Of a stretch of DNA of 64,000 bases, positions 1-64,000 are shown one piece after another. How positions within the stretch are numbered: position 1 is the first letter of the stretch; each line of letters opens with the position of its first letter. The stretch spans positions 62,001 through 126,000 of the forward strand of contig NZ_JMKT01000008.1 in the NCBI RefSeq assembly GCF_000686525.1. Direction: 5' to 3'. The position numbers and the translations under genes were made by a program. The notes below the pieces were generated by a model that was not told the DNA's origin, did no database searches, and worked only from the letters and a program-made list of their open reading frames with translations. The stretch is from Desulfonatronovibrio hydrogenovorans DSM 9292. GTDB lineage: Bacteria; Desulfobacterota; Desulfovibrionia; Desulfovibrionales; Desulfonatronovibrionaceae.

Positions 1-431
1 CTGTCACTGGAATTTTATTGCTCATTTTGGGCTTTATTTTTATTATAATAGAAATTAACATACCGACATTCGGGCTGCTTACCCTTGCCGCCCTGATTAG
101 TTTTTTCTTTGGATCGCTTTTTTTGTTTGACCCCAGTTACCCATATTTTCAGCTTCAGCCCATGACCATACTTCCAGTAATTACCATACTTACCCTTGTC
201 CTCCTTGCTCTGGCTTTTCTCATAGGCAAGTCCCAGCTGGCTCCCAAGTCTGATGACGCAGGCGTAGTATCCCGGACAGCCAGAATCATTGAGTGGAACG
301 GAACTCATGGCCAGATTAAGGTTCGCGGAGAAATCTGGAACGCAGCAACTGACCAGGAGTATGATATGCAGCCAGGCCAGGAAGTGACCGTTGACAAAGT
401 TGAAGGTATGACTGTTTATATCAAGCCGTAA
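1..431 (+). CDS. NfeD family membrane protein, C-terminal part
   Basis: The frame is open to the left edge of the window, so this is the C-terminal part of a longer gene. The visible 140 residues begin with hydrophobic helices rich in Leu, Ile and Phe that span most of the first 80 residues. A small beta-rich soluble domain follows, with the 'GVVSRTARI' and 'GEIWNA' segments typical of the NfeD OB-fold. Long NfeD proteins carry a ClpP-like serine protease domain before this membrane part; that part is outside the window, so I cannot say whether it is present. The slipin gene begins 19 bases downstream. NfeD and slipin (SPFH) genes are a standard pair in bacteria and archaea, thought to act together in membrane-domain organisation and protein quality control. 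Confidence 0.85.
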
Positions 432-450
432 CTTTTTTCAGGAGGTTCTC

Positions 451-1239
451 ATGCTTACTTATGCCCTTCCCATTGTCATTCTAGTAGTCCTTTTTTTGAT
501 GAACGCCATTCGTATTTTGAACGAGTACGAGCGGGCAGTTGTTTTCCGACTGGGAAGATTTTTAAGTGTCAAAGGTCCCGGACTCATCATTCTGATCCCT
601 GTTCTTGATAAGATGGTCCGCACCCAGCTCAGAATCGTCACCCTTGATGTTCCCCACCAGGAGGTCATTACCCAGGATAACGTAAGCATTAAGGTTAGCG
701 CTGTTGTTTATTACAGAATTGTTGAGCCCAGAAGTTCCATCCTTGAAGTGGAAGACTTTCATTATGCAACTTCTCAGCTGTCTCAGACTACGTTGAGAAG
801 CGTTTGCGGTGCTGCTGAACTTGATGAAATTCTTTCTCAGCGTGACAAGCTGAACGCCAAAATTCAATCTATTATCGACGACCAGACTGATGCCTGGGGT
901 GTTAAGGTAACTTCAGTGGAAATCAAGTACATCGATCTACCTCAGGAAATGCAGAGGGCCATGGCCAGACAGGCTGAGGCAGAAAGGGAAAGAAGGGCCA
1001 AGGTAATCGCTGCTGAAGGTGAATACCAGGCTGCTGCCAAGCTGGCTGATGCTGCCAAGATCATCTCAGATTATCCAGCAGCATTACAGCTCAGATATCT
1101 TCAGACCATGCTCCAAATGACTTCTCAGGCCAGCAATTCCACTGTGATTCCCATACCCATTGACATGTTTAACTCACTTAAATCAGTTATGACCGCTGCT
1201 CCTGCCTATGAAACTCAGGCTGCTGACAGGGAAAGCTGA
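451..1239 (+). CDS. Slipin family protein (SPFH/stomatin-prohibitin type)
   Basis: The 262-residue product has an N-terminal hydrophobic anchor (about residues 4-20). The SPFH/band-7 core follows with typical '[14 protein letters not shown]', '[11 protein letters not shown]' and '[16 protein letters not shown]' stretches. An Ala/Glu/Arg-rich coiled coil ('[21 protein letters not shown]') comes next, and a short tail ends the protein. The ATG is preceded by an AGGAGG Shine-Dalgarno sequence. It lies directly after the NfeD gene, the usual pairing, and is probably co-transcribed with it. Slipins form membrane-bound oligomers that scaffold lipid-protein microdomains. They have no enzymatic activity and can be substrates of the NfeD-type protease. 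The family assignment is firm; the physiological role here is inferred. Confidence 0.93.
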
Positions 1240-1291
1240 ATCCGGCTAGAGGCCTGCTGATTGTGTTTTCATTTTTTCGGATGGTAATGAA

Positions 1292-1582
1292 ATGGAATTC
1301 AAACAACTCAAAGCAGAACTAGAAATCATTTTTGCCAAAATTACATCAGAACTCGACAACAACAACGTACCGGACATTGTCACACTTCAAGAATTTGTCC
1401 GCCTGGCCAGAATAATGCCCATGCTGGCGGATGATTCCTGGATTGGTGAGTCAGAGGATTTTTCCCACTTGGCCACTCAGCTGCTGCAGTCTGCCAGAAA
1501 CAAGGATTTTCGCACTGCAATTCTTCTGGCAGATGCGCTAAATGATGCTCAGCTGTTCTGCCACAAGTCCTTTCGAAATTAA
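1292..1582 (+). CDS. Small helical protein with C-terminal XXXCH motif
   Basis: A 96-residue, mostly helical protein. Its last residues read 'DAQLFCHKSFRN' (C90, H91, R95). This resembles the C-terminal heme site of cytochrome c' (CxxCHxxYR or CHKxFR), except that the first cysteine of the CxxCH motif is missing. That pattern is the hallmark of the deltaproteobacterial 'XXXCH domain' family associated with the so-called GAK system. I recognise it from the motif, not from an alignment. There is no signal peptide, so covalent heme attachment in the periplasm is unlikely. It sits 52 bases after slipin and just before a strong hairpin, so it appears to end that operon. Function unknown. Confidence 0.6.
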   Translation: MEFKQLKAELEIIFAKITSELDNNNVPDIVTLQEFVRLARIMPMLADDSWIGESEDFSHLATQLLQSARNKDFRTAILLADALNDAQLFCHKSFRN

Positions 1583-1613
1583 AATATGGCGGCACTAAGG
1601 TGCCGCCATATTT
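1582..1613 (+). terminator. Hairpin terminator after the XXXCH gene
   Basis: A perfect 14-base-pair stem (1582-1595 with 1600-1613, 4-base loop TAAG) overlaps the stop codon of the small XXXCH gene. The right arm ends in TTT and a pyrimidine-rich stretch follows, though the uridine run is weak. It would separate the nfeD-slipin-XXXCH unit from parA. Confidence 0.6.
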
Positions 1614-1676
1614 CTCATCTCAGACTTCCTTGCTTGTCTTTTTTCCTTTTTTCCCTTAAAAACGACCAACACTTCA

Positions 1677-1692
1677 TGTTTCACGTGAAACA
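1677..1692. promoter_or_regulatory. parS: parS centromere site
   Basis: The 16-base perfect palindrome TGTTTCACGTGAAACA matches the bacterial parS consensus. It lies 25 bases before the parA start codon. ParB (product of the gene at 2970) binds parS, loads and spreads as a CTP-dependent clamp, and ParA moves the complex. Its position inside the parA leader would also let ParB spreading influence parA transcription. It supports placing this window near the replication origin. No second copy was seen in the window. Confidence 0.95.
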
Positions 1693-1717
1693 TTTCTTGG
1701 CAGTGCAGGAGGGAAGA

Positions 1718-2482
1718 TTGGAAAACATCATAGCCATAGCTAACCAGAAGGGTGGGGTGGGCAAGACAACCACAGCTGTAAATCTGGCAGCATCTCTGGC
1801 CATCATGGAAAAAAAAGTCCTGCTTATTGATTGTGATCCTCAGGCCAATGCCACCAGCGGGCTGGGGTTTTCAAGAAATGAAGTTGTCCACGGACTCTAC
1901 GAAGGGATGTGCGGCCAGACAAAGCTGGCTGATCTGATTCACGAGACAGAGCTGAAGTACCTTAAATTAATACCTTCATCCCAGAATCTGGTTGGCGCTG
2001 AGATAGAGCTTATCAGCAGAGAGAACAGGGAGTACTTCCTGTACAACCTGCTCAAAAAGAACCTGGACGGATATGACTATGTAGTCCTGGACTGCCCGCC
2101 TTCACTTGGGATTGTTACCATCAACGCCCTTTGTGCGGCAAGAAAGCTGCTTATTCCCATGCAGTGCGAATACTACGCTCTGGAGGGTATCGCCCACCTC
2201 TATCAGACATATGAACTGGTGAAAAAAAGATTGAACAGCGATCTTGAATTGATGGGTGTTGTTCTGACCATGTTTGATAAAAGAAATAAGCTATGTCATC
2301 AGGTGGCAGGAGAGGTTAAAAAGCACTTTCAGAAAAAAGTCCTTAAAACCATCATTCCCAGAAACGTCAGACTTTCCGAAGCCCCAAGCCATGGAAGGCC
2401 GGTCATAACCTATGACATCAGGTCCACTGGATCACATGCCTACCTGGCCCTGGCCAGAGAAGTCATCAGGGGAAACGCCTGA
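1718..2482 (+). CDS. parA: Chromosome-partitioning ATPase ParA (Soj)
   Basis: A 254-residue ParA/Soj ATPase. The deviant Walker A 'KGGVGKTTT' sits near the N-terminus, with '[16 protein letters not shown]' (switch I) and '[10 protein letters not shown]' (Walker B) following. I start it at TTG 1718, which has an AGGAGGG Shine-Dalgarno sequence just upstream and puts the Walker A at the usual position. The frame stays open upstream, but a longer start would run through the parS palindrome and the preceding terminator. ParA binds DNA non-specifically as an ATP dimer, and ParB-parS stimulates hydrolysis, giving directional chromosome segregation. The parB gene lies 487 bases downstream, separated by a gene on the other strand. 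Confidence 0.95.
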
Positions 2483-2491
2483 ACATATTAC

Positions 2492-2896
2492 CTACACTCG
2501 GCAGGTAAATGGAGTGCATTCATAAACAACGTGATCTTTAAAATGCTTCTTGGTCACCCGGTATTGACACTCAAGGCACAGAAAGGAGACCATCCCGCCA
2601 AGGCTGGCTGCTTTAAGAAGAAATCTCTTGGGATCGTCAGCAGTCCAGTCAGGAGTGGAGCATCCGCAATGATCACACTTGACGCCTTTTTCAACAGGGT
2701 AGTTGAAATCCCAAAAAGACAAAAACTGTTTCCAGTCATTGATGGGCTCAGCAGGGATTTCTGGCTGGGACACTGCTTCAGGAAAAAGAATTTTTTCTAG
2801 ATTGTTTTCATGCTTGAACCAAATTTCCGCCGGAATAAACACGCCCTGAAGCTGACCGGCCTGATTATATAGGGGCTGTACCTGTTTGGTAGTCAT
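2492..2896 (-). CDS. Hypothetical protein with zinc-ribbon-like cysteines
   Basis: A 134-residue protein read leftward, with a clear AGGAGGAAC Shine-Dalgarno sequence before its ATG. The C-terminal half carries a CDHCGC pair and a CLEC pair about 40 residues apart, the spacing of a four-cysteine zinc ribbon. The N-terminal third ('YNQAGQLQGVFIPAEIWFKH') resembles an antitoxin- or regulator-like beta segment, but I do not recognise a named family. It ends 9 bases from the end of parA and sits between parA and parB, facing the opposite way. Function unknown; a DNA-binding or regulatory role is only a guess. Confidence 0.7.
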   Translation of the reverse strand: MTTKQVQPLYNQAGQLQGVFIPAEIWFKHENNLEKILFPEAVSQPEIPAEPINDWKQFLSFWDFNYPVEKGVKCDHCGCSTPDWTADDPKRFLLKAASLGGMVSFLCLECQYRVTKKHFKDHVVYECTPFTCRV

Positions 2897-2969
2897 AGTT
2901 CCTCCTTAAAGTGATCTGTATTATTAAGAACTGGCTGGGAAAAGTCAAAAATAAAAAGGATCCATATTA

Positions 2970-3860
2970 ATGAAAATCAATAATAAAGGCCTGGGAAAAG
3001 GTCTGGATGCGCTGATCAAGCCGGACTTCTACGAAGAAAAGGACCAAAAATCCGAAGTAACCAATCTCAGCATCAATAAAATTCATCCGAATCCGCACCA
3101 GCCCAGAACTATATTCAATGATGACGGACTCAAGGATCTGAGCGAATCAATAAAGAAACAAGGTGTTCTCCAGCCAATTCTGGTCAGGAAAAATGATCAG
3201 GGAGAATACCAGATAATTGCTGGTGAGCGGCGTTGGAGGGCCAGTATTGATGCCGGCCTGAAAACAATACCAGCCCTGATTCGAGACTACAATGACGCAG
3301 AAACATTAGCCATTGCCCTAATTGAGAATTTACAGCGCGAAGACCTGAACATCATGGAACAGGCCAGGGCCCTGGATCGACTGAAAAATGAGCTGGCCAT
3401 CAAACAGGAGGAGCTGGCCGAAAAAATCGGTAAAAGCAGATCACAGCTGGCCAACATCCTCAGGTTGATGAATCTTCCAGAAAAAATTCAGGATATGCTC
3501 CAGGATGAGCAGCTGTCTGCAGGACACGCCAGGGCCTTGCTGGGTCTCAAGGACAAGCAGGACATGCTGAGGGCAGCAGCCAAAGTGGCCCAAAAAAATC
3601 TATCCGTTCGAGCCACAGAAAACCTTGTCCGTCAGATGGGAAGTGAAAAGAACAAAGCAGACCAGAGACTAGCACCAAATAAAGTCCTGACAGAAAAGGT
3701 GGAGCGAATCATTCAGACCGGGCTGGATACCAGAGTAAAAGTAAAAATCAGAGGAAGTATGGAAAAAGGTGAGCTGGTCATAAAATACACTGACAACAAC
3801 CAGCTGGATAAGGTGCTCAAGGCTTTTTCTCAAAATCAGCTGCAGGATCAGGACCTATGA
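2970..3860 (+). CDS. parB: Chromosome-partitioning protein ParB (Spo0J)
   Basis: A 296-residue ParB. The N-terminal 'GLGKGLDALI' motif is the ParA-interacting tail. The ParB/Srx CTPase domain contains 'NPHQPR', 'GVLQPILVR' and 'AGERRWRA'. A helix-turn-helix follows ('KQEELAEKIGKSRSQLANILRL', with 'LSAGHARALLGL'), and a C-terminal dimerisation domain ends it. It would bind the parS site at 1677. The stop codon overlaps the next start by four bases (ATGA), so parB and rfaE1 are translationally coupled. The lack of direct adjacency to parA is unusual, because parAB is normally a bicistronic operon. Confidence 0.96.
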   Translation: MKINNKGLGKGLDALIKPDFYEEKDQKSEVTNLSINKIHPNPHQPRTIFNDDGLKDLSESIKKQGVLQPILVRKNDQGEYQIIAGERRWRASIDAGLKTIPALIRDYNDAETLAIALIENLQREDLNIMEQARALDRLKNELAIKQEELAEKIGKSRSQLANILRLMNLPEKIQDMLQDEQLSAGHARALLGLKDKQDMLRAAAKVAQKNLSVRATENLVRQMGSEKNKADQRLAPNKVLTEKVERIIQTGLDTRVKVKIRGSMEKGELVIKYTDNNQLDKVLKAFSQNQLQDQDL

Positions 3861-4837
3861 AGGAAGAACTGAAAAAAAAGCTGAACAGGATAAACAATCA
3901 GCCTCTGGTTATCTGGGGGGATGTAATCCTGGATCACTACCAGTGGGGAGAGGTATCCAGGATCTCACCTGAAGCCCCGGTACCTGTGGTTCGGGTTGAA
4001 AGTGAAACCTACCGCCTGGGCGGTGCAGCCAATGTAGCTAGAAACATAAAGTCTGTTGGAGGAAAGCCAAGTCTAATCGGACTGATTGGCAGGGACAAGT
4101 TCGGTGACCAGGTTCAAGAAATGCTTTCTGGGGAAGGAATCCTGAACAATCTGCACAGCTCCCTTAAGAGAAACACCACCCTGAAAACCAGGGTCATGGG
4201 CAACAACCAGCAAATAGTCAGAGTAGACACAGAAAGCAGGACCAGGCCGGACAAGAACGAGATATCCGGTCTGGCCGAAGCTTACAAAAAATCACTCAAA
4301 TCAGGATATGCTGTTATTTCGGATTATGGCAAAGGGGTGATCAACCCGCAAACCCTGCACCTTGCCTCGGACAAAAAACTGATAATAGATCCCAAGAACA
4401 ATAATTTCAAAAATTATAAGCAAGCATTCATCATGACTCCCAACAAAAAGGAGGCCCAGGAAGGAAGTGGCATCAGGCTGGATTCAAAAGAGGAAATAAT
4501 AAAGGCCGGAAAAAAGATCATTGCTGCAAACGAACTGGAAAACCTGCTCATCACCATGGGACCGGATGGAATGGTCCTGTTTCAGAAGAACGGGTCAATA
4601 ACCCACATTTCAACGAGCGCCAGAAAGGTGTTTGACGTTACCGGGGCAGGTGACACGGTGATCGGAGTGCTGGCAATCTGCCTTGAAGCAGAAATTGACC
4701 TTCTGGCTTCATGTATTCTGGCCAATTATGCCGCAGGAATAGTTGTAGGAGAAATTGGAACCGTAGCCACCACCAAGGATGATATCATCAAGTCGATCCA
4801 GGAACTGGAAACACCTGCCATCAATCAGTGGGTTTAG
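3857..4837 (+). CDS. rfaE1: D-glycero-beta-D-manno-heptose-7-phosphate kinase
   Basis: A 326-residue PfkB/ribokinase-fold sugar kinase. Visible motifs are 'GDVILDHYQWG' near the start, the 'GGAANVARN' substrate motif, and the C-terminal 'DVTGAGDTVIG' signature with its catalytic Asp. The length matches the kinase half of HldE. The C-terminal adenylyltransferase domain is absent, so this is the split RfaE1 form and a separate RfaE2 must exist elsewhere. It phosphorylates heptose-7-phosphate at C1 in ADP-heptose synthesis for the LPS inner core. It is coupled to parB by an ATGA overlap. Its 3' end overlaps the convergent gene at 4821 by 17 bases. Confidence 0.92.
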   Translation: MKEELKKKLNRINNQPLVIWGDVILDHYQWGEVSRISPEAPVPVVRVESETYRLGGAANVARNIKSVGGKPSLIGLIGRDKFGDQVQEMLSGEGILNNLHSSLKRNTTLKTRVMGNNQQIVRVDTESRTRPDKNEISGLAEAYKKSLKSGYAVISDYGKGVINPQTLHLASDKKLIIDPKNNNFKNYKQAFIMTPNKKEAQEGSGIRLDSKEEIIKAGKKIIAANELENLLITMGPDGMVLFQKNGSITHISTSARKVFDVTGAGDTVIGVLAICLEAEIDLLASCILANYAAGIVVGEIGTVATTKDDIIKSIQELETPAINQWV

Positions 4838-5375
4838 GACACTTTGCTGTACAGCATCCGTCGCTCAGGGCGAACATGGCATAAACAACCCTTTTTTCCT
4901 TTTCCAGCCTTTCCTCAGGCAAAGTATAGTAAACATCATCCTCAGATAATGATTCCAAATCCTCCCAGGCAGGTATGCAGCGAAATCCTCTGCACAGATC
5001 TTTTTTATCCCTGGTTCTGATCAGGGCAGCATCCTTGCTGTCTGTGACCAGAGTATAAGGGACAGGGCCCTGGGGAAAGACCCTGCAAAGACTGACATAC
5101 TGGGTAATATAGGTTGACACCGCTCCAGGGCAAAAGCCAAGGACAATCAAAGGCTTCTGGTTGTAATATATTACAAAATCAAGAATCACCTGGTATGATT
5201 CATTGCCAAGGTCCAGATCAAGGCAGTATTTGGACTCAATTGCTGAAACCGGATAACCTTTTTCCTCCACCAGTATCCTGGCCAGGGCCTGCCGGATATC
5301 TTCATATGTGGTCAGGGTTATTTCCTGGCCTGTCAGGTAATCAGTGATAACCTGGTTCAAACTCACTTCATGCAT
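4821..5375 (-). CDS. HSDR_N-like (type I restriction R-subunit N-terminal fold) protein
   Basis: A 184-residue protein, started at ATG 5375 because AGGAG lies just before it; a TTG ten codons upstream has no such site. The middle carries 'ARILVEEKGYPVSAIESKY', 'DFVIYYNQKPLIVLGFCPG' and 'ITQYVSLCRVF'. This is the pattern of the stand-alone domain related to the nuclease N-terminus of type I restriction R subunits (PD-(D/E)xK fold). No helicase or modification gene is nearby, so a restriction role is not supported. The C-terminus has a Cys cluster (DGCCTAKCPKP). It overlaps the end of rfaE1 tail to tail. Function unknown. Confidence 0.75.
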   Translation of the reverse strand: MHEVSLNQVITDYLTGQEITLTTYEDIRQALARILVEEKGYPVSAIESKYCLDLDLGNESYQVILDFVIYYNQKPLIVLGFCPGAVSTYITQYVSLCRVFPQGPVPYTLVTDSKDAALIRTRDKKDLCRGFRCIPAWEDLESLSEDDVYYTLPEERLEKEKRVVYAMFALSDGCCTAKCPKPTD

Positions 5376-5424
5376 GTCTGCTCCTAATTTTTCAACCGAT
5401 CCCAATTTATGGGCCAGTCATTGA

Positions 5425-6207
5425 TCATCGATCATAAAAACCGGTAATGAGTTCAAAAGGGCTGTATTGAACATCATAAGGATAAAGCCCGAGTTCTTTC
5501 ATTTTAATCAGAAAATCATCAGCCAGCAAGTCAAAGGCCTGCTTCTGGCTGTCTGCCACTTGCAGCAGGTACCTGCCTGTATCCGGAAATCTGAGCCTGA
5601 ATCCAGACAGACATTTCTGCAGCAGAAAGTCTTCAGCCAGACCCAGTTTTATGGTTAAAGCAGAATCCAGGGGTGTATCGTAGGAAAACCGGGTCAACAA
5701 GCAGGACCTTGGAAAATAATTTACTGTATCTAGTCCCAGGTCTGCAGCAAGTCCTAAAATGTCTCCTTTGCCCATCCCGGCCAGAGCAAAGGGTGATGCA
5801 ACACCAAGTTCAGCCAGGGCAGCCATGCCTGGTCGATATGAATCAGCATCACTGGCATTACTTCCGTCTGCGAGATTAAAGCCCGCAGAAAAAAATTGTC
5901 CTGCATGGCTGAATATGTTTTTTTTGCAATAATAACATCTTTGGCGGGTGTTCTGGCTGATTAAGGGAAACCGGCGGTAGTCAAAATAAAAAAAAAGGTG
6001 ATCCAAACTGAAGATCCGCCGAAAATTGATCACCTGGCGTATTTCCGTAAAAGTGACGTGCGGTCCTGTAACAGTGAAAGATTTATGAACAATTTCCTGT
6101 TTCTGACAAAAAAGGACCAGGGTCCTGCTGTCCATCCCGCCGGACAGAGCTATTGCCAGGGGCTGCAGAGGTTTAAGTATGGAGATTAATTTATCAGTTT
6201 GACTCAA
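5425..6207 (-). CDS. LarE-like ATP-dependent sulfur transferase
   Basis: A 260-residue PP-loop ATPase with 'ALSGGMDSRTL' near residue 20. The LarE signature 'RQRCYYCKKNIF' follows, then 'DGSNASD..SYRPGM.A..ELGVASP', and 'PRSCLLTRF', whose Cys matches the sacrificial cysteine of Lactobacillus LarE. LarE adenylates its substrate and donates its own cysteine sulfur to make the nickel-pincer cofactor of lactate racemase. No larB, larC or larA is seen here, so the substrate may differ. The TTG start has an AGGA upstream and overlaps the end of the DUF39 gene by 14 bases, so the two are coupled. A link to sulfur insertion by DUF39 is inference. Confidence 0.82.
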   Translation of the reverse strand: MSQTDKLISILKPLQPLAIALSGGMDSRTLVLFCQKQEIVHKSFTVTGPHVTFTEIRQVINFRRIFSLDHLFFYFDYRRFPLISQNTRQRCYYCKKNIFSHAGQFFSAGFNLADGSNASDADSYRPGMAALAELGVASPFALAGMGKGDILGLAADLGLDTVNYFPRSCLLTRFSYDTPLDSALTIKLGLAEDFLLQKCLSGFRLRFPDTGRYLLQVADSQKQAFDLLADDFLIKMKELGLYPYDVQYSPFELITGFYDR

Positions 6208-7366
6208 TTTTTTCCTGATGCTCTGTAAGCAGAAACTCGCCTTGCTCTATCCATTCTTTAAGCATGTCTGCAATCTCCAGGGACATGGAATAGCTGGTCA
6301 GAGGGACAGTAGGTATTTTCTTGTCAAAGAGTTCCACTTCACCTGATTTAAGTTCAGAAAATTTAAGATATTTTAAAATGTTGGACTTGCCTGCCCCATA
6401 GTCATGGCCATAATCAATAACAGGCATATCAATGTCCGCATCGGACACCCCGGTATACCAGGCAATATCCTCATTCAAAACAGGTATGGGAATGCCGAGT
6501 CCAACAGATATTGAACATCCGTATCCGGCATAACTGATGCCCCGCAAAAACCTTGGGTTCATCTGTTTGAGATCGCCCTTGACCATGAGCGTGCCTGCGG
6601 GCATCTTGGGTATTCCCCTCTCATTTCTGGGTGGAGATGGATTGTGCTGAGTTCCCGAGCCCAGGACATAGCCTACCCCACCTCCCAGAAAAATTTTGGT
6701 CCCAAGCCCGATGGTCATGAAATAAGGATCATTGAAAAGGGGACTTAGCTCACCTGCAGTGGCGAAGTTAATATTCCCCATATTGGCTCTGAGTGGTCCC
6801 ATGTACGTGTATTTTATCTTATTAGTAAGATTAATAGCACAATTATAATTCTGATAGGCGTTTCTAGGGTTAAACAGCCAGGCATTTCTGAGCTCGGCCA
6901 GGGTAATGTCTTTTTCCAGGGAAGTCCGGGGATAGCAGTCGGTCTGGTAAGCTGTGGCCTTCAACCGGACAGACCTGCCCCTGACCAGATCCTCAATGAC
7001 ATGGCCTCCTCCATATTTAAACTTACCTGGATAGACCTTATTCAAAGGATCGTCTTCGGCAGGCTCGGTGGCTCCAATCAAAGCATCAACTGCAGCCAGT
7101 CCTGAATAACAGGGCACACCATTGAGCCATAATTTATGCGTTTTGATCATAGGAGGCTGCTGGCCGATATTGAACAAGGCTGCTGAAGAGCACATGGGGG
7201 AAAAAGTACCGGTTGTAACTACATCCACTTCTGAGGCAGCCTTGACCTTACCCCTGGAACGTACTAAATTCGACATTTCCCGGGCATTGAGCACAACTGC
7301 CTTCTTGGCCCTGATCCTCTCATTAATCTGATTAATGGTTTTGTTGACTGCATACTTTTTTGACAT
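6194..7366 (-). CDS. Homocysteine biosynthesis protein (DUF39 family)
   Basis: A 390-residue DUF39 protein. I chose the ATG at 7366 because GGAGG lies just upstream. Family-typical segments are 'GTFSPMCSSAALFNIGQQPP', 'GGGHVIEDLVRGR', 'GLGTKIFLGGGVGYVLGSGTQH' and 'GYGCSISVGLGIPIPVLNEDIAWYTGVSD'. In methanogens and sulfate reducers this family, with a ferredoxin-like NIL-domain partner, makes homocysteine from aspartate semialdehyde and sulfide. The usual NIL/ferredoxin gene is not beside it, so the partner, if used, is elsewhere. It is divergent from dnaA with about 110 bases between the starts, and overlaps the LarE-like gene. Confidence 0.88.
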   Translation of the reverse strand: MSKKYAVNKTINQINERIRAKKAVVLNAREMSNLVRSRGKVKAASEVDVVTTGTFSPMCSSAALFNIGQQPPMIKTHKLWLNGVPCYSGLAAVDALIGATEPAEDDPLNKVYPGKFKYGGGHVIEDLVRGRSVRLKATAYQTDCYPRTSLEKDITLAELRNAWLFNPRNAYQNYNCAINLTNKIKYTYMGPLRANMGNINFATAGELSPLFNDPYFMTIGLGTKIFLGGGVGYVLGSGTQHNPSPPRNERGIPKMPAGTLMVKGDLKQMNPRFLRGISYAGYGCSISVGLGIPIPVLNEDIAWYTGVSDADIDMPVIDYGHDYGAGKSNILKYLKFSELKSGEVELFDKKIPTVPLTSYSMSLEIADMLKEWIEQGEFLLTEHQEKIESN

Positions 7367-7434
7367 CAGGCCTCCGTTAACCGATAATGAGCAAGTTATT
7401 CGACCATCCGATTCCACTGAATCTGAATTTAAAA

Positions 7435-7452
7435 GACTAGACCAGTCTAGTC
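7435..7452. promoter_or_regulatory. Palindromic operator candidate between DUF39 and dnaA
   Basis: A perfect inverted repeat, GACTAGAC-CA-GTCTAGTC (8-base arms, 2-base centre), lies 24 bases before the dnaA ATG and 69 bases before the DUF39 start. A half-site-like ACTAGAC also occurs just upstream of gyrA (about 12442). The symmetry and position suggest a dimeric regulator binding site for one or both divergent genes. No regulator is identified. Confidence 0.45.
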
Positions 7453-7475
7453 AATCTCAAGGTTTTTACATCATC

Positions 7476-8723
7476 ATGAGCAATAGAACGGAAGATCTAA
7501 CTGAAATCCTGCTCAACCAGGGGATCGAAACCAAAAAATTCAGCCACATCATCAGTCAAATTCAATTGCGTCAGGAGCATGACCATGTCGAGCTGAACTT
7601 TCCCCACAGATATCTCTATGAGTTATACAAAGAAAACTTGCAATGCTTGGTGGAAAAGGCTGTAAATAAAAAAATAAAATATCTGGTCAACGGATCCAAA
7701 GCCAAGTTTGAAAAAAAATCAGCCATATGCAATAAATGCATAAATAACCTGGAATATACATTTAAAAATTTCATACCCGGAAAAAAAAATCAGATACCAT
7801 TAAAAATATGTAAAGAAATATCCCGCCTGACAGAAGTAAAATACAATCCAGTAATCATTTACGGTGAAAGCTCATCAGGAAAAACCCACCTTGCCTGGTC
7901 AATTGTTAATTCAAGCTTTAATAAAAGAATATACTTTACTGATGTATTCGAAGTAAATCACCATATTAATGAAAACAAGACTGCTCCTTTTTTTGAAAAT
8001 ATTAAGGATAATGACGTAGCTATTGTTGAAGATGTACATGAGTTAAAAAAAGAAGATAAAACATCAAAATTAATTCAAAGGATGATTGACTATTTTTATG
8101 AAAATAAAAAACAGCTCATCCTTACCTACAACGGTAAAAAAATTAATAACAATAAGTTTAGCGAAGAACTTAAAAACAGAATTAATTCAGGACTTATTTT
8201 AAAAATAATCAAACCGGATTTAAAAGTCCGAACTATTTATGCTAAGCAGTTCTGCGCTGAAAATAAGATAAAGCTGTCAAGCGATAATATTTTTACAATA
8301 GCCAGGAATTGTGATAACATCAGATCAATTAAAGGTGTACTTCTTAAACTAACAACATTTGCCAATAGAGAAGGAAATACTCCAGAAGCTTTGCTGGACA
8401 AAATGCTCCTGGAAAACAGGACTACACCAGTCATAGATTTCAATACAATCATCAACGAGGTCTGCTCCTCACTCAATGTTTCTCCAGAAGATATCCAGGA
8501 TTTTAAAAAGGGCAAAAAAATATGCCAGGCCAGGCAGATATCAATGTACTTCTGCAGATCAGTTCTAAACTGGTCATATCCTAAGATCGGGAGCAGATTC
8601 GGAGGAAGAGATCACAGCACAGCCATATACAGTATTAAAAAAATTAAAAAATTAAAGGATGTTGATCCCAATATGAACATATTGCTCTCAGAAATGTTCC
8701 AAAGGATCAAAAAAAGCCATTAA
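7476..8723 (+). CDS. dnaA: Chromosomal replication initiator DnaA, diverged
   Basis: A 415-residue DnaA started at ATG 7476. Domain III begins 'YTFKNFIPGKKNQ' (residues 94-106). The Walker A is GESSSGKTH (130-138), the Walker B 'VAIVED' (181-186), the arginine finger R235 sits in 'ELKNRINSGL', and sensor II is R283 in 'NIRSIKGVL'. Domain IV ends with the diagnostic 'GGRDHST' signature (376-382) for DnaA-box recognition. It lies immediately before dnaN-gyrB-gyrA, the classic origin order. It is unusual in four ways: the Walker A lacks the GxGxGKT glycines, Walker B has E-D instead of D-D, domain II is very short with a CNKC pair (85-88), and composition is AT-rich and Lys/Asn/Ile-heavy compared with neighbours. 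Confidence 0.9.
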   Translation: MSNRTEDLTEILLNQGIETKKFSHIISQIQLRQEHDHVELNFPHRYLYELYKENLQCLVEKAVNKKIKYLVNGSKAKFEKKSAICNKCINNLEYTFKNFIPGKKNQIPLKICKEISRLTEVKYNPVIIYGESSSGKTHLAWSIVNSSFNKRIYFTDVFEVNHHINENKTAPFFENIKDNDVAIVEDVHELKKEDKTSKLIQRMIDYFYENKKQLILTYNGKKINNNKFSEELKNRINSGLILKIIKPDLKVRTIYAKQFCAENKIKLSSDNIFTIARNCDNIRSIKGVLLKLTTFANREGNTPEALLDKMLLENRTTPVIDFNTIINEVCSSLNVSPEDIQDFKKGKKICQARQISMYFCRSVLNWSYPKIGSRFGGRDHSTAIYSIKKIKKLKDVDPNMNILLSEMFQRIKKSH

Positions 8724-8743
8724 GAGAATCTGAAATAAAAAGG

Positions 8744-8759
8744 CAGCATCCCGATGCTG
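8744..8759 (+). terminator. Short hairpin after dnaA
   Basis: CAGCAT-CCCG-ATGCTG forms a 6-base-pair stem 20 bases after the dnaA stop. There is no uridine run, so it may be an attenuator, an mRNA-stabilising stem or nothing. dnaN is probably still partly expressed from the dnaA promoter. Confidence 0.3.
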
Positions 8760-8788
8760 GAAGGTTCATTGAAGTTCATTTCAAAACA

Positions 8789-8821
8789 TTTCTAATTTCA
8801 ATATGTTATCCAAATTAGAAA
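8789..8821. repeat. Inverted repeat in dnaA-dnaN intergenic region
   Basis: Ten-base perfect arms (8789-8798 and 8812-8821, core TTCTAATTT/AAATTAGAA) flank a 13-base centre. The centre and right arm include TTATCCAAA, one mismatch from the TTATCCACA DnaA box. The stretch 8761-8857 is AT-rich. It could be a regulatory or unwinding element for replication, or part of the dnaN promoter. Confidence 0.45.
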
Positions 8822-8857
8822 CAAAGCTACACCCCATATAACAACAAGGAGATATAT

Positions 8858-12414
<3,557 letters not shown>

Positions 12415-12478
12415 GTTCCGGCCGGTGGCAGAAATTGATTAAACTAGACAAATAAATAATCGTCGGAGATACCTGCCT

Positions 12479-14944
12479 GTGAATAATAATATTTCCATTG
12501 AACAAGAAATAAAGAAATCATACCTGGAGTATTCCCTGAGCGTGATCATCGGTCGGGCCATACCGGATGTCCGTGACGGACTCAAGCCGGTTCACCGCCG
12601 GATACTCTACGCCATGCACGAGCTGGGAAATTCCTATAACCGTCCATACAAAAAATCGGCCAGAGTGGTGGGTGACGTTATTGGTAAATACCACCCTCAT
12701 GGTGATTCAGCCGTTTATGACGCCCTGGTCCGCATGGCCCAGGACTTTAATATGCGCGATCCCCTTGTGGATGGACAGGGAAACTTCGGCTCAATAGACG
12801 GTGACGCACCAGCTGCCATGAGATACACTGAAGCCAGGATGTCCAGGCTGGCAGGTGAATTTCTTGGTGACATTGAAAAAAAGACCGTCAACTTCAGGCC
12901 CAACTACGACAACACTCTGTATGAGCCTGAAGTCCTTCCCACCAAGGTTCCAAATATTCTCATCAACGGCAGTTCAGGGATAGCAGTGGGCATGGCCACC
13001 AATATTCCGCCTCACAACCTGGGGGAGGTGGTGGACGGTCTTCTGCACCTTTTGGATAAGCCCCAGTCCAGTGTCCAGGATCTGATGTCTCTGATTAAAG
13101 CCCCAGATCTTCCCACCGGGGCCTATATCTACAATATGAAGGGAATCAGGGAGGCCTATGAAACCGGGAGAGGGAGTTTCAAGATCAGGTCCAGGGTTGA
13201 TGTTGAATCCAAAAACAAGAACCAGGATTCCATAATAATATCCGAGATACCCTTTGCCCTGAACAAGTCCAACCTGGTGGAGAAAATAGCCGGGCTGGTC
13301 AATGAAAAGAAGATCGAGGGCATTTCAGACCTCAGGGATGAATCCGACCGGACCGGCATAAGGATAGTTATTGACCTGAAAAAGGGATCAATCCCTGATG
13401 TAATCATCAATAAGCTTTATAAGCTGACCGCTCTGGAAACAAGCTTCGGCATCAATATGATGGCTGTGGTCAACAACAGACCCCAGCTCCTTAATCTCAA
13501 GGATGTTCTTGAACACTTTCTGGAGCACCGCAAAGAGGTCATCATCCGGAGGTCGAGGTATGATCTGGAAAAGGCCGAGCACAGAGCGCATATTCTTGAA
13601 GGCCTGCAGATAGCCCTGGACAATATCGATGAAGTGGTCAGACTGATCCGCTCTTCCACTACCCCTGCCCAGGCCAAGGAAAAGCTTATTTCCGCCTTTA
13701 AACTCAGCTCTGTCCAGGCCCAGGCCATTCTGGACATGAGACTGCAGAGGCTGACTAACCTGGAACGGGAAAAGCTTTTAGAAGAATACCGGGAGCTGCT
13801 CAAAAAGATAGAGTATCTTAAAAGCATTCTGGAAAATATTCAGGTTCTTAAAACCGTTATCAGGGACGAGCTGACTGAACTGAAAAAAGTCTATGCCAGT
13901 CCGAGAAAATCCATCATTCTGGAGAAAAATCCCGACGACATCGATATCATGGACATGATTCCTGATCAGGACGTGGTCCTGACCATGTCCAGAAAGGGCT
14001 ACATCAAGAGAACCCTTTTGGAATTTTATCACCAGCAGAAAAGAGGCGGCAAGGGAATTGCCGGAGCCAACGTCTCAGAGAAGGATTTTATTTCAACTCT
14101 GATCACCACCAGCAACCACCAGGATATCTATCTTTTTTCCAACAAAGGCAAGGCCTATAAGCTCAAGGCATACGAAATACCCGAAGGCAGCAGGACCGCC
14201 AGGGGAGTGCACATCAATAATCTTCTGCCCCTGTCCGGGGATGAATACATTGCCACCGCCCTTTCTGAACGGACCATGAACAAAGATGATTTTTTCCTGT
14301 TTGTCACCAAGAGGGGAATAGTCAAAAAGTCTGCTGTGGAGCTGTATAAAAATCTTAGATCCTTAGGGCTTATTGCTGTCAATCTCAGGGAGGGAGACGA
14401 ACTCATCGGAGTCAGGGTCATAACCCAGGACGCCAGAATAGTCTTGTCCACCAGGGATGGATTTGCCATTCATTTTGCCTGTAATGAAATAAGATCCATG
14501 GGCAGAGTAGCTTCTGGGGTTAAAGGCATTTCTCTGAGAAAATCCGACCAGGTGGTTTCAGTGGTTATTACCAACGGCGAGGACAGAACCGATCTGTTTA
14601 CCATTTCCGAAAAGGGTTTCGGCAAAAAGACCAGTCTGGACATGTACAGAATTCAGTCCAGAGGGGGCAAAGGCCTGATCAATATGAAGGTCACCTCCAA
14701 GACTGGTCCGGTAGTGGGTTCCATGCTTTTGTCGGACAATGATGAACTGATCATATTTACTTCGGCCAATAAGATCATCCGGGTCAGCGCGGCTGACATT
14801 AGGCAGGTGGGACGATCCACCCAGGGGGTGAAAATGGTCAACCTTGAAGATGGTCAGAAGGTGATCTGCTTTGATATGATCATCCAGGAAAACCAGCTGG
14901 GATCTCCGTCAAGGTCAGAGGCTGAAGAGCACGGATATGATTGA
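12479..14944 (+). CDS. gyrA: DNA gyrase subunit A
   Basis: An 821-residue GyrA starting at GTG, with GGAG upstream. The catalytic tyrosine is Y116 in '[11 protein letters not shown]'. The quinolone-resistance region reads '[10 protein letters not shown]' with the wild-type Ser and Asp. The C-terminal beta-pinwheel repeats include the GyrA-box-like 'QKRGGKG', which separates gyrase from topoisomerase IV. It cuts and rejoins the gate DNA in the gyrase tetramer. It follows gyrB by 64 bases. Confidence 0.97.
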
Positions 14945-14994
14945 TTTTTTCCGCATTAAGCTGACAGATTAATTTCCTGATAAGGGGACAGGAC

Positions 14995-15798
14995 ATGATC
15001 ACAGGCCAGATTATCAAAGCTAAAATGTCCATCCCCTTTGTCCTGGCAGTTCTGATTGTGCCGGCTCTGATTTCCTGTTTCAACGGGCAGGGCCGCAGCG
15101 ATTACTTTAATCAGGCTGAACATGCCTTTGCCTCGGGCAGGCTGAATGAGGCTGTGCATGGTTACGAACTGTTCCTGGAAAAAGAGCAGAATTCTGAGAA
15201 AAGAATCTTGGCCTGGGAAAGGCTTCTTCAGATTCAGCTTGACATTGGAGGAGACCTGGAACGAGGACTCAGTATTCTGAGGTCCATGAGCGTTGAATAC
15301 CAGGACAATCAGGATAAGTTATGGTCTGTGTTGATCAGGATGGGGGAACTCTATTCCCGTCAGAAAAGATTTGAAGCCAGCGTTGAAGTCCTGGAAAGAT
15401 CTCTGGAAATAGCAGGAAGCGAAAAAAAGAACCTTATCTCTCACGAACGTCTAGCTGCGGTATACTCTGCCCAGCGGGACTTTAGAAAGGCCAGGGATAT
15501 TCTTTACCAGGCCAGGGAGACTTTCCTGGATTGCCAGGATGGTGGTTGCGGACTAATAGAATACTATCTTGGCAGATCCTACTTTCACCTTGGTGATCTG
15601 AAACAGGCAACCCATTATCTCCAGAATGCCTTTTATTCCGATTCAGAACAGAATCTGCGGGTCAAAGCCGGAATGCTCCTGTATGATTCCCTGCTCATCC
15701 TTGAAGATCACCAAAACGCATCAGCAGTGCTTGATAAACTTGAGCTGGTTCATCCCAACCCCATGGTCATCAGAATGAGGGCCCCAGACATTCCCTGA
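14995..15798 (+). CDS. TPR-repeat lipoprotein
   Basis: A 267-residue protein with a hydrophobic N-terminus ending in 'ALISC', a lipoprotein signal-peptidase II lipobox. An in-frame ATG ten codons in would give a more typical short signal. The rest is helical with tetratricopeptide-like pairs ('FNQAEHAFASGRLNEAVHGYELFL', 'LIEYYLGRSYFHLGDLKQATHYLQNA'). Such lipoproteins often act as outer-membrane assembly scaffolds, but no specific partner is visible. It lies 50 bases after gyrA and may be read through from it. Its 3' end faces the LapA-domain gene, 27 bases away. Specific function unknown. Confidence 0.8.
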   Translation: MITGQIIKAKMSIPFVLAVLIVPALISCFNGQGRSDYFNQAEHAFASGRLNEAVHGYELFLEKEQNSEKRILAWERLLQIQLDIGGDLERGLSILRSMSVEYQDNQDKLWSVLIRMGELYSRQKRFEASVEVLERSLEIAGSEKKNLISHERLAAVYSAQRDFRKARDILYQARETFLDCQDGGCGLIEYYLGRSYFHLGDLKQATHYLQNAFYSDSEQNLRVKAGMLLYDSLLILEDHQNASAVLDKLELVHPNPMVIRMRAPDIP

Positions 15799-15825
15799 AA
15801 TCCGCAGCAGTTGTTTTGACTGCTC

Positions 15826-16653
15826 TTATCTGGAATCCATGAAGTGCTTCCGGGCTGCTTCAATGGACTTGATAACTTCTTCCAGGTAATGACGATCCTG
15901 GTCAGTGGAGGCACTTTCCATGAGCTGTGAAAGTCCTGAGGAATACTCTCCAAGCACCAGCAGGGTCAGATAGTTTATGGTCTGTCCAGGAAGGTCATGG
16001 AGTTTGGCCAGTTCCTGTTCCTGCTTCTCAGCCTGACTGGCCAGAAGAGACAGCTGTTCTCTGAGTTCAGCATTTTCGCGGTCAAGATCGACAATTCTTT
16101 GTTTTGCATCATCTGCCTGGGTGACTGCCTGATCAAAACCATCCTGAAATCCGGCAATTTTCTGATCCACATAAAAATAGAACACTGAGAGTAAAACAAA
16201 AATCGCAACTACTCCGGCAAGAGCTGCCTTTCCAGCAGTGTTTCCGGATTTTGGAGGTGGGCTGGAGATTTCTGATGAAACAGGTTCATCCCTGGTCTGT
16301 TCAGCTTGAATGTCTTCTTCCTGGTTTTCTTTGGATACTTCTTCCTGAATGTCTTCTTTTTTCTGCATTTCTTTGATCTCCCTGGTCAGATTTCTGATCC
16401 TGTCTTTAGACTCTTTGAGTTTAATCCTGGCCTCTCTGTTTCCCGGGCTGAAGGTCATGACCCCGAAAATAATCCCTGCTAACAGACACAGAAAGACAAA
16501 GATATAAATGGCTGTTTCAGGGGAAATCAGCCTGACCCATCCCAGATCAAGGAATATTTCAGCCCTGCTTCCCAGGACCTGGCTGTTCTGAACCAGAAAA
16601 AGCATGCACAGGGCAAATACAAGGGTCAGAAAGATGACTCGAAAGGCGTTCAC
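15826..16653 (-). CDS. LapA-domain membrane protein with coiled coils
   Basis: A 275-residue protein. The N-terminal 70 residues form a LapA (lipopolysaccharide assembly protein A)-type domain of two transmembrane helices (about 5-22 and 48-68) joined by a short loop. A Lys/Glu-rich coiled coil (75-125), a third transmembrane helix (about 143-162) and a second coiled coil (180-220) follow. E. coli LapA has only the first part, so this is an extended version. A role in envelope assembly is inferred from the domain only. Its ATG overlaps the malQ stop by 4 bases, so it is translated with the glycogen genes, to which it has no obvious functional link. Confidence 0.75.
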   Translation of the reverse strand: MNAFRVIFLTLVFALCMLFLVQNSQVLGSRAEIFLDLGWVRLISPETAIYIFVFLCLLAGIIFGVMTFSPGNREARIKLKESKDRIRNLTREIKEMQKKEDIQEEVSKENQEEDIQAEQTRDEPVSSEISSPPPKSGNTAGKAALAGVVAIFVLLSVFYFYVDQKIAGFQDGFDQAVTQADDAKQRIVDLDRENAELREQLSLLASQAEKQEQELAKLHDLPGQTINYLTLLVLGEYSSGLSQLMESASTDQDRHYLEEVIKSIEAARKHFMDSR

Positions 16654-18170
16654 CCGGACTCTCCTTGGCTGTTGTTTGCTCTTCCGTAGATGTAGGTAAA
16701 TCTTTGCAGATATTCTTCTATATCCTGATTCATCAGATCAGGCAACATCCGCCATTCCCAGTTTCCGTCGGCTGTTGAGGGCCTGTTCATCCGGGATTCC
16801 GGTCCAAGATCCAGGACATCCTGTATGGGTATGACGCAGAATCTGGCTGGTGAAGCCATGGCTGCCCGGATCATCTCCCTGGATATGTTTTCCAGAGTGA
16901 TGTCTTTGCCCAGATACTCCTGAAGGCGGGCCAGGGCAGGGTCATCCAGTTCGTTCATGAACCAGCCTTTGACGGTATTGTTGTCATGGGTCCCTGGATA
17001 GACCACACAATTATGGACATGATTATGGGGAATATATGGATTGGCAGGCATGTCCGGGCCAAAGGCAAACTGGAGGATCTTCATGCCCGGCAGATTGAAA
17101 GAGTCCCTGAGCTCAAGGACATCAGAGGTGATGTGTCCAAGATCCTCGGCAACAAACTGGGCCGGTGAAAAATAGTCCATGATCCTGGACAGAAATTCTG
17201 CTCCTGGACCGGTTTTCCATTGGCCGTTGATTGCGGTTTTTTCCTTGGCATCAATGCTCCAATAGGCGGCAAATCCCCGGAAATGATCAAACCGGAGCAG
17301 GTCGAACATGACCAGGTTCTGCTCAATTCTTTTCCGCCACCAATGGTAGTCCTGCTCAGCGCAGGCCTCCCAGTCATAAAGGGGGTTTCCCCATAACTGC
17401 CCTGTCTTACTGAAATAATCAGGTGGGGCTCCAGCCACTTGGGTGGGCAGGTTGGCTTGATCCAGCATAAACAGGTCAGGATGGGCCCAGATGTCACAGC
17501 TGTCCAGGCTGACGTATATGGGTAGATCTCCGAAGATAATGATGCTGGCATTGTTGGCATAGGTCTTTAATCTGGCCCATTGGGAAAAGAAAAGATACTG
17601 CCAGTATTTTTTCTTGAGCACCAGTTCTTCAAAATTATTATTGATGAATCTGATCTGATCCTGGTTCTTGAATCTGGCATTTTCCGGCCACGCATACCAG
17701 GGAGCACCATTGAACCGTGTTTTCAGAGCACTGAAAACAGCAAAATCATCCAGCCAGAACTGGTTGTTTTGACAGAAAAGAATGAATCCCGGGTCGCTTT
17801 CAATGTGCTCCATATTTCGGAAAAATGCTTTGTCCAGAACTTCTTTTTTGTACTTCCAGGCCAGGTCATAGTTTGCCCTTTCTCTGGGAAAGGCGGGTAT
17901 CTGACCAAGATCGCCGGCAGGAATGACTCCTGTTTCCACCAGAGATAAGGGATCGATGAACAGGGGATTTCCGGCAAAGGCACTGTAGCTGGAATAAGGA
18001 GAATTACCCGTGCCTGGTGTTGTAGGATTCAAGGGCAGGATTTGCCAGATTTTTTGTCCGGTCCTGTTCAGAAAGTCGATAAAATTGTATGCCTCGGGCC
18101 CAAAATCACCGATGCCGAACCTGGAAGGCAGGGAGGATATATGCAGGAGGATACCGCTGCACCGGCCCAT
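16650..18170 (-). CDS. malQ: 4-alpha-glucanotransferase (amylomaltase)
   Basis: A 506-residue GH77 enzyme. I chose ATG 18170: GGAG lies upstream and the start overlaps the glgB stop (TGATG), whereas a GTG further up lies deep inside glgB. Family motifs are 'RCSGILLHISSLPSRFGIGDFG', 'GDLPIYVSLDSCDIWAHP', 'LLRFDHFRGFAAYW' (nucleophile Asp), 'FVAEDLG' (acid/base Glu) and 'YPGTHDNNTVKGW'. It transfers alpha-1,4-glucan segments, disproportionating maltooligosaccharides from glycogen breakdown. It is coupled to glgB and lies in the same leftward unit. Confidence 0.96.
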   Translation of the reverse strand: MGRCSGILLHISSLPSRFGIGDFGPEAYNFIDFLNRTGQKIWQILPLNPTTPGTGNSPYSSYSAFAGNPLFIDPLSLVETGVIPAGDLGQIPAFPRERANYDLAWKYKKEVLDKAFFRNMEHIESDPGFILFCQNNQFWLDDFAVFSALKTRFNGAPWYAWPENARFKNQDQIRFINNNFEELVLKKKYWQYLFFSQWARLKTYANNASIIIFGDLPIYVSLDSCDIWAHPDLFMLDQANLPTQVAGAPPDYFSKTGQLWGNPLYDWEACAEQDYHWWRKRIEQNLVMFDLLRFDHFRGFAAYWSIDAKEKTAINGQWKTGPGAEFLSRIMDYFSPAQFVAEDLGHITSDVLELRDSFNLPGMKILQFAFGPDMPANPYIPHNHVHNCVVYPGTHDNNTVKGWFMNELDDPALARLQEYLGKDITLENISREMIRAAMASPARFCVIPIQDVLDLGPESRMNRPSTADGNWEWRMLPDLMNQDIEEYLQRFTYIYGRANNSQGESG

Positions 18171-20053
18171 CAGCTGGTCTCCAGGTAGACTATGCTCAGC
18201 GGGGGCAGGCACAGACACAGGGAATGGCTGTAACCGTGAAAAGAAATATTTTCAGCTGGAAGCGGATCACTGTTGGCTACTCCAGAACCTCCAAACTCAA
18301 GCCAGTCACTGTTCAGGACTTCTTTCCATGGCCCGGGTCCTGGAACCCCAAGCCGGTATTCTGGCCTGGGAACCGGGGTGAAGTTGGCCAGGACCAGAAT
18401 TGGATTTGCTTTTGAACTATAGCGTAAAAAGGACAAAACACTGTTGTCGGCATCATGGCAGTCAATCCAGGCAAAACCTTCCTGGGAGAAGTCCAGTTCA
18501 TGAAACTGGGAATTGTTCCGGTAAAAATGGTTGAGCCTCTTCATCCATTGCATCAGCTGCTGATGGGGCTCAATGTCCAGAAGGTGCCAGTCCAGGCTCT
18601 GGTCATGATCCCATTCTGACCATTGCCCGAATTCAGTGCCCATGAAGGTGAGTTTTTTGCCGGGATGGGCATACATGTATCCCAGCAGCAGCCGGAGATT
18701 GGCGAATTTCTGCCAGCTGTCCCCGGGCATTTTGTTCAGCAGGGATCCTTTGCCGTGAACCACTTCATCATGGGACAGGGGCAGAATAAAGTTTTCCGAG
18801 TAGGCGTACCAGATGCTGAAGGTCATCTGGTTATGGTGGAATCTGCGGTGGATGGGGTCATTCTCCATGTAGCTCAACGTATCGTTCATCCAGCCCATGT
18901 TCCACTTGTACCCGAAGCCCAGGCCTCCGACATAGGTTGGCTTGGAAACCATGGGCCAGGATGTTGATTCCTCGGCAAAGGTCTGGGTATCGGGAAAATT
19001 CCGGTAAACAGCACTGTTCAGGAGCTTGAGAAACTCGATTGCCTCCAGGTTCTCCCTTCCGCTGAATTCATTGGGGATCCATTCCCCGTCTTCCCGGGAA
19101 TAATCCAGATAAAGCATGGAGGCCACGGCATCCAGCCTGAGCCCGTCGATATGGTATTTGTCCAGCCAGAACAGGGCGCTGCTGATGAGAAAATTGACCA
19201 CCTCATTCCGGCCGTAATTAAAAATGAAACTTTTCCAGTCAGGATGAAATCCCTTGCGCGGGTCCATATGCTCATAAAGATGGGTCCCGTCAAAATAGCC
19301 CAGCCCGTATTCATCTGTGGGAAAGTGGGATGGAACCCAGTCCAGGATGACCCCGATATCGTGCTGATGCAGCCGGTCAATAAGCTGCATAAAGTCCTGG
19401 GGTGTGCCGTAACGACTGGATGGAGCAAAAAAACCCAGAGCCTGATAGCCCCAGGAACCGTAAAAGGGATGCTCACAGATGGGCAGAAATTCAACATGGG
19501 TATATCCCATTTGACTGAGATAAGCCGGAAGAGTGTCGGCCAGTTCCAGATAGGTCAAAAAGCGGGAGGGGTCGCCCGGGTCCCTTTTCCATGATCCAAG
19601 ATGCATTTCATAGATGGCCAGGGGTCTGTCCAGCCGGTTTATTTCCCCTCTTTTTTCCATCCACTGATCATCCTTCCAGGTGTAGTCCATCTTCCAGATC
19701 TTGGATGCAGTTTTAGGGGATGTTTCCCAGAAAAAGGCAAAGGGATCGCCCTTGTCCACCTGGTAGTTATTGAATCTGGATCTGATGTGGAATTTATAGT
19801 TCTGCCCGGGCATGGCCCTGGACACATAGCCTTCCCAGATTCCGGATCCGTCGCTTCTGGGGTTTAGTTCATGGGTTCTGTGGTTCCAGTAGTTGAAGTC
19901 CCCCATGACCGCCACGGATTGGGCATTGGGAGCCCAGACTCCGAAATATGTTCCCCGGACTCCGCCGTGAGTTATGACCTGGGCTCCGAGATGACGGTAC
20001 AGATTGAAATGCCTTCCTTCCTTGAACAGGTAAATATCTTGTTCAGTAAACAT
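18170..20053 (-). CDS. glgB: 1,4-alpha-glucan branching enzyme
   Basis: A 627-residue GH13 branching enzyme. The N-terminal CBM48 region contains 'GVRGTYFGVWAPNAQSVAVMGDFNYWN'. Catalytic motifs are 'HIDGLRLDAVASMLYLDYSR' (nucleophile Asp), 'TFAEESTSWP' (acid/base Glu) and 'LPLSHDEVVHGKGS' (transition-state Asp). Two adjacent ATGs at 20056 and 20053 could start it; AGGGG upstream better fits the second, and either overlaps the holB stop. It introduces alpha-1,6 branches in glycogen. No glgA or glgC is in the window, so the rest of glycogen synthesis is elsewhere. Confidence 0.96.
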   Translation of the reverse strand: MFTEQDIYLFKEGRHFNLYRHLGAQVITHGGVRGTYFGVWAPNAQSVAVMGDFNYWNHRTHELNPRSDGSGIWEGYVSRAMPGQNYKFHIRSRFNNYQVDKGDPFAFFWETSPKTASKIWKMDYTWKDDQWMEKRGEINRLDRPLAIYEMHLGSWKRDPGDPSRFLTYLELADTLPAYLSQMGYTHVEFLPICEHPFYGSWGYQALGFFAPSSRYGTPQDFMQLIDRLHQHDIGVILDWVPSHFPTDEYGLGYFDGTHLYEHMDPRKGFHPDWKSFIFNYGRNEVVNFLISSALFWLDKYHIDGLRLDAVASMLYLDYSREDGEWIPNEFSGRENLEAIEFLKLLNSAVYRNFPDTQTFAEESTSWPMVSKPTYVGGLGFGYKWNMGWMNDTLSYMENDPIHRRFHHNQMTFSIWYAYSENFILPLSHDEVVHGKGSLLNKMPGDSWQKFANLRLLLGYMYAHPGKKLTFMGTEFGQWSEWDHDQSLDWHLLDIEPHQQLMQWMKRLNHFYRNNSQFHELDFSQEGFAWIDCHDADNSVLSFLRYSSKANPILVLANFTPVPRPEYRLGVPGPGPWKEVLNSDWLEFGGSGVANSDPLPAENISFHGYSHSLCLCLPPLSIVYLETS

Positions 20054-20931
20054 CATCTTTCCCCTGACGACATGGTTTTCCACAGGTTTACGGCCAGCCA
20101 CTCCACTACCAGGTCCGGCCTGACTTTGAAGTTAAGGGACTGTTCAGCCCTTTGCAGTATTCTGGAAATACTGTGCCGTTCAGGAGCAGATAACAGGGAA
20201 AAGGGATTATCCCGGTCCTGGTTAAGGGCGCCGGAAATGATTTCCTGTCTGCACCTGGAAAGGATGATGCCGGCCTGGCCAGAGCTGAAGCTGCCTTTGC
20301 CCGCAGAACTGCTGATGAACCCCTGCCCGGTTCGAATGAAATGCATCAGTGCCAAAAAGGATTCCTTAGCTTCCTGGTCCAGCCGGACCTGAGGCTGACA
20401 ACTCAAACTCAAAGTAAAACTCCTGGAGACCAGGGTAGGAAAAAGGCTTTGGCGCTGGGGGGTGAGCAGGACAAAACTGTTGCCAGGACATGGTTCTTCA
20501 AGGGACTTCAAAAGAGCGTTGGCTGATTCGGCATTTAAAAGCTGGGCCTCAGCAATGATGATTATCCGCCATTTGATATGTGGCTTCTGGGAAAAAATCG
20601 GGCGAAGCTCCCGGATTTGATCAATCCCCAGTTTTTCCTCTGGATCAAGATAAATCAGATCTCTGAAAACTTCCTGCCCGGTCTGAATGCAGGTTTTGCA
20701 TTCCAGACAGGGTCCATTGACCAGGGAGCAGTTCAGGGACATGGCCCAGTAAAGGGCCAGGTTCTTTCTTTCCAGGGATGATCCGCCTTCCAGGAGCAGA
20801 CAGCCGGGAGGGGAGGACTTAAGTCTGCCCAGCAAAGAAACGATGCGGGGCTGTTGCTCTATTACCTGACTTGGCTGCATGCACTGGTTAATATACCAAA
20901 CCCGGGGCTGGGTAAACCTGTTCCTGATCAT
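20053..20931 (-). CDS. holB: DNA polymerase III delta' subunit (HolB-like)
   Basis: A 292-residue clamp-loader subunit. Visible are the zinc cluster 'CSLVNGPCLECKTC', 'IDQIRELRPIFSQKPH', and the AAA+ stretch 'RIIIIAEAQLLNAESANALLKSLEEP' followed by 'LVSRSFTL'. As in delta' proteins, the Walker A is degenerate ('LEGGSSLERKNLA'), so it likely does not hydrolyse ATP. The start is uncertain: ATG 20931 and the ATG 17 codons later (20880) both lack a good Shine-Dalgarno sequence, and the shorter form aligns better with family N-termini. Its stop overlaps glgB. It loads the beta clamp encoded by dnaN. Confidence 0.88.
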   Translation of the reverse strand: MIRNRFTQPRVWYINQCMQPSQVIEQQPRIVSLLGRLKSSPPGCLLLEGGSSLERKNLALYWAMSLNCSLVNGPCLECKTCIQTGQEVFRDLIYLDPEEKLGIDQIRELRPIFSQKPHIKWRIIIIAEAQLLNAESANALLKSLEEPCPGNSFVLLTPQRQSLFPTLVSRSFTLSLSCQPQVRLDQEAKESFLALMHFIRTGQGFISSSAGKGSFSSGQAGIILSRCRQEIISGALNQDRDNPFSLLSAPERHSISRILQRAEQSLNFKVRPDLVVEWLAVNLWKTMSSGER

Positions 20932-20997
20932 TTAAATCAGGACGGTCCAATTCTGCCGGACCGGGCCGGAAAAGCTTATTCAATCAGATCAGGCGGA

Positions 20998-22320
<1,323 letters not shown>

Positions 22321-22324
22321 TTAT

Positions 22325-22353
22325 TTTCTAAAATACGCCGAATCCAAAGTCAA
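22325..22353 (-). promoter_or_regulatory. Possible purA promoter
   Basis: On the minus strand, TTGACT (22353-22348) and TAGAAA (22330-22325) are separated by 17 bases. Transcription would start about 40 bases before the purA ATG. Resemblance to sigma-70 only. Confidence 0.35.
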
Positions 22354-22494
22354 TTAAACAGCCAAATAAAAGTTTGCCATCCAGGGTCAAAGACAATATA
22401 TATTATGCTGGCTTTTTTTGGTCCGGATCTGTCCGGGCCCTTGAAAAGGCAGTGGCTTCAGGACATCTGATACTGCCAGTGATTGCAAATTATC

Positions 22495-23952
22495 ATGCAG
22501 AGATGGCCAGCTTTGGACAATCATCAGAAAAAAGACGGAACCAAGAGACAGAAAAGACTTCTGGCTGTGCTTGTGCTTATCCAGGTGTGTCTGGTCGTTG
22601 GGTATTTATATTTCCAGGCCAACTACTGGTCCCGGGATACCCTGTATGTAATTTATCAGGATTCTGACCGGGTCATGGGAAGTCTGAGTCCTTACGGGCC
22701 AGGCTTTGAAAAGGAGCTGGTGGCCCGTTTTTGTGCTCAGAACGGATTCAAGGCCAGATGGATCAGGGTGGAGAGCTTTAATGAGGGACTGGGCATGCTC
22801 CAGTCAGGCCGGGGACAGCTTTTTATATCCGAAGCCATTAACCAGGATGCCGGATGGGACAGAGTGACCAGGGGGCCGGGATATCTGAGCAACCAGTTCA
22901 TGGTGACTCATCACCAGTGGCGGTTTCCTTTGAGAAGCATTGCTGATCTGTGTTCAAACCGGGTGGTTATCCCGCCTAAACAGGTTCTCTCCAGTAAAAT
23001 CAGCAGGCTGGAGAGTGAGCTTGGTTGCGAGATATCCCTGACGCCCTCACCTGGTTCAGGTCAGAATCTTTTTGCCCTCCTGGCAGACCGGGAAAACCGT
23101 TTCGGACTGGTGGACAAGCTTAATTTTAAGCTCTGGCATGGTTTTTTCCCTGAAGTACATCGCACCTACTCCTTTGACACGGATTACCATTACGCCTGGC
23201 TCTGGAGCGCAAAATACCGGGATCTGGACAAGCTTTTTGTCCGGTTCTGGGAGGACATGGAGGATAATCCGGATTTTCTGGATTTAAAGGACAGGTACTT
23301 TGGCTTTTTTCCTTCTGAGCAGGACAGTTATCAGATCCGTCATTTTGTCAGGGCCATTGAAAGCCGCCTTCCCCTTTATGCCGAGACCATACTGGAAGCC
23401 TCCAGGATTTATGGCATTGACCCTCTGCTCCTGGTGGCCCTTATTTATCAGGAATCCCACTTTGATCCCGAGGCTGAGAGCAGGACCGGGGTCCGGGGGC
23501 TGCTGCAGCTGACCCTGGATACGGCAGATTTTCTGGGTGTTCAGAACAGGCTTGATCCGGAACAGAGCATAATGGGCGGAGCCATGTACCTGGATTTTCT
23601 CCTGGAACGGGTTGAAGACATGGGAGTCACATCCTGGGACAAGTGGTTTTTTACCCTGGCTGCCTATAATCAGGGGTTGGGCCATCTTTATGATGCCATG
23701 GAACTGGCCAGACGGGAGAATAAAAGCAGCCGGAGCTGGACTGGGCTCAAAGAGGTATATCCCCTGCTGAGCTACCGAAGGTATTTTGAAACTCTGCCCA
23801 GGGGATACGCCAGAGGATTTGAAGCGGTTACCTTTGTGGAAAATATCAGGTTTTATTATTATCTGCTTTATGGAATGATTTCAATTTCTCGGCCTGAAGT
23901 CGAGCACCTTGGCGGATTTCTTGGTTTTGTCCCGGACAACTGGCCGGACTGA
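22495..23952 (+). CDS. MltF-like lytic murein transglycosylase
   Basis: A 485-residue membrane-anchored protein. A single N-terminal transmembrane helix ('LLAVLVLIQVCLVVGYLYF') is followed by a periplasmic-binding-protein-like domain (about residues 50-260). A C-terminal SLT lysozyme-like domain carries catalytic Glu in 'ALIYQESHFDPEAES', then 'GVRGLLQLTLDTA', 'MGGAMYLDFLL' and 'TLAAYNQGLGHL'. This order is that of MltF. It cleaves peptidoglycan glycan strands to 1,6-anhydro-MurNAc ends; the regulatory domain of MltF senses muropeptides. The ATG at 22495 is used, but a TTG 4 codons upstream cannot be excluded, since neither has a clear Shine-Dalgarno sequence. The last 72 bases overlap the convergent gene at 23881. 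Confidence 0.9.
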   Translation: MQRWPALDNHQKKDGTKRQKRLLAVLVLIQVCLVVGYLYFQANYWSRDTLYVIYQDSDRVMGSLSPYGPGFEKELVARFCAQNGFKARWIRVESFNEGLGMLQSGRGQLFISEAINQDAGWDRVTRGPGYLSNQFMVTHHQWRFPLRSIADLCSNRVVIPPKQVLSSKISRLESELGCEISLTPSPGSGQNLFALLADRENRFGLVDKLNFKLWHGFFPEVHRTYSFDTDYHYAWLWSAKYRDLDKLFVRFWEDMEDNPDFLDLKDRYFGFFPSEQDSYQIRHFVRAIESRLPLYAETILEASRIYGIDPLLLVALIYQESHFDPEAESRTGVRGLLQLTLDTADFLGVQNRLDPEQSIMGGAMYLDFLLERVEDMGVTSWDKWFFTLAAYNQGLGHLYDAMELARRENKSSRSWTGLKEVYPLLSYRRYFETLPRGYARGFEAVTFVENIRFYYYLLYGMISISRPEVEHLGGFLGFVPDNWPD

Positions 23953-24183
23953 TTTTTCTTCCTCAGGCTTTTCCTGTTGAGACTGGCGGGCAAGGCAATG
24001 GTTGAAAAGCTGATTTTTCCAGCGGACCGACTGGATAAGTGACAAAACCAGGATGTCTTCTTCCCATTTTTTGCTGGGAGTGAACTTCTGGACCTTTTCA
24101 TAGTATTTGTCCCAGAGATTGATGAGTGAGGCTTCATCCAGGCTGCCCAGCTGCTCAGCCATTTTTTTGAGAATTTTTTCCAT
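23881..24183 (-). CDS. Hypothetical protein, 100 residues
   Basis: A small charged protein with an N-terminal helical part ('MEKILKKMAEQLGSLDEASLINLWDKY', 'KWEEDILVLSLIQSVRWKNQLFNHCLA') and a basic, low-complexity tail ending 'KVLDFRPRN'. It overlaps the end of the transglycosylase gene tail to tail by 72 bases. A GAGG lies upstream of the ATG. The long coding overlap means one frame is constrained by the other. I do not recognise the family. The structured region upstream (24228-24316) could be its leader or belong to the divergent purine gene. Confidence 0.6.
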   Translation of the reverse strand: MEKILKKMAEQLGSLDEASLINLWDKYYEKVQKFTPSKKWEEDILVLSLIQSVRWKNQLFNHCLARQSQQEKPEEEKSVRPVVRDKTKKSAKVLDFRPRN

Positions 24184-24227
24184 GTGCTCTATTTCCTCTT
24201 TTTACAGGCAGGGTTAAAATATGGTCC

Positions 24228-24316
24228 GGCAGTTCGTTCCTCTCTGGAGCCGGAGTAACTGCCGGGCAGTGCCCAGGCAGTCAGCCCGGAACAGGGGGCA
24301 AAGTATTTGCCCCCTG
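24228..24316 (+). promoter_or_regulatory. Structured leader with competing hairpins upstream of AICAR transformylase
   Basis: GGCAGTT (24228) and AACTGCC (24257) can pair. The same ACTGCC can instead pair with GGCAGT (24276), giving ACTGCC-GGGC-agt-GCCC-a-GGCAGT (24258-24281). A separate perfect 11-base-pair hairpin (24292-24302 with 24306-24316, loop GTA, arms CAGGGGGCAAA/TTTGCCCCCTG) follows. Mutually exclusive pairing suggests an attenuator or ligand-sensing leader, but no terminator uridine run is present. It is inferred only from pairing and could equally serve the leftward gene at 24183. Confidence 0.4.
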
Positions 24317-24400
24317 AACGGGCCTGTGTTAAGCCTGATCCCGGGCTGGTGAAGGCGAATTCTTTGAATTTTCATACAATCCATCACAGGAGATCGATAG

Positions 24401-25675
24401 GTGAAAGATCTGAAAAACATGTACAAGGATATCCATAAAGACTCATTTCCGCAAGAAATGAGTGTCAGGATCGGGGACCAGGAATTGAAATTCAGGAAAA
24501 GGACCTGGATCATTGACGGACAGGAAAAAGGACTCAGGTACGGAGAGAACCCTGATCAGCCTGCAGCCCTTTATGAGCCTGTAGAGGGCTCCCTGGAGCT
24601 GGGCGGGGTAAGGTTGAGATCCGGAGAGTTCAAGCTTGTTTCATCTCTAAAAGAAGATAATATGATCCAGGCTGGAAAACATCCGGGCAAGACCAATCTG
24701 ACTGATGTGGATAACGGCCTCAACATTCTTCAATACCTGACCGCCAAGCCGGCTGCAGTGATCCTCAAGCACAACAACCCCTGCGGAGCTGCCTGGTCCG
24801 ACCAGGGACTGTTCCAGGCAGTTGAAAACGCCTTTTTTTCCGACAGAATTGCCGCCTTTGGCGGGGCCATTGTCATGAACAGACCTGTGGACAAGGATTC
24901 AGCCGAATTTATGGCTGGAAACTATCTGGAAGTGGTGGCTGCACCGGACTTTGAGTCCGGTGCCCTGGAAATACTCCAGAAAAAGAAGAATCTGCGGATT
25001 TTAAAAATGCCTGGGCTGGGCCGTCTTGAAGAGTTCCTGGGCCGTCCGTTTCTGGATATCAAGTCCCTGACCGATGGGGGAATGATTGTCCAGCTGTCTT
25101 TTTCCAACAGGATCCTTGCCCCGGAGGATTTCCTGCCGGCCACAGCAGTGCGGGATGGCCAGGAAGTGACCGCCAGAACTCCTGACCAGCGGGAAATGGA
25201 GGACCTTGTTTTTGCCTGGGCAGTTGAAGCCGGAGTAACCTCCAACTCGGTTATTTTTGCCAAAAATGGACGGACCGTGTCCATCGGTACCGGGGAGCAG
25301 GACCGGGTTGGCTGCGTTGATCTGACCATCAGCAAGGCCTATACAAAATATTCTGATCTTTTGGCTTTTGAGAAAAACCAGGAGTCAATTTACCAGCTTA
25401 GACAAAGGGCTCTGAATGACTCTGCAGCCAAAGATGATCTGGAAGAAATTACAGCCAGTACCAGTCAGGCCAGGGGCGGTCTGCCGGGTTCAGTGCTGGT
25501 TTCCGACGGTTTTTTTCCCTTCAGGGACGGGGTGGATCTGGCTGTGGACCAGGGCATCACTGCCATTGCCCAGCCCGGTGGATCCATCAGGGATATTGAG
25601 GTGATCCAGGCGGTTAATGAGGCTGTTCCCCAGGTGGCCATGGTCTTTACCGGCCAGAGATCCTTCAGGCATTAA
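24401..25675 (+). CDS. Stand-alone AICAR transformylase (PurH C-terminal domain type)
   Basis: A 424-residue protein with a GTG start and AGGAG upstream. It matches the transformylase half of PurH: 'GLRYGENPDQPAALY', 'ILKHNNPCGAAW' (catalytic Lys-His), 'DRIAAFGGAIVMN', 'SDGFFPFRDGVDLAVDQG' and 'AQPGGSIRD'. The N-terminal IMP cyclohydrolase (MGS-like) domain of normal bifunctional PurH (about 520 residues) is absent. It would formylate AICAR with 10-formyl-THF; the cyclohydrolase must be encoded elsewhere, as in some archaea and deltaproteobacteria. A hairpin-rich leader precedes it, and 131 bases separate it from the RNB gene. Confidence 0.9.
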   Translation: MKDLKNMYKDIHKDSFPQEMSVRIGDQELKFRKRTWIIDGQEKGLRYGENPDQPAALYEPVEGSLELGGVRLRSGEFKLVSSLKEDNMIQAGKHPGKTNLTDVDNGLNILQYLTAKPAAVILKHNNPCGAAWSDQGLFQAVENAFFSDRIAAFGGAIVMNRPVDKDSAEFMAGNYLEVVAAPDFESGALEILQKKKNLRILKMPGLGRLEEFLGRPFLDIKSLTDGGMIVQLSFSNRILAPEDFLPATAVRDGQEVTARTPDQREMEDLVFAWAVEAGVTSNSVIFAKNGRTVSIGTGEQDRVGCVDLTISKAYTKYSDLLAFEKNQESIYQLRQRALNDSAAKDDLEEITASTSQARGGLPGSVLVSDGFFPFRDGVDLAVDQGITAIAQPGGSIRDIEVIQAVNEAVPQVAMVFTGQRSFRH

Positions 25676-25806
25676 GCGGTTTTCATAAGCCTGTCCTGCA
25701 TCCGGTCTTCTCGGGCTGAATCAAGCCTGGCACAAGTGGTCCGGATGCCTGCCAGAGGCTGCCTGCTTGCATTACTTGACCAATTACTTCAAAGAAAAGA
25801 CAGTCA

Positions 25807-27858
25807 GTGAGTAAAACAGAATCAGTCAGGGAGGAAGTCAGACCAGGTCTGATCATAGAATACCTGCAGAACAATCAGCCCATCCCGGCCTGGATCCTGG
25901 AAGTCCAGGGTTCCAGGGTCAGGACCCTGAACATTAATCAGCGCGAGGTCAAACTTCCGGTTTCCAGGATCCTGCCATGGATGGGTCCATGCTATGGGGC
26001 CAATATGTCCAGAGAGGACATACTGGGACTGTTAAAAGAGCATAACCGGAAAAGATCAGTTGAGCAGGAAGGGATAGATATTCTTGAGGTCTGGGAAATG
26101 GCTCAGGGAGAAATCAGCCAGGCCGGGGTCAGCTGGTTTGCCAGTCTCATCTGGAGTGAACCTGCTTCGGACCAGGTGGCCGCCCTGGGCAGAACCATGC
26201 TTCAGACCAGGGCTCATTTCAAGTTCAGTCCGCCGGAATTTGAAATATACCCCCAGGAAGTGGTGCAGGTCCGCCTTGAGCAGGAAAGGATTGCCAGGGA
26301 AAAGGAAAGGCTGGTCAGCATTGGCCGGGATTTTTTCAAGTCCCTGTGGGATGCTGGAGTAAAAAAAGGCCCTTTGCCCGGGCTTGATGATCCTGATGCC
26401 AGGGACAGCCTGAAAAACCTTATTGTCACCAGGATTAAAAATCCGGATGACTCAGAGACCCAGGAGGTCTGGACCAAGGTGACCACAGGGCTTCCCCAGG
26501 ATCCGAACCTGGCTTTTCTGCTGGGCAGGATCTGGGGAATTTACTCCCCCCATCATAATTATCTTCTGGATCAGGTCGGCTACACCTGGGACGACTCCTG
26601 GGAAAAAGAGCATTCAGAGGCCATAAAGAGGATCAAAACGGACTTTGAAGACCAGGCCCGGGCACCTGCAGTGACTGGTCTGGTCAGCATAGATTCCGGG
26701 TCCACCAGGGATATTGACGATGCCTTTCAGCTCTGCCCAGGACAGGATGGATTCAACCTGACCCTGGCCCTGGCCTGTCCGGCCCTGTTTTGGGAGCCAG
26801 GTTCAGAACTGGACAGGGCGGTGGCCGGCCGGACCACCAGCCTGTACCTGCCTGAGGGTACCAGCAACATGCTCCCCAGGGTACTGGCTGAAGATCTTTT
26901 CAGCCTGGTTCAGGACAAGCCAAGACCTGCCATGATTTTGAAGTTCTGCATTGACCGTGATGGGCAGGTCAGGGATTTTAAGGTGACCATGGACTGGGTC
27001 CAAGTGGATTCCAACCTGACCTATGAGCATGTGGAAGAAGAACTTTCCCGGAATTCCGGACAAATGGCTGAGGCCCATGTCCTGGCTGATATCCTGAGGT
27101 CCAAAAGGATTGAACATGGAGCTGTCATAATTGAGCAGAATGACCCCGGGATATATCTTGAAAAGGATGGCAGCCGGACCAGGGTCAGGGTGGAGGAAAA
27201 ACCAGCCTGCCCGGGTGCCCAGCTGATTGTTTCCGAGTTTATGATCCTGGCCAACACCAGGCTGGCGGCCTGGGCTGCAGAAAGGGGTATTCCCCTGTAC
27301 TACCGGACCCAGGACATAGCCCTGCCCAAAGACTTCTGCGGAGTGTGGTCCAGGCCAGAGGATATCTACCAGATAATCAGGTCCATGGGTGCCACCCTGA
27401 CCGAAACAGCGCCCAGGCAGCACCGGTCTCTGGGAGCAGCCTGCTATGCACCGGTAACATCTCCCTTGAGAAGGTACACCGACCTGGTCAATCAGCTCCA
27501 GCTCCTGGGATATCTGGACAAATCCAGCCCGGTCCTGACCGGGGAGGAAATGAATGCCTCCCTGGCCGGATTCAACGCCAGGATGGCCCAGGTTTCCCAG
27601 ATTCAGAGGTTCAGGCCCAGATACTGGAAGCTGGTGTATTTCAAGCAGAACTGCAAGACCATGACCTGGCCTGCAGTGGTGGTGGACAACAGCGGCCCTT
27701 TTGTTGTTCTTTCCCTGCCCAGGGAACTGATCATGGTCCGGGCTGGCCACGATCTGTTCGGAGGCAAGACCAGAATCGGCCAGACTTTCAGGCTGAGACT
27801 GGGCAGGATTGACCCGTTGAATAATGAAATAAGTGTGCTGGAGGCCTGGGAGGAATAA
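25807..27858 (+). CDS. RNB-domain exoribonuclease (RNase II/R family)
   Basis: A 683-residue protein with a GTG start. After about 285 residues of poorly conserved sequence, the catalytic RNB domain contains 'VSIDSGSTRDIDDAFQL' with the metal-binding Asp cluster. 'YLPEGTSNMLPRVLAEDLFSL', 'EFMILANTRLAAWAAERGIPLYYRTQ' and 'PVTSPLRRYTDLVNQLQL' follow. It is shorter than RNase R and lacks an evident C-terminal basic tail. Such proteins degrade RNA processively from the 3' end. The stop is 59 bases before secA. The initiation region lacks a good Shine-Dalgarno sequence. Confidence 0.88.
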   Translation: MSKTESVREEVRPGLIIEYLQNNQPIPAWILEVQGSRVRTLNINQREVKLPVSRILPWMGPCYGANMSREDILGLLKEHNRKRSVEQEGIDILEVWEMAQGEISQAGVSWFASLIWSEPASDQVAALGRTMLQTRAHFKFSPPEFEIYPQEVVQVRLEQERIAREKERLVSIGRDFFKSLWDAGVKKGPLPGLDDPDARDSLKNLIVTRIKNPDDSETQEVWTKVTTGLPQDPNLAFLLGRIWGIYSPHHNYLLDQVGYTWDDSWEKEHSEAIKRIKTDFEDQARAPAVTGLVSIDSGSTRDIDDAFQLCPGQDGFNLTLALACPALFWEPGSELDRAVAGRTTSLYLPEGTSNMLPRVLAEDLFSLVQDKPRPAMILKFCIDRDGQVRDFKVTMDWVQVDSNLTYEHVEEELSRNSGQMAEAHVLADILRSKRIEHGAVIIEQNDPGIYLEKDGSRTRVRVEEKPACPGAQLIVSEFMILANTRLAAWAAERGIPLYYRTQDIALPKDFCGVWSRPEDIYQIIRSMGATLTETAPRQHRSLGAACYAPVTSPLRRYTDLVNQLQLLGYLDKSSPVLTGEEMNASLAGFNARMAQVSQIQRFRPRYWKLVYFKQNCKTMTWPAVVVDNSGPFVVLSLPRELIMVRAGHDLFGGKTRIGQTFRLRLGRIDPLNNEISVLEAWEE

Positions 27859-27917
27859 GTGGCCAGGACCTGGACCGAAAAAGCCATAAGTGGATAAATT
27901 GAGAAAAAGGAAGAGCA

Positions 27918-30425
27918 ATGTTTGGAATAGTAAAAAAAATTTTTGGCAGCAAGAATGAGAGGTACCTCAAGAAGCTGGAGCCCATGGTGGAGCGGATCAA
28001 CTCTCTGGAAAGCGAAATCAAGGCCCTGAGCGATGACGAACTGCGCCAGAGAATAGCTGCCTGGAAGGAAGAGGTGGGTAATGGAGCCAAGCTGGATGAC
28101 CTTCTGCCCCACGTTTTTGCCGTGGTCAGGGAAGGTTCGGTCCGGGCCCTTGGCCTGCGCCATTTTGACGTGCAGCTGATGGGTGGAATTGCTCTGCACG
28201 AGGGCCGGATCGCAGAGATGAAGACCGGTGAAGGCAAGACCCTGGTGGCCACCCTGCCGGCGGTGCTCAACGCCCTGTCCGGTAAAGGGGTGCACATTAT
28301 CACGGTCAATGACTACCTGGCTGGGCGCGATGCCCAGTGGATGGGCAATCTGTACAATTTTCTGGGGCTTGAAGTCGGGGTCATTGTTCATGGTTTAAGT
28401 GATGAGGAACGAAGAAAGTCCTACTCAGCAGACGTGACCTACGGAACCAATAATGAGTTCGGATTTGATTATCTCAGGGATAATATGAAGTTCTATTCCC
28501 ACCAGCTGGTTCAGGGAGAGCTGAACTACGCCATTGTGGATGAAGTGGACTCCATTCTCATTGATGAAGCCAGAACTCCTCTGATCATCTCGGGTCCGGC
28601 CGAGGATTCCACATCCCTTTACAACCGGATCAACTCCATAGTTCCCCGACTGAAGAAGGACAGGGATTTTACTGTTGATGAAAAGGCCAAGACCGTGGCC
28701 CTGACCGATGAGGGGGTGCAGAAAGTTGAAGAAATCCTGGACATTGAGAATCTCTTTGATCCGGAAAACATCACTTTTCAGCATCATGTGCTCCAGGCCC
28801 TCAAGGCCCATAATATCTTTGCCCTGGATGTGGATTATATAGTCAAGGAAGGTCAGGTAATAATCGTTGACGAGTTTACCGGTCGGCTTATGCCGGGCAG
28901 GCGTTTCAGCGACGGCCTTCACCAGGCCCTGGAAGCCAAGGAAGGGGTCAAGGTGGCGGCTGAGAACCAGACCCTGGCTTCCATTACCTTTCAGAACTAT
29001 TTCCGCATGTATGACAAGCTGGCAGGCATGACCGGAACAGCCGATACCGAGGCTGTGGAGTTCAAGGAGATATATGGCCTGGATGTCATAGTGATCCCGC
29101 CCCACAAGCCCATGGTCAGAAAAGACTTTCCGGACATGGTTTACAAGACCCAGGAGGAAAAGTTCAGGGCCATTGCCCTTGAGATTCAGCACCTGCATGA
29201 AAAAGGTCAGCCGGTGCTGGTGGGTACCACTTCCATTGAACGGTCTGAACTTATTTCCAGGATGCTCAAAAAGGCCCGGGTTCCCCATGATGTGCTCAAT
29301 GCCAAACACCATGAAAAGGAAGCCGAGATAATCGCTCATGCCGGTGAAAAGGGCCGGGTCACCCTGGCCACCAACATGGCCGGACGTGGAACAGACATCG
29401 TCCTTGGTGAGGGAGTGCGCGAACTGGGCGGACTGCATATCCTGGGGACTGAACGGCACGAGAGCAGACGTATTGACAATCAGCTCCGGGGAAGGGCCGG
29501 CCGCCAGGGTGATCCTGGTTCATCCAGGTTCTACCTGGCCCTGGACGACACCCTGCTCAGGCTTTTCGGGTCTGAACGTATATCCGGGCTGATGGACAAA
29601 CTCGGCATGGAGGATGGTCAGGCCATTGAAAACAAGATGATCTCCAGGGCCATTGAAAACGCTCAGACCAGGGTAGAGGCCCATAACTTTGAGATCCGCA
29701 AGCAGCTCCTTGATTTTGACAATGTCATGAACCAGCAGCGGGAAGTTATCTATGCCCAGCGCAGGGAGATCATGAGTTCAGAGGATGTCCGCGATCTCAT
29801 GGATCAGGTGGTGGAAGAGATCATGGAGGACGTTTACACTCCTGTGGGTGAGGGTGCCCCGGTTAATCTCGACCAGGAAACAAAAGACATGCTCAAGGGC
29901 AGGCTTGAGGAGGTCTTCAACCTTGCCCGGCTTATGGAGGACGAACACATCCCCACCAGGGAGGAGAGTCTTAAAGCGGTCAATGATCACCTGGACAAGC
30001 TGAAAGAGGATGCAGGGGATCATTATCAGGAAGTTTTGCGTTTCTTTCTGCTGGAAAGTCTGGACCGCAACTGGAAAGAGCATCTCTTAAACATGGATCA
30101 TCTCAAGCAGGGTATTGGTCTCAGGGGGTATGGCCAGCGGGACCCAAAACGGGAATACAAGAGAGAAGGCTTTGAAATGTTTGAGGATCTTCTCTACAGA
30201 ATCAAAGAGAACACCCTCAAGGCCGTGACCAGGCTGAGGATCCAGAAAGCGGTCAAGGAAGACGAGTTTAAGCATAAAGAGCAGCAGAACCTTAAATTCG
30301 GCGGTCCCTCAGATACAGGCAAGGCAGCCAAGCCAGAAACTGTCAAGAGGACCGAGCCCAAAGTCGGTAGAAACGATCCCTGCCCATGCGGGAGCGGAAA
30401 AAAACATAAAAAGTGCTGCGGTTGA
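27918..30425 (+). CDS. secA: Preprotein translocase ATPase SecA
   Basis: An 835-residue SecA. NBD1 has '[16 protein letters not shown]' (Walker A) and '[23 protein letters not shown]' (DEVD). Later segments are '[24 protein letters not shown]', '[17 protein letters not shown]', '[14 protein letters not shown]', '[21 protein letters not shown]' and the helical scaffold. The C-terminus ends in the zinc-binding '[14 protein letters not shown]' that contacts SecB or the membrane. It drives post-translational export through SecYEG. The length is typical for deltaproteobacteria. No clear terminator follows in the 208-base gap before argJ. Confidence 0.98.
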
Positions 30426-30633
30426 AATATTCCATTTCAGCTGGGCAAAAGACCTGGGCTCAGCTCCTGACCGCAGCAGAAACTGAACCCGGATGGATCT
30501 GGTCTGCTGCAGCTGACCGGCTGGTCGGCAACTGCCGGAACACCGGGCCGGTTTTGCGATGATTGTTTCCAATGGTCTGGTTTTAGCGGCGATAACCATA
30601 CTCAATTGCTCTTTTCAGGCAAAAGGTTGAATC

Positions 30634-31827
30634 ATGAGTCTTCAAGAAGAACTGCCCAGGGGTTTTTCCCTGGCGACCGCCAGGGCTGGATTCAAGTACC
30701 AGGACCGGGACGACCTGGCTTTAATCATGAGTACCCGCCCGGCTGTTTGTGCAGCCCTTTTTACCACCAACAGATTTCAGGCCGCACCGGTGGTGGTGGC
30801 CCGAGAGAACCTGGAATCGGTTCACAGGGTCAAAGGAGTGCTCATTAACGCAGGACAGGCCAATGCCTGTACAGGGGACAAGGGGATGGACAACTGCAGA
30901 AGAACCCTTGAAATCCTGGCCGGACTGGTGGGAACAGATCCGCAGGAGATCCTTCCGGCCTCTACCGGAGTTATTGGAGATCACCTGAAAATGGATCTGT
31001 TTGAAAAGTCCATTCCGGTCCTGGTTCAGAACCTTGGCCTGGCCAGCGGACTGGATGCAGCCGGGGCCATCATGACCACAGATACTTTTCCCAAGACTTC
31101 CCGGACCGAGGTCCGGCTTGATCAGGGCATTGTCCGGTTCTGGGGAATGACCAAGGGGGCCGGCATGATCTGCCCCAATATGGCCACAATGCTCGGCTTT
31201 ATCCTGACGGATCTTGATATTGATCCTGAGTCATGGTCTGAGATTGTTTCAGGGGTTGTGGACCGGACCTTTAACGCCCTGACCATAGACGGGGACACCA
31301 GCACCAATGACTGCGTGTTTGCCCTGGCCGGAGGTGAAAGCAATGCAGCCATTTCCGGGCCAGGGGACAGAGATCTGGTGATCAGGGCTCTGGAAAGGGT
31401 CTGTCAGGATTTGGCCTATCAGATAGTCAGGGATGCCGAGGGAGGGACCAAGGTCCTGAATATTGAGGTAAGAGGGGCAAAAGACAATGTCCAGGCCAGA
31501 ATGGCCGCGGAAGCTGTGGGTAATTCCCCCCTGGTCAAGACAGCCATGTACGGCCGTGATCCCAATTGGGGACGGATCGTTGCAGCCCTGGGCCGGAGCA
31601 GGGCAGAGTTTGATCCAGGGGATGTCCGGGTAAGTCTGGCCGGGGTGGAGATATTCGCCCGGGGCAGACCAACTGATATTGACCGGGACCGGGTTTTTGA
31701 ACCCCTGCTAAAGAGTCCTGACATAAAAATCAGCATTGACCTGGGGGCGGGTGAAGGTTGTTTTAACCTTTTGGCTTCGGATCTGACCGAGAAATATGTC
31801 CAGATCAATGCCCACTACAGAACCTGA
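30634..31827 (+). CDS. argJ: Glutamate N-acetyltransferase (ArgJ)
   Basis: A 397-residue ArgJ of the Ntn-like family. The precursor autocleaves at the Thr in 'GMICPNMATMLGFIL', giving alpha and beta chains. Other motifs are 'ALFTTNRFQAAPV', 'NAGQANACTGDKG', 'TIDGDTSTNDCVF' and 'MYGRDPNWGRI'. It recycles the acetyl group from N-acetylornithine to glutamate in arginine synthesis. Whether it is mono- or bifunctional cannot be judged from sequence alone. An AAGG lies before the ATG. It precedes the HD gene by 35 bases. Confidence 0.96.
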   Translation: MSLQEELPRGFSLATARAGFKYQDRDDLALIMSTRPAVCAALFTTNRFQAAPVVVARENLESVHRVKGVLINAGQANACTGDKGMDNCRRTLEILAGLVGTDPQEILPASTGVIGDHLKMDLFEKSIPVLVQNLGLASGLDAAGAIMTTDTFPKTSRTEVRLDQGIVRFWGMTKGAGMICPNMATMLGFILTDLDIDPESWSEIVSGVVDRTFNALTIDGDTSTNDCVFALAGGESNAAISGPGDRDLVIRALERVCQDLAYQIVRDAEGGTKVLNIEVRGAKDNVQARMAAEAVGNSPLVKTAMYGRDPNWGRIVAALGRSRAEFDPGDVRVSLAGVEIFARGRPTDIDRDRVFEPLLKSPDIKISIDLGAGEGCFNLLASDLTEKYVQINAHYRT

Positions 31828-31862
31828 GTAAACGCAAATAGCGCAAACAAAAGAACAGGCTG

Positions 31863-32456
31863 ATGAATACCATGAATATCGAACGCTTAGCCCATTTTCT
31901 GCATGAGGTGGGCATGCTCAAAAGAACACCCAGGAGCGGATATCAGTTTTTGGGAACAGGCCAGGAAAATGTTGCAGAGCATTCATTCCGGACTGCTGTT
32001 ATCGGGTACGTACTGGCCGGGCTGGCTGGGGCGGATCAGGCCAGAACGGTCTTTATGTGTCTTTTTCATGACCTGCATGAATCAAGGGTGGGGGACATGA
32101 ATTATGTCAATCGGATGTACAACAGCACCGATGACCGCCAAGCTCTGTCTGATGCCCTGCAGGGAACCGGCCTGGAGAAAGAGGTGCTGGGTCTTTTTGA
32201 TGACCTGGAAGAAGTGGAAAGTCTGGAAGCAGCCCTGGCCCAGGATGCGGATCAGCTGGATCTGATCCTGAACCTCAAGGAGCAGCAGGATCTGGGCAAT
32301 AAGTACGCCAGCAAGTGGCTGGAATGCGCCAAGGAACGCTTGCGAACCAGCCAGGGCCGTGATCTGGGAGATAAAATCCTTGAGGCCGACCATACGGACT
32401 GGTGGTTCAATGGTCCGGATAAGTCATGGTGGGTCAGAAGAAACGGGAAAGAATAA
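31863..32456 (+). CDS. HD-domain phosphohydrolase (YfbR/HDDC2-like)
   Basis: A 197-residue HD protein. Metal ligands are visible in 'ENVAEHSFRTAVIGY' (His), 'CLFHDLHESRVGDMNYVNRMY' (HD pair) and 'ALAQDADQLDLILNLKEQ' (distal Asp). This arrangement resembles the 5'-deoxyribonucleotidase YfbR and eukaryotic HDDC2. A role in clearing dNMPs is plausible but substrate is unproven. smpB starts 3 bases after its stop, so the two are co-transcribed. Confidence 0.82.
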   Translation: MNTMNIERLAHFLHEVGMLKRTPRSGYQFLGTGQENVAEHSFRTAVIGYVLAGLAGADQARTVFMCLFHDLHESRVGDMNYVNRMYNSTDDRQALSDALQGTGLEKEVLGLFDDLEEVESLEAALAQDADQLDLILNLKEQQDLGNKYASKWLECAKERLRTSQGRDLGDKILEADHTDWWFNGPDKSWWVRRNGKE

Positions 32457-32459
32457 AAG

Positions 32460-32930
32460 ATGGCTAAACCCAGTGTCCAGGGTATAAAGATAATCGCCCA
32501 GAACAAAAAGGTCCGAAGATTTTACGAAATCATGGAGACCATTGAAGCCGGGATCTCCCTGACCGGTTCAGAGGTGAAGTCCCTTCGAGCCGGACAGGTG
32601 AGCTTTAAGGACGGGTACGTCAAATTTGAAAAGGGTGAGGCGTTTTTGGTGGACGTTCATGTGGCCCCCTATGAAAATGCAGGCTATGCCCAGCATAATC
32701 CGGAAAGAATCCGTAAACTTCTGCTCCATAAAAGGGAGATTGCCAGACTGATGGGCAAGGTTGAGCAAAAAGGGCTGACTGTTGTTCCCCTGAAAATGTA
32801 CTTTAAAAAAGGCATGGTCAAGGTGGAACTGGCCCTGGCCAGGGGGCTCAAGCTGTTTGACCAGAGGGAGGAACTCAAGAGGAGAGCGGTTAAACGGGAC
32901 ATGGACCGGGAAATGGCCAGGCATAAATAG
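32460..32930 (+). CDS. smpB: tmRNA-binding protein SmpB
   Basis: A 156-residue SmpB. It has 'IAQNKKVRRFYEIMETIEAGISLTGSEVKSLRAGQVSFKDGYV' (split over several motifs), 'HNPERIRKLLLHKREI' and the C-terminal 'RREELKKR.VKRDMDREMARH'-like tail, which becomes helical in the decoding centre. It brings tmRNA to stalled ribosomes for trans-translation. The ssrA gene is not in the window. It follows the HD gene by 3 bases. Confidence 0.97.
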   Translation: MAKPSVQGIKIIAQNKKVRRFYEIMETIEAGISLTGSEVKSLRAGQVSFKDGYVKFEKGEAFLVDVHVAPYENAGYAQHNPERIRKLLLHKREIARLMGKVEQKGLTVVPLKMYFKKGMVKVELALARGLKLFDQREELKRRAVKRDMDREMARHK

Positions 32931-32956
32931 CCCCTGGTCCAGGAGGATGGTCAAGT

Positions 32957-33979
32957 GTGCTGAAAAGACTTCTTTTGCCGGGGTTAATGCATCTGGCAGT
33001 CATCTGTCCGGCTTATTTTTTTCCGGTCCAGGAAGCCGGAGCAGGAGAAGTCCCAGGGGAAACAGCTGGAGCATACTACAGCCTGAGTGTGGAAAATGAT
33101 CTTTTTGCCAACCGGGACCGCAGATATACCAGCGGGGTGAGGATCTCCACCTTAAGGGCTGAAGAACGCCTGCCAAAAGTGTTCAGCCGGAACCTGGACA
33201 AGATTCCCTTTTTCCCGGAGCACGGCAAAAAACGCTTTGGCTTTCAGCTGGGCCAGAGCATGTTCACTTCTGACGACATCACCCAGAGCAGTCCCCCAGA
33301 GAATGAACGACCATACGCAGGCTGGCTGTATACCACCATGGAAGTCAGCTCTGATACCGGACAGCAGCTGGACCAGTTCCAGATAACCCTGGGGGTGATC
33401 GGAAGACACTCCCTGGCCGAAGAATCTCAGAGAAGGGTCCATAAAATTACTGGATCGCCCGATCCCAAAGGCTGGCATACTCAGCTCAAGTCCGAACCGG
33501 GCATTGTATTCTCTTATCAGCGCAAGTGGAAACAGGGCCGGGAGTTTTTGGAGCTGGCCGGGATGGGGCTGGATTTTTCACCCCATGTGGGGGTTGCTGC
33601 CGGCAACGTCTTCACCCACCTGGCAGCTGGTGGGATTGTCAGGGCTGGTTTTGACCTTCCAGATGATTACGGACCGCCTCTTATCAGCCCCAGCATGGCT
33701 GGCAGCAATTTTTTCGTACCCACCAACCGGTTCGGCTGGTACGTATTTGCCGGATTTGAAGGCAGGGCTGTGGCCAGAAACATCTTTCTGGACGGAAACA
33801 CATTCAGAAGCAGCCGCAGTGTGGATAAAAAGTATTTTGTGGGTGATATCATGGGTGGTGCTGTCCTGACCTTCAGCCGGATGAGGCTGGCCTACACCCA
33901 CGTACTCCGAACCAGGGAATTTGACGGTCAGGACGGCAAGGACACTTACGGTGCCCTGACCCTTACGGCCAGGTTTTAA
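32957..33979 (+). CDS. LpxR-like lipid A deacylase (DUF2219 family)
   Basis: A 340-residue outer-membrane protein. It starts at GTG with AGGAGG upstream and has an N-terminal export signal ending near 'AGA' (about residue 29). LpxR-type features are 'YYSLSVENDLFANRDRRYTSGVRIS' (conserved Asn-Asp and Ser), 'ERPYAGWLYTTMEV', 'VIGRHSLAEESQRRVHKI' (the region of the catalytic His) and 'FLELAGMGLDFSPHVGVAAGN'. LpxR forms a beta-barrel that removes the 3'-acyloxyacyl chain of lipid A in the outer leaflet. It is followed at once by the GlcD-like gene. Confidence 0.85.
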   Translation: MLKRLLLPGLMHLAVICPAYFFPVQEAGAGEVPGETAGAYYSLSVENDLFANRDRRYTSGVRISTLRAEERLPKVFSRNLDKIPFFPEHGKKRFGFQLGQSMFTSDDITQSSPPENERPYAGWLYTTMEVSSDTGQQLDQFQITLGVIGRHSLAEESQRRVHKITGSPDPKGWHTQLKSEPGIVFSYQRKWKQGREFLELAGMGLDFSPHVGVAAGNVFTHLAAGGIVRAGFDLPDDYGPPLISPSMAGSNFFVPTNRFGWYVFAGFEGRAVARNIFLDGNTFRSSRSVDKKYFVGDIMGGAVLTFSRMRLAYTHVLRTREFDGQDGKDTYGALTLTARF

Positions 33980-33981
33980 AA

Positions 33982-35361
33982 ATGAACACTGCAAAGGTTT
34001 TATCCAGATCCAGCTTGAAAGCCCTGGCTTCAATCTTTCCCGGCGACGCCCTGAGCCTAAGGCCAGAGGAAATGCTCATTTACGGGACTGATGCTGGAAA
34101 AAAATTTTCCATGCCCTGGGCAGTTGTCCGTCCGGAAAGAACCGAACAGGTCCAGGAGCTTATGGCCCTGGCTCAGAAAGAAAGGATACCAGTCATTCCC
34201 AGGGCCAGGGGAACCAATGTTGTTTCAGCCTGTGTTCCGGATCAGGGAGGGGTTGTCCTTTCCTGCCTCAGGATGAACAAGGTGCTGTCCATTGACCCCA
34301 GGAGCTTTACCGCCTGTGTTCAGCCCGGGGTGATCACCCATGATTTGCAGAAAAAAGTCAGATCCCTGGGCCTGTACTATCCTCCTGATCCGGCCAGCAT
34401 GAAGGTTTCCACCATAGGGGGCAATATAGCCACCAATGCCGGAGGTATGAGTGCGGTCAAGTATGGAGTGACCAGGGACTATGTCCTTGGTCTGGAAGCA
34501 GTGCTGCCTGGAGGGGAAATAATCAGGACTGGAGGCCGGGTTCACAAGAATGTGGTTGGGCTGGATCTGACCAGGCTTTTTACAGGTTCTGAGGGAGGAT
34601 TGGGAATTATTGTCAAGGCCTGGCTGAAACTCCTGCCTGCCCCGGAATATTCCGCCTCAATCCTGGCCTGCTTTGAAGATGAAGTCATGGCCCTAGAGGG
34701 TGTATCCCGGATATTTGAGTCTGGAATCCTGCCCTGTGCCATGGAATTTTTGCCGGGGGAGATCATGAAATGCCTGGCCGGTTACGGCCCGGTTCCCTGG
34801 CCTGAGGATGCCGGAGCCTGTCTGATCATCCGGGTGGACGGCTCTGTTGATGGAACAAGACATCAAACAGAACGGATCAGGCAATCTTTACAGAACACCC
34901 TTTATCTGGATGTGGCCGGCCAGGAGGATGAAGAACGAATCTGGGAAATGAGACGCCTTATTAATCCGGCCTCTTTCAGTCTGGGCCCGGACAAGGTCAG
35001 CGACGATGTGGTGGTGCCCAGGGGGGTTGTCCTGGATGCTGTCCAGGGCATCAGAGCGATAGCCCGGAAATACGCTTTGAACATTCTGGCCTTTGGACAT
35101 ATTGGTGACGGCAATATTCATGTCAATTACATGCATGATGCTTCACAGCCTGGATCCGGCCAAAGGGTGGATCAGGCCAGGCAGGAGGTGCTGAGCCTTG
35201 TGCTTGAACTGGAAGGAAGCATTTCCGGGGAGCACGGGGTGGGATTGAGCAAAAAGCCTTTTCTGACCCGTCAGGTGGGACCCAGGGAACTGGAGATCAT
35301 GCGCAGTATCAAAAAGGTGTTTGATCCCTATAACATCCTCAACCCGGGAAAAGGGATCTGA
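33982..35361 (+). CDS. FAD-linked oxidase (GlcD/D-lactate dehydrogenase family)
   Basis: A 459-residue FAD-linked oxidoreductase. The FAD domain contains 'VIPRARGTNVVSACVPDQGGVVLSC', 'GLYYPPDPASMKVSTIGGNIATNAGG' and 'TRLFTGSEGGLGII'. The C-terminal FAD-oxidase domain contains 'LAFGHIGDGNIHVN' and 'EGSISGEHGVGLSKKPFL'. This is the catalytic subunit type of glycolate or D-lactate dehydrogenases. In sulfate reducers such enzymes usually pair with an iron-sulfur subunit, but no such gene is adjacent. The substrate is undetermined; D-lactate or another 2-hydroxy acid is likely. Only two bases separate it from the LpxR-like gene. Confidence 0.9.
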   Translation: MNTAKVLSRSSLKALASIFPGDALSLRPEEMLIYGTDAGKKFSMPWAVVRPERTEQVQELMALAQKERIPVIPRARGTNVVSACVPDQGGVVLSCLRMNKVLSIDPRSFTACVQPGVITHDLQKKVRSLGLYYPPDPASMKVSTIGGNIATNAGGMSAVKYGVTRDYVLGLEAVLPGGEIIRTGGRVHKNVVGLDLTRLFTGSEGGLGIIVKAWLKLLPAPEYSASILACFEDEVMALEGVSRIFESGILPCAMEFLPGEIMKCLAGYGPVPWPEDAGACLIIRVDGSVDGTRHQTERIRQSLQNTLYLDVAGQEDEERIWEMRRLINPASFSLGPDKVSDDVVVPRGVVLDAVQGIRAIARKYALNILAFGHIGDGNIHVNYMHDASQPGSGQRVDQARQEVLSLVLELEGSISGEHGVGLSKKPFLTRQVGPRELEIMRSIKKVFDPYNILNPGKGI

Positions 35362-35365
35362 CCAG

Positions 35366-36817
35366 TCATCGCTTCAACACATACACCCCCAGCTTTCCGG
35401 TCCTGCCCTCAAGGGACTGATCACCGGAAAACTCAAGATTTGCAGGCAGTGATTCGATCTGTCCGGCGGTTTCCTGGCTGACGGCCAGGCGGGTATTCAT
35501 GGCCCGGGTCTTGGCTTCCAGCCGGGCTGCAGTATTCACCGCATCCCCCATAATGGTATATTCCATGCGTTCTGGAGAGCCGATGTTGCCGGCCAGGACC
35601 TGGCCGGTATGAATGCCGATGCTGTTCTCCAGGCGGAGGTTGTCTCCAAGTCCCAGTTTGCTGTTCAGCTCATCGCACCTGTTGATCATTTCCAGCCCTG
35701 CGTTCAGGGCGTTCAGTTGATCCCTGCCGGAAGAGGACGGATGGCCGAAAACAGCCATGATCTTGTCTCCGATGAATTTGTCCACAATGCCGGAATGTTT
35801 TTCCACTACTTCCACCATGGCCGTGAAATAGTCGTTTAACAGGCTGACAATTATCTTGGGCGGCAGTTTTTCGCTCATGGCAGTGAATCGCCGCAGGTCG
35901 CAGAAAAGGATGGTCACTCTTACGGTTTCTCCGCCAAGCCTGAGATTGTTGGACAGGATACTGGATACAGCCTCTTTGGGGAGCATCTTGCCCAGGGAAG
36001 TCTTGAGAATTTGTTTTTCCCTCAACTCCCGGACCATCTGGTTGAACTGTCTGGTCAACTGGGCCAGTTCATCGTTACCTCTGGGCTCCAGGCTGGTTTC
36101 CAGATCTCCCCTGGCCACCCGGTCAAACCCCTGCTGGAGTGACTTGACCGGTCTGGTGACGGTCCTGGTCAAAAGCCAGGTAAAGGACCCGGCCATCAGG
36201 GCGGCCATGCCCAGGGAGAGAAAGCCCGCCCTTCTGATGGCAGACAGCTTTTCATCAAAGCGGTCAGCACACATGTCGATGCCCAGAAGACCGACGTTTC
36301 TGCCCTGGGAGTTTTTAATGGGCGCATATCCGGAAATGGTCCATCCCCACTGGTCCTGGTGGGGGTGGTCATCAGTTGCGGGCCTGACAAAGCCCTGAAG
36401 CAGGGAAGATGGAGGATGGGCATAGACGGCTCCAATGGGCTCAGGCATTTCTGCTTCGGATATTGTGCCGTCTCCAGTGTCGTCACTGGGGGGTGAATCA
36501 ACAACAAAAACTACTTCACCGTCCTGAAGGCGCATGGTGTAGGCAAAGAGAAAGTCCTGGTTGGTCTGGGTGATATGGTGGAGAATCCGCTGAATCTTCA
36601 GATACTCCGGGTAGTCCATGTGTTCGGGATGGGTCAGAATCTCCAGATCGTCTCCGGCAATGGTCCCGGAAAAGGCTTTAGCCGCAGTCAGAAGCTGTTC
36701 CTGCACGGCCTCAAGCATGGCCTGCCTGGACTGGATATAAAAGTATGATCCCGTGGCCCCTGAAATGGTAAATGCCACAGCAAACATCAGAATGAAGATT
36801 CTCAGGCTAAGCTTCAT
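35366..36817 (-). CDS. Membrane class III adenylate/guanylate cyclase with HAMP
   Basis: A 483-residue signalling protein. It has a first transmembrane helix at 5-25, an extracytoplasmic sensor region with an Asp-rich stretch ('DSPPSDDTGDGTISEAEMPEP') and 'GWTISGYAPIKNSQGRNVGLLGIDM' (single-Cache-like), then a second transmembrane helix around 200-220. A HAMP domain precedes the catalytic domain. The latter has 'VTILFCDLRRFTAMSEKL' and 'DKFIGDKIMAVFGHP' (metal Asps and the purine-specifying Lys), and 'YTIMGDAVNTAARLEA'. These fit an adenylate cyclase. It would make cAMP in response to an extracytoplasmic signal. Confidence 0.92.
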   Translation of the reverse strand: MKLSLRIFILMFAVAFTISGATGSYFYIQSRQAMLEAVQEQLLTAAKAFSGTIAGDDLEILTHPEHMDYPEYLKIQRILHHITQTNQDFLFAYTMRLQDGEVVFVVDSPPSDDTGDGTISEAEMPEPIGAVYAHPPSSLLQGFVRPATDDHPHQDQWGWTISGYAPIKNSQGRNVGLLGIDMCADRFDEKLSAIRRAGFLSLGMAALMAGSFTWLLTRTVTRPVKSLQQGFDRVARGDLETSLEPRGNDELAQLTRQFNQMVRELREKQILKTSLGKMLPKEAVSSILSNNLRLGGETVRVTILFCDLRRFTAMSEKLPPKIIVSLLNDYFTAMVEVVEKHSGIVDKFIGDKIMAVFGHPSSSGRDQLNALNAGLEMINRCDELNSKLGLGDNLRLENSIGIHTGQVLAGNIGSPERMEYTIMGDAVNTAARLEAKTRAMNTRLAVSQETAGQIESLPANLEFSGDQSLEGRTGKLGVYVLKR

Positions 36818-36980
36818 AAAAGCCCCCTTGCCAGTTTTCCAAAGCTGATTTTCTGGCCGGGTACCACCTGGGGATATGAATGGGCCTGAAAAACCGGCTG
36901 GTGAGGTGAGAGATGTATTTACCAGCTATCAGATAACCAGGGGCTTTTCAAGAAAGTTTGAAAATATTTTATCTGGAATG

Positions 36981-37007
36981 TTGACAATATAACCTTTGAT
37001 CTATAAT
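36981..37007 (+). promoter_or_regulatory. Promoter of tRNA-Ala(GGC)
   Basis: Perfect sigma-70 hexamers, TTGACA (36981-36986) and TATAAT (37002-37007), lie upstream of the tRNA in an AT-rich stretch. The spacer is 15 bases, shorter than the usual 16-18. The tRNA begins 24 bases after the -10 hexamer. Confidence 0.6.
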
Positions 37008-37030
37008 TAATTTTTCTTCGTTGGATAAAC

Positions 37031-37106
<76 letters not shown>

Positions 37107-37114
37107 GAAATTTC

Positions 37115-37148
37115 AAGGGGTTAGGCGTTAAGCTTAACCCCTTTTTTT
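37115..37148 (+). terminator. Terminator after tRNA-Ala(GGC)
   Basis: AAGGGGTTA (37115-37123) pairs with TAACCCCTT (37135-37143), extended inward by further pairs, and is followed by a run of T to 37148. A classic intrinsic terminator, eight bases after the tRNA CCA end. Confidence 0.88.
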
Positions 37149-37344
37149 GTGATTCACAGTGGTTGTGTCCGCTATGTGTCCGCTGGTCATCCAGACCGGT
37201 CAACTGTTAAAAGAGGGCCCGGCTTTACCCTTAAGCAGGAAAAGCACAAGGTTTGCCAGGCTGACCAGCAGCCCCCAAGGTCAGGTTATGTAAGGCAAAG
37301 TCTGGGAGATTCAGGGCTGAACAGCACTGGCTGGATTTTTCGGA

Positions 37345-37420
37345 TGGTGGAGGTGGTGGGACTTGAACCCACTGCCTCAGCCTTGCGAAGGCTGCGCTCT
37401 CCCAGCTGAGCTACACCCCC
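37345..37420 (-). tRNA. tRNA-Ala (anticodon CGC)
   Basis: Read leftward, a complete 76-base tRNA with encoded CCA. The acceptor stem GGGGGTG pairs with CACCTCC with a G3-U70 wobble. The anticodon stem CAGCC/GGCTG surrounds loop TTCGCAA (anticodon CGC), and the T arm is GTGGG-TTCAAGT-CCCAC. It faces the tRNA-Ala(GGC) gene 238 bases away. A false protein frame covers it on the other strand. Confidence 0.96.
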
Positions 37421-37571
37421 CCCAGTCTATAGGTATGACATCTGCAGGAAGCGAATCTAAGCAAGCAATCTATCCCCTGTCCCAGCTCATGGCAAGGCTT
37501 TGTCATCTGCGGTGCAAGACCCCTTTTGCCTGAAGCAGGGAACAGACATGATTCCACTAGTTATGCTGGCG

Positions 37572-37647
37572 GTCCTGTCTGAAAAATACCGGCTGTTCTG
37601 GTCTGAATCCTGACCGTCCTGGTCTGATTAAGACGATCCTGGTTTGA
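37572..37647. repeat. Degenerate 20-23 base tandem repeats
   Basis: Four imperfect copies of a unit with core (G)TCCTGGTCTGA begin near 37572, 37595, 37616 and 37635, spaced 19 to 23 bases. The last copy enters the 3' end of the glycosyltransferase gene. Possibly a local slippage repeat. Confidence 0.4.
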
Positions 37648-39196
37648 TGCCTGCAATTTTCAATATATCCTGGACCCGGTTTTTATAGGTATGTTTTTCT
37701 GTAACCAGTTTGCGGAATTCATTTTTTATTCTGACTTTGAGTTCCGGACTGCTGTCCAGGCGGGCAATCAGGTCAGGTATTTCCTCAGGAGTTGAAAAGC
37801 TTGTTTCCCTGACCAGCCAGGAGGGAAATATCTCCAGGCCGCAGGTAAAATCAGTCAGGAGAAAGCCTCCTGCTGCCCAGACGTCAAAATGACGCTGGGT
37901 CAGTCCGCAGGGCAAGAGCATGTTGGTCAGGTTCAGTACATATCGGGCAGAAGCATAAATTGAGCCCAGAGGTCCGTAAAAGTCCACTTCCGGGCGCAGC
38001 TCAATGCCCTGGGACAGGTGATTCCGCCAGTCCTGATCTCCGTGGATTACCAGAGAACCTTGACGTGCCAAGTGTTCAAGGCACATCTTTTTCCAGACCA
38101 AACCGGTTTCATCCGCCCCCAGTCCCGGATCCCTGATCTGATTGCCTGGCCAGTACTGAGGGTCAAGCTGTTTTGTCCACCAGGAAAAGTCGGCCCGGAA
38201 ACCTTTTTTCAACAGCTCCCTGGCCATGTCCTGGAGCCTGGGATGTCTGCGGGCCGCAGCAAAAAAGGAGTTTTTGCCGGGAAACCCGCTCCGGCCAATA
38301 AAGACCACCTTGTCCCTAAGATCAGAATCCGGATTTTGGGGGGCATTGAAAAATCCCGGGGCAGCTGCCAGGGGAAGATGGTGGACGCTACTGGCTCCCA
38401 GCTCTTTCAGGGCCGGCCTGAACCAGTGGTCTGTGATCAGGATATGGGTTTTGGTCCAGTATCCGGCCTTGAGCTTGGTCAGGAGCAGAAAGGGATTGTC
38501 CACCATCCACAAAGCCACTGGAACATCCATTTCGGCAAAAAGGGCATGGTTTTCCCCCAGGGGATCCAGACCCTGGAGGTTGATGCTCAGGGCCAGGCAG
38601 GGACTGTACCTGGCCAGCATGGAGCTGATCTGGTCCGGACCGGCATCAGGGGCGGCCAGGACCGGTTTGAAGCCCAGCCTGTCCAGCTCCCAGCAGATCT
38701 CCGGGACAAGCAGAGAGCGTTCAGTTCCGAAGACCATAACCCGGTCTGATTTTTCAAGGCCTGTTCGAACCTTGAGCCTTTTCAGCCGGATTCTGGCCAG
38801 GATCCGGGTCCAGAATCCGGGAAAGTACTTGTAACCCGGAAGATAGAGGACTATCCTGAGATCATTAAGGGGCAGAGTGCCTATCTCTTCAGGGTTGATC
38901 CTGGTCAGGCTGGAAGGGATTGTTTTTTTCCAGGCAGGACCGAGTTGGTTTTCCAGTTCCGGGCATTCCAGGTAAAAACCTCTGCCAGGAGGAAAGATGC
39001 TGGAAACAAGCAGGGGGTCAGGACCCAGACCCAGAAAGAGAGGTATTGATCCGTTCTGAATGGTCCGGAAGTAAGACGCTCCCCGGCCAAGGGTTCCCGT
39101 CCGGCAGATCTCGGTTTTTATCTTTACAGCTGAGGGCCTGTCGGGCATAATCCTTTGTCCATGACTCCCGGTTTCAGCCTGTTTCCAGGCGTTCAT
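37628..39196 (-). CDS. Glycosyltransferase (CgeB/DUF3880 type)
   Basis: A 522-residue cytoplasmic protein. The middle contains 'PVALWMVDNPFLLLTKL', typical of the DUF3880 N-terminal half of CgeB-like glycosyltransferases. 'VVFIGRSGFPGKNSFF', 'LVIHGDQDWR' and 'YGPLGSIYASARYVLNLTNMLLPCGLTQRHFDVWAAGGFLLTDF' resemble the C-terminal GT-B donor-binding region. In Desulfovibrio-type bacteria related proteins modify spore, flagellar or surface polysaccharides; the substrate here is unknown. ATG 39196 has no clear Shine-Dalgarno sequence, and an ATG at 39148 (AAAGG nearby) is possible. It diverges from rlmE 14 bases away. Confidence 0.75.
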   Translation of the reverse strand: MNAWKQAETGSHGQRIMPDRPSAVKIKTEICRTGTLGRGASYFRTIQNGSIPLFLGLGPDPLLVSSIFPPGRGFYLECPELENQLGPAWKKTIPSSLTRINPEEIGTLPLNDLRIVLYLPGYKYFPGFWTRILARIRLKRLKVRTGLEKSDRVMVFGTERSLLVPEICWELDRLGFKPVLAAPDAGPDQISSMLARYSPCLALSINLQGLDPLGENHALFAEMDVPVALWMVDNPFLLLTKLKAGYWTKTHILITDHWFRPALKELGASSVHHLPLAAAPGFFNAPQNPDSDLRDKVVFIGRSGFPGKNSFFAAARRHPRLQDMARELLKKGFRADFSWWTKQLDPQYWPGNQIRDPGLGADETGLVWKKMCLEHLARQGSLVIHGDQDWRNHLSQGIELRPEVDFYGPLGSIYASARYVLNLTNMLLPCGLTQRHFDVWAAGGFLLTDFTCGLEIFPSWLVRETSFSTPEEIPDLIARLDSSPELKVRIKNEFRKLVTEKHTYKNRVQDILKIAGIKPGSS

Positions 39197-39210
39197 ACAA
39201 ATATGTCTAC

Positions 39211-39813
39211 ATGAAAAAAATCCAGGATCACTATTTTAACAGGGCCAAAAGGGACAACTACCCTGCCAGGTCGGTTTATAAGCTCAAGGAGATGGACAAA
39301 AAATTCAAGCTTCTCGGGCCGGGCCGCAAAGTCCTGGATCTGGGGGCAGCACCGGGCTCCTGGAGTCTTTTTGCTGCTCATAAGGTTGGAGACCGGGGTC
39401 TGGTCCTGGCAGTTGACCTGAATGAGCCTGGTGTTTCTTTTCCAGAACAGGTCAGTTTTGTCCAGGGGGATATTTTTGAGGACAGTTCCGAGGTGGCCAG
39501 GAGGATCAGGGAAAATGCCCCGTATGATCTGGTCATGAGCGATATGGCTCCCAAGACCACAGGGGTCAAGTTTACTGACCAGGCCAGGTCCTTCAGCCTG
39601 GCCATGCAGGCTCTGGAAGTGGCCGGCTCCCGGCTGAGGCCCGGAGGTGGTTTTGTTGTTAAAATCCTGGAAGGCCCGGACATCAGGGAGCTGCAGGATA
39701 ATATGAGGACCATGTTTAAAAGGGTCAAACATTTCAAGCCCAAAAGCTCCAGGGCTGAAAGCAAGGAGATCTTCCTGGTGGGGCTTGATCTGACAGGACC
39801 AAAGCAGTCTTGA
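39211..39813 (+). CDS. rlmE: 23S rRNA (uridine-2'-O)-methyltransferase RlmE (FtsJ)
   Basis: A 200-residue SAM-dependent methyltransferase. The motif set is 'RSVYKLKEMDKKF' (catalytic Lys), 'VLDLGAAPGSWS' (SAM site), 'DLVMSDMAPKTTG' (catalytic Asp), 'GGGFVVKILEG' (catalytic Lys) and 'SSRAESKEIFLVG' (catalytic Glu), the K-D-K-E tetrad. It methylates U2552 in the A loop of 23S rRNA in late 50S assembly. yebC follows after 24 bases. Confidence 0.96.
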   Translation: MKKIQDHYFNRAKRDNYPARSVYKLKEMDKKFKLLGPGRKVLDLGAAPGSWSLFAAHKVGDRGLVLAVDLNEPGVSFPEQVSFVQGDIFEDSSEVARRIRENAPYDLVMSDMAPKTTGVKFTDQARSFSLAMQALEVAGSRLRPGGGFVVKILEGPDIRELQDNMRTMFKRVKHFKPKSSRAESKEIFLVGLDLTGPKQS

Positions 39814-39837
39814 TAACTTCATGAAGGAGAAAATATA

Positions 39838-40587
39838 ATGGCAGGGCACAGTAAATGGCACAATATTCAGCACAGAAAAGGCAGGCAGGATGCCAAAAGA
39901 GGTAAAATATTCACCAAGGTCACCAAGGAGATTTTTCTGGCCGCCCGCACCGGCGGAGGTGATCCCAATGTGAACAACCGCCTGAGAAGCGCCATTGATG
40001 CGGCCAAGGCAGTCAATCTTCCCAAAGACAAAATTGAAACAGCCATCAGAAAAGGGACAGGAGAACTGGCTGCCGAAAACATTGATGAAGTATTCTACGA
40101 AGGATACGGTCCTGGTGGGGCGGCCATGCTCATTGAAGCTGCAACTGACAACAAGAACAGAACTGTGGCCGAAATCAGGCATCTGCTCAGCAAGGGGGGC
40201 GGTTCCATGGGTGAGTCCGGCTGCGTGGCCTGGATGTTTGACAACAAAGGGGTCCTGTCCTTTGAAAAAGACAAATATGGGGAGGAAGACATTCTGGAAG
40301 CCGGACTGGAGGCCGGGGTGGAGGACATAGTGGATGACGGCGATGTCTGGCAGGTCAGGTGTGCGCCGGAAGACTTCACAGGGGTGAAAAAGGCCTATGA
40401 GGACGCCGGGATCAGCTTTGTGGAGGCCGAGATGACCATGGTCCCCAAGAATACCGTGGATGTGGACGCGGAAACCGGACGCAAACTTTTAAAACTTTAC
40501 GAAAACCTGGATGATCATGACGACGTCCAGAATGTGTATTCAAACTTTGAATTGCCGGAAGAGCTTATCAAGGAGCTCGAAGGCTAG
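39838..40587 (+). CDS. yebC: YebC/PmpR family protein
   Basis: A 249-residue YebC family protein. The start 'MAGHSKWHNIQHRKGRQDAKRGKIFTK' (in segments), 'DPNVNNRLRSAIDAAKAVNLPKDKIETAIRKG' and 'YEGYGPGGAAMLIE' are diagnostic. Family members act as transcription regulators (PmpR) or, as shown more recently, help ribosomes through stalling prolines. It lies directly upstream of ruvC-ruvA-ruvB, the conserved arrangement of yebC with the Holliday-junction genes. Confidence 0.97.
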   Translation: MAGHSKWHNIQHRKGRQDAKRGKIFTKVTKEIFLAARTGGGDPNVNNRLRSAIDAAKAVNLPKDKIETAIRKGTGELAAENIDEVFYEGYGPGGAAMLIEAATDNKNRTVAEIRHLLSKGGGSMGESGCVAWMFDNKGVLSFEKDKYGEEDILEAGLEAGVEDIVDDGDVWQVRCAPEDFTGVKKAYEDAGISFVEAEMTMVPKNTVDVDAETGRKLLKLYENLDDHDDVQNVYSNFELPEELIKELEG

Positions 40588-40692
40588 GCTGAAGGATGTG
40601 GCCTGCATATACTGAGGATGGATCAGGTTAGCAGACCGGGCATGCTTTTTGTCTGCCATGGACGGTCAAAACAGTAATTCAGGAAGGTCTGG

Positions 40693-41202
40693 GTGACTTC
40701 AACCGGAGAAAGTATAATCCTGGGCATTGATCCAGGCTCGAGATGCACCGGGTATGGGATTGTAAAAGAGGTCTCCGGAAGGCTGTCCCTGGTCAAGGCC
40801 GGGACCATAAGGCCCGATCAGACCGGAGACATGAGTGTGCGGCTGGCTGGAATTTTTGCCGGCATTTCCAGCCTTGTCCAGGAGTTCAGACCTGCTGAGG
40901 CGGCTGTGGAGGAGGTTTTCACCGCCAGGAATGCTTCATCCGCCCTGAAGCTTGGCCAGGCCAGGGGGGCAGCTGTTGTGGCCTGCTCCCATCTGGGTAT
41001 TCCGGTTTTTTCCTATGAGCCGACCATGATCAAGAAGTCTGTAGTTGGGGTTGGCCGGGCGGATAAGGACCAGGTTGCCTTTATGGTGGCCAGGCTGCTG
41101 GGTGCCAGGGACAGTCTGGCCAGAGACGCCACCGACGCCCTGGCCGTTGCCGTGACCCATCTGAACCATCGTCGGTTAACCAGACTCAAGGGGTGGAAAT
41201 GA
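40693..41202 (+). CDS. ruvC: Holliday-junction resolvase RuvC
   Basis: A 169-residue RuvC, GTG start with AGGAAGG upstream. The RNase H-like fold has 'ILGIDPGSRCTGYGIV' (first catalytic Asp), 'EAAVEEVFTARNASSALKLGQARG' (Glu), and 'RDATDALAVAVTH' (final Asp pair). It cuts junctions bound by RuvAB. Its stop overlaps the ruvA start (ATGA). Confidence 0.97.
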   Translation: MTSTGESIILGIDPGSRCTGYGIVKEVSGRLSLVKAGTIRPDQTGDMSVRLAGIFAGISSLVQEFRPAEAAVEEVFTARNASSALKLGQARGAAVVACSHLGIPVFSYEPTMIKKSVVGVGRADKDQVAFMVARLLGARDSLARDATDALAVAVTHLNHRRLTRLKGWK

Positions 41203-41807
41203 TAGCCTTTATCCAGGGGACTGTATTGAGCCTGGCTGAAAAGTCCTGTATCCTGCTGACTGCTTCAGGCCTTGGCTATGAAGTGCATGTTTCAGCCCGG
41301 GACCTGCAGGAACTTCCCGGGATCGGGCAGGATGCTCAGCTGTACATCAGCACCGTTGTCCGGGAGGATGCTCTGGACCTGTATGGTTTTTTTTCTCTGG
41401 AAGAAAGGGAAACCTTCAATGTCCTGCTGAATACTCCTAAGCTCGGCCCCAAGACAGCTCTGGCTATTCTGGGTATTTTCAGTCCGGAAAAACTGCAGAA
41501 TATAGTTTCCAGCGAGGATGAAAGAATGCTTTCCCAGGTCCCGGGTATTGGGACTAAATCAGCCAGAAGGATCCTCATTGATCTGAAGGACAGACTAAAA
41601 AGCGTTGCACCTGGAAAGCCAGGACCGGCTTCCAGCCGAAAAAAGCCTTCAGTAAGAGAGGATGTGCTGGCTGGCCTGGTCAGCCTGGGCTATGCCCCGG
41701 TGGAAGTGGCCCACATCCTTGACAGTCTCCTGGAGAACGAGCCTGATCTGGATGTCAGCTCAGCCATCAGGGCTGTGCTCAAGGAAAAGGCAAAGGAAAA
41801 ATTATAG
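41199..41807 (+). CDS. ruvA: Holliday-junction DNA-binding protein RuvA
   Basis: A 202-residue RuvA. I start at ATG 41199 because AAGGGG sits 5 bases before it, giving an ATGA overlap with ruvC; a GTG two codons up is less likely. It has an OB-fold N-terminus, an HhH region ('[17 protein letters not shown]', '[21 protein letters not shown]') and a C-terminal three-helix domain ('[22 protein letters not shown]') that binds RuvB. It recognises the four-way junction. Confidence 0.96.
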
Positions 41808-41815
41808 CAGGGCAT

Positions 41816-42805
41816 ATGTCTTTAACCAGCACTGACGACCACATCAGGCCCCAGAGCCTGGATCAGTTTATCGGACAGGACGATTTGAGGGCCAACCTGC
41901 GGGTGTATCTGGAAGCTGCCAAGAGCAGGGGGCAGCACCTGGATCACGCCCTTTTGTACGGAAATCCCGGCCTGGGCAAAACAACCCTGGCTCAGATCAT
42001 GGCTTCGGAGCTGGGGGTGAATATTGTCTCCACATCCGGACCGGTGCTGGAGAGAAGCGCTGATCTGGCTGCCATCCTGACCAATCTGAGCCGGAACGAT
42101 CTTCTTTTTATTGACGAGATCCACAGGATGCCTGCCAGTGTGGAGGAGATACTCTATCCGGCCATGGAAGACTTCAGTCTGGACCTGATCATCGGCCAGG
42201 GGCCGGGGGCCAGAACAGTCAAGATAGAACTGGAGCCGTTCACCCTGGTGGGAGCCACCACCCGTATCGGTCTTCTGACTTCGCCCTTGCGGGACAGGTT
42301 CGGAGTCATCTGCAGGCTGGAGTTTTACGACCCTGATGATCTGGCCAGGATTGTGCTTCGTTCAGCCAGGGTGTTCAAGGTCAATATTTCCAGGGATGGT
42401 GCTCTGGAAATAGGAAAAAGGTCCAGGGGAACCCCCCGGATTGCCAACAGACTTCTGCGCAGGGTCCGGGACTTTGCCCAGATGGACGGAAAAAAGACCA
42501 TAGATGCTAAACTGGCTGCCAGGGCTCTGGACCGGATGGATGTGGACTCCCTGGGGCTGGACCAGATGGACCGGAAAATCCTTGAGTGCATCATCAACCA
42601 GTTTTCCGGCGGCCCGGTGGGAGTGAAAACTGTTGCCGTGGCCTGCTCTGAAGAAGTGCGTACCCTGGAAGAGATTTATGAGCCCTATCTCATCCAGTGC
42701 GGATTTCTCAAGCGGACTCCCAGGGGCAGGGTAGTCACGGCCCGGGCTTATCAGCACCTCAAGGTGCTCAAGCAGGGCATGCTGCCTTTTTCTTCCCAGG
42801 ATTAA
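41816..42805 (+). CDS. ruvB: Holliday-junction helicase RuvB
   Basis: A 329-residue AAA+ ATPase. Motifs are '[18 protein letters not shown]', Walker A '[16 protein letters not shown]', Walker B '[10 protein letters not shown]', '[18 protein letters not shown]' (arginine finger region), and the C-terminal winged helix. It drives branch migration with RuvA. It begins 8 bases after ruvA and ends the ruv unit, 24 bases before thyX. Confidence 0.97.
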
Positions 42806-42829
42806 CCAGAACAAAGGATCTCAGATCAG

Positions 42830-43555
42830 ATGCCTGAATCAAAACTCCAGGTCAAACTTCTCACCGGTACTCCCAACCCTGTTTCCCTGATCTATGCTGC
42901 ATTCAGGCAGTGCTACAGTCCCGGCTTTGCAGGCGATCTGTGGCCCAGGCTGGTCAATGGGGATGTTTCCAGGGATGAGCAGGCCGGGTTCATTGCCAAG
43001 GTCCTTGAATCCGGCCATGACAGTCCCATAGAGCATGTCAGTTACAGCTTTGCGGTTCAGGGTGTTTCCAGGGCCCTGACCCACCAGCTGGTCAGGCACA
43101 GGATTGCGTCTTATTCCCAGCAGAGTCAGCGCTATGTTGATGAGAGTGGCTTTGAATATGTTCTTCCGCCGGCCATTGCCAGAATTCCCGAGGCCAGGAA
43201 AAGGTATGAGGATTTCATGAGCATGACCGGCCAGGCTTACAGGGATCTCAAGGCCATACTCCAGGAACATGGACGGGGAAAAAAAGCCAATGAAGACGCC
43301 AGATTTGTACTTCCCCAGGCAGCAGAATCCAAGATTGTCATAACCATGAACTGCCGCAGCCTGATTCATTTTTTTGAACTCCGGTGCTGTGAACGGGCTC
43401 AGTGGGAGATAAGGAAAATGGCCTGGAAGATGCTGAAGCTTTTAAGTACAGAGCTGCCGGTTATTTTTCAGCTGGCCGGTCCCAGATGCCGGCGCCTGGG
43501 ATACTGCCCGGAGGGAGAGAAGTTCACCTGCGGGAAAATGCCCCTACAGCCCTAG
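42830..43555 (+). CDS. thyX: FAD-dependent thymidylate synthase
   Basis: A 241-residue ThyX with its diagnostic 'RHRIASYSQQSQRY' (a variant of RHRxxSxNxxSxRY). It also has 'DSPIEHVSYSFAVQGVSRALTHQLVRH', 'RFVLPQAAESKIVITMNCRSLIHFFELRCCERAQWEIRKMAW' (in segments) and 'GYCPEGEKFTCGK'. It methylates dUMP using methylene-THF and FADH2, in place of ThyA. Its last 4 bases overlap the convergent membrane gene. Confidence 0.95.
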   Translation: MPESKLQVKLLTGTPNPVSLIYAAFRQCYSPGFAGDLWPRLVNGDVSRDEQAGFIAKVLESGHDSPIEHVSYSFAVQGVSRALTHQLVRHRIASYSQQSQRYVDESGFEYVLPPAIARIPEARKRYEDFMSMTGQAYRDLKAILQEHGRGKKANEDARFVLPQAAESKIVITMNCRSLIHFFELRCCERAQWEIRKMAWKMLKLLSTELPVIFQLAGPRCRRLGYCPEGEKFTCGKMPLQP

Positions 43556-44493
43556 TACAGGCTGGGCCAGTCCCTGACAAAGGTCTGAATTAGAGGTTCG
43601 TCCGAAGTCATGGCCGCAAATTCCAGATAGGAGACCATCCGGAAGACGAACACAGTCCAGATGATTACCGGACAGATGACAATGGCCGCCTTGTTCCTTA
43701 AAGGCTGGGGGCTCCGGACAATCCGCCACAGAACCAGAGAGGAAAGTACCAGGCATCCGGCATAGACTGCCCCGGGCAGGGCGGTATAGGTGTAGTCAAA
43801 GCTGAAGGGCATGACCAGGAAAAGCCAGGCACAGGTCAAGGGGGACAGGACCAGGAAGAAAATACCCCACCTGGCTCCAAAGCCCAGGGCAAAACGGTAG
43901 TAATCCCGACCGTAATCGTCCCTGTTTCTGCGTACCAGAAGATAGACCAGGCCGAGGGAGGCTCCGGCCCCTGCAGACAGGATAAAAACCTGAGTCAGAA
44001 TGGGCAGGAAGATGGAGTCAAGGCCGGGAACAACCTCGGGTATGACCAGGAGCTCCCGGAAAACCCCCCAGAACAGCAGGGCCAGAAGCATCTTCATGGC
44101 AGACAGCCCCACAAGCCCGATGACAATATGAATGGTCTTGTGTTTTTTGAGCCGATTCCACAGAAAATAGTACAGGCTGAAGAAAAGGGAAGCAATAAAG
44201 CTCAGATAGATGCCGGTTTTCCAGAAAATATCGTATGTTACCCAGACTCCGGCACTCTGAAAGTAAGAAGATGACAAGACCCAGAGTCCAACCACGACAA
44301 GACTTACCGAATATACGAACACAAGCCCCAGCCTGGCGGCCTGGGCTGCAAACTTGTCCATGAACACCTTTTTGCGGACAATTCCTGTCAGTTCGCTCAA
44401 AAGGGCAATGGCTGGAAGTCCTGTTGAGCATCCCATGAGCATGACAGCCAGTCCTGTGGACATGGCATCGTATATCGAGTATTCCAAAACCAT
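43552..44493 (-). CDS. Hypothetical eight-helix membrane protein
   Basis: A 313-residue protein, started at ATG 44493 because GGAGGAACC lies before it; a longer frame upstream lacks such support. It has about eight hydrophobic helices. Conserved-looking polar residues inside helices are 'MLMGCSTGLPAIA', 'FQ', 'GARWG' and 'WTVFVFRMVSYLEFA'. No heme-ligand His pattern or transporter signature was recognised, so I give no function. Convergent with thyX by 4 bases. Divergent from cpoB with 204 bases between the starts. Confidence 0.8.
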   Translation of the reverse strand: MVLEYSIYDAMSTGLAVMLMGCSTGLPAIALLSELTGIVRKKVFMDKFAAQAARLGLVFVYSVSLVVVGLWVLSSSYFQSAGVWVTYDIFWKTGIYLSFIASLFFSLYYFLWNRLKKHKTIHIVIGLVGLSAMKMLLALLFWGVFRELLVIPEVVPGLDSIFLPILTQVFILSAGAGASLGLVYLLVRRNRDDYGRDYYRFALGFGARWGIFFLVLSPLTCAWLFLVMPFSFDYTYTALPGAVYAGCLVLSSLVLWRIVRSPQPLRNKAAIVICPVIIWTVFVFRMVSYLEFAAMTSDEPLIQTFVRDWPSLY

Positions 44494-44697
44494 AGGTTCC
44501 TCCGGAAGTTCTGAGCAGGACAGCCCAGTGATCTTAAGGCCAGAATCTTGCCTTAAAACCATCTGCCAGGCAAGGATATTATGGTTCTGCAAAATCATAT
44601 TTCTTGAAAATTTTCAAATGATAACTTACATATCCATCAATGAATCCCTATCTTTTGCTAAACCCGGACTGACAATCCACACCCCAGGGAGCCGAGC

Positions 44698-45471
44698 ATG
44701 TTCTTAAGAAAAGCAGTTTTAACGGTCTGCCTGGCACTGCTTGCCGGCTGTGCCTATGGCCCACACCCAGGCAGTCTGCAAAGTCAGGAAAGAACCATTG
44801 GTGAGCTTGAAAGAAAAATACAGGACCATGAGCGCAGACTGGACCTGATCCGGGCTGATCTTGACCAGACCCGGACAAGTCTCGATCTTCTGCGTCAGGA
44901 AACAGCCCAGCGGATTATGGATCTGGAGCTGAACCTGGAGCCGGTCGGGGACGTGGCCGGACCACCCCCGGACACTTTGCAGCCAGAGTCTGGAAAGCAG
45001 GTCAGGACTGAGACGGTTCCGGCCCTTCAGGACTCTTTGAGGCAACCCCAGCCAAGGGGCACTCCTGAGCCGGCTCCGGCCCCTGTGCTTCAGGGCCGGT
45101 CCGATTATGACCGGGCTTTGGAGATGTACTTTGCTGAAGATGCTGAAGGGGCCAGACAGGGATTCAGGGATTTCATGGAGCGATATCCGGACAGTCCTCT
45201 TCTTCCCAATGCCTGGTACTGGCTGGCTGAAACATACTACATGGAAAAGGATTATCCCAGGGCCATTCTGACCTTCAGGCAGGTTCTGGACAGGTTTCCG
45301 GAAGATCCCAAGGCGCCCGATGCCCTGCTTAAGATCGGTTATTCATATGAAAGGCTGGGTGATCTCAGAAATGCTCTGTTTTATTTAGACGTCCTGACCA
45401 GGGATTACCCCGGGTCAGGCTCTGCAGCCAGGGCTGCGGACAGGAGCAGGGAGATCAGACAGAGACAGTAG
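44698..45471 (+). CDS. cpoB: Tol-Pal system protein CpoB/YbgF-like lipoprotein
   Basis: A 257-residue protein with signal sequence and lipobox ('LLAGC'; Cys near residue 18). A coiled coil (residues about 28-80, 'ELERKIQDHERRLDLIRADLDQTRTSLDLL') and a Pro/Gln-rich linker follow. The C-terminal TPR domain has the YbgF-type 'YDRALEMYFAEDAEGARQGFRDFMERYPDS', 'AWYWLAETYY', 'APDALLKIGYSYERLGD'. CpoB in E. coli tunes PBP1B and Tol function, but it is soluble there; a lipid anchor is a variant. The next gene, dprA, begins immediately after. Confidence 0.85.
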   Translation: MFLRKAVLTVCLALLAGCAYGPHPGSLQSQERTIGELERKIQDHERRLDLIRADLDQTRTSLDLLRQETAQRIMDLELNLEPVGDVAGPPPDTLQPESGKQVRTETVPALQDSLRQPQPRGTPEPAPAPVLQGRSDYDRALEMYFAEDAEGARQGFRDFMERYPDSPLLPNAWYWLAETYYMEKDYPRAILTFRQVLDRFPEDPKAPDALLKIGYSYERLGDLRNALFYLDVLTRDYPGSGSAARAADRSREIRQRQ

Positions 45472-45477
45472 TTGATC

Positions 45478-46620
45478 ATGGCTGAGTATTCCAGAGAAGA
45501 GCAGCTTTTTGCCGGACTGGCTCTGATCAGATCCAGGGGACTGGGGCCCAGGACCTGGCGGAAAATTCTGAGCAGGTATGGTTCTCCTGCCCGGGCCCTT
45601 GACCGGTGCGACCAGTGGAAGGATGAAGGCCTGGTCCGGGTTGATCAACTCCGGTCATTCAAGTCCGGATCCTGGAAAAAGGACGTTGAGCAGGAGCTGG
45701 AGGTAATCATCCGGAAAAAAATGCGGGTGGTTATCTGGTCGGACCCGGAGTATCCCCAGGCACTGACCAGGATAAGCGATCCTCCGGTCATGCTTTACTG
45801 CCGCGGCGATATTTCCCTGCTCAATAATCCCTGTCTGGCAGTGGTTGGTTCAAGACAAAGCTCAGCTTATGGTCTGGAAATGGCCAGGGATATCTGCGCA
45901 GAGCTGGCTTCCTGCGGGGTGACCATTGTATCCGGGTTTGCCTATGGAATCGACAGGCAGGCCCACCTGGCTGCGGTGGACCGGACCGGGGGGACCATTG
46001 CCGTCCTGGGAACTGGAATTGATCTGGTTTATCCGGGAGGAAACAAGGATCTGTGGATCAGGCTGGCTGAAAAAGGGTTGATTCTCACGGAGTTCAGTCC
46101 TGGAACCAGGCCTGATCCGGGCAATTTTCCATATCGGAACAGGATCATCAGTGGTCTCAGTCTCGGAGTGCTGGTGGTCCAGTCGGCCATGAAGAGCGGA
46201 AGCATGATCACAGCCAGACTGGCCCTGGACCAGAACCGGGAAGTCTTTGCCGTGCCCGGAGCTGTGACCATGGAGAATTACGGTGGATGCAACCATCTGA
46301 TCAAGGAGGGAGCCCACCTTGTCCAGTCGGCTGAGGATATTCTCCAGGTCCTGGCCCCCATTGTGCGGATATCTTCCCCGGCCACCCCGAAGCAGGCTGA
46401 CCAGGAGCCGGCCCGGAGTCTGCCGGAAGATCTGGATCCAGGGGCAAGGAAGGTGGTCCGCCACTTGCAATCCAACCCCGGAGTGCATATTGATGAATTG
46501 TCAGAAAAACTCGGCTGTTCCAGTCAGGAGATAAGCCGATCTCTGGTATCGCTGGAGATCAGGGGGCTGGTCAGAAGGGCGCCGGGCATGTATTATTCCC
46601 TGAAGGATCAGACAGGTTGA
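45478..46620 (+). CDS. dprA: DNA-processing protein DprA
   Basis: A 380-residue DprA. The Rossmann-like core has 'VVGSRQSSAYGLEMARDICAELASCGVTIVSGFAYGIDRQAH' (in segments), 'IAVLGTGIDLVYPGGN', 'FPYRNRIISGLSLGVLVVQS', 'SGSMITARLALDQNREVFAVPG', and a C-terminal winged-helix (DML1-like). It loads RecA on incoming single-stranded DNA in natural transformation, but is also widely present in non-competent bacteria. No other competence gene is in the window. The ATG is 6 bases after the cpoB stop; a TTG just before is also possible. Confidence 0.94.
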   Translation: MAEYSREEQLFAGLALIRSRGLGPRTWRKILSRYGSPARALDRCDQWKDEGLVRVDQLRSFKSGSWKKDVEQELEVIIRKKMRVVIWSDPEYPQALTRISDPPVMLYCRGDISLLNNPCLAVVGSRQSSAYGLEMARDICAELASCGVTIVSGFAYGIDRQAHLAAVDRTGGTIAVLGTGIDLVYPGGNKDLWIRLAEKGLILTEFSPGTRPDPGNFPYRNRIISGLSLGVLVVQSAMKSGSMITARLALDQNREVFAVPGAVTMENYGGCNHLIKEGAHLVQSAEDILQVLAPIVRISSPATPKQADQEPARSLPEDLDPGARKVVRHLQSNPGVHIDELSEKLGCSSQEISRSLVSLEIRGLVRRAPGMYYSLKDQTG

Positions 46621-46679
46621 AACAGACCTTTGTCTGCACCAGGGAGAGCAGCTTCCTGAAGCATTGCAGGAGATAAATT

Positions 46680-47063
46680 TTGCAGAAAATACCTTTGAAT
46701 CTGGCCAGACCGGGAATGGTTCTGGAAAAACCAGTGCTCAGAGACAATGGGCTGGTCCTGGTGGCCCAGGGCACCCAGTTGAGTGATGCCCTTCTGGGCA
46801 GGCTGGAAAATATGGGAGTCAGTACCATCACTGTGGAGGGTTCCCCCCTTGACCTGGAGGGCGGAGCCAGGTCTGTTTCCTATGAGGAAAGAATTGAATC
46901 CCTGGACCATATGTTCCGCAACTTCAGGGATGACCCGTGGATGATCAGGATGAAGGAGTTTATCCGGTCCTATTTTGAACGGAAGATGGCGGCCGGATCT
47001 TCGGGCCGGGATGCCGGTACCCAGGATGATTCCAAAGACAGCCATCCCCAGGAGCAGCAGTGA
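46680..47063 (+). CDS. Small protein resembling the N-terminus of HD-GYP-type proteins
   Basis: A 127-residue protein with TTG start and AGGAG upstream. Its N-terminus has 'IPLNLARPGMVLEKPVLRDNGLVLVAQGTQLSDALLGRLENMGVSTITV', the 'PGMVL...V....G..L...G..L' pattern of the DUF3391-type N-terminal region of HD-GYP and HDOD proteins. A helical, charged C-terminus follows with no catalytic domain. It overlaps the HDOD gene by one to four bases, so the two may act together as a split version of a regulator. Confidence 0.65.
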   Translation: MQKIPLNLARPGMVLEKPVLRDNGLVLVAQGTQLSDALLGRLENMGVSTITVEGSPLDLEGGARSVSYEERIESLDHMFRNFRDDPWMIRMKEFIRSYFERKMAAGSSGRDAGTQDDSKDSHPQEQQ

Positions 47064-47905
47064 TGGAAGATCTGTACACCCAGAATAAGGACAGGATCTT
47101 GTCGGTCAGGGATCTTCCCACTCTCCCTTCAGTCCTGGACCAGGTAACCGAGCTTGTCCAGGATCCTTCATCCTCAACCGATCAGGTGGCCAAGGTAATA
47201 TCCCAGGACCAGGTTCTGTCGGCCAAGGTCCTGAAAATGGTCAACTCGCCCATCTATGGGTTTCCCCGGCGTATCAGCACCATCCAGCACGCCCTGGTCC
47301 TGCTGGGGTTCAATGTTGTCCGGGGGCTGATCATCAGCACCTCGGTTTTTGACATCATGGCCAAATCAATGATGGGGCTGTGGGAGCACAGCCTGGGCTG
47401 CGCCATGGCCTGCGCCGGCATTGCCAGGCAGGCCGGATTCAAGGATCCGGAGGAGTATTCAGTGGCCGGACTGCTGCACGACCTGGGAAAAGTTGTCTCA
47501 GCTGTCCAGCTTCCTGAGGTCAAGGATGAAGTGGATGCAGCGGTCCGGGAAAAGGATCTGAGCTATTATCAGGCTGAAAAGGAAGTAATGGGTTTTTCCC
47601 ATGACCGGATCAATGCCTGGCTTTCGGATCACTGGAACCTGCCCCTGAGGCTCAGGGAGGGCCTGGTCTGGCATCATCGACCCAAGTCAGCCCAGCACTA
47701 CCCGGATGTGGCCTGCGTGGTCCATCTCGGGGACTTCATGGCCAGGGTCTTTCAGGTGGGCAGCAGCGGGGATGACCAGATCAGCTATCTGGACGGACAT
47801 ATTTTCAAGGTGCTCAAGCTCAAACAGTCCAACCTGGAAAAAGTAATGGATGAGCTGGACCGGGAATTCGCCGAGCTGAGCGGATTCAGGCCGGACCAGG
47901 ATTAG
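47063..47905 (+). CDS. HDOD domain protein
   Basis: A 280-residue HDOD protein. It has 'RDLPTLPSVLDQVTELVQDPSSSTDQVAKVISQDQVLSAKVLKMVNSPIYGFPRRISTIQHALVLLGFNVVRGL' in segments, and 'GLLHDLGKVVSA' as the HD-like part. The HD ligands are only partly preserved, as in HDOD families, which bind partners instead of cleaving. It may bind the downstream GGDEF protein or another nucleotide-signalling partner. The start ATG overlaps the previous stop (TGATG), with AGGAG upstream. Confidence 0.85.
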   Translation: MEDLYTQNKDRILSVRDLPTLPSVLDQVTELVQDPSSSTDQVAKVISQDQVLSAKVLKMVNSPIYGFPRRISTIQHALVLLGFNVVRGLIISTSVFDIMAKSMMGLWEHSLGCAMACAGIARQAGFKDPEEYSVAGLLHDLGKVVSAVQLPEVKDEVDAAVREKDLSYYQAEKEVMGFSHDRINAWLSDHWNLPLRLREGLVWHHRPKSAQHYPDVACVVHLGDFMARVFQVGSSGDDQISYLDGHIFKVLKLKQSNLEKVMDELDREFAELSGFRPDQD

Positions 47906-47916
47906 GTCCTGGAACA

Positions 47917-48852
47917 ATGATGAAAGCAGAAAAGCACTTTTTTCTCATCTCTGCCAATGCCGGGCTTTACCAGGGATTCAAGGATGTTTATCCAGAAGCC
48001 CAGTGGACCGTGTTTGAAAGGGGCAGGGGAGCCATTGAGCTTATTTTCAATAATCCTCCTGACCTGCTTATAGTGGACAGCAGGCTGCCTGACCTGGGAG
48101 GCACGGAGCTGATCCGGATATTCAAAAGTGAAAACGTCTACCGCCAGGTCCCTGTGATCATCTGCCTGGACAGGGAGGATATCGGCCCGGATCTGAACCT
48201 GACCGAGGTGGAGGTGGACGACTTTGTAATGAAGCCCCTGGACCCGGATCTGACCAGGATAAGGCTGGATCTGGTCATGGCCAGAGCCTCCTGGGAGCTG
48301 GATGCCAGTCCCCTGACCAAACTTCCGGGCAATACCTCCATCATCCACAAAATCCAGGACATGATGGACCGGAAAAATGACTTTGCCCTGGCCTATGCCG
48401 ACCTGGACAACTTCAAGTCTTACAACGACAAGTACGGCTTTTCCAGAGGCGATGAAGTCCTGATGATGACGGCCAGGATTATTGTTAACACCATCAGGGC
48501 ATTTGCCGGTATAGAGTCCTTTGTAGGGCACATCGGTGGAGATGATTTCGTTTTCATGGTTCCTCCGGACCAGGCAGAAAACGTCTGCCAGATACTGATC
48601 CGCAATTTTGACGGCATAGTGCCAAATTTTTATGATCAGGAAGACCGGGATCAGGGATATATCCGTTCCACGGACAGACAGGGCAATATCCTTGATTTTC
48701 CCATGATGAGCATTTCCGTAGCTGTTGTATTTAATATTGATGGAGAGCTGACCCATTATGGTCAGGCATCGGAAATAGCCATGAATCTCAAGAAACTTGC
48801 CAAACAGAAATCCGGAAGTGCCTATGTCCTGGACCGCAGAAAAACTGCCTGA
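47917..48852 (+). CDS. Receiver-like GGDEF diguanylate cyclase
   Basis: A 311-residue protein. An N-terminal receiver-like domain ('LLIVDSRLPDLGGTELIRIFKSE', phospho-Asp in VDSRLPD, 'VMKPLDPD' with the conserved Lys) precedes a GGDEF domain ('FALAYADLDNFKSYNDKYGFSRGDEVL', active-site 'GHIGGDDFVFMV'). The active-site variant GGDDF is compatible with diguanylate cyclase activity. It lies 11 bases after the HDOD gene, suggesting c-di-GMP output controlled by a phosphorelay. Its 3' end overlaps the XerC/D start by 29 bases. Confidence 0.9.
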   Translation: MMKAEKHFFLISANAGLYQGFKDVYPEAQWTVFERGRGAIELIFNNPPDLLIVDSRLPDLGGTELIRIFKSENVYRQVPVIICLDREDIGPDLNLTEVEVDDFVMKPLDPDLTRIRLDLVMARASWELDASPLTKLPGNTSIIHKIQDMMDRKNDFALAYADLDNFKSYNDKYGFSRGDEVLMMTARIIVNTIRAFAGIESFVGHIGGDDFVFMVPPDQAENVCQILIRNFDGIVPNFYDQEDRDQGYIRSTDRQGNILDFPMMSISVAVVFNIDGELTHYGQASEIAMNLKKLAKQKSGSAYVLDRRKTA

Positions 48853-49747
48853 AGAAATCCAGCATTTTCTGGCCTATCTGGATATTGAAAAAGGGTATTC
48901 CCGGGCAACTCTGGCTGCCTATGGCCGGGACCTGAATCAGTTCGAGGTCTTTTTACAGAAAAGGGAAAAATCCTGTGCCAGGCCCGGAGATATAGGCCGG
49001 CCCGATATCCATGCCTTCCTGGTCGAGCTGCACAAGGACTCCCTGTCCAAATCCTCCATGTCCAGAAAGCTGTCTTCTCTGCGCTCTTTTTTTGGTTTTC
49101 TCCGGAAAAACCGGAGGATTACAGCTGATCCCTGTCAAGGGGTTAAAAATCCCAGGCTGGAGAGAGCTCAGCCCAGGTTTCTGAATGTGGACCAGGCCCT
49201 GAACCTTATGGAAGCTTCCCTGGAGCCGTCACCCAGGTCCCTGCGCGACCAGGCCCTGGCTGAGCTGCTTTATGGTTCAGGACTCCGGGTCAGTGAAGCG
49301 GTCAGTCTGAACTTGGATGATGTGGATACCGGTCAGCTGGTTGCACGGGTTATGGGCAAAGGGGGTAAGGAGCGCCTGGTTCCCCTGACCAGGGCAGCAT
49401 CGCAGCGGATCAAAGAGTATATCCTGCAGCGCAAGGCTTTTAAGCCTGATCCCAGGGAGCAGGCTCTTTTTCTCGGGCTTCGGGGGAAGAGGCTGAATCG
49501 GCGCGAGGCAGCCAGGATCATTCACAAACTGGCTGGAATCGCTGCCCTGCCTCAGGGCGTTAATCCTCATGCCCTGAGACACAGCTTTGCCTCCCACCTG
49601 CTGCAGGGGGGAGCTGATCTTAGAAGCGTCCAGGAACTGCTGGGACACAGCCGCATCTCCACCACCCAGAGATATACCCATCTGAATCTGGAAGAGGTGA
49701 CCAGGGTCTATGACCGCGCCCACCCCAGGGCAGGCCGGAAAAAATAG
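48824..49747 (+). CDS. xerC: Tyrosine recombinase XerC/XerD
   Basis: A 307-residue tyrosine recombinase, started at ATG 48824 with GGAAG upstream. The N-terminal SAM-like domain has 'HFLAYLDIEKGYSRATLAAYGRDLNQF'. The catalytic set is R in 'YGSGLRVSEAVSL', K in 'GKGGKERLVPL', HxxR in 'NPHALRHSFASHLL', H in 'LGHSRISTTQRYTH' and the final Tyr. It would act with a partner at dif to resolve chromosome dimers. XerC and XerD cannot be told apart here, so the symbol is provisional. It is translationally linked to the diguanylate cyclase gene. Confidence 0.88.
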   Translation: MSWTAEKLPEEIQHFLAYLDIEKGYSRATLAAYGRDLNQFEVFLQKREKSCARPGDIGRPDIHAFLVELHKDSLSKSSMSRKLSSLRSFFGFLRKNRRITADPCQGVKNPRLERAQPRFLNVDQALNLMEASLEPSPRSLRDQALAELLYGSGLRVSEAVSLNLDDVDTGQLVARVMGKGGKERLVPLTRAASQRIKEYILQRKAFKPDPREQALFLGLRGKRLNRREAARIIHKLAGIAALPQGVNPHALRHSFASHLLQGGADLRSVQELLGHSRISTTQRYTHLNLEEVTRVYDRAHPRAGRKK

Positions 49748-49873
49748 GTCTGGTCCGGGCCTGCTCCACCTGCTTAAATCCCTGCTTGCCTAACAGGCTA
49801 AAAGTTACTAATCTTAATAAATCTGGAGTCATCAGACCAGGAGAGAAAATTTTTTCACGGGGTATCTTACAAT

Positions 49874-50353
49874 ATGCCAGCCATCATCTTTAATGACCGG
49901 GAAAAGGAAATTCTGCGCATTGTTCAGGCCGATCTGCCCGATTCCCAGACTCCTTTTGCCGATATTGCCTCCAGAGCAGGGGTTTCTGAAGAGGAAGTGA
50001 TTGATCTTCTGCGCAAGCTCAAGGATCAGGGTCAAATCCGCAGGTTCGGGGCCACTTTGAGACATCAGCAGGCTGGATATGGATTCAACGCCATGGTGGC
50101 CTGGTATGTTGATGCTGAAAAGGATATTGGTGAGGTTGGCAGTATCATGGCTGAGCGCCCGGAAATAACCCACTGCTATGAACGAAGAAATTGCCTGGAC
50201 TGGCCCTATAATCTGTACACCATGATCCATGGCCGCTCCAGTGATGACTGCAGACGGGTGGTGGAGGAGCTCAGCGCAGAAACAGGGGTTGCCCAGTATG
50301 AAATGCTTTTCAGCAACGAAGAGCTGAAAAAGACATCCATGAAGTATTTCTAG
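49874..50353 (+). CDS. Siroheme decarboxylase subunit (AhbA/AhbB-like)
   Basis: A 159-residue Lrp/AsnC-like protein of the siroheme decarboxylase type. The N-terminal winged helix contains 'KEILRIVQADLPDSQTPFADIASRAGVSEEEVIDLLRKLKDQGQIRRFGATL' in segments. The C-terminal RAM-like half contains 'NAMVAWYVDAEK' and 'CYERR..LDWPYNLYTMIHG'. AhbA-AhbB heterodimers decarboxylate siroheme to didecarboxysiroheme in the alternative heme pathway of sulfate reducers and archaea. Only one copy is visible; the partner is elsewhere. hemL, the first step of tetrapyrrole synthesis, follows by 120 bases. Confidence 0.85.
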   Translation: MPAIIFNDREKEILRIVQADLPDSQTPFADIASRAGVSEEEVIDLLRKLKDQGQIRRFGATLRHQQAGYGFNAMVAWYVDAEKDIGEVGSIMAERPEITHCYERRNCLDWPYNLYTMIHGRSSDDCRRVVEELSAETGVAQYEMLFSNEELKKTSMKYF

Positions 50354-50473
50354 GCCGGACATCGCTGGATGGCTGGAATGCACCCGGCCCCAGGCAGGCT
50401 GGGCGTTTCAGGATCAAGACGTCTGATGTTCATTGTTCCGGCCTTAATTTATCAAGCAGACCATGAGGAAGGT

Positions 50474-51748
50474 ATGAGCATTTCCAGAGAACTTTTTGAG
50501 CAGGCCGTAAAGGTGATACCGGGCGGGGTGAACAGTCCTGTAAGGACCTGTGCCGGAGTGGGGGCTGATCCCCTTTTTATATCCAGGGCCCAGGGTCCGT
50601 ATATTTACACCGAGGACGGACAGAAGATGGTTGACTATGTCATGTCCTGGGGACCAATGATTCTGGGGCACAACCATGAAGCCGTAAACAGGGCTCTGCA
50701 TGAGGCCGTGGACAGGGGAACCAGCTACGGAGCACCATGCAGGCCGGAAATTGATCTGGCCGGACTTATTGTTGAGGCCCTGCCCGGAGTGGATATGGTC
50801 CGCATGGTAAACTCCGGCACAGAAGCCACCATGAGCGCCCTGCGTCTGGCCCGGGGATACACCGGCAGGCCAAAGGTGCTCAAGTTTACCGGCTGCTATC
50901 ACGGGCATGTGGATTCATTTCTGGCCAGTGCCGGCTCTGGAGCGGCCACCCTGTGCATTCCCGGGACTCCCGGTGTTCCAGAGGAGGTCGTTGCCCATAC
51001 CCTGCTGGCCGATTACAATGATTTGGAACAGGTCCAGGCCCTTTTTGCAGAACATGGCCAGGAAATTGCAGCAATATTTGTGGAACCCGTGGCCGGGAAT
51101 ATGGGCCTGGTCCTTCCCAGGGACGGATTCCTGCAGGGTCTGAGGAAGCTGGCTGATGAATACGGCTCCCTTTTGGTCTTTGATGAAGTCATAACCGGCT
51201 TCAGGGTGTCCTTTTCCGGAGCCCAGGGCCGTTTCAAGGTTATTCCGGACCTGACCTGCCTGGGCAAGATCATCGGAGGCGGTCTGCCTGTAGGGGCCTA
51301 CGGCGGCAGAAGAGAGATTATGGAAAAAATAGCCCCCTGCGGAGAGGTCTACCAGGCCGGGACCCTTTCGGGCAATCCCCTGGCCATGACTGCAGGGTAC
51401 CATACCCTGAAGACCCTCCAGGAAATGGATTATGATCAGCTGGAAGCCAGGACCGGAGAACTGGCAGTCAGCCTGAGGGATATCCTTGCACAAAAAGGGG
51501 TCCCAGTTCAACTTAATACCATTGGCTCCATATTTACGCTGTTTTTTTCAGACGCCCCGGTGACTGACTTTGCCTCGGCCAAAAAGGCGGATCAGGATCT
51601 GTTCAGGGCCTTTTACAACGGCATGCGTGATCAGGGTATCTATCTTGCTCCGTCAGGTTTTGAATGTGCGTTTAACTCTTTTGCCCACAGCGCCCTGGAG
51701 TGGGAAAAGACCCTGGAGGCGGCCCGCAGAGTTTCTTTCAGCCGGTAG
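50474..51748 (+). CDS. hemL: Glutamate-1-semialdehyde 2,1-aminomutase
   Basis: A 424-residue HemL. I start at ATG 50474 with AGGAAGGT upstream; the frame is open further up but unsupported. Motifs are '[17 protein letters not shown]', '[15 protein letters not shown]', '[23 protein letters not shown]', '[23 protein letters not shown]', and the PLP Lys in '[18 protein letters not shown]'. It makes 5-aminolevulinate from glutamate-1-semialdehyde. It is paired with the Ahb gene and precedes a c-type cytochrome gene, which suggests heme supply for cytochromes. Confidence 0.97.
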
Positions 51749-51826
51749 ACCGGTTAGAACTGTTTCTAATGCCGGATGAGCACCCTGCCAAAGCTCAAAG
51801 CAGCCGGTGAAAAACATTGCGCCCAC

Positions 51827-51856
51827 TTGACAGGGTCGAATGTTCTGACCTAGAGA
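51827..51856 (+). promoter_or_regulatory. Possible cytochrome c3 promoter
   Basis: TTGACA (51827-51832) and TAGAGA (51851-51856) are spaced 18 bases apart, and lie about 60 bases before the cytochrome start. The -35 is perfect, the -10 is weak. Confidence 0.45.
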
Positions 51857-51896
51857 GGACTTAGTTAGATTGTTCATTTTTTTACAAGCGTTTTTT

Positions 51897-51907
51897 TAAG
51901 GAGGTGA
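51897..51907 (+). promoter_or_regulatory. Full-length Shine-Dalgarno of cytochrome c3
   Basis: TAAGGAGGTGA is an eleven-base perfect complement of the 3' end of 16S rRNA, and lies 6 bases before the ATG. It implies very strong translation, fitting an abundant periplasmic cytochrome. Confidence 0.85.
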
Positions 51908-51913
51908 AAAACC

Positions 51914-52387
51914 ATGAAGAAGTCCGTGATTGTTGGAGTGATTTTTGTTTTTGTTCTGGGCTTTCTGGTCCTGCCCAAGCTTTACGCCGGTCTGACCACA
52001 CAGCACAAGCAGCTGGACCAGGACATGTCTTATAAGCATGGTGAATATGCAGACAACTGGCTTTTGTATGCACCTGTGGAATACGGTGAAATGAGGGAAG
52101 CCCCGTCTCCATTCTCCCACAGCGTCCACGCTGATTTCGCTTGTGGTGACTGCCATCACGATGAGTTCGGAGAACCAAAGACTGAAGATGACAAGATTAT
52201 CGGCTGTATGAGTGCCGGCTGTCATGACATGGCTGTTGCCGAGTCTCCCAGGGACAGACGCGATATTCGCTATTTCTACAAAGCCTATCATGATATGTGC
52301 ATGTCCGGATGTCACCGTGACCTGGCTCAGGCCGGAGAACCCACCGGTCCCACAGCCTGTGTGGACTGCCATCCTAAAGAAGACTAA
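51914..52387 (+). CDS. Tetraheme cytochrome c3
   Basis: A 157-residue precursor with a signal peptide, likely cut after 'KLYA' (about residue 25). Four heme sites follow: CGDCH (77-81), CMSAGCH (98-104, CX4CH), CMSGCH (129-134, CX3CH) and CVDCH (149-153). All eight axial His positions of class III cytochromes c3 appear to be present: the four motif His plus H69, H72, H82 and H126. It is a periplasmic electron carrier between hydrogenases or formate dehydrogenases and membrane complexes. The third motif is CX3CH instead of the usual CX2CH and the fourth CX2CH instead of CX4CH, and the spacing before heme 3 is short, so it may be a type II (TmcA-like) variant. A terminator follows. Confidence 0.93.
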   Translation: MKKSVIVGVIFVFVLGFLVLPKLYAGLTTQHKQLDQDMSYKHGEYADNWLLYAPVEYGEMREAPSPFSHSVHADFACGDCHHDEFGEPKTEDDKIIGCMSAGCHDMAVAESPRDRRDIRYFYKAYHDMCMSGCHRDLAQAGEPTGPTACVDCHPKED

Positions 52388-52404
52388 GCACTGAGTTAAC
52401 TCCC

Positions 52405-52432
52405 AGGGGAAGCTTTGCTTCCCCTTTTTTTT
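52405..52432 (+). terminator. Terminator after cytochrome c3
   Basis: AGGGGAAGC (52405-52413) and GCTTCCCCT (52417-52425) form a 9-base-pair stem with loop TTT, followed by a run of eight T. A strong intrinsic terminator ending the hemL-cytochrome region. Confidence 0.92.
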
Positions 52433-52611
52433 GGCCTGCCTGTTTTTCATTCATTTTCAAGGGTTGCCCATCTGCCGGTGCAGCTCCCCCACTTTTATTT
52501 TTCCGGTATTATGCCGGTCCTTCCAGGTGCAGTTACTTTACAATGCAGATGTTTTTTTAGTATCGTCTGAACCGCGTTGCTCAGTAACATCAGCGAAACA
52601 AGGTGGTGCTT

Positions 52612-54174
52612 ATGGCTTCAGACAGAGAAAAAAACGATCTCACTGATGAGGAAATAATCGACCTGACCGATGTGGTAGAAGAGGGGAAGGTTCCTGAACA
52701 GGACAAGGACCAGCAGGACGATTCCTCTGGTGAACGGGATTTTGACGAGGATCTGAACGATCTGTTTGAGAGCCTCAGCTCGGAAAAAGATTCCCAGGAT
52801 GGACAGGACGAATTTGAAGACCTTTTTCAGGATAAGGAAGGTGAACCGGCCGGGGAAAAAGACTCAGGCCCGGATGATTCAGCCCGGGAGCAGGATCAGG
52901 CTGAAGATGATTTTTTAAAGGATTTTCTGGGTGATGAAGATCCTCAGGATCAGCCTGAATCAGCCGGGATAACAGATGAATCAGCTGAACTGGAAGATCT
53001 GGTTGCAGACCTGGAAGGGGAAAAGGGCGACCCGGGTCCTGACCTGGAAGAACAGCCCCAGGTCCCTGAGCCGGACCCGGACCTGGAAGAACAGCCCCAG
53101 GTCCCTGAGCCGGACCCGGACCTGAGAGTTGAGGGCCAGGCTGAGCCTGAAAAAGAGCCTGACACCAGTGAAGATAAAGAAGTCTCTCCTTCTTCTAAAG
53201 AGGACTTGCCCCCAGCTGCTGATCCTGAGCCGGAAAAGCCGGTCAGCGGGATAGAAACTCTGGCTGATCAGCTGGAGACCCTGGCGGATCGACTGGAAGT
53301 TCTGGAAGAAAAATTCAGCCAGGAACAGGAACGGCTTGAAACCAGGGCTGTCCAGGCTGTGGAGGAAAAGGGCCTGGACCTGGGATTTATTGAAGAGCTG
53401 TCAGCCCGGATCTCGGGCCAGGTCAAGGCCGGACTTGGCGAACTGATTGAGGAGAAGCTGGGAAATATCGAGCTGCTCAAGGGAATGGAAGATGAGTTCA
53501 GGGCCGGGGTCATTGAAATCATGGAGCAGAAAGGCCTTGAAACATCTTTTGCCAGGGATCTGTCCCAGAAAATATCTGAGGACACTGAAAAAAGGATTCA
53601 GGACCAGGTTGCCGGGCAGCTGGAGACTCTGACCATGTCTGATGAGTCTGAGTTCATCCGGAAGATCGAGGCTCTGGAAAAAAGGCTGGATTCCCTGAAT
53701 GTTCCGGATCCCTCAGAACTCCAGCAGGGGATTATGAAGGATGTTGAAATTCTTCTCGAGGAAAAACTGTCCGGCCAGGACTCAGGTCCTGATTCCCCGG
53801 ACCCGGGTCAGGAACTGTCAGACCTGGTGGATCAAAAGATCAGTGAACTGGTGGAGTCATGGCAGGCTGAAAAAAAGGCCCTGGCTGCAGAACTGGAAAA
53901 TGCCCTCAAGTTCTGGGGGAAGATGCAGGAGAAGTTGACGGTCCTGAGTCAGGACATTGGCGAATTGAGAGATAAAAGCACTGAACTGGACCCGGAACTC
54001 CTGGAACGGATTGATTCCATGAGTGAGCTGGCTGTCACCAGGACTGACCTGCGCAACCTGGCATCTCAGCTCAAGGTGGAACTTGAGGAGTATATTGAGA
54101 AAAAGGTCCCGGCGGCAGCTGCCCGGGTTATCCGGGAAGAAATCGCAGCCATTCTCAGGGATCAGTCAGAATAA
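52612..54174 (+). CDS. Hypothetical acidic coiled-coil protein
   Basis: A 520-residue, extremely acidic cytoplasmic protein, with no signal or transmembrane segment. The N-terminus has 'LTDEEIIDLTDVVEEG', a short motif seen in several deltaproteobacterial proteins. An Asp/Glu/Gln-rich low-complexity region (to about residue 210) includes a tandem 13-residue repeat. The C-terminal 300 residues are helical and coiled-coil ('IETLADQLETLADRLEVLEEKFSQEQERLE') with repeated 'EEKGLDLGFIEELSARIS' and 'EQKGLETSFARDLSQKIS' units. No catalytic motif. A scaffolding or cytoskeletal-like role is possible; function unknown. The ATG with upstream AAGGTGG is used; a GTG three codons earlier is possible. Confidence 0.8.
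   Translation: MASDREKNDLTDEEIIDLTDVVEEGKVPEQDKDQQDDSSGERDFDEDLNDLFESLSSEKDSQDGQDEFEDLFQDKEGEPAGEKDSGPDDSAREQDQAEDDFLKDFLGDEDPQDQPESAGITDESAELEDLVADLEGEKGDPGPDLEEQPQVPEPDPDLEEQPQVPEPDPDLRVEGQAEPEKEPDTSEDKEVSPSSKEDLPPAADPEPEKPVSGIETLADQLETLADRLEVLEEKFSQEQERLETRAVQAVEEKGLDLGFIEELSARISGQVKAGLGELIEEKLGNIELLKGMEDEFRAGVIEIMEQKGLETSFARDLSQKISEDTEKRIQDQVAGQLETLTMSDESEFIRKIEALEKRLDSLNVPDPSELQQGIMKDVEILLEEKLSGQDSGPDSPDPGQELSDLVDQKISELVESWQAEKKALAAELENALKFWGKMQEKLTVLSQDIGELRDKSTELDPELLERIDSMSELAVTRTDLRNLASQLKVELEEYIEKKVPAAAARVIREEIAAILRDQSE
53041..53118 (+). repeat. 39-base tandem duplication inside the acidic protein gene
   Basis: The 39-base unit at 53041-53079 is repeated exactly at 53080-53118, encoding a doubled 13-residue segment (DLEEQPQVPEPDP). 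A third partial unit (DL) begins after it. The identity suggests recent duplication. Confidence 0.95.
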
Positions 54175-54187
54175 GACCACTCACATG

Positions 54188-54286
54188 CGGGGCGACCCAG
54201 GTTGGTTGCCCCGTCCCCAAACAATACTCGACTCGGATGAAACTTAATGCTAAACCTCAGGTCAAACAGGAGGGGCTGCAAGGTTT
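54188..54286 (+). ncRNA. Candidate structured RNA downstream of the acidic protein gene
   Basis: Two hairpins lie between the stop at 54174 and the terminator at 54297. The first has CGGGGCGACC (54188-54197) pairing with GGTTGCCCCG (54204-54213), 10 pairs with one wobble and loop CAGGTT. The second pairs AAACCT (54252-54257) with AGGTTT (54281-54286), with an inner CAG/CTG, followed by a T-rich stretch. Together with the terminator they form a 170-base structured unit that could be a small RNA or a 3' UTR. I recognise no known RNA family. Confidence 0.35.
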
Positions 54287-54296
54287 CTTTTGTTTT

Positions 54297-54351
54297 ACCG
54301 CCCGGAAATGTCTTGTCAGGTCAAGCCGTTTCCCCAACCGGGCGGTTTTTT
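54297..54351 (+). terminator. Terminator before the menaquinone operon
   Basis: ACCGCCCGG (54297-54305) pairs with CCGGGCGGT (54338-54346), and TTTTTT follows. The 32-base loop contains a smaller hairpin (CTTG/CAAG). It separates the acidic-protein unit from the menaquinone genes. Confidence 0.75.
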
Positions 54352-54370
54352 CAAAATATGAGGAGAGCAG

Positions 54371-54562
54371 ATGGATCAAGCCCAGAAACAGGCCCTGCAG
54401 GTGACCAAGGAGATCGTGGTCAAGTTCATTGAGGTGGGCCGGATTTCCCCCAACAATTGCCACGAGTTTTTCTCCCAGATATATCACGAGGTCCTGAGGA
54501 CCATAGTCAGTGGACAGGAGTCTGAATCCGGCTCCCTTGAAAGTGAAGAGAAATCCGAATGA
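54371..54562 (+). CDS. Small conserved-looking hypothetical protein (63 residues)
   Basis: A 63-residue helical protein, 'MDQAQKQALQVTKEIVVKFIEV' and 'HEFFSQIYHEVLRTIVSG' in its first 48 residues, with an acidic tail. AGGAG precedes the ATG at a proper distance. The stop overlaps the menG start by four bases (ATGA), strongly arguing it is real and translated with menG. No named family. It might be a small partner of the methyltransferase, but this is only positional. Confidence 0.72.
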   Translation: MDQAQKQALQVTKEIVVKFIEVGRISPNNCHEFFSQIYHEVLRTIVSGQESESGSLESEEKSE

Positions 54563-55266
54563 ACCGGACCGGGCACGGCAGAATGGTTGCCGGGTATTTT
54601 GCAAGCATTGCCGGCTGGTATGATTTTCTGAATCACTTTTTGAGCTTTGGTCTGGATGTTTACTGGAGGAACAGGCTAGTCAGGCATGTGCGGGCACCTG
54701 AAAACGGCCTGGTCCTGGATCTGGCTGCCGGGACCATGGACGTGACCAGCAAGATTCTCAGCAAGTACCCTGGAGTTCAGGTCCTGGCGGCTGACTTCAC
54801 CCTGCCCATGCTGACCAGGGGGCAGAAAAAAGTGGCCTTCAGAGCCGGGGATGTAATTCCGGTCCAGGCCGACGGCAGGGCTCTGCCTGTACCTGACCGG
54901 AGCATTGACACTGTGACCATAGCTTTTGGCATCCGGAATATTGTTCCCAGGCCAGAGGCGTACCAGGAGATACTCCGGGTTCTCAAGCCCGGGGGCAGAC
55001 TCTGCATTCTGGAGTTCGGCACCGGCAGAAAAAAAATCTGGCAGGGTCTTTACAATTTCTACCTGAACAGGGTCCTTCCCTTTATTGGCAGGGCCATTTC
55101 CAGGGACAAAGGAGCTTATTCATACCTGGCTGATACCATAAGACATTTTCCTGACTCATCCCGGCTGGCCCTGGAAATGAAACAGGCAGGATTTTCCAGG
55201 GTTTTTTATTATCCGTTGAGTTCCGGGATCGTATATATTCATGTGGGAGAAAAAGGCAGAGACTAG
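54559..55266 (+). CDS. menG: Demethylmenaquinone methyltransferase
   Basis: A 235-residue UbiE/MenG methyltransferase. It has 'YFASIAGWYDFLNHFLSFGLDVYWR', the SAM motif 'GLVLDLAAGTMDVTSKIL', 'DGRALPVPDRSIDTVTIAFGIRN', 'VLKPGGRLCILEFGT' and 'SYLADTIRHFPD'. It methylates demethylmenaquinone in the last step. No ubiquinone genes are present, so menaquinone is expected. It is coupled to the small upstream gene; mqnB and mqnD follow beyond an antisense gene. Confidence 0.95.
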   Translation: MNRTGHGRMVAGYFASIAGWYDFLNHFLSFGLDVYWRNRLVRHVRAPENGLVLDLAAGTMDVTSKILSKYPGVQVLAADFTLPMLTRGQKKVAFRAGDVIPVQADGRALPVPDRSIDTVTIAFGIRNIVPRPEAYQEILRVLKPGGRLCILEFGTGRKKIWQGLYNFYLNRVLPFIGRAISRDKGAYSYLADTIRHFPDSSRLALEMKQAGFSRVFYYPLSSGIVYIHVGEKGRD

Positions 55267-55466
55267 ATCAGGCTTCGGCCCAGAAAGATGACCAGTACTC
55301 CCAGGATGATGGCTGTAAATCCCATCCGTCTCAGATTGGAAGGGGGCTGTTTGGAAAGGAGTTCCAGGAACCTGGGCATTTTTTCGGCCCAGACAAAATA
55401 GGGGATGCCCTCCAGGATGAAAGCCAGCCCAAGGGCGCACAGGAAAAAGGCCAGGTCAAACTGCAT
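55263..55466 (-). CDS. DUF2065 family membrane protein
   Basis: A 67-residue protein. I chose the ATG at 55466, which gives the usual short length; the frame is open further upstream but without a Shine-Dalgarno sequence. It has two hydrophobic helices ('FFLCALGLAFILEGIPYFVW' and 'MGFTAIILGVLVIFLGRSLI') with the conserved 'EGIPYF' and a 'RRMG' turn, matching DUF2065 (YjeT). Function unknown. It lies opposite to, and between, menG and mqnB. It overlaps the menG end by 4 bases. Confidence 0.82.
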   Translation of the reverse strand: MQFDLAFFLCALGLAFILEGIPYFVWAEKMPRFLELLSKQPPSNLRRMGFTAIILGVLVIFLGRSLI

Positions 55467-55536
55467 AATTAAAACTTTAGCGGGTTTGCCGTTCAAAGTC
55501 CAGAACATGGAAATCCGGCAAGGTTTCTGAAGACGG

Positions 55537-56244
55537 ATGATTTTATTTGCTGCTGCCACCCGGAAGGAGATGGATTTTTTTTTAAAAGGGCATCTGGCCC
55601 TGGATGTCCTGGATCAGGATCATCCAGTCTGCTCCTTTAAAAACAGGCAGCTGGGCTTTCTGATCTGCGGGGTGGGTCCTCTTAATGCGGCGATTCACCT
55701 GGAACGTTTCCTGGCATCAGACAGCAGAGTCCAGGCGGTTTTGAATGTTGGCATTGCCGGAAGCTATGACCTTGATCAGCTGCCTCTGGGTTCGGTGGTG
55801 GAGGCGGGAATGGAGATCTGGCCGGAATACGGAGTGTTGACTGACCCTTTTTTTGCAGACCCCAGGCAGCTGGGCTTTCCACTGTCCGGAAGCGGTTCAG
55901 ACGCGGTCTGGAACCGGATTGAACTGGATCCGGACCACTTCCGGGAAAAAGCGGGCCTGCCTGCTGTTCCCTGTCCATGCCGGGGGATCAGCATAACAGT
56001 GGCTGGAGTGAGTTCCAGTCCCGAACGGCCCCAGGCCCTCAAGTCCCGGTTTCAGGCTGATATTGAAAACATGGAGGGGTTTGCCCTGGCCTACTGCTGC
56101 CACCTGAGGTCCATTCCCTTTGCCGAGATCAGGACCATATCCAACCTGGCCGGCTCCAGGGATAAGTCTGACTGGGATTTCAGAGCTGCTTTTTCGTCCC
56201 TGAACACGATCTGGCCGATGCTCTGGTCCGGGAGTGACTCATGA
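55537..56244 (+). CDS. mqnB: Futalosine hydrolase
   Basis: A 235-residue MTA/SAH-nucleosidase-like enzyme. 'LNVGIAGSY', 'PLGSVVEAGMEIWPEYG', 'ENMEGFALAYCC' (substrate-binding Met/Glu) and 'ISNLAGSRDKSDW' mark the futalosine hydrolase branch. It cleaves futalosine to dehypoxanthine futalosine in the futalosine pathway to menaquinone. mqnD overlaps it by 4 bases (ATGA). mqnA, mqnE and mqnC are not in the window. Confidence 0.88.
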   Translation: MILFAAATRKEMDFFLKGHLALDVLDQDHPVCSFKNRQLGFLICGVGPLNAAIHLERFLASDSRVQAVLNVGIAGSYDLDQLPLGSVVEAGMEIWPEYGVLTDPFFADPRQLGFPLSGSGSDAVWNRIELDPDHFREKAGLPAVPCPCRGISITVAGVSSSPERPQALKSRFQADIENMEGFALAYCCHLRSIPFAEIRTISNLAGSRDKSDWDFRAAFSSLNTIWPMLWSGSDS

Positions 56245-57050
56245 GCAGCCGGGAAGGGCTGATGACCTTGAGGGCAGCCATATCACCCTGCCCCAATGAT
56301 ACCTTTATATTCGGGGCCTGGATTCTGGGTCTGGTGGGGGACATCCCTGGAGTCAGGACCAGATTTGGCTGGGAGGATGTCCAGACCCTGAATGAAATGG
56401 CCGGCCAGGACCAGGCCGACCTGATAAAAGTTTCTGCTGTTACGGCCCTTGGCCTTGAGCACCGCTATGCTCTGCTCAGGGCTGGAGGTGCCTTTGGCCT
56501 TGAACATGGTCCCAAGCTGGTTGTTTTGAGGGGAGCCGGCAGCAAGCCGGCCAGAGTGGCTGTTCCCGGCCTGCAGACAACAGCTTATGCCCTGCTCAGG
56601 GCAGCTGTGGACCATGACTTTCAGACTGTGCCCATGCCTTTTGACCGGATTCCCGGGGCTGTAAGCAGACAGGAGGTTGATGCCGGGCTGCTCATCCATG
56701 AGACCGCCCTGGTCCACAAGGCCCTGGGATTTGAAGTGCTCCTGGACCTGGGAGACTGGTGGCGGGAAAAAACGTCCGGCCTGCCCCTTCCCCTGGGAAT
56801 GATAGTGATCCGGAAGGATCTTGGCCGGGAAATGAAGACAGAGGCCGAGGAAATCATCAGGCGGAGCATATCTGCGGCCGGAGAAAAAAGGACAGTGGTT
56901 GATCCTCTTATCAGGCAGCTGGCCAGGGAGCTGGACCCTCTGGTCATAGAGCAGCATATCCGGGCCTATGTCAACAGGTTCAGCCTGGATACGGGGCAGG
57001 AGGGCGGGCTGGCCCTTGCCCGCCTGAGGCAGGTTGCCGGGATTGGATAA
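56241..57050 (+). CDS. mqnD: 1,4-dihydroxy-6-naphthoate synthase
   Basis: A 269-residue MqnD/periplasmic-binding-like fold protein. It has 'ISPCPNDTFIFGAWILGLV', 'DVQTLNEMAGQDQADLIKVSAV', 'LRAGGAFGLEHGPKLVV' and 'GLLIHETALV'. It converts cyclic dehypoxanthine futalosine to dihydroxynaphthoate. It overlaps mqnB and precedes the polyprenyl synthase by 72 bases. Confidence 0.92.
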   Translation: MSSREGLMTLRAAISPCPNDTFIFGAWILGLVGDIPGVRTRFGWEDVQTLNEMAGQDQADLIKVSAVTALGLEHRYALLRAGGAFGLEHGPKLVVLRGAGSKPARVAVPGLQTTAYALLRAAVDHDFQTVPMPFDRIPGAVSRQEVDAGLLIHETALVHKALGFEVLLDLGDWWREKTSGLPLPLGMIVIRKDLGREMKTEAEEIIRRSISAAGEKRTVVDPLIRQLARELDPLVIEQHIRAYVNRFSLDTGQEGGLALARLRQVAGIG

Positions 57051-57122
57051 GTTATGAACGGGTCCGCCTGCTGGGCTGGAGCCGGTGTGTTTTGTCCGGA
57101 CTGTAACACTGAGAAGCATGAG

Positions 57123-58091
57123 ATGAAAAAGCTGAAAGATTTTTTTGCCGGAGAACTTCCGGTTGTGAACAAGGTGCTGTATCAGGAAATAAAGGGCCTG
57201 AACCCCCTGGTCCGGGAAGTCGGTGAGCACGTGCTCATGGCCGGGGGCAAGAGGCTGCGCCCCATGCTGACCATTCTCACGGCAGCCTGTTTTGGCGGTT
57301 CAAAAAAGGATATTCATCCCCTGGCCTGCTCCCTGGAACTGCTGCATTCGGCCACCCTGATCCATGACGATATTCTGGATAACGCCAATGTAAGAAGGGG
57401 CAGGGAGTCAGTCCACCTTGTCTTTGGTCTGAAGCGGGCCATACTGGCCGGGGATGCCTTTCTGGCCCTGGCCAATATGATCGTGGCCCGGTATGATGTT
57501 CCGGCCATGAACTTCTGTGTGGCCGAAGCCATTCAAAGGACCGTGACCGGGGAGATCCTGGAGATCGACAATCTGCGGAATCCTGAGATGGATGAGCAGG
57601 CCTATCTGGAAATTGTCACCGGCAAGACCGCATACCTGATTCAGGCGGCCTGTTCCTGCGGAGCCATGGCCGCTGGAGTGGCACCGGATATTCTGGACAA
57701 GGCCTCATCTTTCGGTCTGAACCTGGGGATCGCTTTTCAGCTTGTGGACGATGCCCTGGACTATGCTGCAGATGCTGAACTTCTGGGCAAGCCCCTGGGC
57801 GGAGATTTAAAGGAAGGCAAAATTACCCTGCCCTTGATCCTGCACCTGAAAAGTCTGCCCGGAACAGAACGCAATGAGCTCCTGGAAAGAATTTCAGCTG
57901 ATTCCCTGGATCAGGATGAGATCCAGAATATAATCAAAAGCATTCAGCAGGCCGGGCTGGATCGCCGGGTCAGAGCCAGAGCGGATGAGTATCTGAAGAG
58001 TGCCGGGCTGTGCCTGGATGTATTTCCGGCTTCTCCCCAGAAGGAACTGCTGGAGGAAATGCTGGAGCTGGTCAGAACCAGAAGGTTTTAA
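57123..58091 (+). CDS. Polyprenyl diphosphate synthase
   Basis: A 322-residue trans-prenyltransferase, started at ATG 57123. The two aspartate-rich motifs are 'ATLIHDDILDNANVRRG' (first) and 'FQLVDDALDYAAD' (second). 'GGKRLRPMLTILTAACFGG' precedes the first motif, as in heptaprenyl and octaprenyl synthases. It would make the menaquinone side chain; the chain length cannot be read here. The frame opens earlier (57054) but no start there is better. The next gene begins one base after its stop. Confidence 0.93.
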   Translation: MKKLKDFFAGELPVVNKVLYQEIKGLNPLVREVGEHVLMAGGKRLRPMLTILTAACFGGSKKDIHPLACSLELLHSATLIHDDILDNANVRRGRESVHLVFGLKRAILAGDAFLALANMIVARYDVPAMNFCVAEAIQRTVTGEILEIDNLRNPEMDEQAYLEIVTGKTAYLIQAACSCGAMAAGVAPDILDKASSFGLNLGIAFQLVDDALDYAADAELLGKPLGGDLKEGKITLPLILHLKSLPGTERNELLERISADSLDQDEIQNIIKSIQQAGLDRRVRARADEYLKSAGLCLDVFPASPQKELLEEMLELVRTRRF

Positions 58092-58092
58092 G

Positions 58093-60579
58093 ATGAAGAC
58101 CCGGACAAACAGGGAGATAACCAAGCCTTTAAGGGAATGCTTGAATCTGGTTTTTCCTCCAGTTATGCCCATGCTTGTCCGGGAGGCGGCCAAGCCGGCT
58201 CCGGATCTGGAGGAGCTGGCCAGGATCGTGGCCCTGGATCCAGGGCTGACAGTCACGATTCTATCTCTGGCCAATTCTTCCTATTACGGTTTGACCCAGA
58301 AGGTCAGTGATCTCAAAAGGGCCATGGTGGTCCTGGGCAGCAAGGAGATACTCAAGCTGGCCATTTCCGTTACCCTGAAAAAGAGCCTGTCCCTGAAGCT
58401 GGGCAGGTGCAGGCATGTCGAGTTTCAGAACTGGGCAGTGATGCTCTGGGGCGCCCTTGCTTCGGATATGCTGGCCAGAAAGGCGGCTCCCACAGAGGCG
58501 GACAACGTATATATCTGCGCTCTGGTCAAGGACCTGTCTCTGCTCCTTCTGTGCTGTTCAGAAGATCCAAAACTAAAAAAGCATGCCTCCCTCTGTCTGG
58601 AAGGTGAGCAGGGGATTCTTTGCCTCAGGGAGAATCAGCTGGAGGAGGAGCACAAGGCCTGGGGTATTACTCACGCCCGCCTGACCATGGACCTTCTGGA
58701 GTACTGGGGGTTTCCAGAGGGTGGGTGCATGATGCTGGCTGACCATCATGACCTGGAAAATATCCAGGATCATGAACCGGCTGTCCAGACCCTGATCCTG
58801 GGGACCTACTGGGCTGAAGTGGAGATGGGCGGGCAGGACATGTCCAGGCTGTTTCAGGTCAGGGGAATGGTCAAAGGCCTTTTCGGTCTTGATGAGAACG
58901 AATTTGAACAGATGAGGTCCAGGATATCATCCGGATTCAGGGCCATGTGTCAGAACCTGTCCCTGACCCCGGAAAAGGAAGATGTTGTTTTTTGTGACTT
59001 TCCGGTCCACAGGATCCAGGATCTTTATTTCACTGTCCAGGAGGTCCAGGATGTCCAGGGCGGGCTGCAGGATGTGGTCAGGACCCTGGTCAAGCACCTG
59101 TACTGGCTGTGGGGGATTGATGCCTTTGAAGTCTGTCTGCTTTCCCCAATTACCCATGAATCAATTCTTTTTTCCTGGACCAGGGACCAGGGGATCATGT
59201 CCCAGAAGGAAAGCATGGCCCAGGAGCATACCGGGGCCGGGATCCAGTTTTTTCTGGGAACCTATGGATACCTCCGGATCAAGAAGGTGGTGGACGAGGA
59301 AACTCTGTCCGAACTGGACCTTTATGCCGGCTTTTTAACCAGAAATTTTGAGACATACTTTTACCGGACTCTGAAGACAACTTCCAAGGCCAGGCTTATG
59401 GATTTCATGCCTGTGGGAGTGGCCAGGCTCTCAAGCCGGGCCAGGGTGCTCCAGGTCAACAGGCGCTTCAGAGAGATATTCAGCCTGAACCAGGATCCCA
59501 CTGGCCGGGATTTCTGGGAACTGGCCCGGGGCATTGTCCAGCAGGATGAGGATGATTCATGGAAACATTTTGTCAGCGGCAGGACCCAGCGGTTCAGCAA
59601 GATTTTCTGCCCCCTGGAGCCGTCAGCCATCAACCCTGACTCCCCCTGCTGGCATATGACCGCTCACCGGGTGACCATGGAGGGAGACCTCCAGATCCTG
59701 ATCATCCTGGAGGATGTTGCTGAGATATCGACCCTGGAGCAGGACATAGTCAGGCAGGGAGAATATCTGCGCGGGATTATCAACTCCATGCAGGACCTTG
59801 TCTTTACCATAGATGAGCAGGGCACAATCCTTTTTACGTCGCCGGGCTGCAGCCGGCAGCTGGTTGGCAAGAATTTCTTCAGGCTGAGCAATCCTTCTTC
59901 GGTCCTGGCCGGAACCTGGGGTCCGGGGATTTTGACTGAAAAGACCGGTCCGGTTGAAGTCAGTTTTTTTACCGAAGATTCAGTCAAGTCCCTGGAGCTG
60001 ATAATCTCCAGACTGAGCGGGCATTCCAGGCCTCAGTACCTGGTGGTAGGCAGGGATCTGACCATGATCAGGCGCCTGGAGGAAAAAATCAAGAAGCAGG
60101 CAACCTTTGATCACCTTACAGCCGTGTTCAACAGGCATCAGTTCTCCATATTCCTGGACAGGGAGATCCTGAGGTCCAGGAGAAAGGGCAGCGGACTGGG
60201 CATAATTTTTTTCGATCTGGACAGGTTCAAGGAATTCAACGACAGGTACGGTCACCAGGAAGGTGACGCTGCCCTGAAAAATTTTGGAAAGACACTGATC
60301 AATAACTCCAGAAAAGGGATGGACTACCCCTGCCGGTTTGGCGGGGACGAGTTCGTGCTCCTGGTTACTGATGCCGACCGGACCGGTCTTGAGGACCTGG
60401 TAAATCGACTGGTAGAGTCCTACAGCACAGGACATGACTTTGATCTGACCCTGAGTATCGGAATGGCCATTTTGAATGAAGGTGAAACCAAGGAACAGTT
60501 TCTGGACAGGGCTGACAAGGCCCTGTTCAAGGCCAAGGCAATCAGCGGCAACGCCTTTGTCTGGGCTGAAAACAGTTAG
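58093..60579 (+). CDS. HDOD-PAS-GGDEF regulator
   Basis: An 828-residue cytoplasmic signalling protein. The N-terminal HDOD domain (about 10-260) has 'LARIVALDPGLTVTILSLANSSYYGL' and 'DLKRAMVVLGSKEILKLA'. A GAF-like region (about 300-430), a PAS region ('YLRGIINSMQDLVFTIDEQGTILFTSPGC') and a C-terminal GGDEF domain ('FFDLDRFKEFNDRYGHQEGDAALKNFG', 'RFGGDEFVLLVT') follow. The GGDEF signature is intact, so it should make c-di-GMP. It starts one base after the prenyl synthase stop, a possible co-transcription with menaquinone genes. The ATG has a weak AAGG. Confidence 0.88.
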   Translation: MKTRTNREITKPLRECLNLVFPPVMPMLVREAAKPAPDLEELARIVALDPGLTVTILSLANSSYYGLTQKVSDLKRAMVVLGSKEILKLAISVTLKKSLSLKLGRCRHVEFQNWAVMLWGALASDMLARKAAPTEADNVYICALVKDLSLLLLCCSEDPKLKKHASLCLEGEQGILCLRENQLEEEHKAWGITHARLTMDLLEYWGFPEGGCMMLADHHDLENIQDHEPAVQTLILGTYWAEVEMGGQDMSRLFQVRGMVKGLFGLDENEFEQMRSRISSGFRAMCQNLSLTPEKEDVVFCDFPVHRIQDLYFTVQEVQDVQGGLQDVVRTLVKHLYWLWGIDAFEVCLLSPITHESILFSWTRDQGIMSQKESMAQEHTGAGIQFFLGTYGYLRIKKVVDEETLSELDLYAGFLTRNFETYFYRTLKTTSKARLMDFMPVGVARLSSRARVLQVNRRFREIFSLNQDPTGRDFWELARGIVQQDEDDSWKHFVSGRTQRFSKIFCPLEPSAINPDSPCWHMTAHRVTMEGDLQILIILEDVAEISTLEQDIVRQGEYLRGIINSMQDLVFTIDEQGTILFTSPGCSRQLVGKNFFRLSNPSSVLAGTWGPGILTEKTGPVEVSFFTEDSVKSLELIISRLSGHSRPQYLVVGRDLTMIRRLEEKIKKQATFDHLTAVFNRHQFSIFLDREILRSRRKGSGLGIIFFDLDRFKEFNDRYGHQEGDAALKNFGKTLINNSRKGMDYPCRFGGDEFVLLVTDADRTGLEDLVNRLVESYSTGHDFDLTLSIGMAILNEGETKEQFLDRADKALFKAKAISGNAFVWAENS

Positions 60580-60594
60580 GAGCAAAACATAATC

Positions 60595-63573
60595 ATGCTG
60601 GTTAAACTAGAACTTGATCTGCTTCCCAGGGTTGAGGATGTCCAGGGCAAAAGGACTGCAGACAAGATTAGAAATCAACTGAACATTCCTGTTGACTCGG
60701 TCAGGACCATAGCCTGTTATACTATTTCCGGAATAACCGGGATGCAGCAGCAGGAAGTGCTGGAAAAAGAGGTCCTGTTCGACCCTGTGCTGCACCGTCC
60801 CTCCTATACACCGCAGGCCGCGGATTTCGACTGGATCATCGAGGTCGGGTTCAGACCCGGAGTCACCGACAACCAGGGCCGGACCGCGACCCAGACCCTG
60901 AGGATGGTCCTGGGGTCCAGCGATAATAAGATCCGGGTGTATACCAGCAGGCAGTTTCTCATCAAAGGCCGCTTGAGCAGGGACCAGGTTACGCATATTG
61001 CCAGGGATCTGCTGGCCAATGAACTCATCGAGCGCTTTGAAATCAAGAACAGTCAGGAATGGGCAGAAGAACCGGGATTCAAACTGGTTGAACCCAGGGT
61101 GACCGGCCAGGCCAGCGACCTGGTGGAAACCATTGTCCTGGAAGGATTGAAGGATGAGGAACTCATGAACCTGAGCCGGGAAAAGGTACTGGCCCTGAGC
61201 CTGGAGGAGATGCAGACCATCAGGGACTATTACCGTGATCCCCGGATCAAAAGGCAGCGGGCAGACCTGGGCCTGCCGGACCAGCCCACCGATGTTGAGC
61301 TGGAGTGCCTGGCCCAGACCTGGTCAGAACACTGCAAACATAAGATATTCAATGCCCGGATAAAGTACAGCAATACTGATACCGGGCGGGACACGGTCAT
61401 TGAAAGCCTTTTCAACACGTATATTGCCGGGAGTACTGCGGACATCCGCCGGGCCAGGGGGGATGGCGACTTCTGCCGGTCAGTGTTCAAGGACAATGCC
61501 GGAGTCATCAGCTTTGATCAGGACCTGGATGTCTGCATCAAGGTCGAAACCCATAACAGCCCTTCGGCCCTTGATCCTTATGGAGGGGCCCTGACCGGCA
61601 TTGTCGGGGTCAACCGGGATCCCATGGGAACCGGCATGGGCGCGGACCTGCTTTGCAACACAGATGTGTTCTGCTTTGCATCACCGTTTCATGATGACCC
61701 CCTTCCTCCCAGGCTCCTGCATCCCAGGCGGGTCATGGAAGGGGTCCGGGAAGGGGTTGAGCACGGAGGAAATAAATCCGGAATCCCCACGGTCAACGGA
61801 GCTGTGGTCTTTGAGGACAGATATCTGGGCAAGCCCCTGGTATTCTGCGGAACCGTAGGCACCATCCCGGCCAGCATTCACGGCAGACCCGGCCATGAAA
61901 AAAAGGCTCTGCCCGGTGACCTCATCGTCATGACTGGAGGGCGCATCGGCAAGGACGGGATTCACGGGGCCACTTTTTCCTCTGAGGAACTGCACGAGGG
62001 ATCACCAGCCACTGCAGTTCAGATCGGAGACCCCATCACCCAGCGCAAGATGTACGACTTCATCATCCGGGCCAGGAATCTGGGTCTGTACAATGCCATA
62101 ACCGACAACGGGGCCGGCGGACTGTCCTCATCAGTGGGAGAAATGGCTGAAGACAGCGGCGGGTGCGACCTGGACCTGAGCCTGGCTCCTCTCAAGTATG
62201 ACGGCCTCAATCCCTGGGAAATACTCCTGTCCGAGGCCCAGGAGCGGATGACCCTTGCTGTTCCGCCGGAAAACAGAGACCGGTTTTTAAGCCTGGCCAG
62301 GGAGATGGATGTGGAGGCCACAGTGCTGGGCCGGTTTACTTCAGATAAAATGTTCCGGGTTTTTTACGGTAAAAAACCAGTGGGCTGCCTGGAAATGGAC
62401 TTTCTGCATAACGGGCTTTCCAGAATGGAACTGGAAGCCGTCTGGACCCGGCCCGAGTTTCCAGATCCTCCGGTGGAGTCAGGAGAGCGGGATGGAGCTG
62501 AGCTGCTCAAGACAATGCTGTCCAGGCTCAATATCTGTTCCCGGGAATATATTATCAGGCAGTATGACCATGAGGTCCAGGGCGGAAGCGCTGTCAAGCC
62601 CCTGGTGGGTGTGGCCAGCGACGGACCCGGAGATGCGGCTGTTGTCCGTCCGGACCTTGGCAAGGACAGGGGTCTGGTCATATCCAACGGGATATGTCCC
62701 AGGTTCAGCGACTTTGACGCCTACTGGATGATGGCCAATGCCATTGATGAGGCTGTCCGGAATAACGTGGCTGCTGGCGGAGATATCAGACACATGGCCG
62801 GGGTGGACAATTTCTGCTGGTGCGACCCGGTCCATTCACCCAGAAATCCTGATGGAAGATACAAGCTGGCCCAGCTGGTCCGGGCCAACCAGGCCCTGGC
62901 CCACTTCTGCCGGGCCTACGGGGTGCCCTGTATTTCCGGGAAGGACTCCATGAAAAATGACTACGTTTTTGGAGAGATCAAGATCTCCATCCCGCCCACG
63001 GTCCTGTATTCTGTGATCAGTGTCATTGAAGATGTCAACAGGTGCGTGACATCGGATTTCAAGTTCCCGGAAGAGGACATCTTTATCCTGGGCCTGACCG
63101 GCAGGGAGCTGGGCGGAAGCGAGTATTATTCAGAACTGGGGATCAAGGCCGGAGAGGTGCCCCAGGTGGACGCTGTTTCAGCCCGGAAAAGATATCTTGC
63201 CCTGAATCTGGCCATGGAAAAAGGCCTGGTCACAGCCTGCCACGACCTTTCCGACGGCGGCCTGGGGGTTGCCCTGGCTGAAATGGCCATTGGAGGCCGG
63301 ATCGGGGCAGAGGTTGACCTGTCCAGGGTGCCGGCGGTCCCGGGCATGGCCTGGACAGAGATCCTTTTCAGTGAGTCAGCCAGCCGGCTCCTGGTTACGC
63401 TGAGACCGGAATGCCGGCAAGCCTTTGAAGCCCTTTTTCAAGGGGAGCATATGGCCTGGATAGGCAGGACCACTGCCCTGCCTGAACTGGTGATGGCCGA
63501 GGACGGCCGGACCCTGTTCAAAGCCCCGGTCACCGACCTGGTCCAGGCCTGGAAAAAGACCCTTGACTGGTAG
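60595..63573 (+). CDS. purL: PurS-PurL fusion phosphoribosylformylglycinamidine synthase
   Basis: A 992-residue enzyme. The first about 170 residues look like PurS ('VQGKRTADKIRNQL', 'FRPGVTDNQGRTATQTLRMVL', two similar halves). PurL follows: 'AQTWSEHCKHKIFNARI', 'VKVETHNSPSALDPYGGALTGIVG' (segments), 'GGNKSGIPTVNGAVVFEDRYLGKPLVFCGTVG', 'DNGAGGLSSSVGEMAEDSGG', and 'SGKDSMKNDYVFG'. There is no C-terminal glutaminase, so PurQ is separate. It amidates FGAR to FGAM. The size lies between the small (about 740) and large (about 1300) PurL forms. Confidence 0.95.
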   Translation: MLVKLELDLLPRVEDVQGKRTADKIRNQLNIPVDSVRTIACYTISGITGMQQQEVLEKEVLFDPVLHRPSYTPQAADFDWIIEVGFRPGVTDNQGRTATQTLRMVLGSSDNKIRVYTSRQFLIKGRLSRDQVTHIARDLLANELIERFEIKNSQEWAEEPGFKLVEPRVTGQASDLVETIVLEGLKDEELMNLSREKVLALSLEEMQTIRDYYRDPRIKRQRADLGLPDQPTDVELECLAQTWSEHCKHKIFNARIKYSNTDTGRDTVIESLFNTYIAGSTADIRRARGDGDFCRSVFKDNAGVISFDQDLDVCIKVETHNSPSALDPYGGALTGIVGVNRDPMGTGMGADLLCNTDVFCFASPFHDDPLPPRLLHPRRVMEGVREGVEHGGNKSGIPTVNGAVVFEDRYLGKPLVFCGTVGTIPASIHGRPGHEKKALPGDLIVMTGGRIGKDGIHGATFSSEELHEGSPATAVQIGDPITQRKMYDFIIRARNLGLYNAITDNGAGGLSSSVGEMAEDSGGCDLDLSLAPLKYDGLNPWEILLSEAQERMTLAVPPENRDRFLSLAREMDVEATVLGRFTSDKMFRVFYGKKPVGCLEMDFLHNGLSRMELEAVWTRPEFPDPPVESGERDGAELLKTMLSRLNICSREYIIRQYDHEVQGGSAVKPLVGVASDGPGDAAVVRPDLGKDRGLVISNGICPRFSDFDAYWMMANAIDEAVRNNVAAGGDIRHMAGVDNFCWCDPVHSPRNPDGRYKLAQLVRANQALAHFCRAYGVPCISGKDSMKNDYVFGEIKISIPPTVLYSVISVIEDVNRCVTSDFKFPEEDIFILGLTGRELGGSEYYSELGIKAGEVPQVDAVSARKRYLALNLAMEKGLVTACHDLSDGGLGVALAEMAIGGRIGAEVDLSRVPAVPGMAWTEILFSESASRLLVTLRPECRQAFEALFQGEHMAWIGRTTALPELVMAEDGRTLFKAPVTDLVQAWKKTLDW

Positions 63574-63599
63574 AGACCCTTTGGATGCGGGCCTTCCGG

Positions 63600-63624
63600 C
63601 CGGGCAGAATCTTGTTCTGCCCGG
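63600..63624 (+). terminator. Hairpin after purL
   Basis: CCGGGCAGAA (63600-63609) pairs with TTCTGCCCGG (63615-63624) with loop TCTTG. The T-tail is weak, so termination is uncertain. Confidence 0.5.
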
Positions 63625-63730
63625 TAATCTGAAAAATATGCTTGTTATTTTATCTGGTACTGTGTTAGCCAATCTTTAAAAAGCGGGCAGGAGGGCATTC
63701 TGCATCCACCAAGAAACCGGAGGTACACAG

Positions 63731-63976
63731 ATGGGTCAGGTCAAGATCGACGCGCAGAGCAAGAGCATTTCCATTCCCCAGTGGCTGTTTTTCAGCAAAA
63801 AAATTCCCTTGACCCAGATAAGGGAAAAAACCGAGCGCATTGAATCTTCAGGTGGCGGAAAGGTATTCAGGATGACCCTGAGCGGTGACTTCGGAAGTCA
63901 GGAAATCAGCTTTGATAATTATGAGAGCTACGCCACCTTTATTTATGAATATCAGAAGGCCATGCTTGGCGCCTGA
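63731..63976 (+). CDS. Hypothetical protein, 81 residues
   Basis: A small soluble protein beginning 'MGQVKIDAQSKSISIPQWLFF'-like (first 20 or so residues) with a beta-rich pattern and 'GKVFRMTLSGDFGSQEISFDNYESYATFIYEY'. GGAGG lies upstream of the ATG. The charged and amphipathic pattern suggests a folded beta domain, but no family is recognised. It lies 157 bases after purL. The ATG seems right. Confidence 0.7.
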   Translation: MGQVKIDAQSKSISIPQWLFFSKKIPLTQIREKTERIESSGGGKVFRMTLSGDFGSQEISFDNYESYATFIYEYQKAMLGA

Positions 63977-64000
63977 TAATGCCGTTTATTTCAGCCCGGA

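Follow-up and report, generated by a model that had tools for sequence, protein, structure and literature searches.

Does a tetraheme cytochrome c3 with one extra residue in its third heme motif still hold four hemes, or is such a motif an error, an empty site or the mark of an altered heme? This question is raised by a gene of the sulfate-reducing bacterium Desulfonatronovibrio hydrogenovorans DSM 9292, located in a 64,000 nucleotide stretch of contig NZ_JMKT01000008.1 that was analysed as a whole (hereafter, the window). We examined the gene and its locus, the distribution of its motif among relatives, and the heme attachment machinery of the host.

A cytochrome c3 gene with an insertion at heme 3

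The gene (51914..52387, + strand) encodes a 157 amino acid tetraheme cytochrome c3 including its signal peptide, as indicated by PF02085, the closest solved relatives and synteny. A Shine-Dalgarno-like sequence read directly from the DNA, AAGGAGGTG (51899..51907, +), precedes the ATG, and an intrinsic terminator with a 9-bp stem, AGGGGAAGC/GCTTCCCCT, and a T-run lies downstream (52405..52433, +). Residues 1–25 (51914..51988, +) form a putative signal peptide that is likely cut after LYA; this site was placed by eye, and the structural model has an N-terminal helix at residues 3–28.

A motif scan identified CGDCH at heme 1 (residues 77–81; 52142..52156, +), in invariant alignment columns; CMSAGCH, a CX4CH motif with invariant Cys and His, at heme 2 (residues 98–104; 52205..52225, +); and CVDCH at heme 4 (residues 149–153; 52358..52372, +). 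The variant site is heme 3, CMSGCH (residues 129–134; 52298..52315, +), a CX3CH spacing shared by 28 distinct sequences of the order. Reading the open reading frame thus bore out the initial annotation, which had noticed this CX3CH motif and the retention of all eight axial histidines: H69, H72, H81, H82, H104, H126, H134 and H153 are invariant across 59 aligned c3 sequences, as are the eight heme cysteines, and heme Cys and His account for 16 of the 17 invariant columns. The series CX2CH/CX4CH/CX3CH/CX2CH was also given correctly, but heme 4 had been counted as a second departure from the standard, and CX2CH is ordinary there: it occurs in 77 of 79 c3s from the order, in a collection biased to relatives of the window protein, and in the solved c3 1w7o. 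CX4CH at heme 4 is a trait of Desulfovibrio vulgaris-type c3.

The PF02085 (Cytochrom_CIII) match scores 56 bits against a curated cut-off of 22.9 (E=5.3e-15), and the four CXnCH motifs and eight axial histidines stand in c3 order. No other window open reading frame of at least 60 amino acids has more than one CXnCH motif, which argues against a chance set. CX2CH at heme 3 is usual in c3, although it is not part of the PF02085 definition, and motifs such as CxGCH and CxDCH take the place of CMSGCH in relatives. Because the ligands and orthology hold, we class it as a c3 variant.

By both sequence and predicted fold, the window protein is closest, among solved structures, to 1w7o and 2cy3, two entries for Desulfomicrobium c3. 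They share with the window protein the class III fold, the four-heme type, the motifs CX2CH/CX4CH/-/CX2CH and the short H-x2-C loop before heme 3. Their own heme 3 motif, however, is CIDCH (CX2CH), and in the alignment the query has one extra residue there (HTQCI-DCHKAL vs HDMCMSGCHRDL). An AlphaFold2 model built from 59 sequences had a mean pLDDT of 87.4; its top Foldseek match was 1w7o (probability 1.00, TM 0.64 by target length), and all matches with E<0.1 were c3 or c3-containing cytochromes. CX2CH places its Cys pair at i, i+3. In the model a single helix (residues 121–139) passes through the heme 3 motif, and C129 and C133 would therefore sit one turn apart (i, i+4), a placement that, in this heme-free prediction, would be compatible with heme binding.

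The gene lies among conserved neighbours, each assigned by profile score and synteny. Upstream are ahbB, encoding the siroheme decarboxylase beta subunit of the alternative heme pathway (49874..50353, +; NF040707, 193.6 bits, cut-off 125), and hemL, encoding glutamate-1-semialdehyde 2,1-aminomutase (50369..51748, +; TIGR00713, over cut-off); downstream is a ubiE/menG-type (menaquinone) methyltransferase gene (54559..55266, +; TIGR01934, over cut-off). This ahbB-hemL-c3-ubiE neighbourhood is common to genomes with CX3CH and genomes with CX2CH, the latter in other Desulfovibrionales families (for example L071, L073, L076, L078, L080–L082, L085, L086, L092 and L105). The window gene is therefore the general c3 ortholog with a one-residue insertion, and not a new gene.

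A position near hemL and ahbB is also that expected of TpI-c3. At a size of 2.94 Mb and a completeness of 98.9%, the host genome yields four PF02085 matches in total, and since the other three are read as TmcA, NrfH and QrcA, the window gene would encode the only TpI-like c3 of the host. It resembles Desulfovibrio TpI-c3 in the hemL/ahbB locus, in its ligands and, presumably, in a periplasmic hub role, but differs in the CX3CH motif and in the acidic mature protein (pI 5.0). Heme 4 of D. vulgaris TpI-c3 has CX4CH, where the window protein has CX2CH. TmcA (type II c3) was considered as an alternative identity, being likewise an acidic tetraheme c3, and was rejected: the protein scores 34 bits against the NF045722 cut-off of 114, its neighbours are ahbB, hemL and ubiE and not tmcB, and a TmcA-like gene (L011) exists elsewhere in the host, beside one for a CCG-domain-like protein.

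Distribution and history of the CX3CH motif

Matches to c3 were translated from 348 Desulfovibrionales genomes, all of which were also scanned with the DNA pattern A-[YF]-H-x2-C-x3-C-H and the matches translated. The pattern covers only the short H-x2-C context, so that CX3CH forms with a long loop would escape it; none was present among the translated c3s. CX3CH c3 was found in 16 of the 18 genomes of the host family f1 (every genome of genera g1 and g2, one of the three from g3 and both of g4) and, outside it, in both genomes of genus g7 of family f3. It was not seen in the examined c3s from the rest of the 348 genomes. In a phylum sample of 395 genomes one more case appeared, in G358 (AYHQTCINKCH). 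Apart from f1, g7 and G358, the pattern matches in Desulfovibrionales and Desulfobacterota were not cytochromes when translated. Routine occurrence among family members, which the initial annotation had named as a refuting result, is thus observed for the host family, and the motif is no one-off rarity. Named relatives that carry it belong to Desulfonatronovibrio, Desulfonatronospira and Desulfonauticus, and its consensus is C-[MYW]-x-[GW]-C-H. The G358 sequence (G358:C189:15290-15544; L192, L199), with CINKCH at heme 3 in an AYH-x2-C context, comes from a distant Desulfobacterota lineage and is apparently an independent case.

Most g1 and g2 paralogs are CX3CH as well; L052 and L053 have CX2CH. 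Trees of c3, which have few columns, were built with the inserted residue removed; they require four to five changes of state between CX3CH and CX2CH, and a constraint keeping the family together was not rejected by these short alignments (p-AU 0.33). L052 and L053 nest within the CX3CH clade, which supports at least one loss of the insertion. The CX3CH sequences also share a context: the heme 4 axial His lies two residues before the first Cys in 28/28 distinct CX3CH sequences (counting AYHHMC), against 19/51 with CX2CH. A scripted count of the nearest His gave 26/28 against 19/51 (Fisher p ~1e-6, a significance inflated by relatedness).

Several further c3 proteins were observed. The same genera also have another subfamily of c3-like proteins (L046, L047, L048, L051, L054, L056, L057 and L058), which shows CX3CH at heme 3 and an N-terminal part of the form TYQHEG...PPxEYEE, and is found without the hemL neighbourhood. 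Two CX3CH c3 paralogs, L007 (G033:C59) and L008 (G032:C176), have a lipobox-like start (LGVAGC and FGVTGC) and a Pro/Glu-rich linker, and are perhaps membrane-anchored lipoproteins. In L070 (G026:C15; 288 amino acids), a c3 domain follows an N-terminal His-rich helical domain that by eye is DUF305-like.

Probable heme attachment at the third site

The host Ccm set comprises one CcmF, one CcmC and a CcmE with CASKY, and no PF03918 match was found for CcmH. System I*, as reviewed in PMC3601427, often lacks CcmH, and the CASKY form of CcmE together with the missing PF03918 match identifies the host machinery as System I*. CcmE of CX2CH relatives had CPSKY in most of those checked. A heme lyase dedicated to CX3CH was considered and rejected. 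The three PF01578 proteins of the host are read as CcmF, CcmC and HemX, the third adjoining hemA; PF01578 counts are about equal in CX3CH and CX2CH genomes, mostly three; and no extra heme lyase was found in the host.

System I mainly recognises CXXCH (PMC3601427), and the same review, citing Sawyer 2010, describes how altered Cys spacing led E. coli Ccm to form an aberrant persulfide linkage with an extra sulfur; occupancy or linkage at CX3CH therefore cannot be assumed. These data are the background to the suggestion that CX3CH is hard to mature in standard systems. They concern E. coli System I, whereas the host has System I*, and its gene content gives no sign of such difficulty. A precedent is Methanosarcina acetivorans MmcA, in which LC-MS/MS located heme on a CXXXCH motif (PMC11024163), although MmcA is a seven-heme archaeal protein and no c3. 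Atypical CX3CH motifs are also described in multiheme ImcH and some CymA homologs (PMC6295460), which, unlike c3, are membrane quinol oxidases with the CX3CH adjoining the membrane anchor.

Could the codon have been added to a CX2CH motif by a sequencing or assembly error? We found nothing in favour of this, and it is excluded: the frame is intact and ends at a normal Cys/His and stop, and 18 genomes of the order carry CX3CH with differing codons. The 90% identical ortholog L001 encodes CMSGCH with partly different codons, amid 60 synonymous and 16 non-synonymous codon differences along the gene. The fixation of CX3CH across a bacterial family indicates most likely a working variant, neither an error nor a dead site. 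An empty third site, which would make the mature protein a triheme cytochrome, had been raised from the start, and the departure from the CXXCH mainly recognised by System I speaks for it. Nevertheless, C129, C133 and the proximal H134 do not vary among the 28 distinct CX3CH sequences, nor does the distal H72 anywhere in the alignment, in proteins whose residues beyond the heme ligands diverge to about 50% identity; loss of the heme should relax these columns, and MmcA again shows a CXXXCH that carries heme. We consider a triheme protein very unlikely, and site 3 of the window protein is most likely occupied, judging from the conservation of its ligands.

A heme that is attached but altered, by a single thioether, a persulfide or a shifted potential, would set the protein apart as a functional subtype whose thermodynamics of electron transfer differ. 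The persulfide described in PMC3601427 for E. coli Ccm is in line with this, as are the retention of the extra residue in the whole family, its appearance in G358 too, and its constant association with the short H-x2-C loop. Yet the axial ligands are unchanged, the reversal to CX2CH in L052 and L053 suggests that both spacings are tolerated, and carriers vary in protein charge and named genus, so that no single adaptive pressure is visible. We therefore regard such a subtype as unlikely; similarly improbable is the more specific proposal that System I* makes a non-standard heme 3 linkage (a persulfide or shifted thioether geometry) that alters redox behaviour, with the insertion favoured by the AYH-x2-C context. 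The earlier idea of a subtype does hold at the family level, where heme 3 CX3CH marks a real c3 subtype. Desulfonatronovibrio and Desulfonatronospira are soda-lake organisms, and as named carriers they would fit an adaptation of heme 3 to haloalkaliphilic life. The chance of this is slim: Desulfonauticus sp. 38_4375 (L009) has the motif too, as do other lineages whose c3 is basic (L033, L037), and family f4, with a c3 just as acidic, lacks it.

Proposed role and significance

We conclude that the window gene very probably encodes the main periplasmic tetraheme c3 of the host, with four hemes, heme 3 bound through CX3CH, and normal c3 function. One residue would have been inserted between the Cys pair in a background with only two residues between the heme 4 axial His and the first Cys (AYH-x2-C-x3-CH). 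The single System I* Ccm, which must already serve CX2CH and CX4CH in this protein, would attach heme 3 as well, with His/His axial ligation kept and properties of heme 3 probably close to normal. The role of TpI-c3 in linking periplasmic oxidation to membrane complexes is established. By analogy, the window c3 most likely accepts electrons from periplasmic hydrogenases and thereby connects the oxidation of hydrogen or formate in the periplasm with complexes in the membrane, among them Qrc and Tmc, whose cytochromes the host also encodes. Possible partners are the large subunits of [NiFe]-type hydrogenases found in its genome, of which one carries a TGA codon within its frame, like NiFeSe enzymes. 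A point against this reading is that the mature protein as a whole is acidic (pI about 5), unlike basic TpI-c3, in which a lysine patch at heme 4 docks hydrogenase.

Our literature search, which left most subscription journals outside its reach, found no description of CX3CH in c3 or of a Desulfonatronovibrio c3. The CX2CH orthologs, CX2CH paralogs and CX3CH forms make up a natural, lineage-fixed c3 series that differs by one residue within a heme motif at one structural site. It permits testing of the tolerance of System I* for Cys spacing and of the effect of spacing on heme geometry and potential. Motif searches limited to CXXCH would miscount the hemes of such cytochromes.

Between the c3 and ubiE genes, the window also encodes an acidic, probably coiled-coil protein of 523 amino acids (52603-54174). 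Pfam and NCBIfam searches with it gave no match, and weak relatives occupy the same place in several related genomes.
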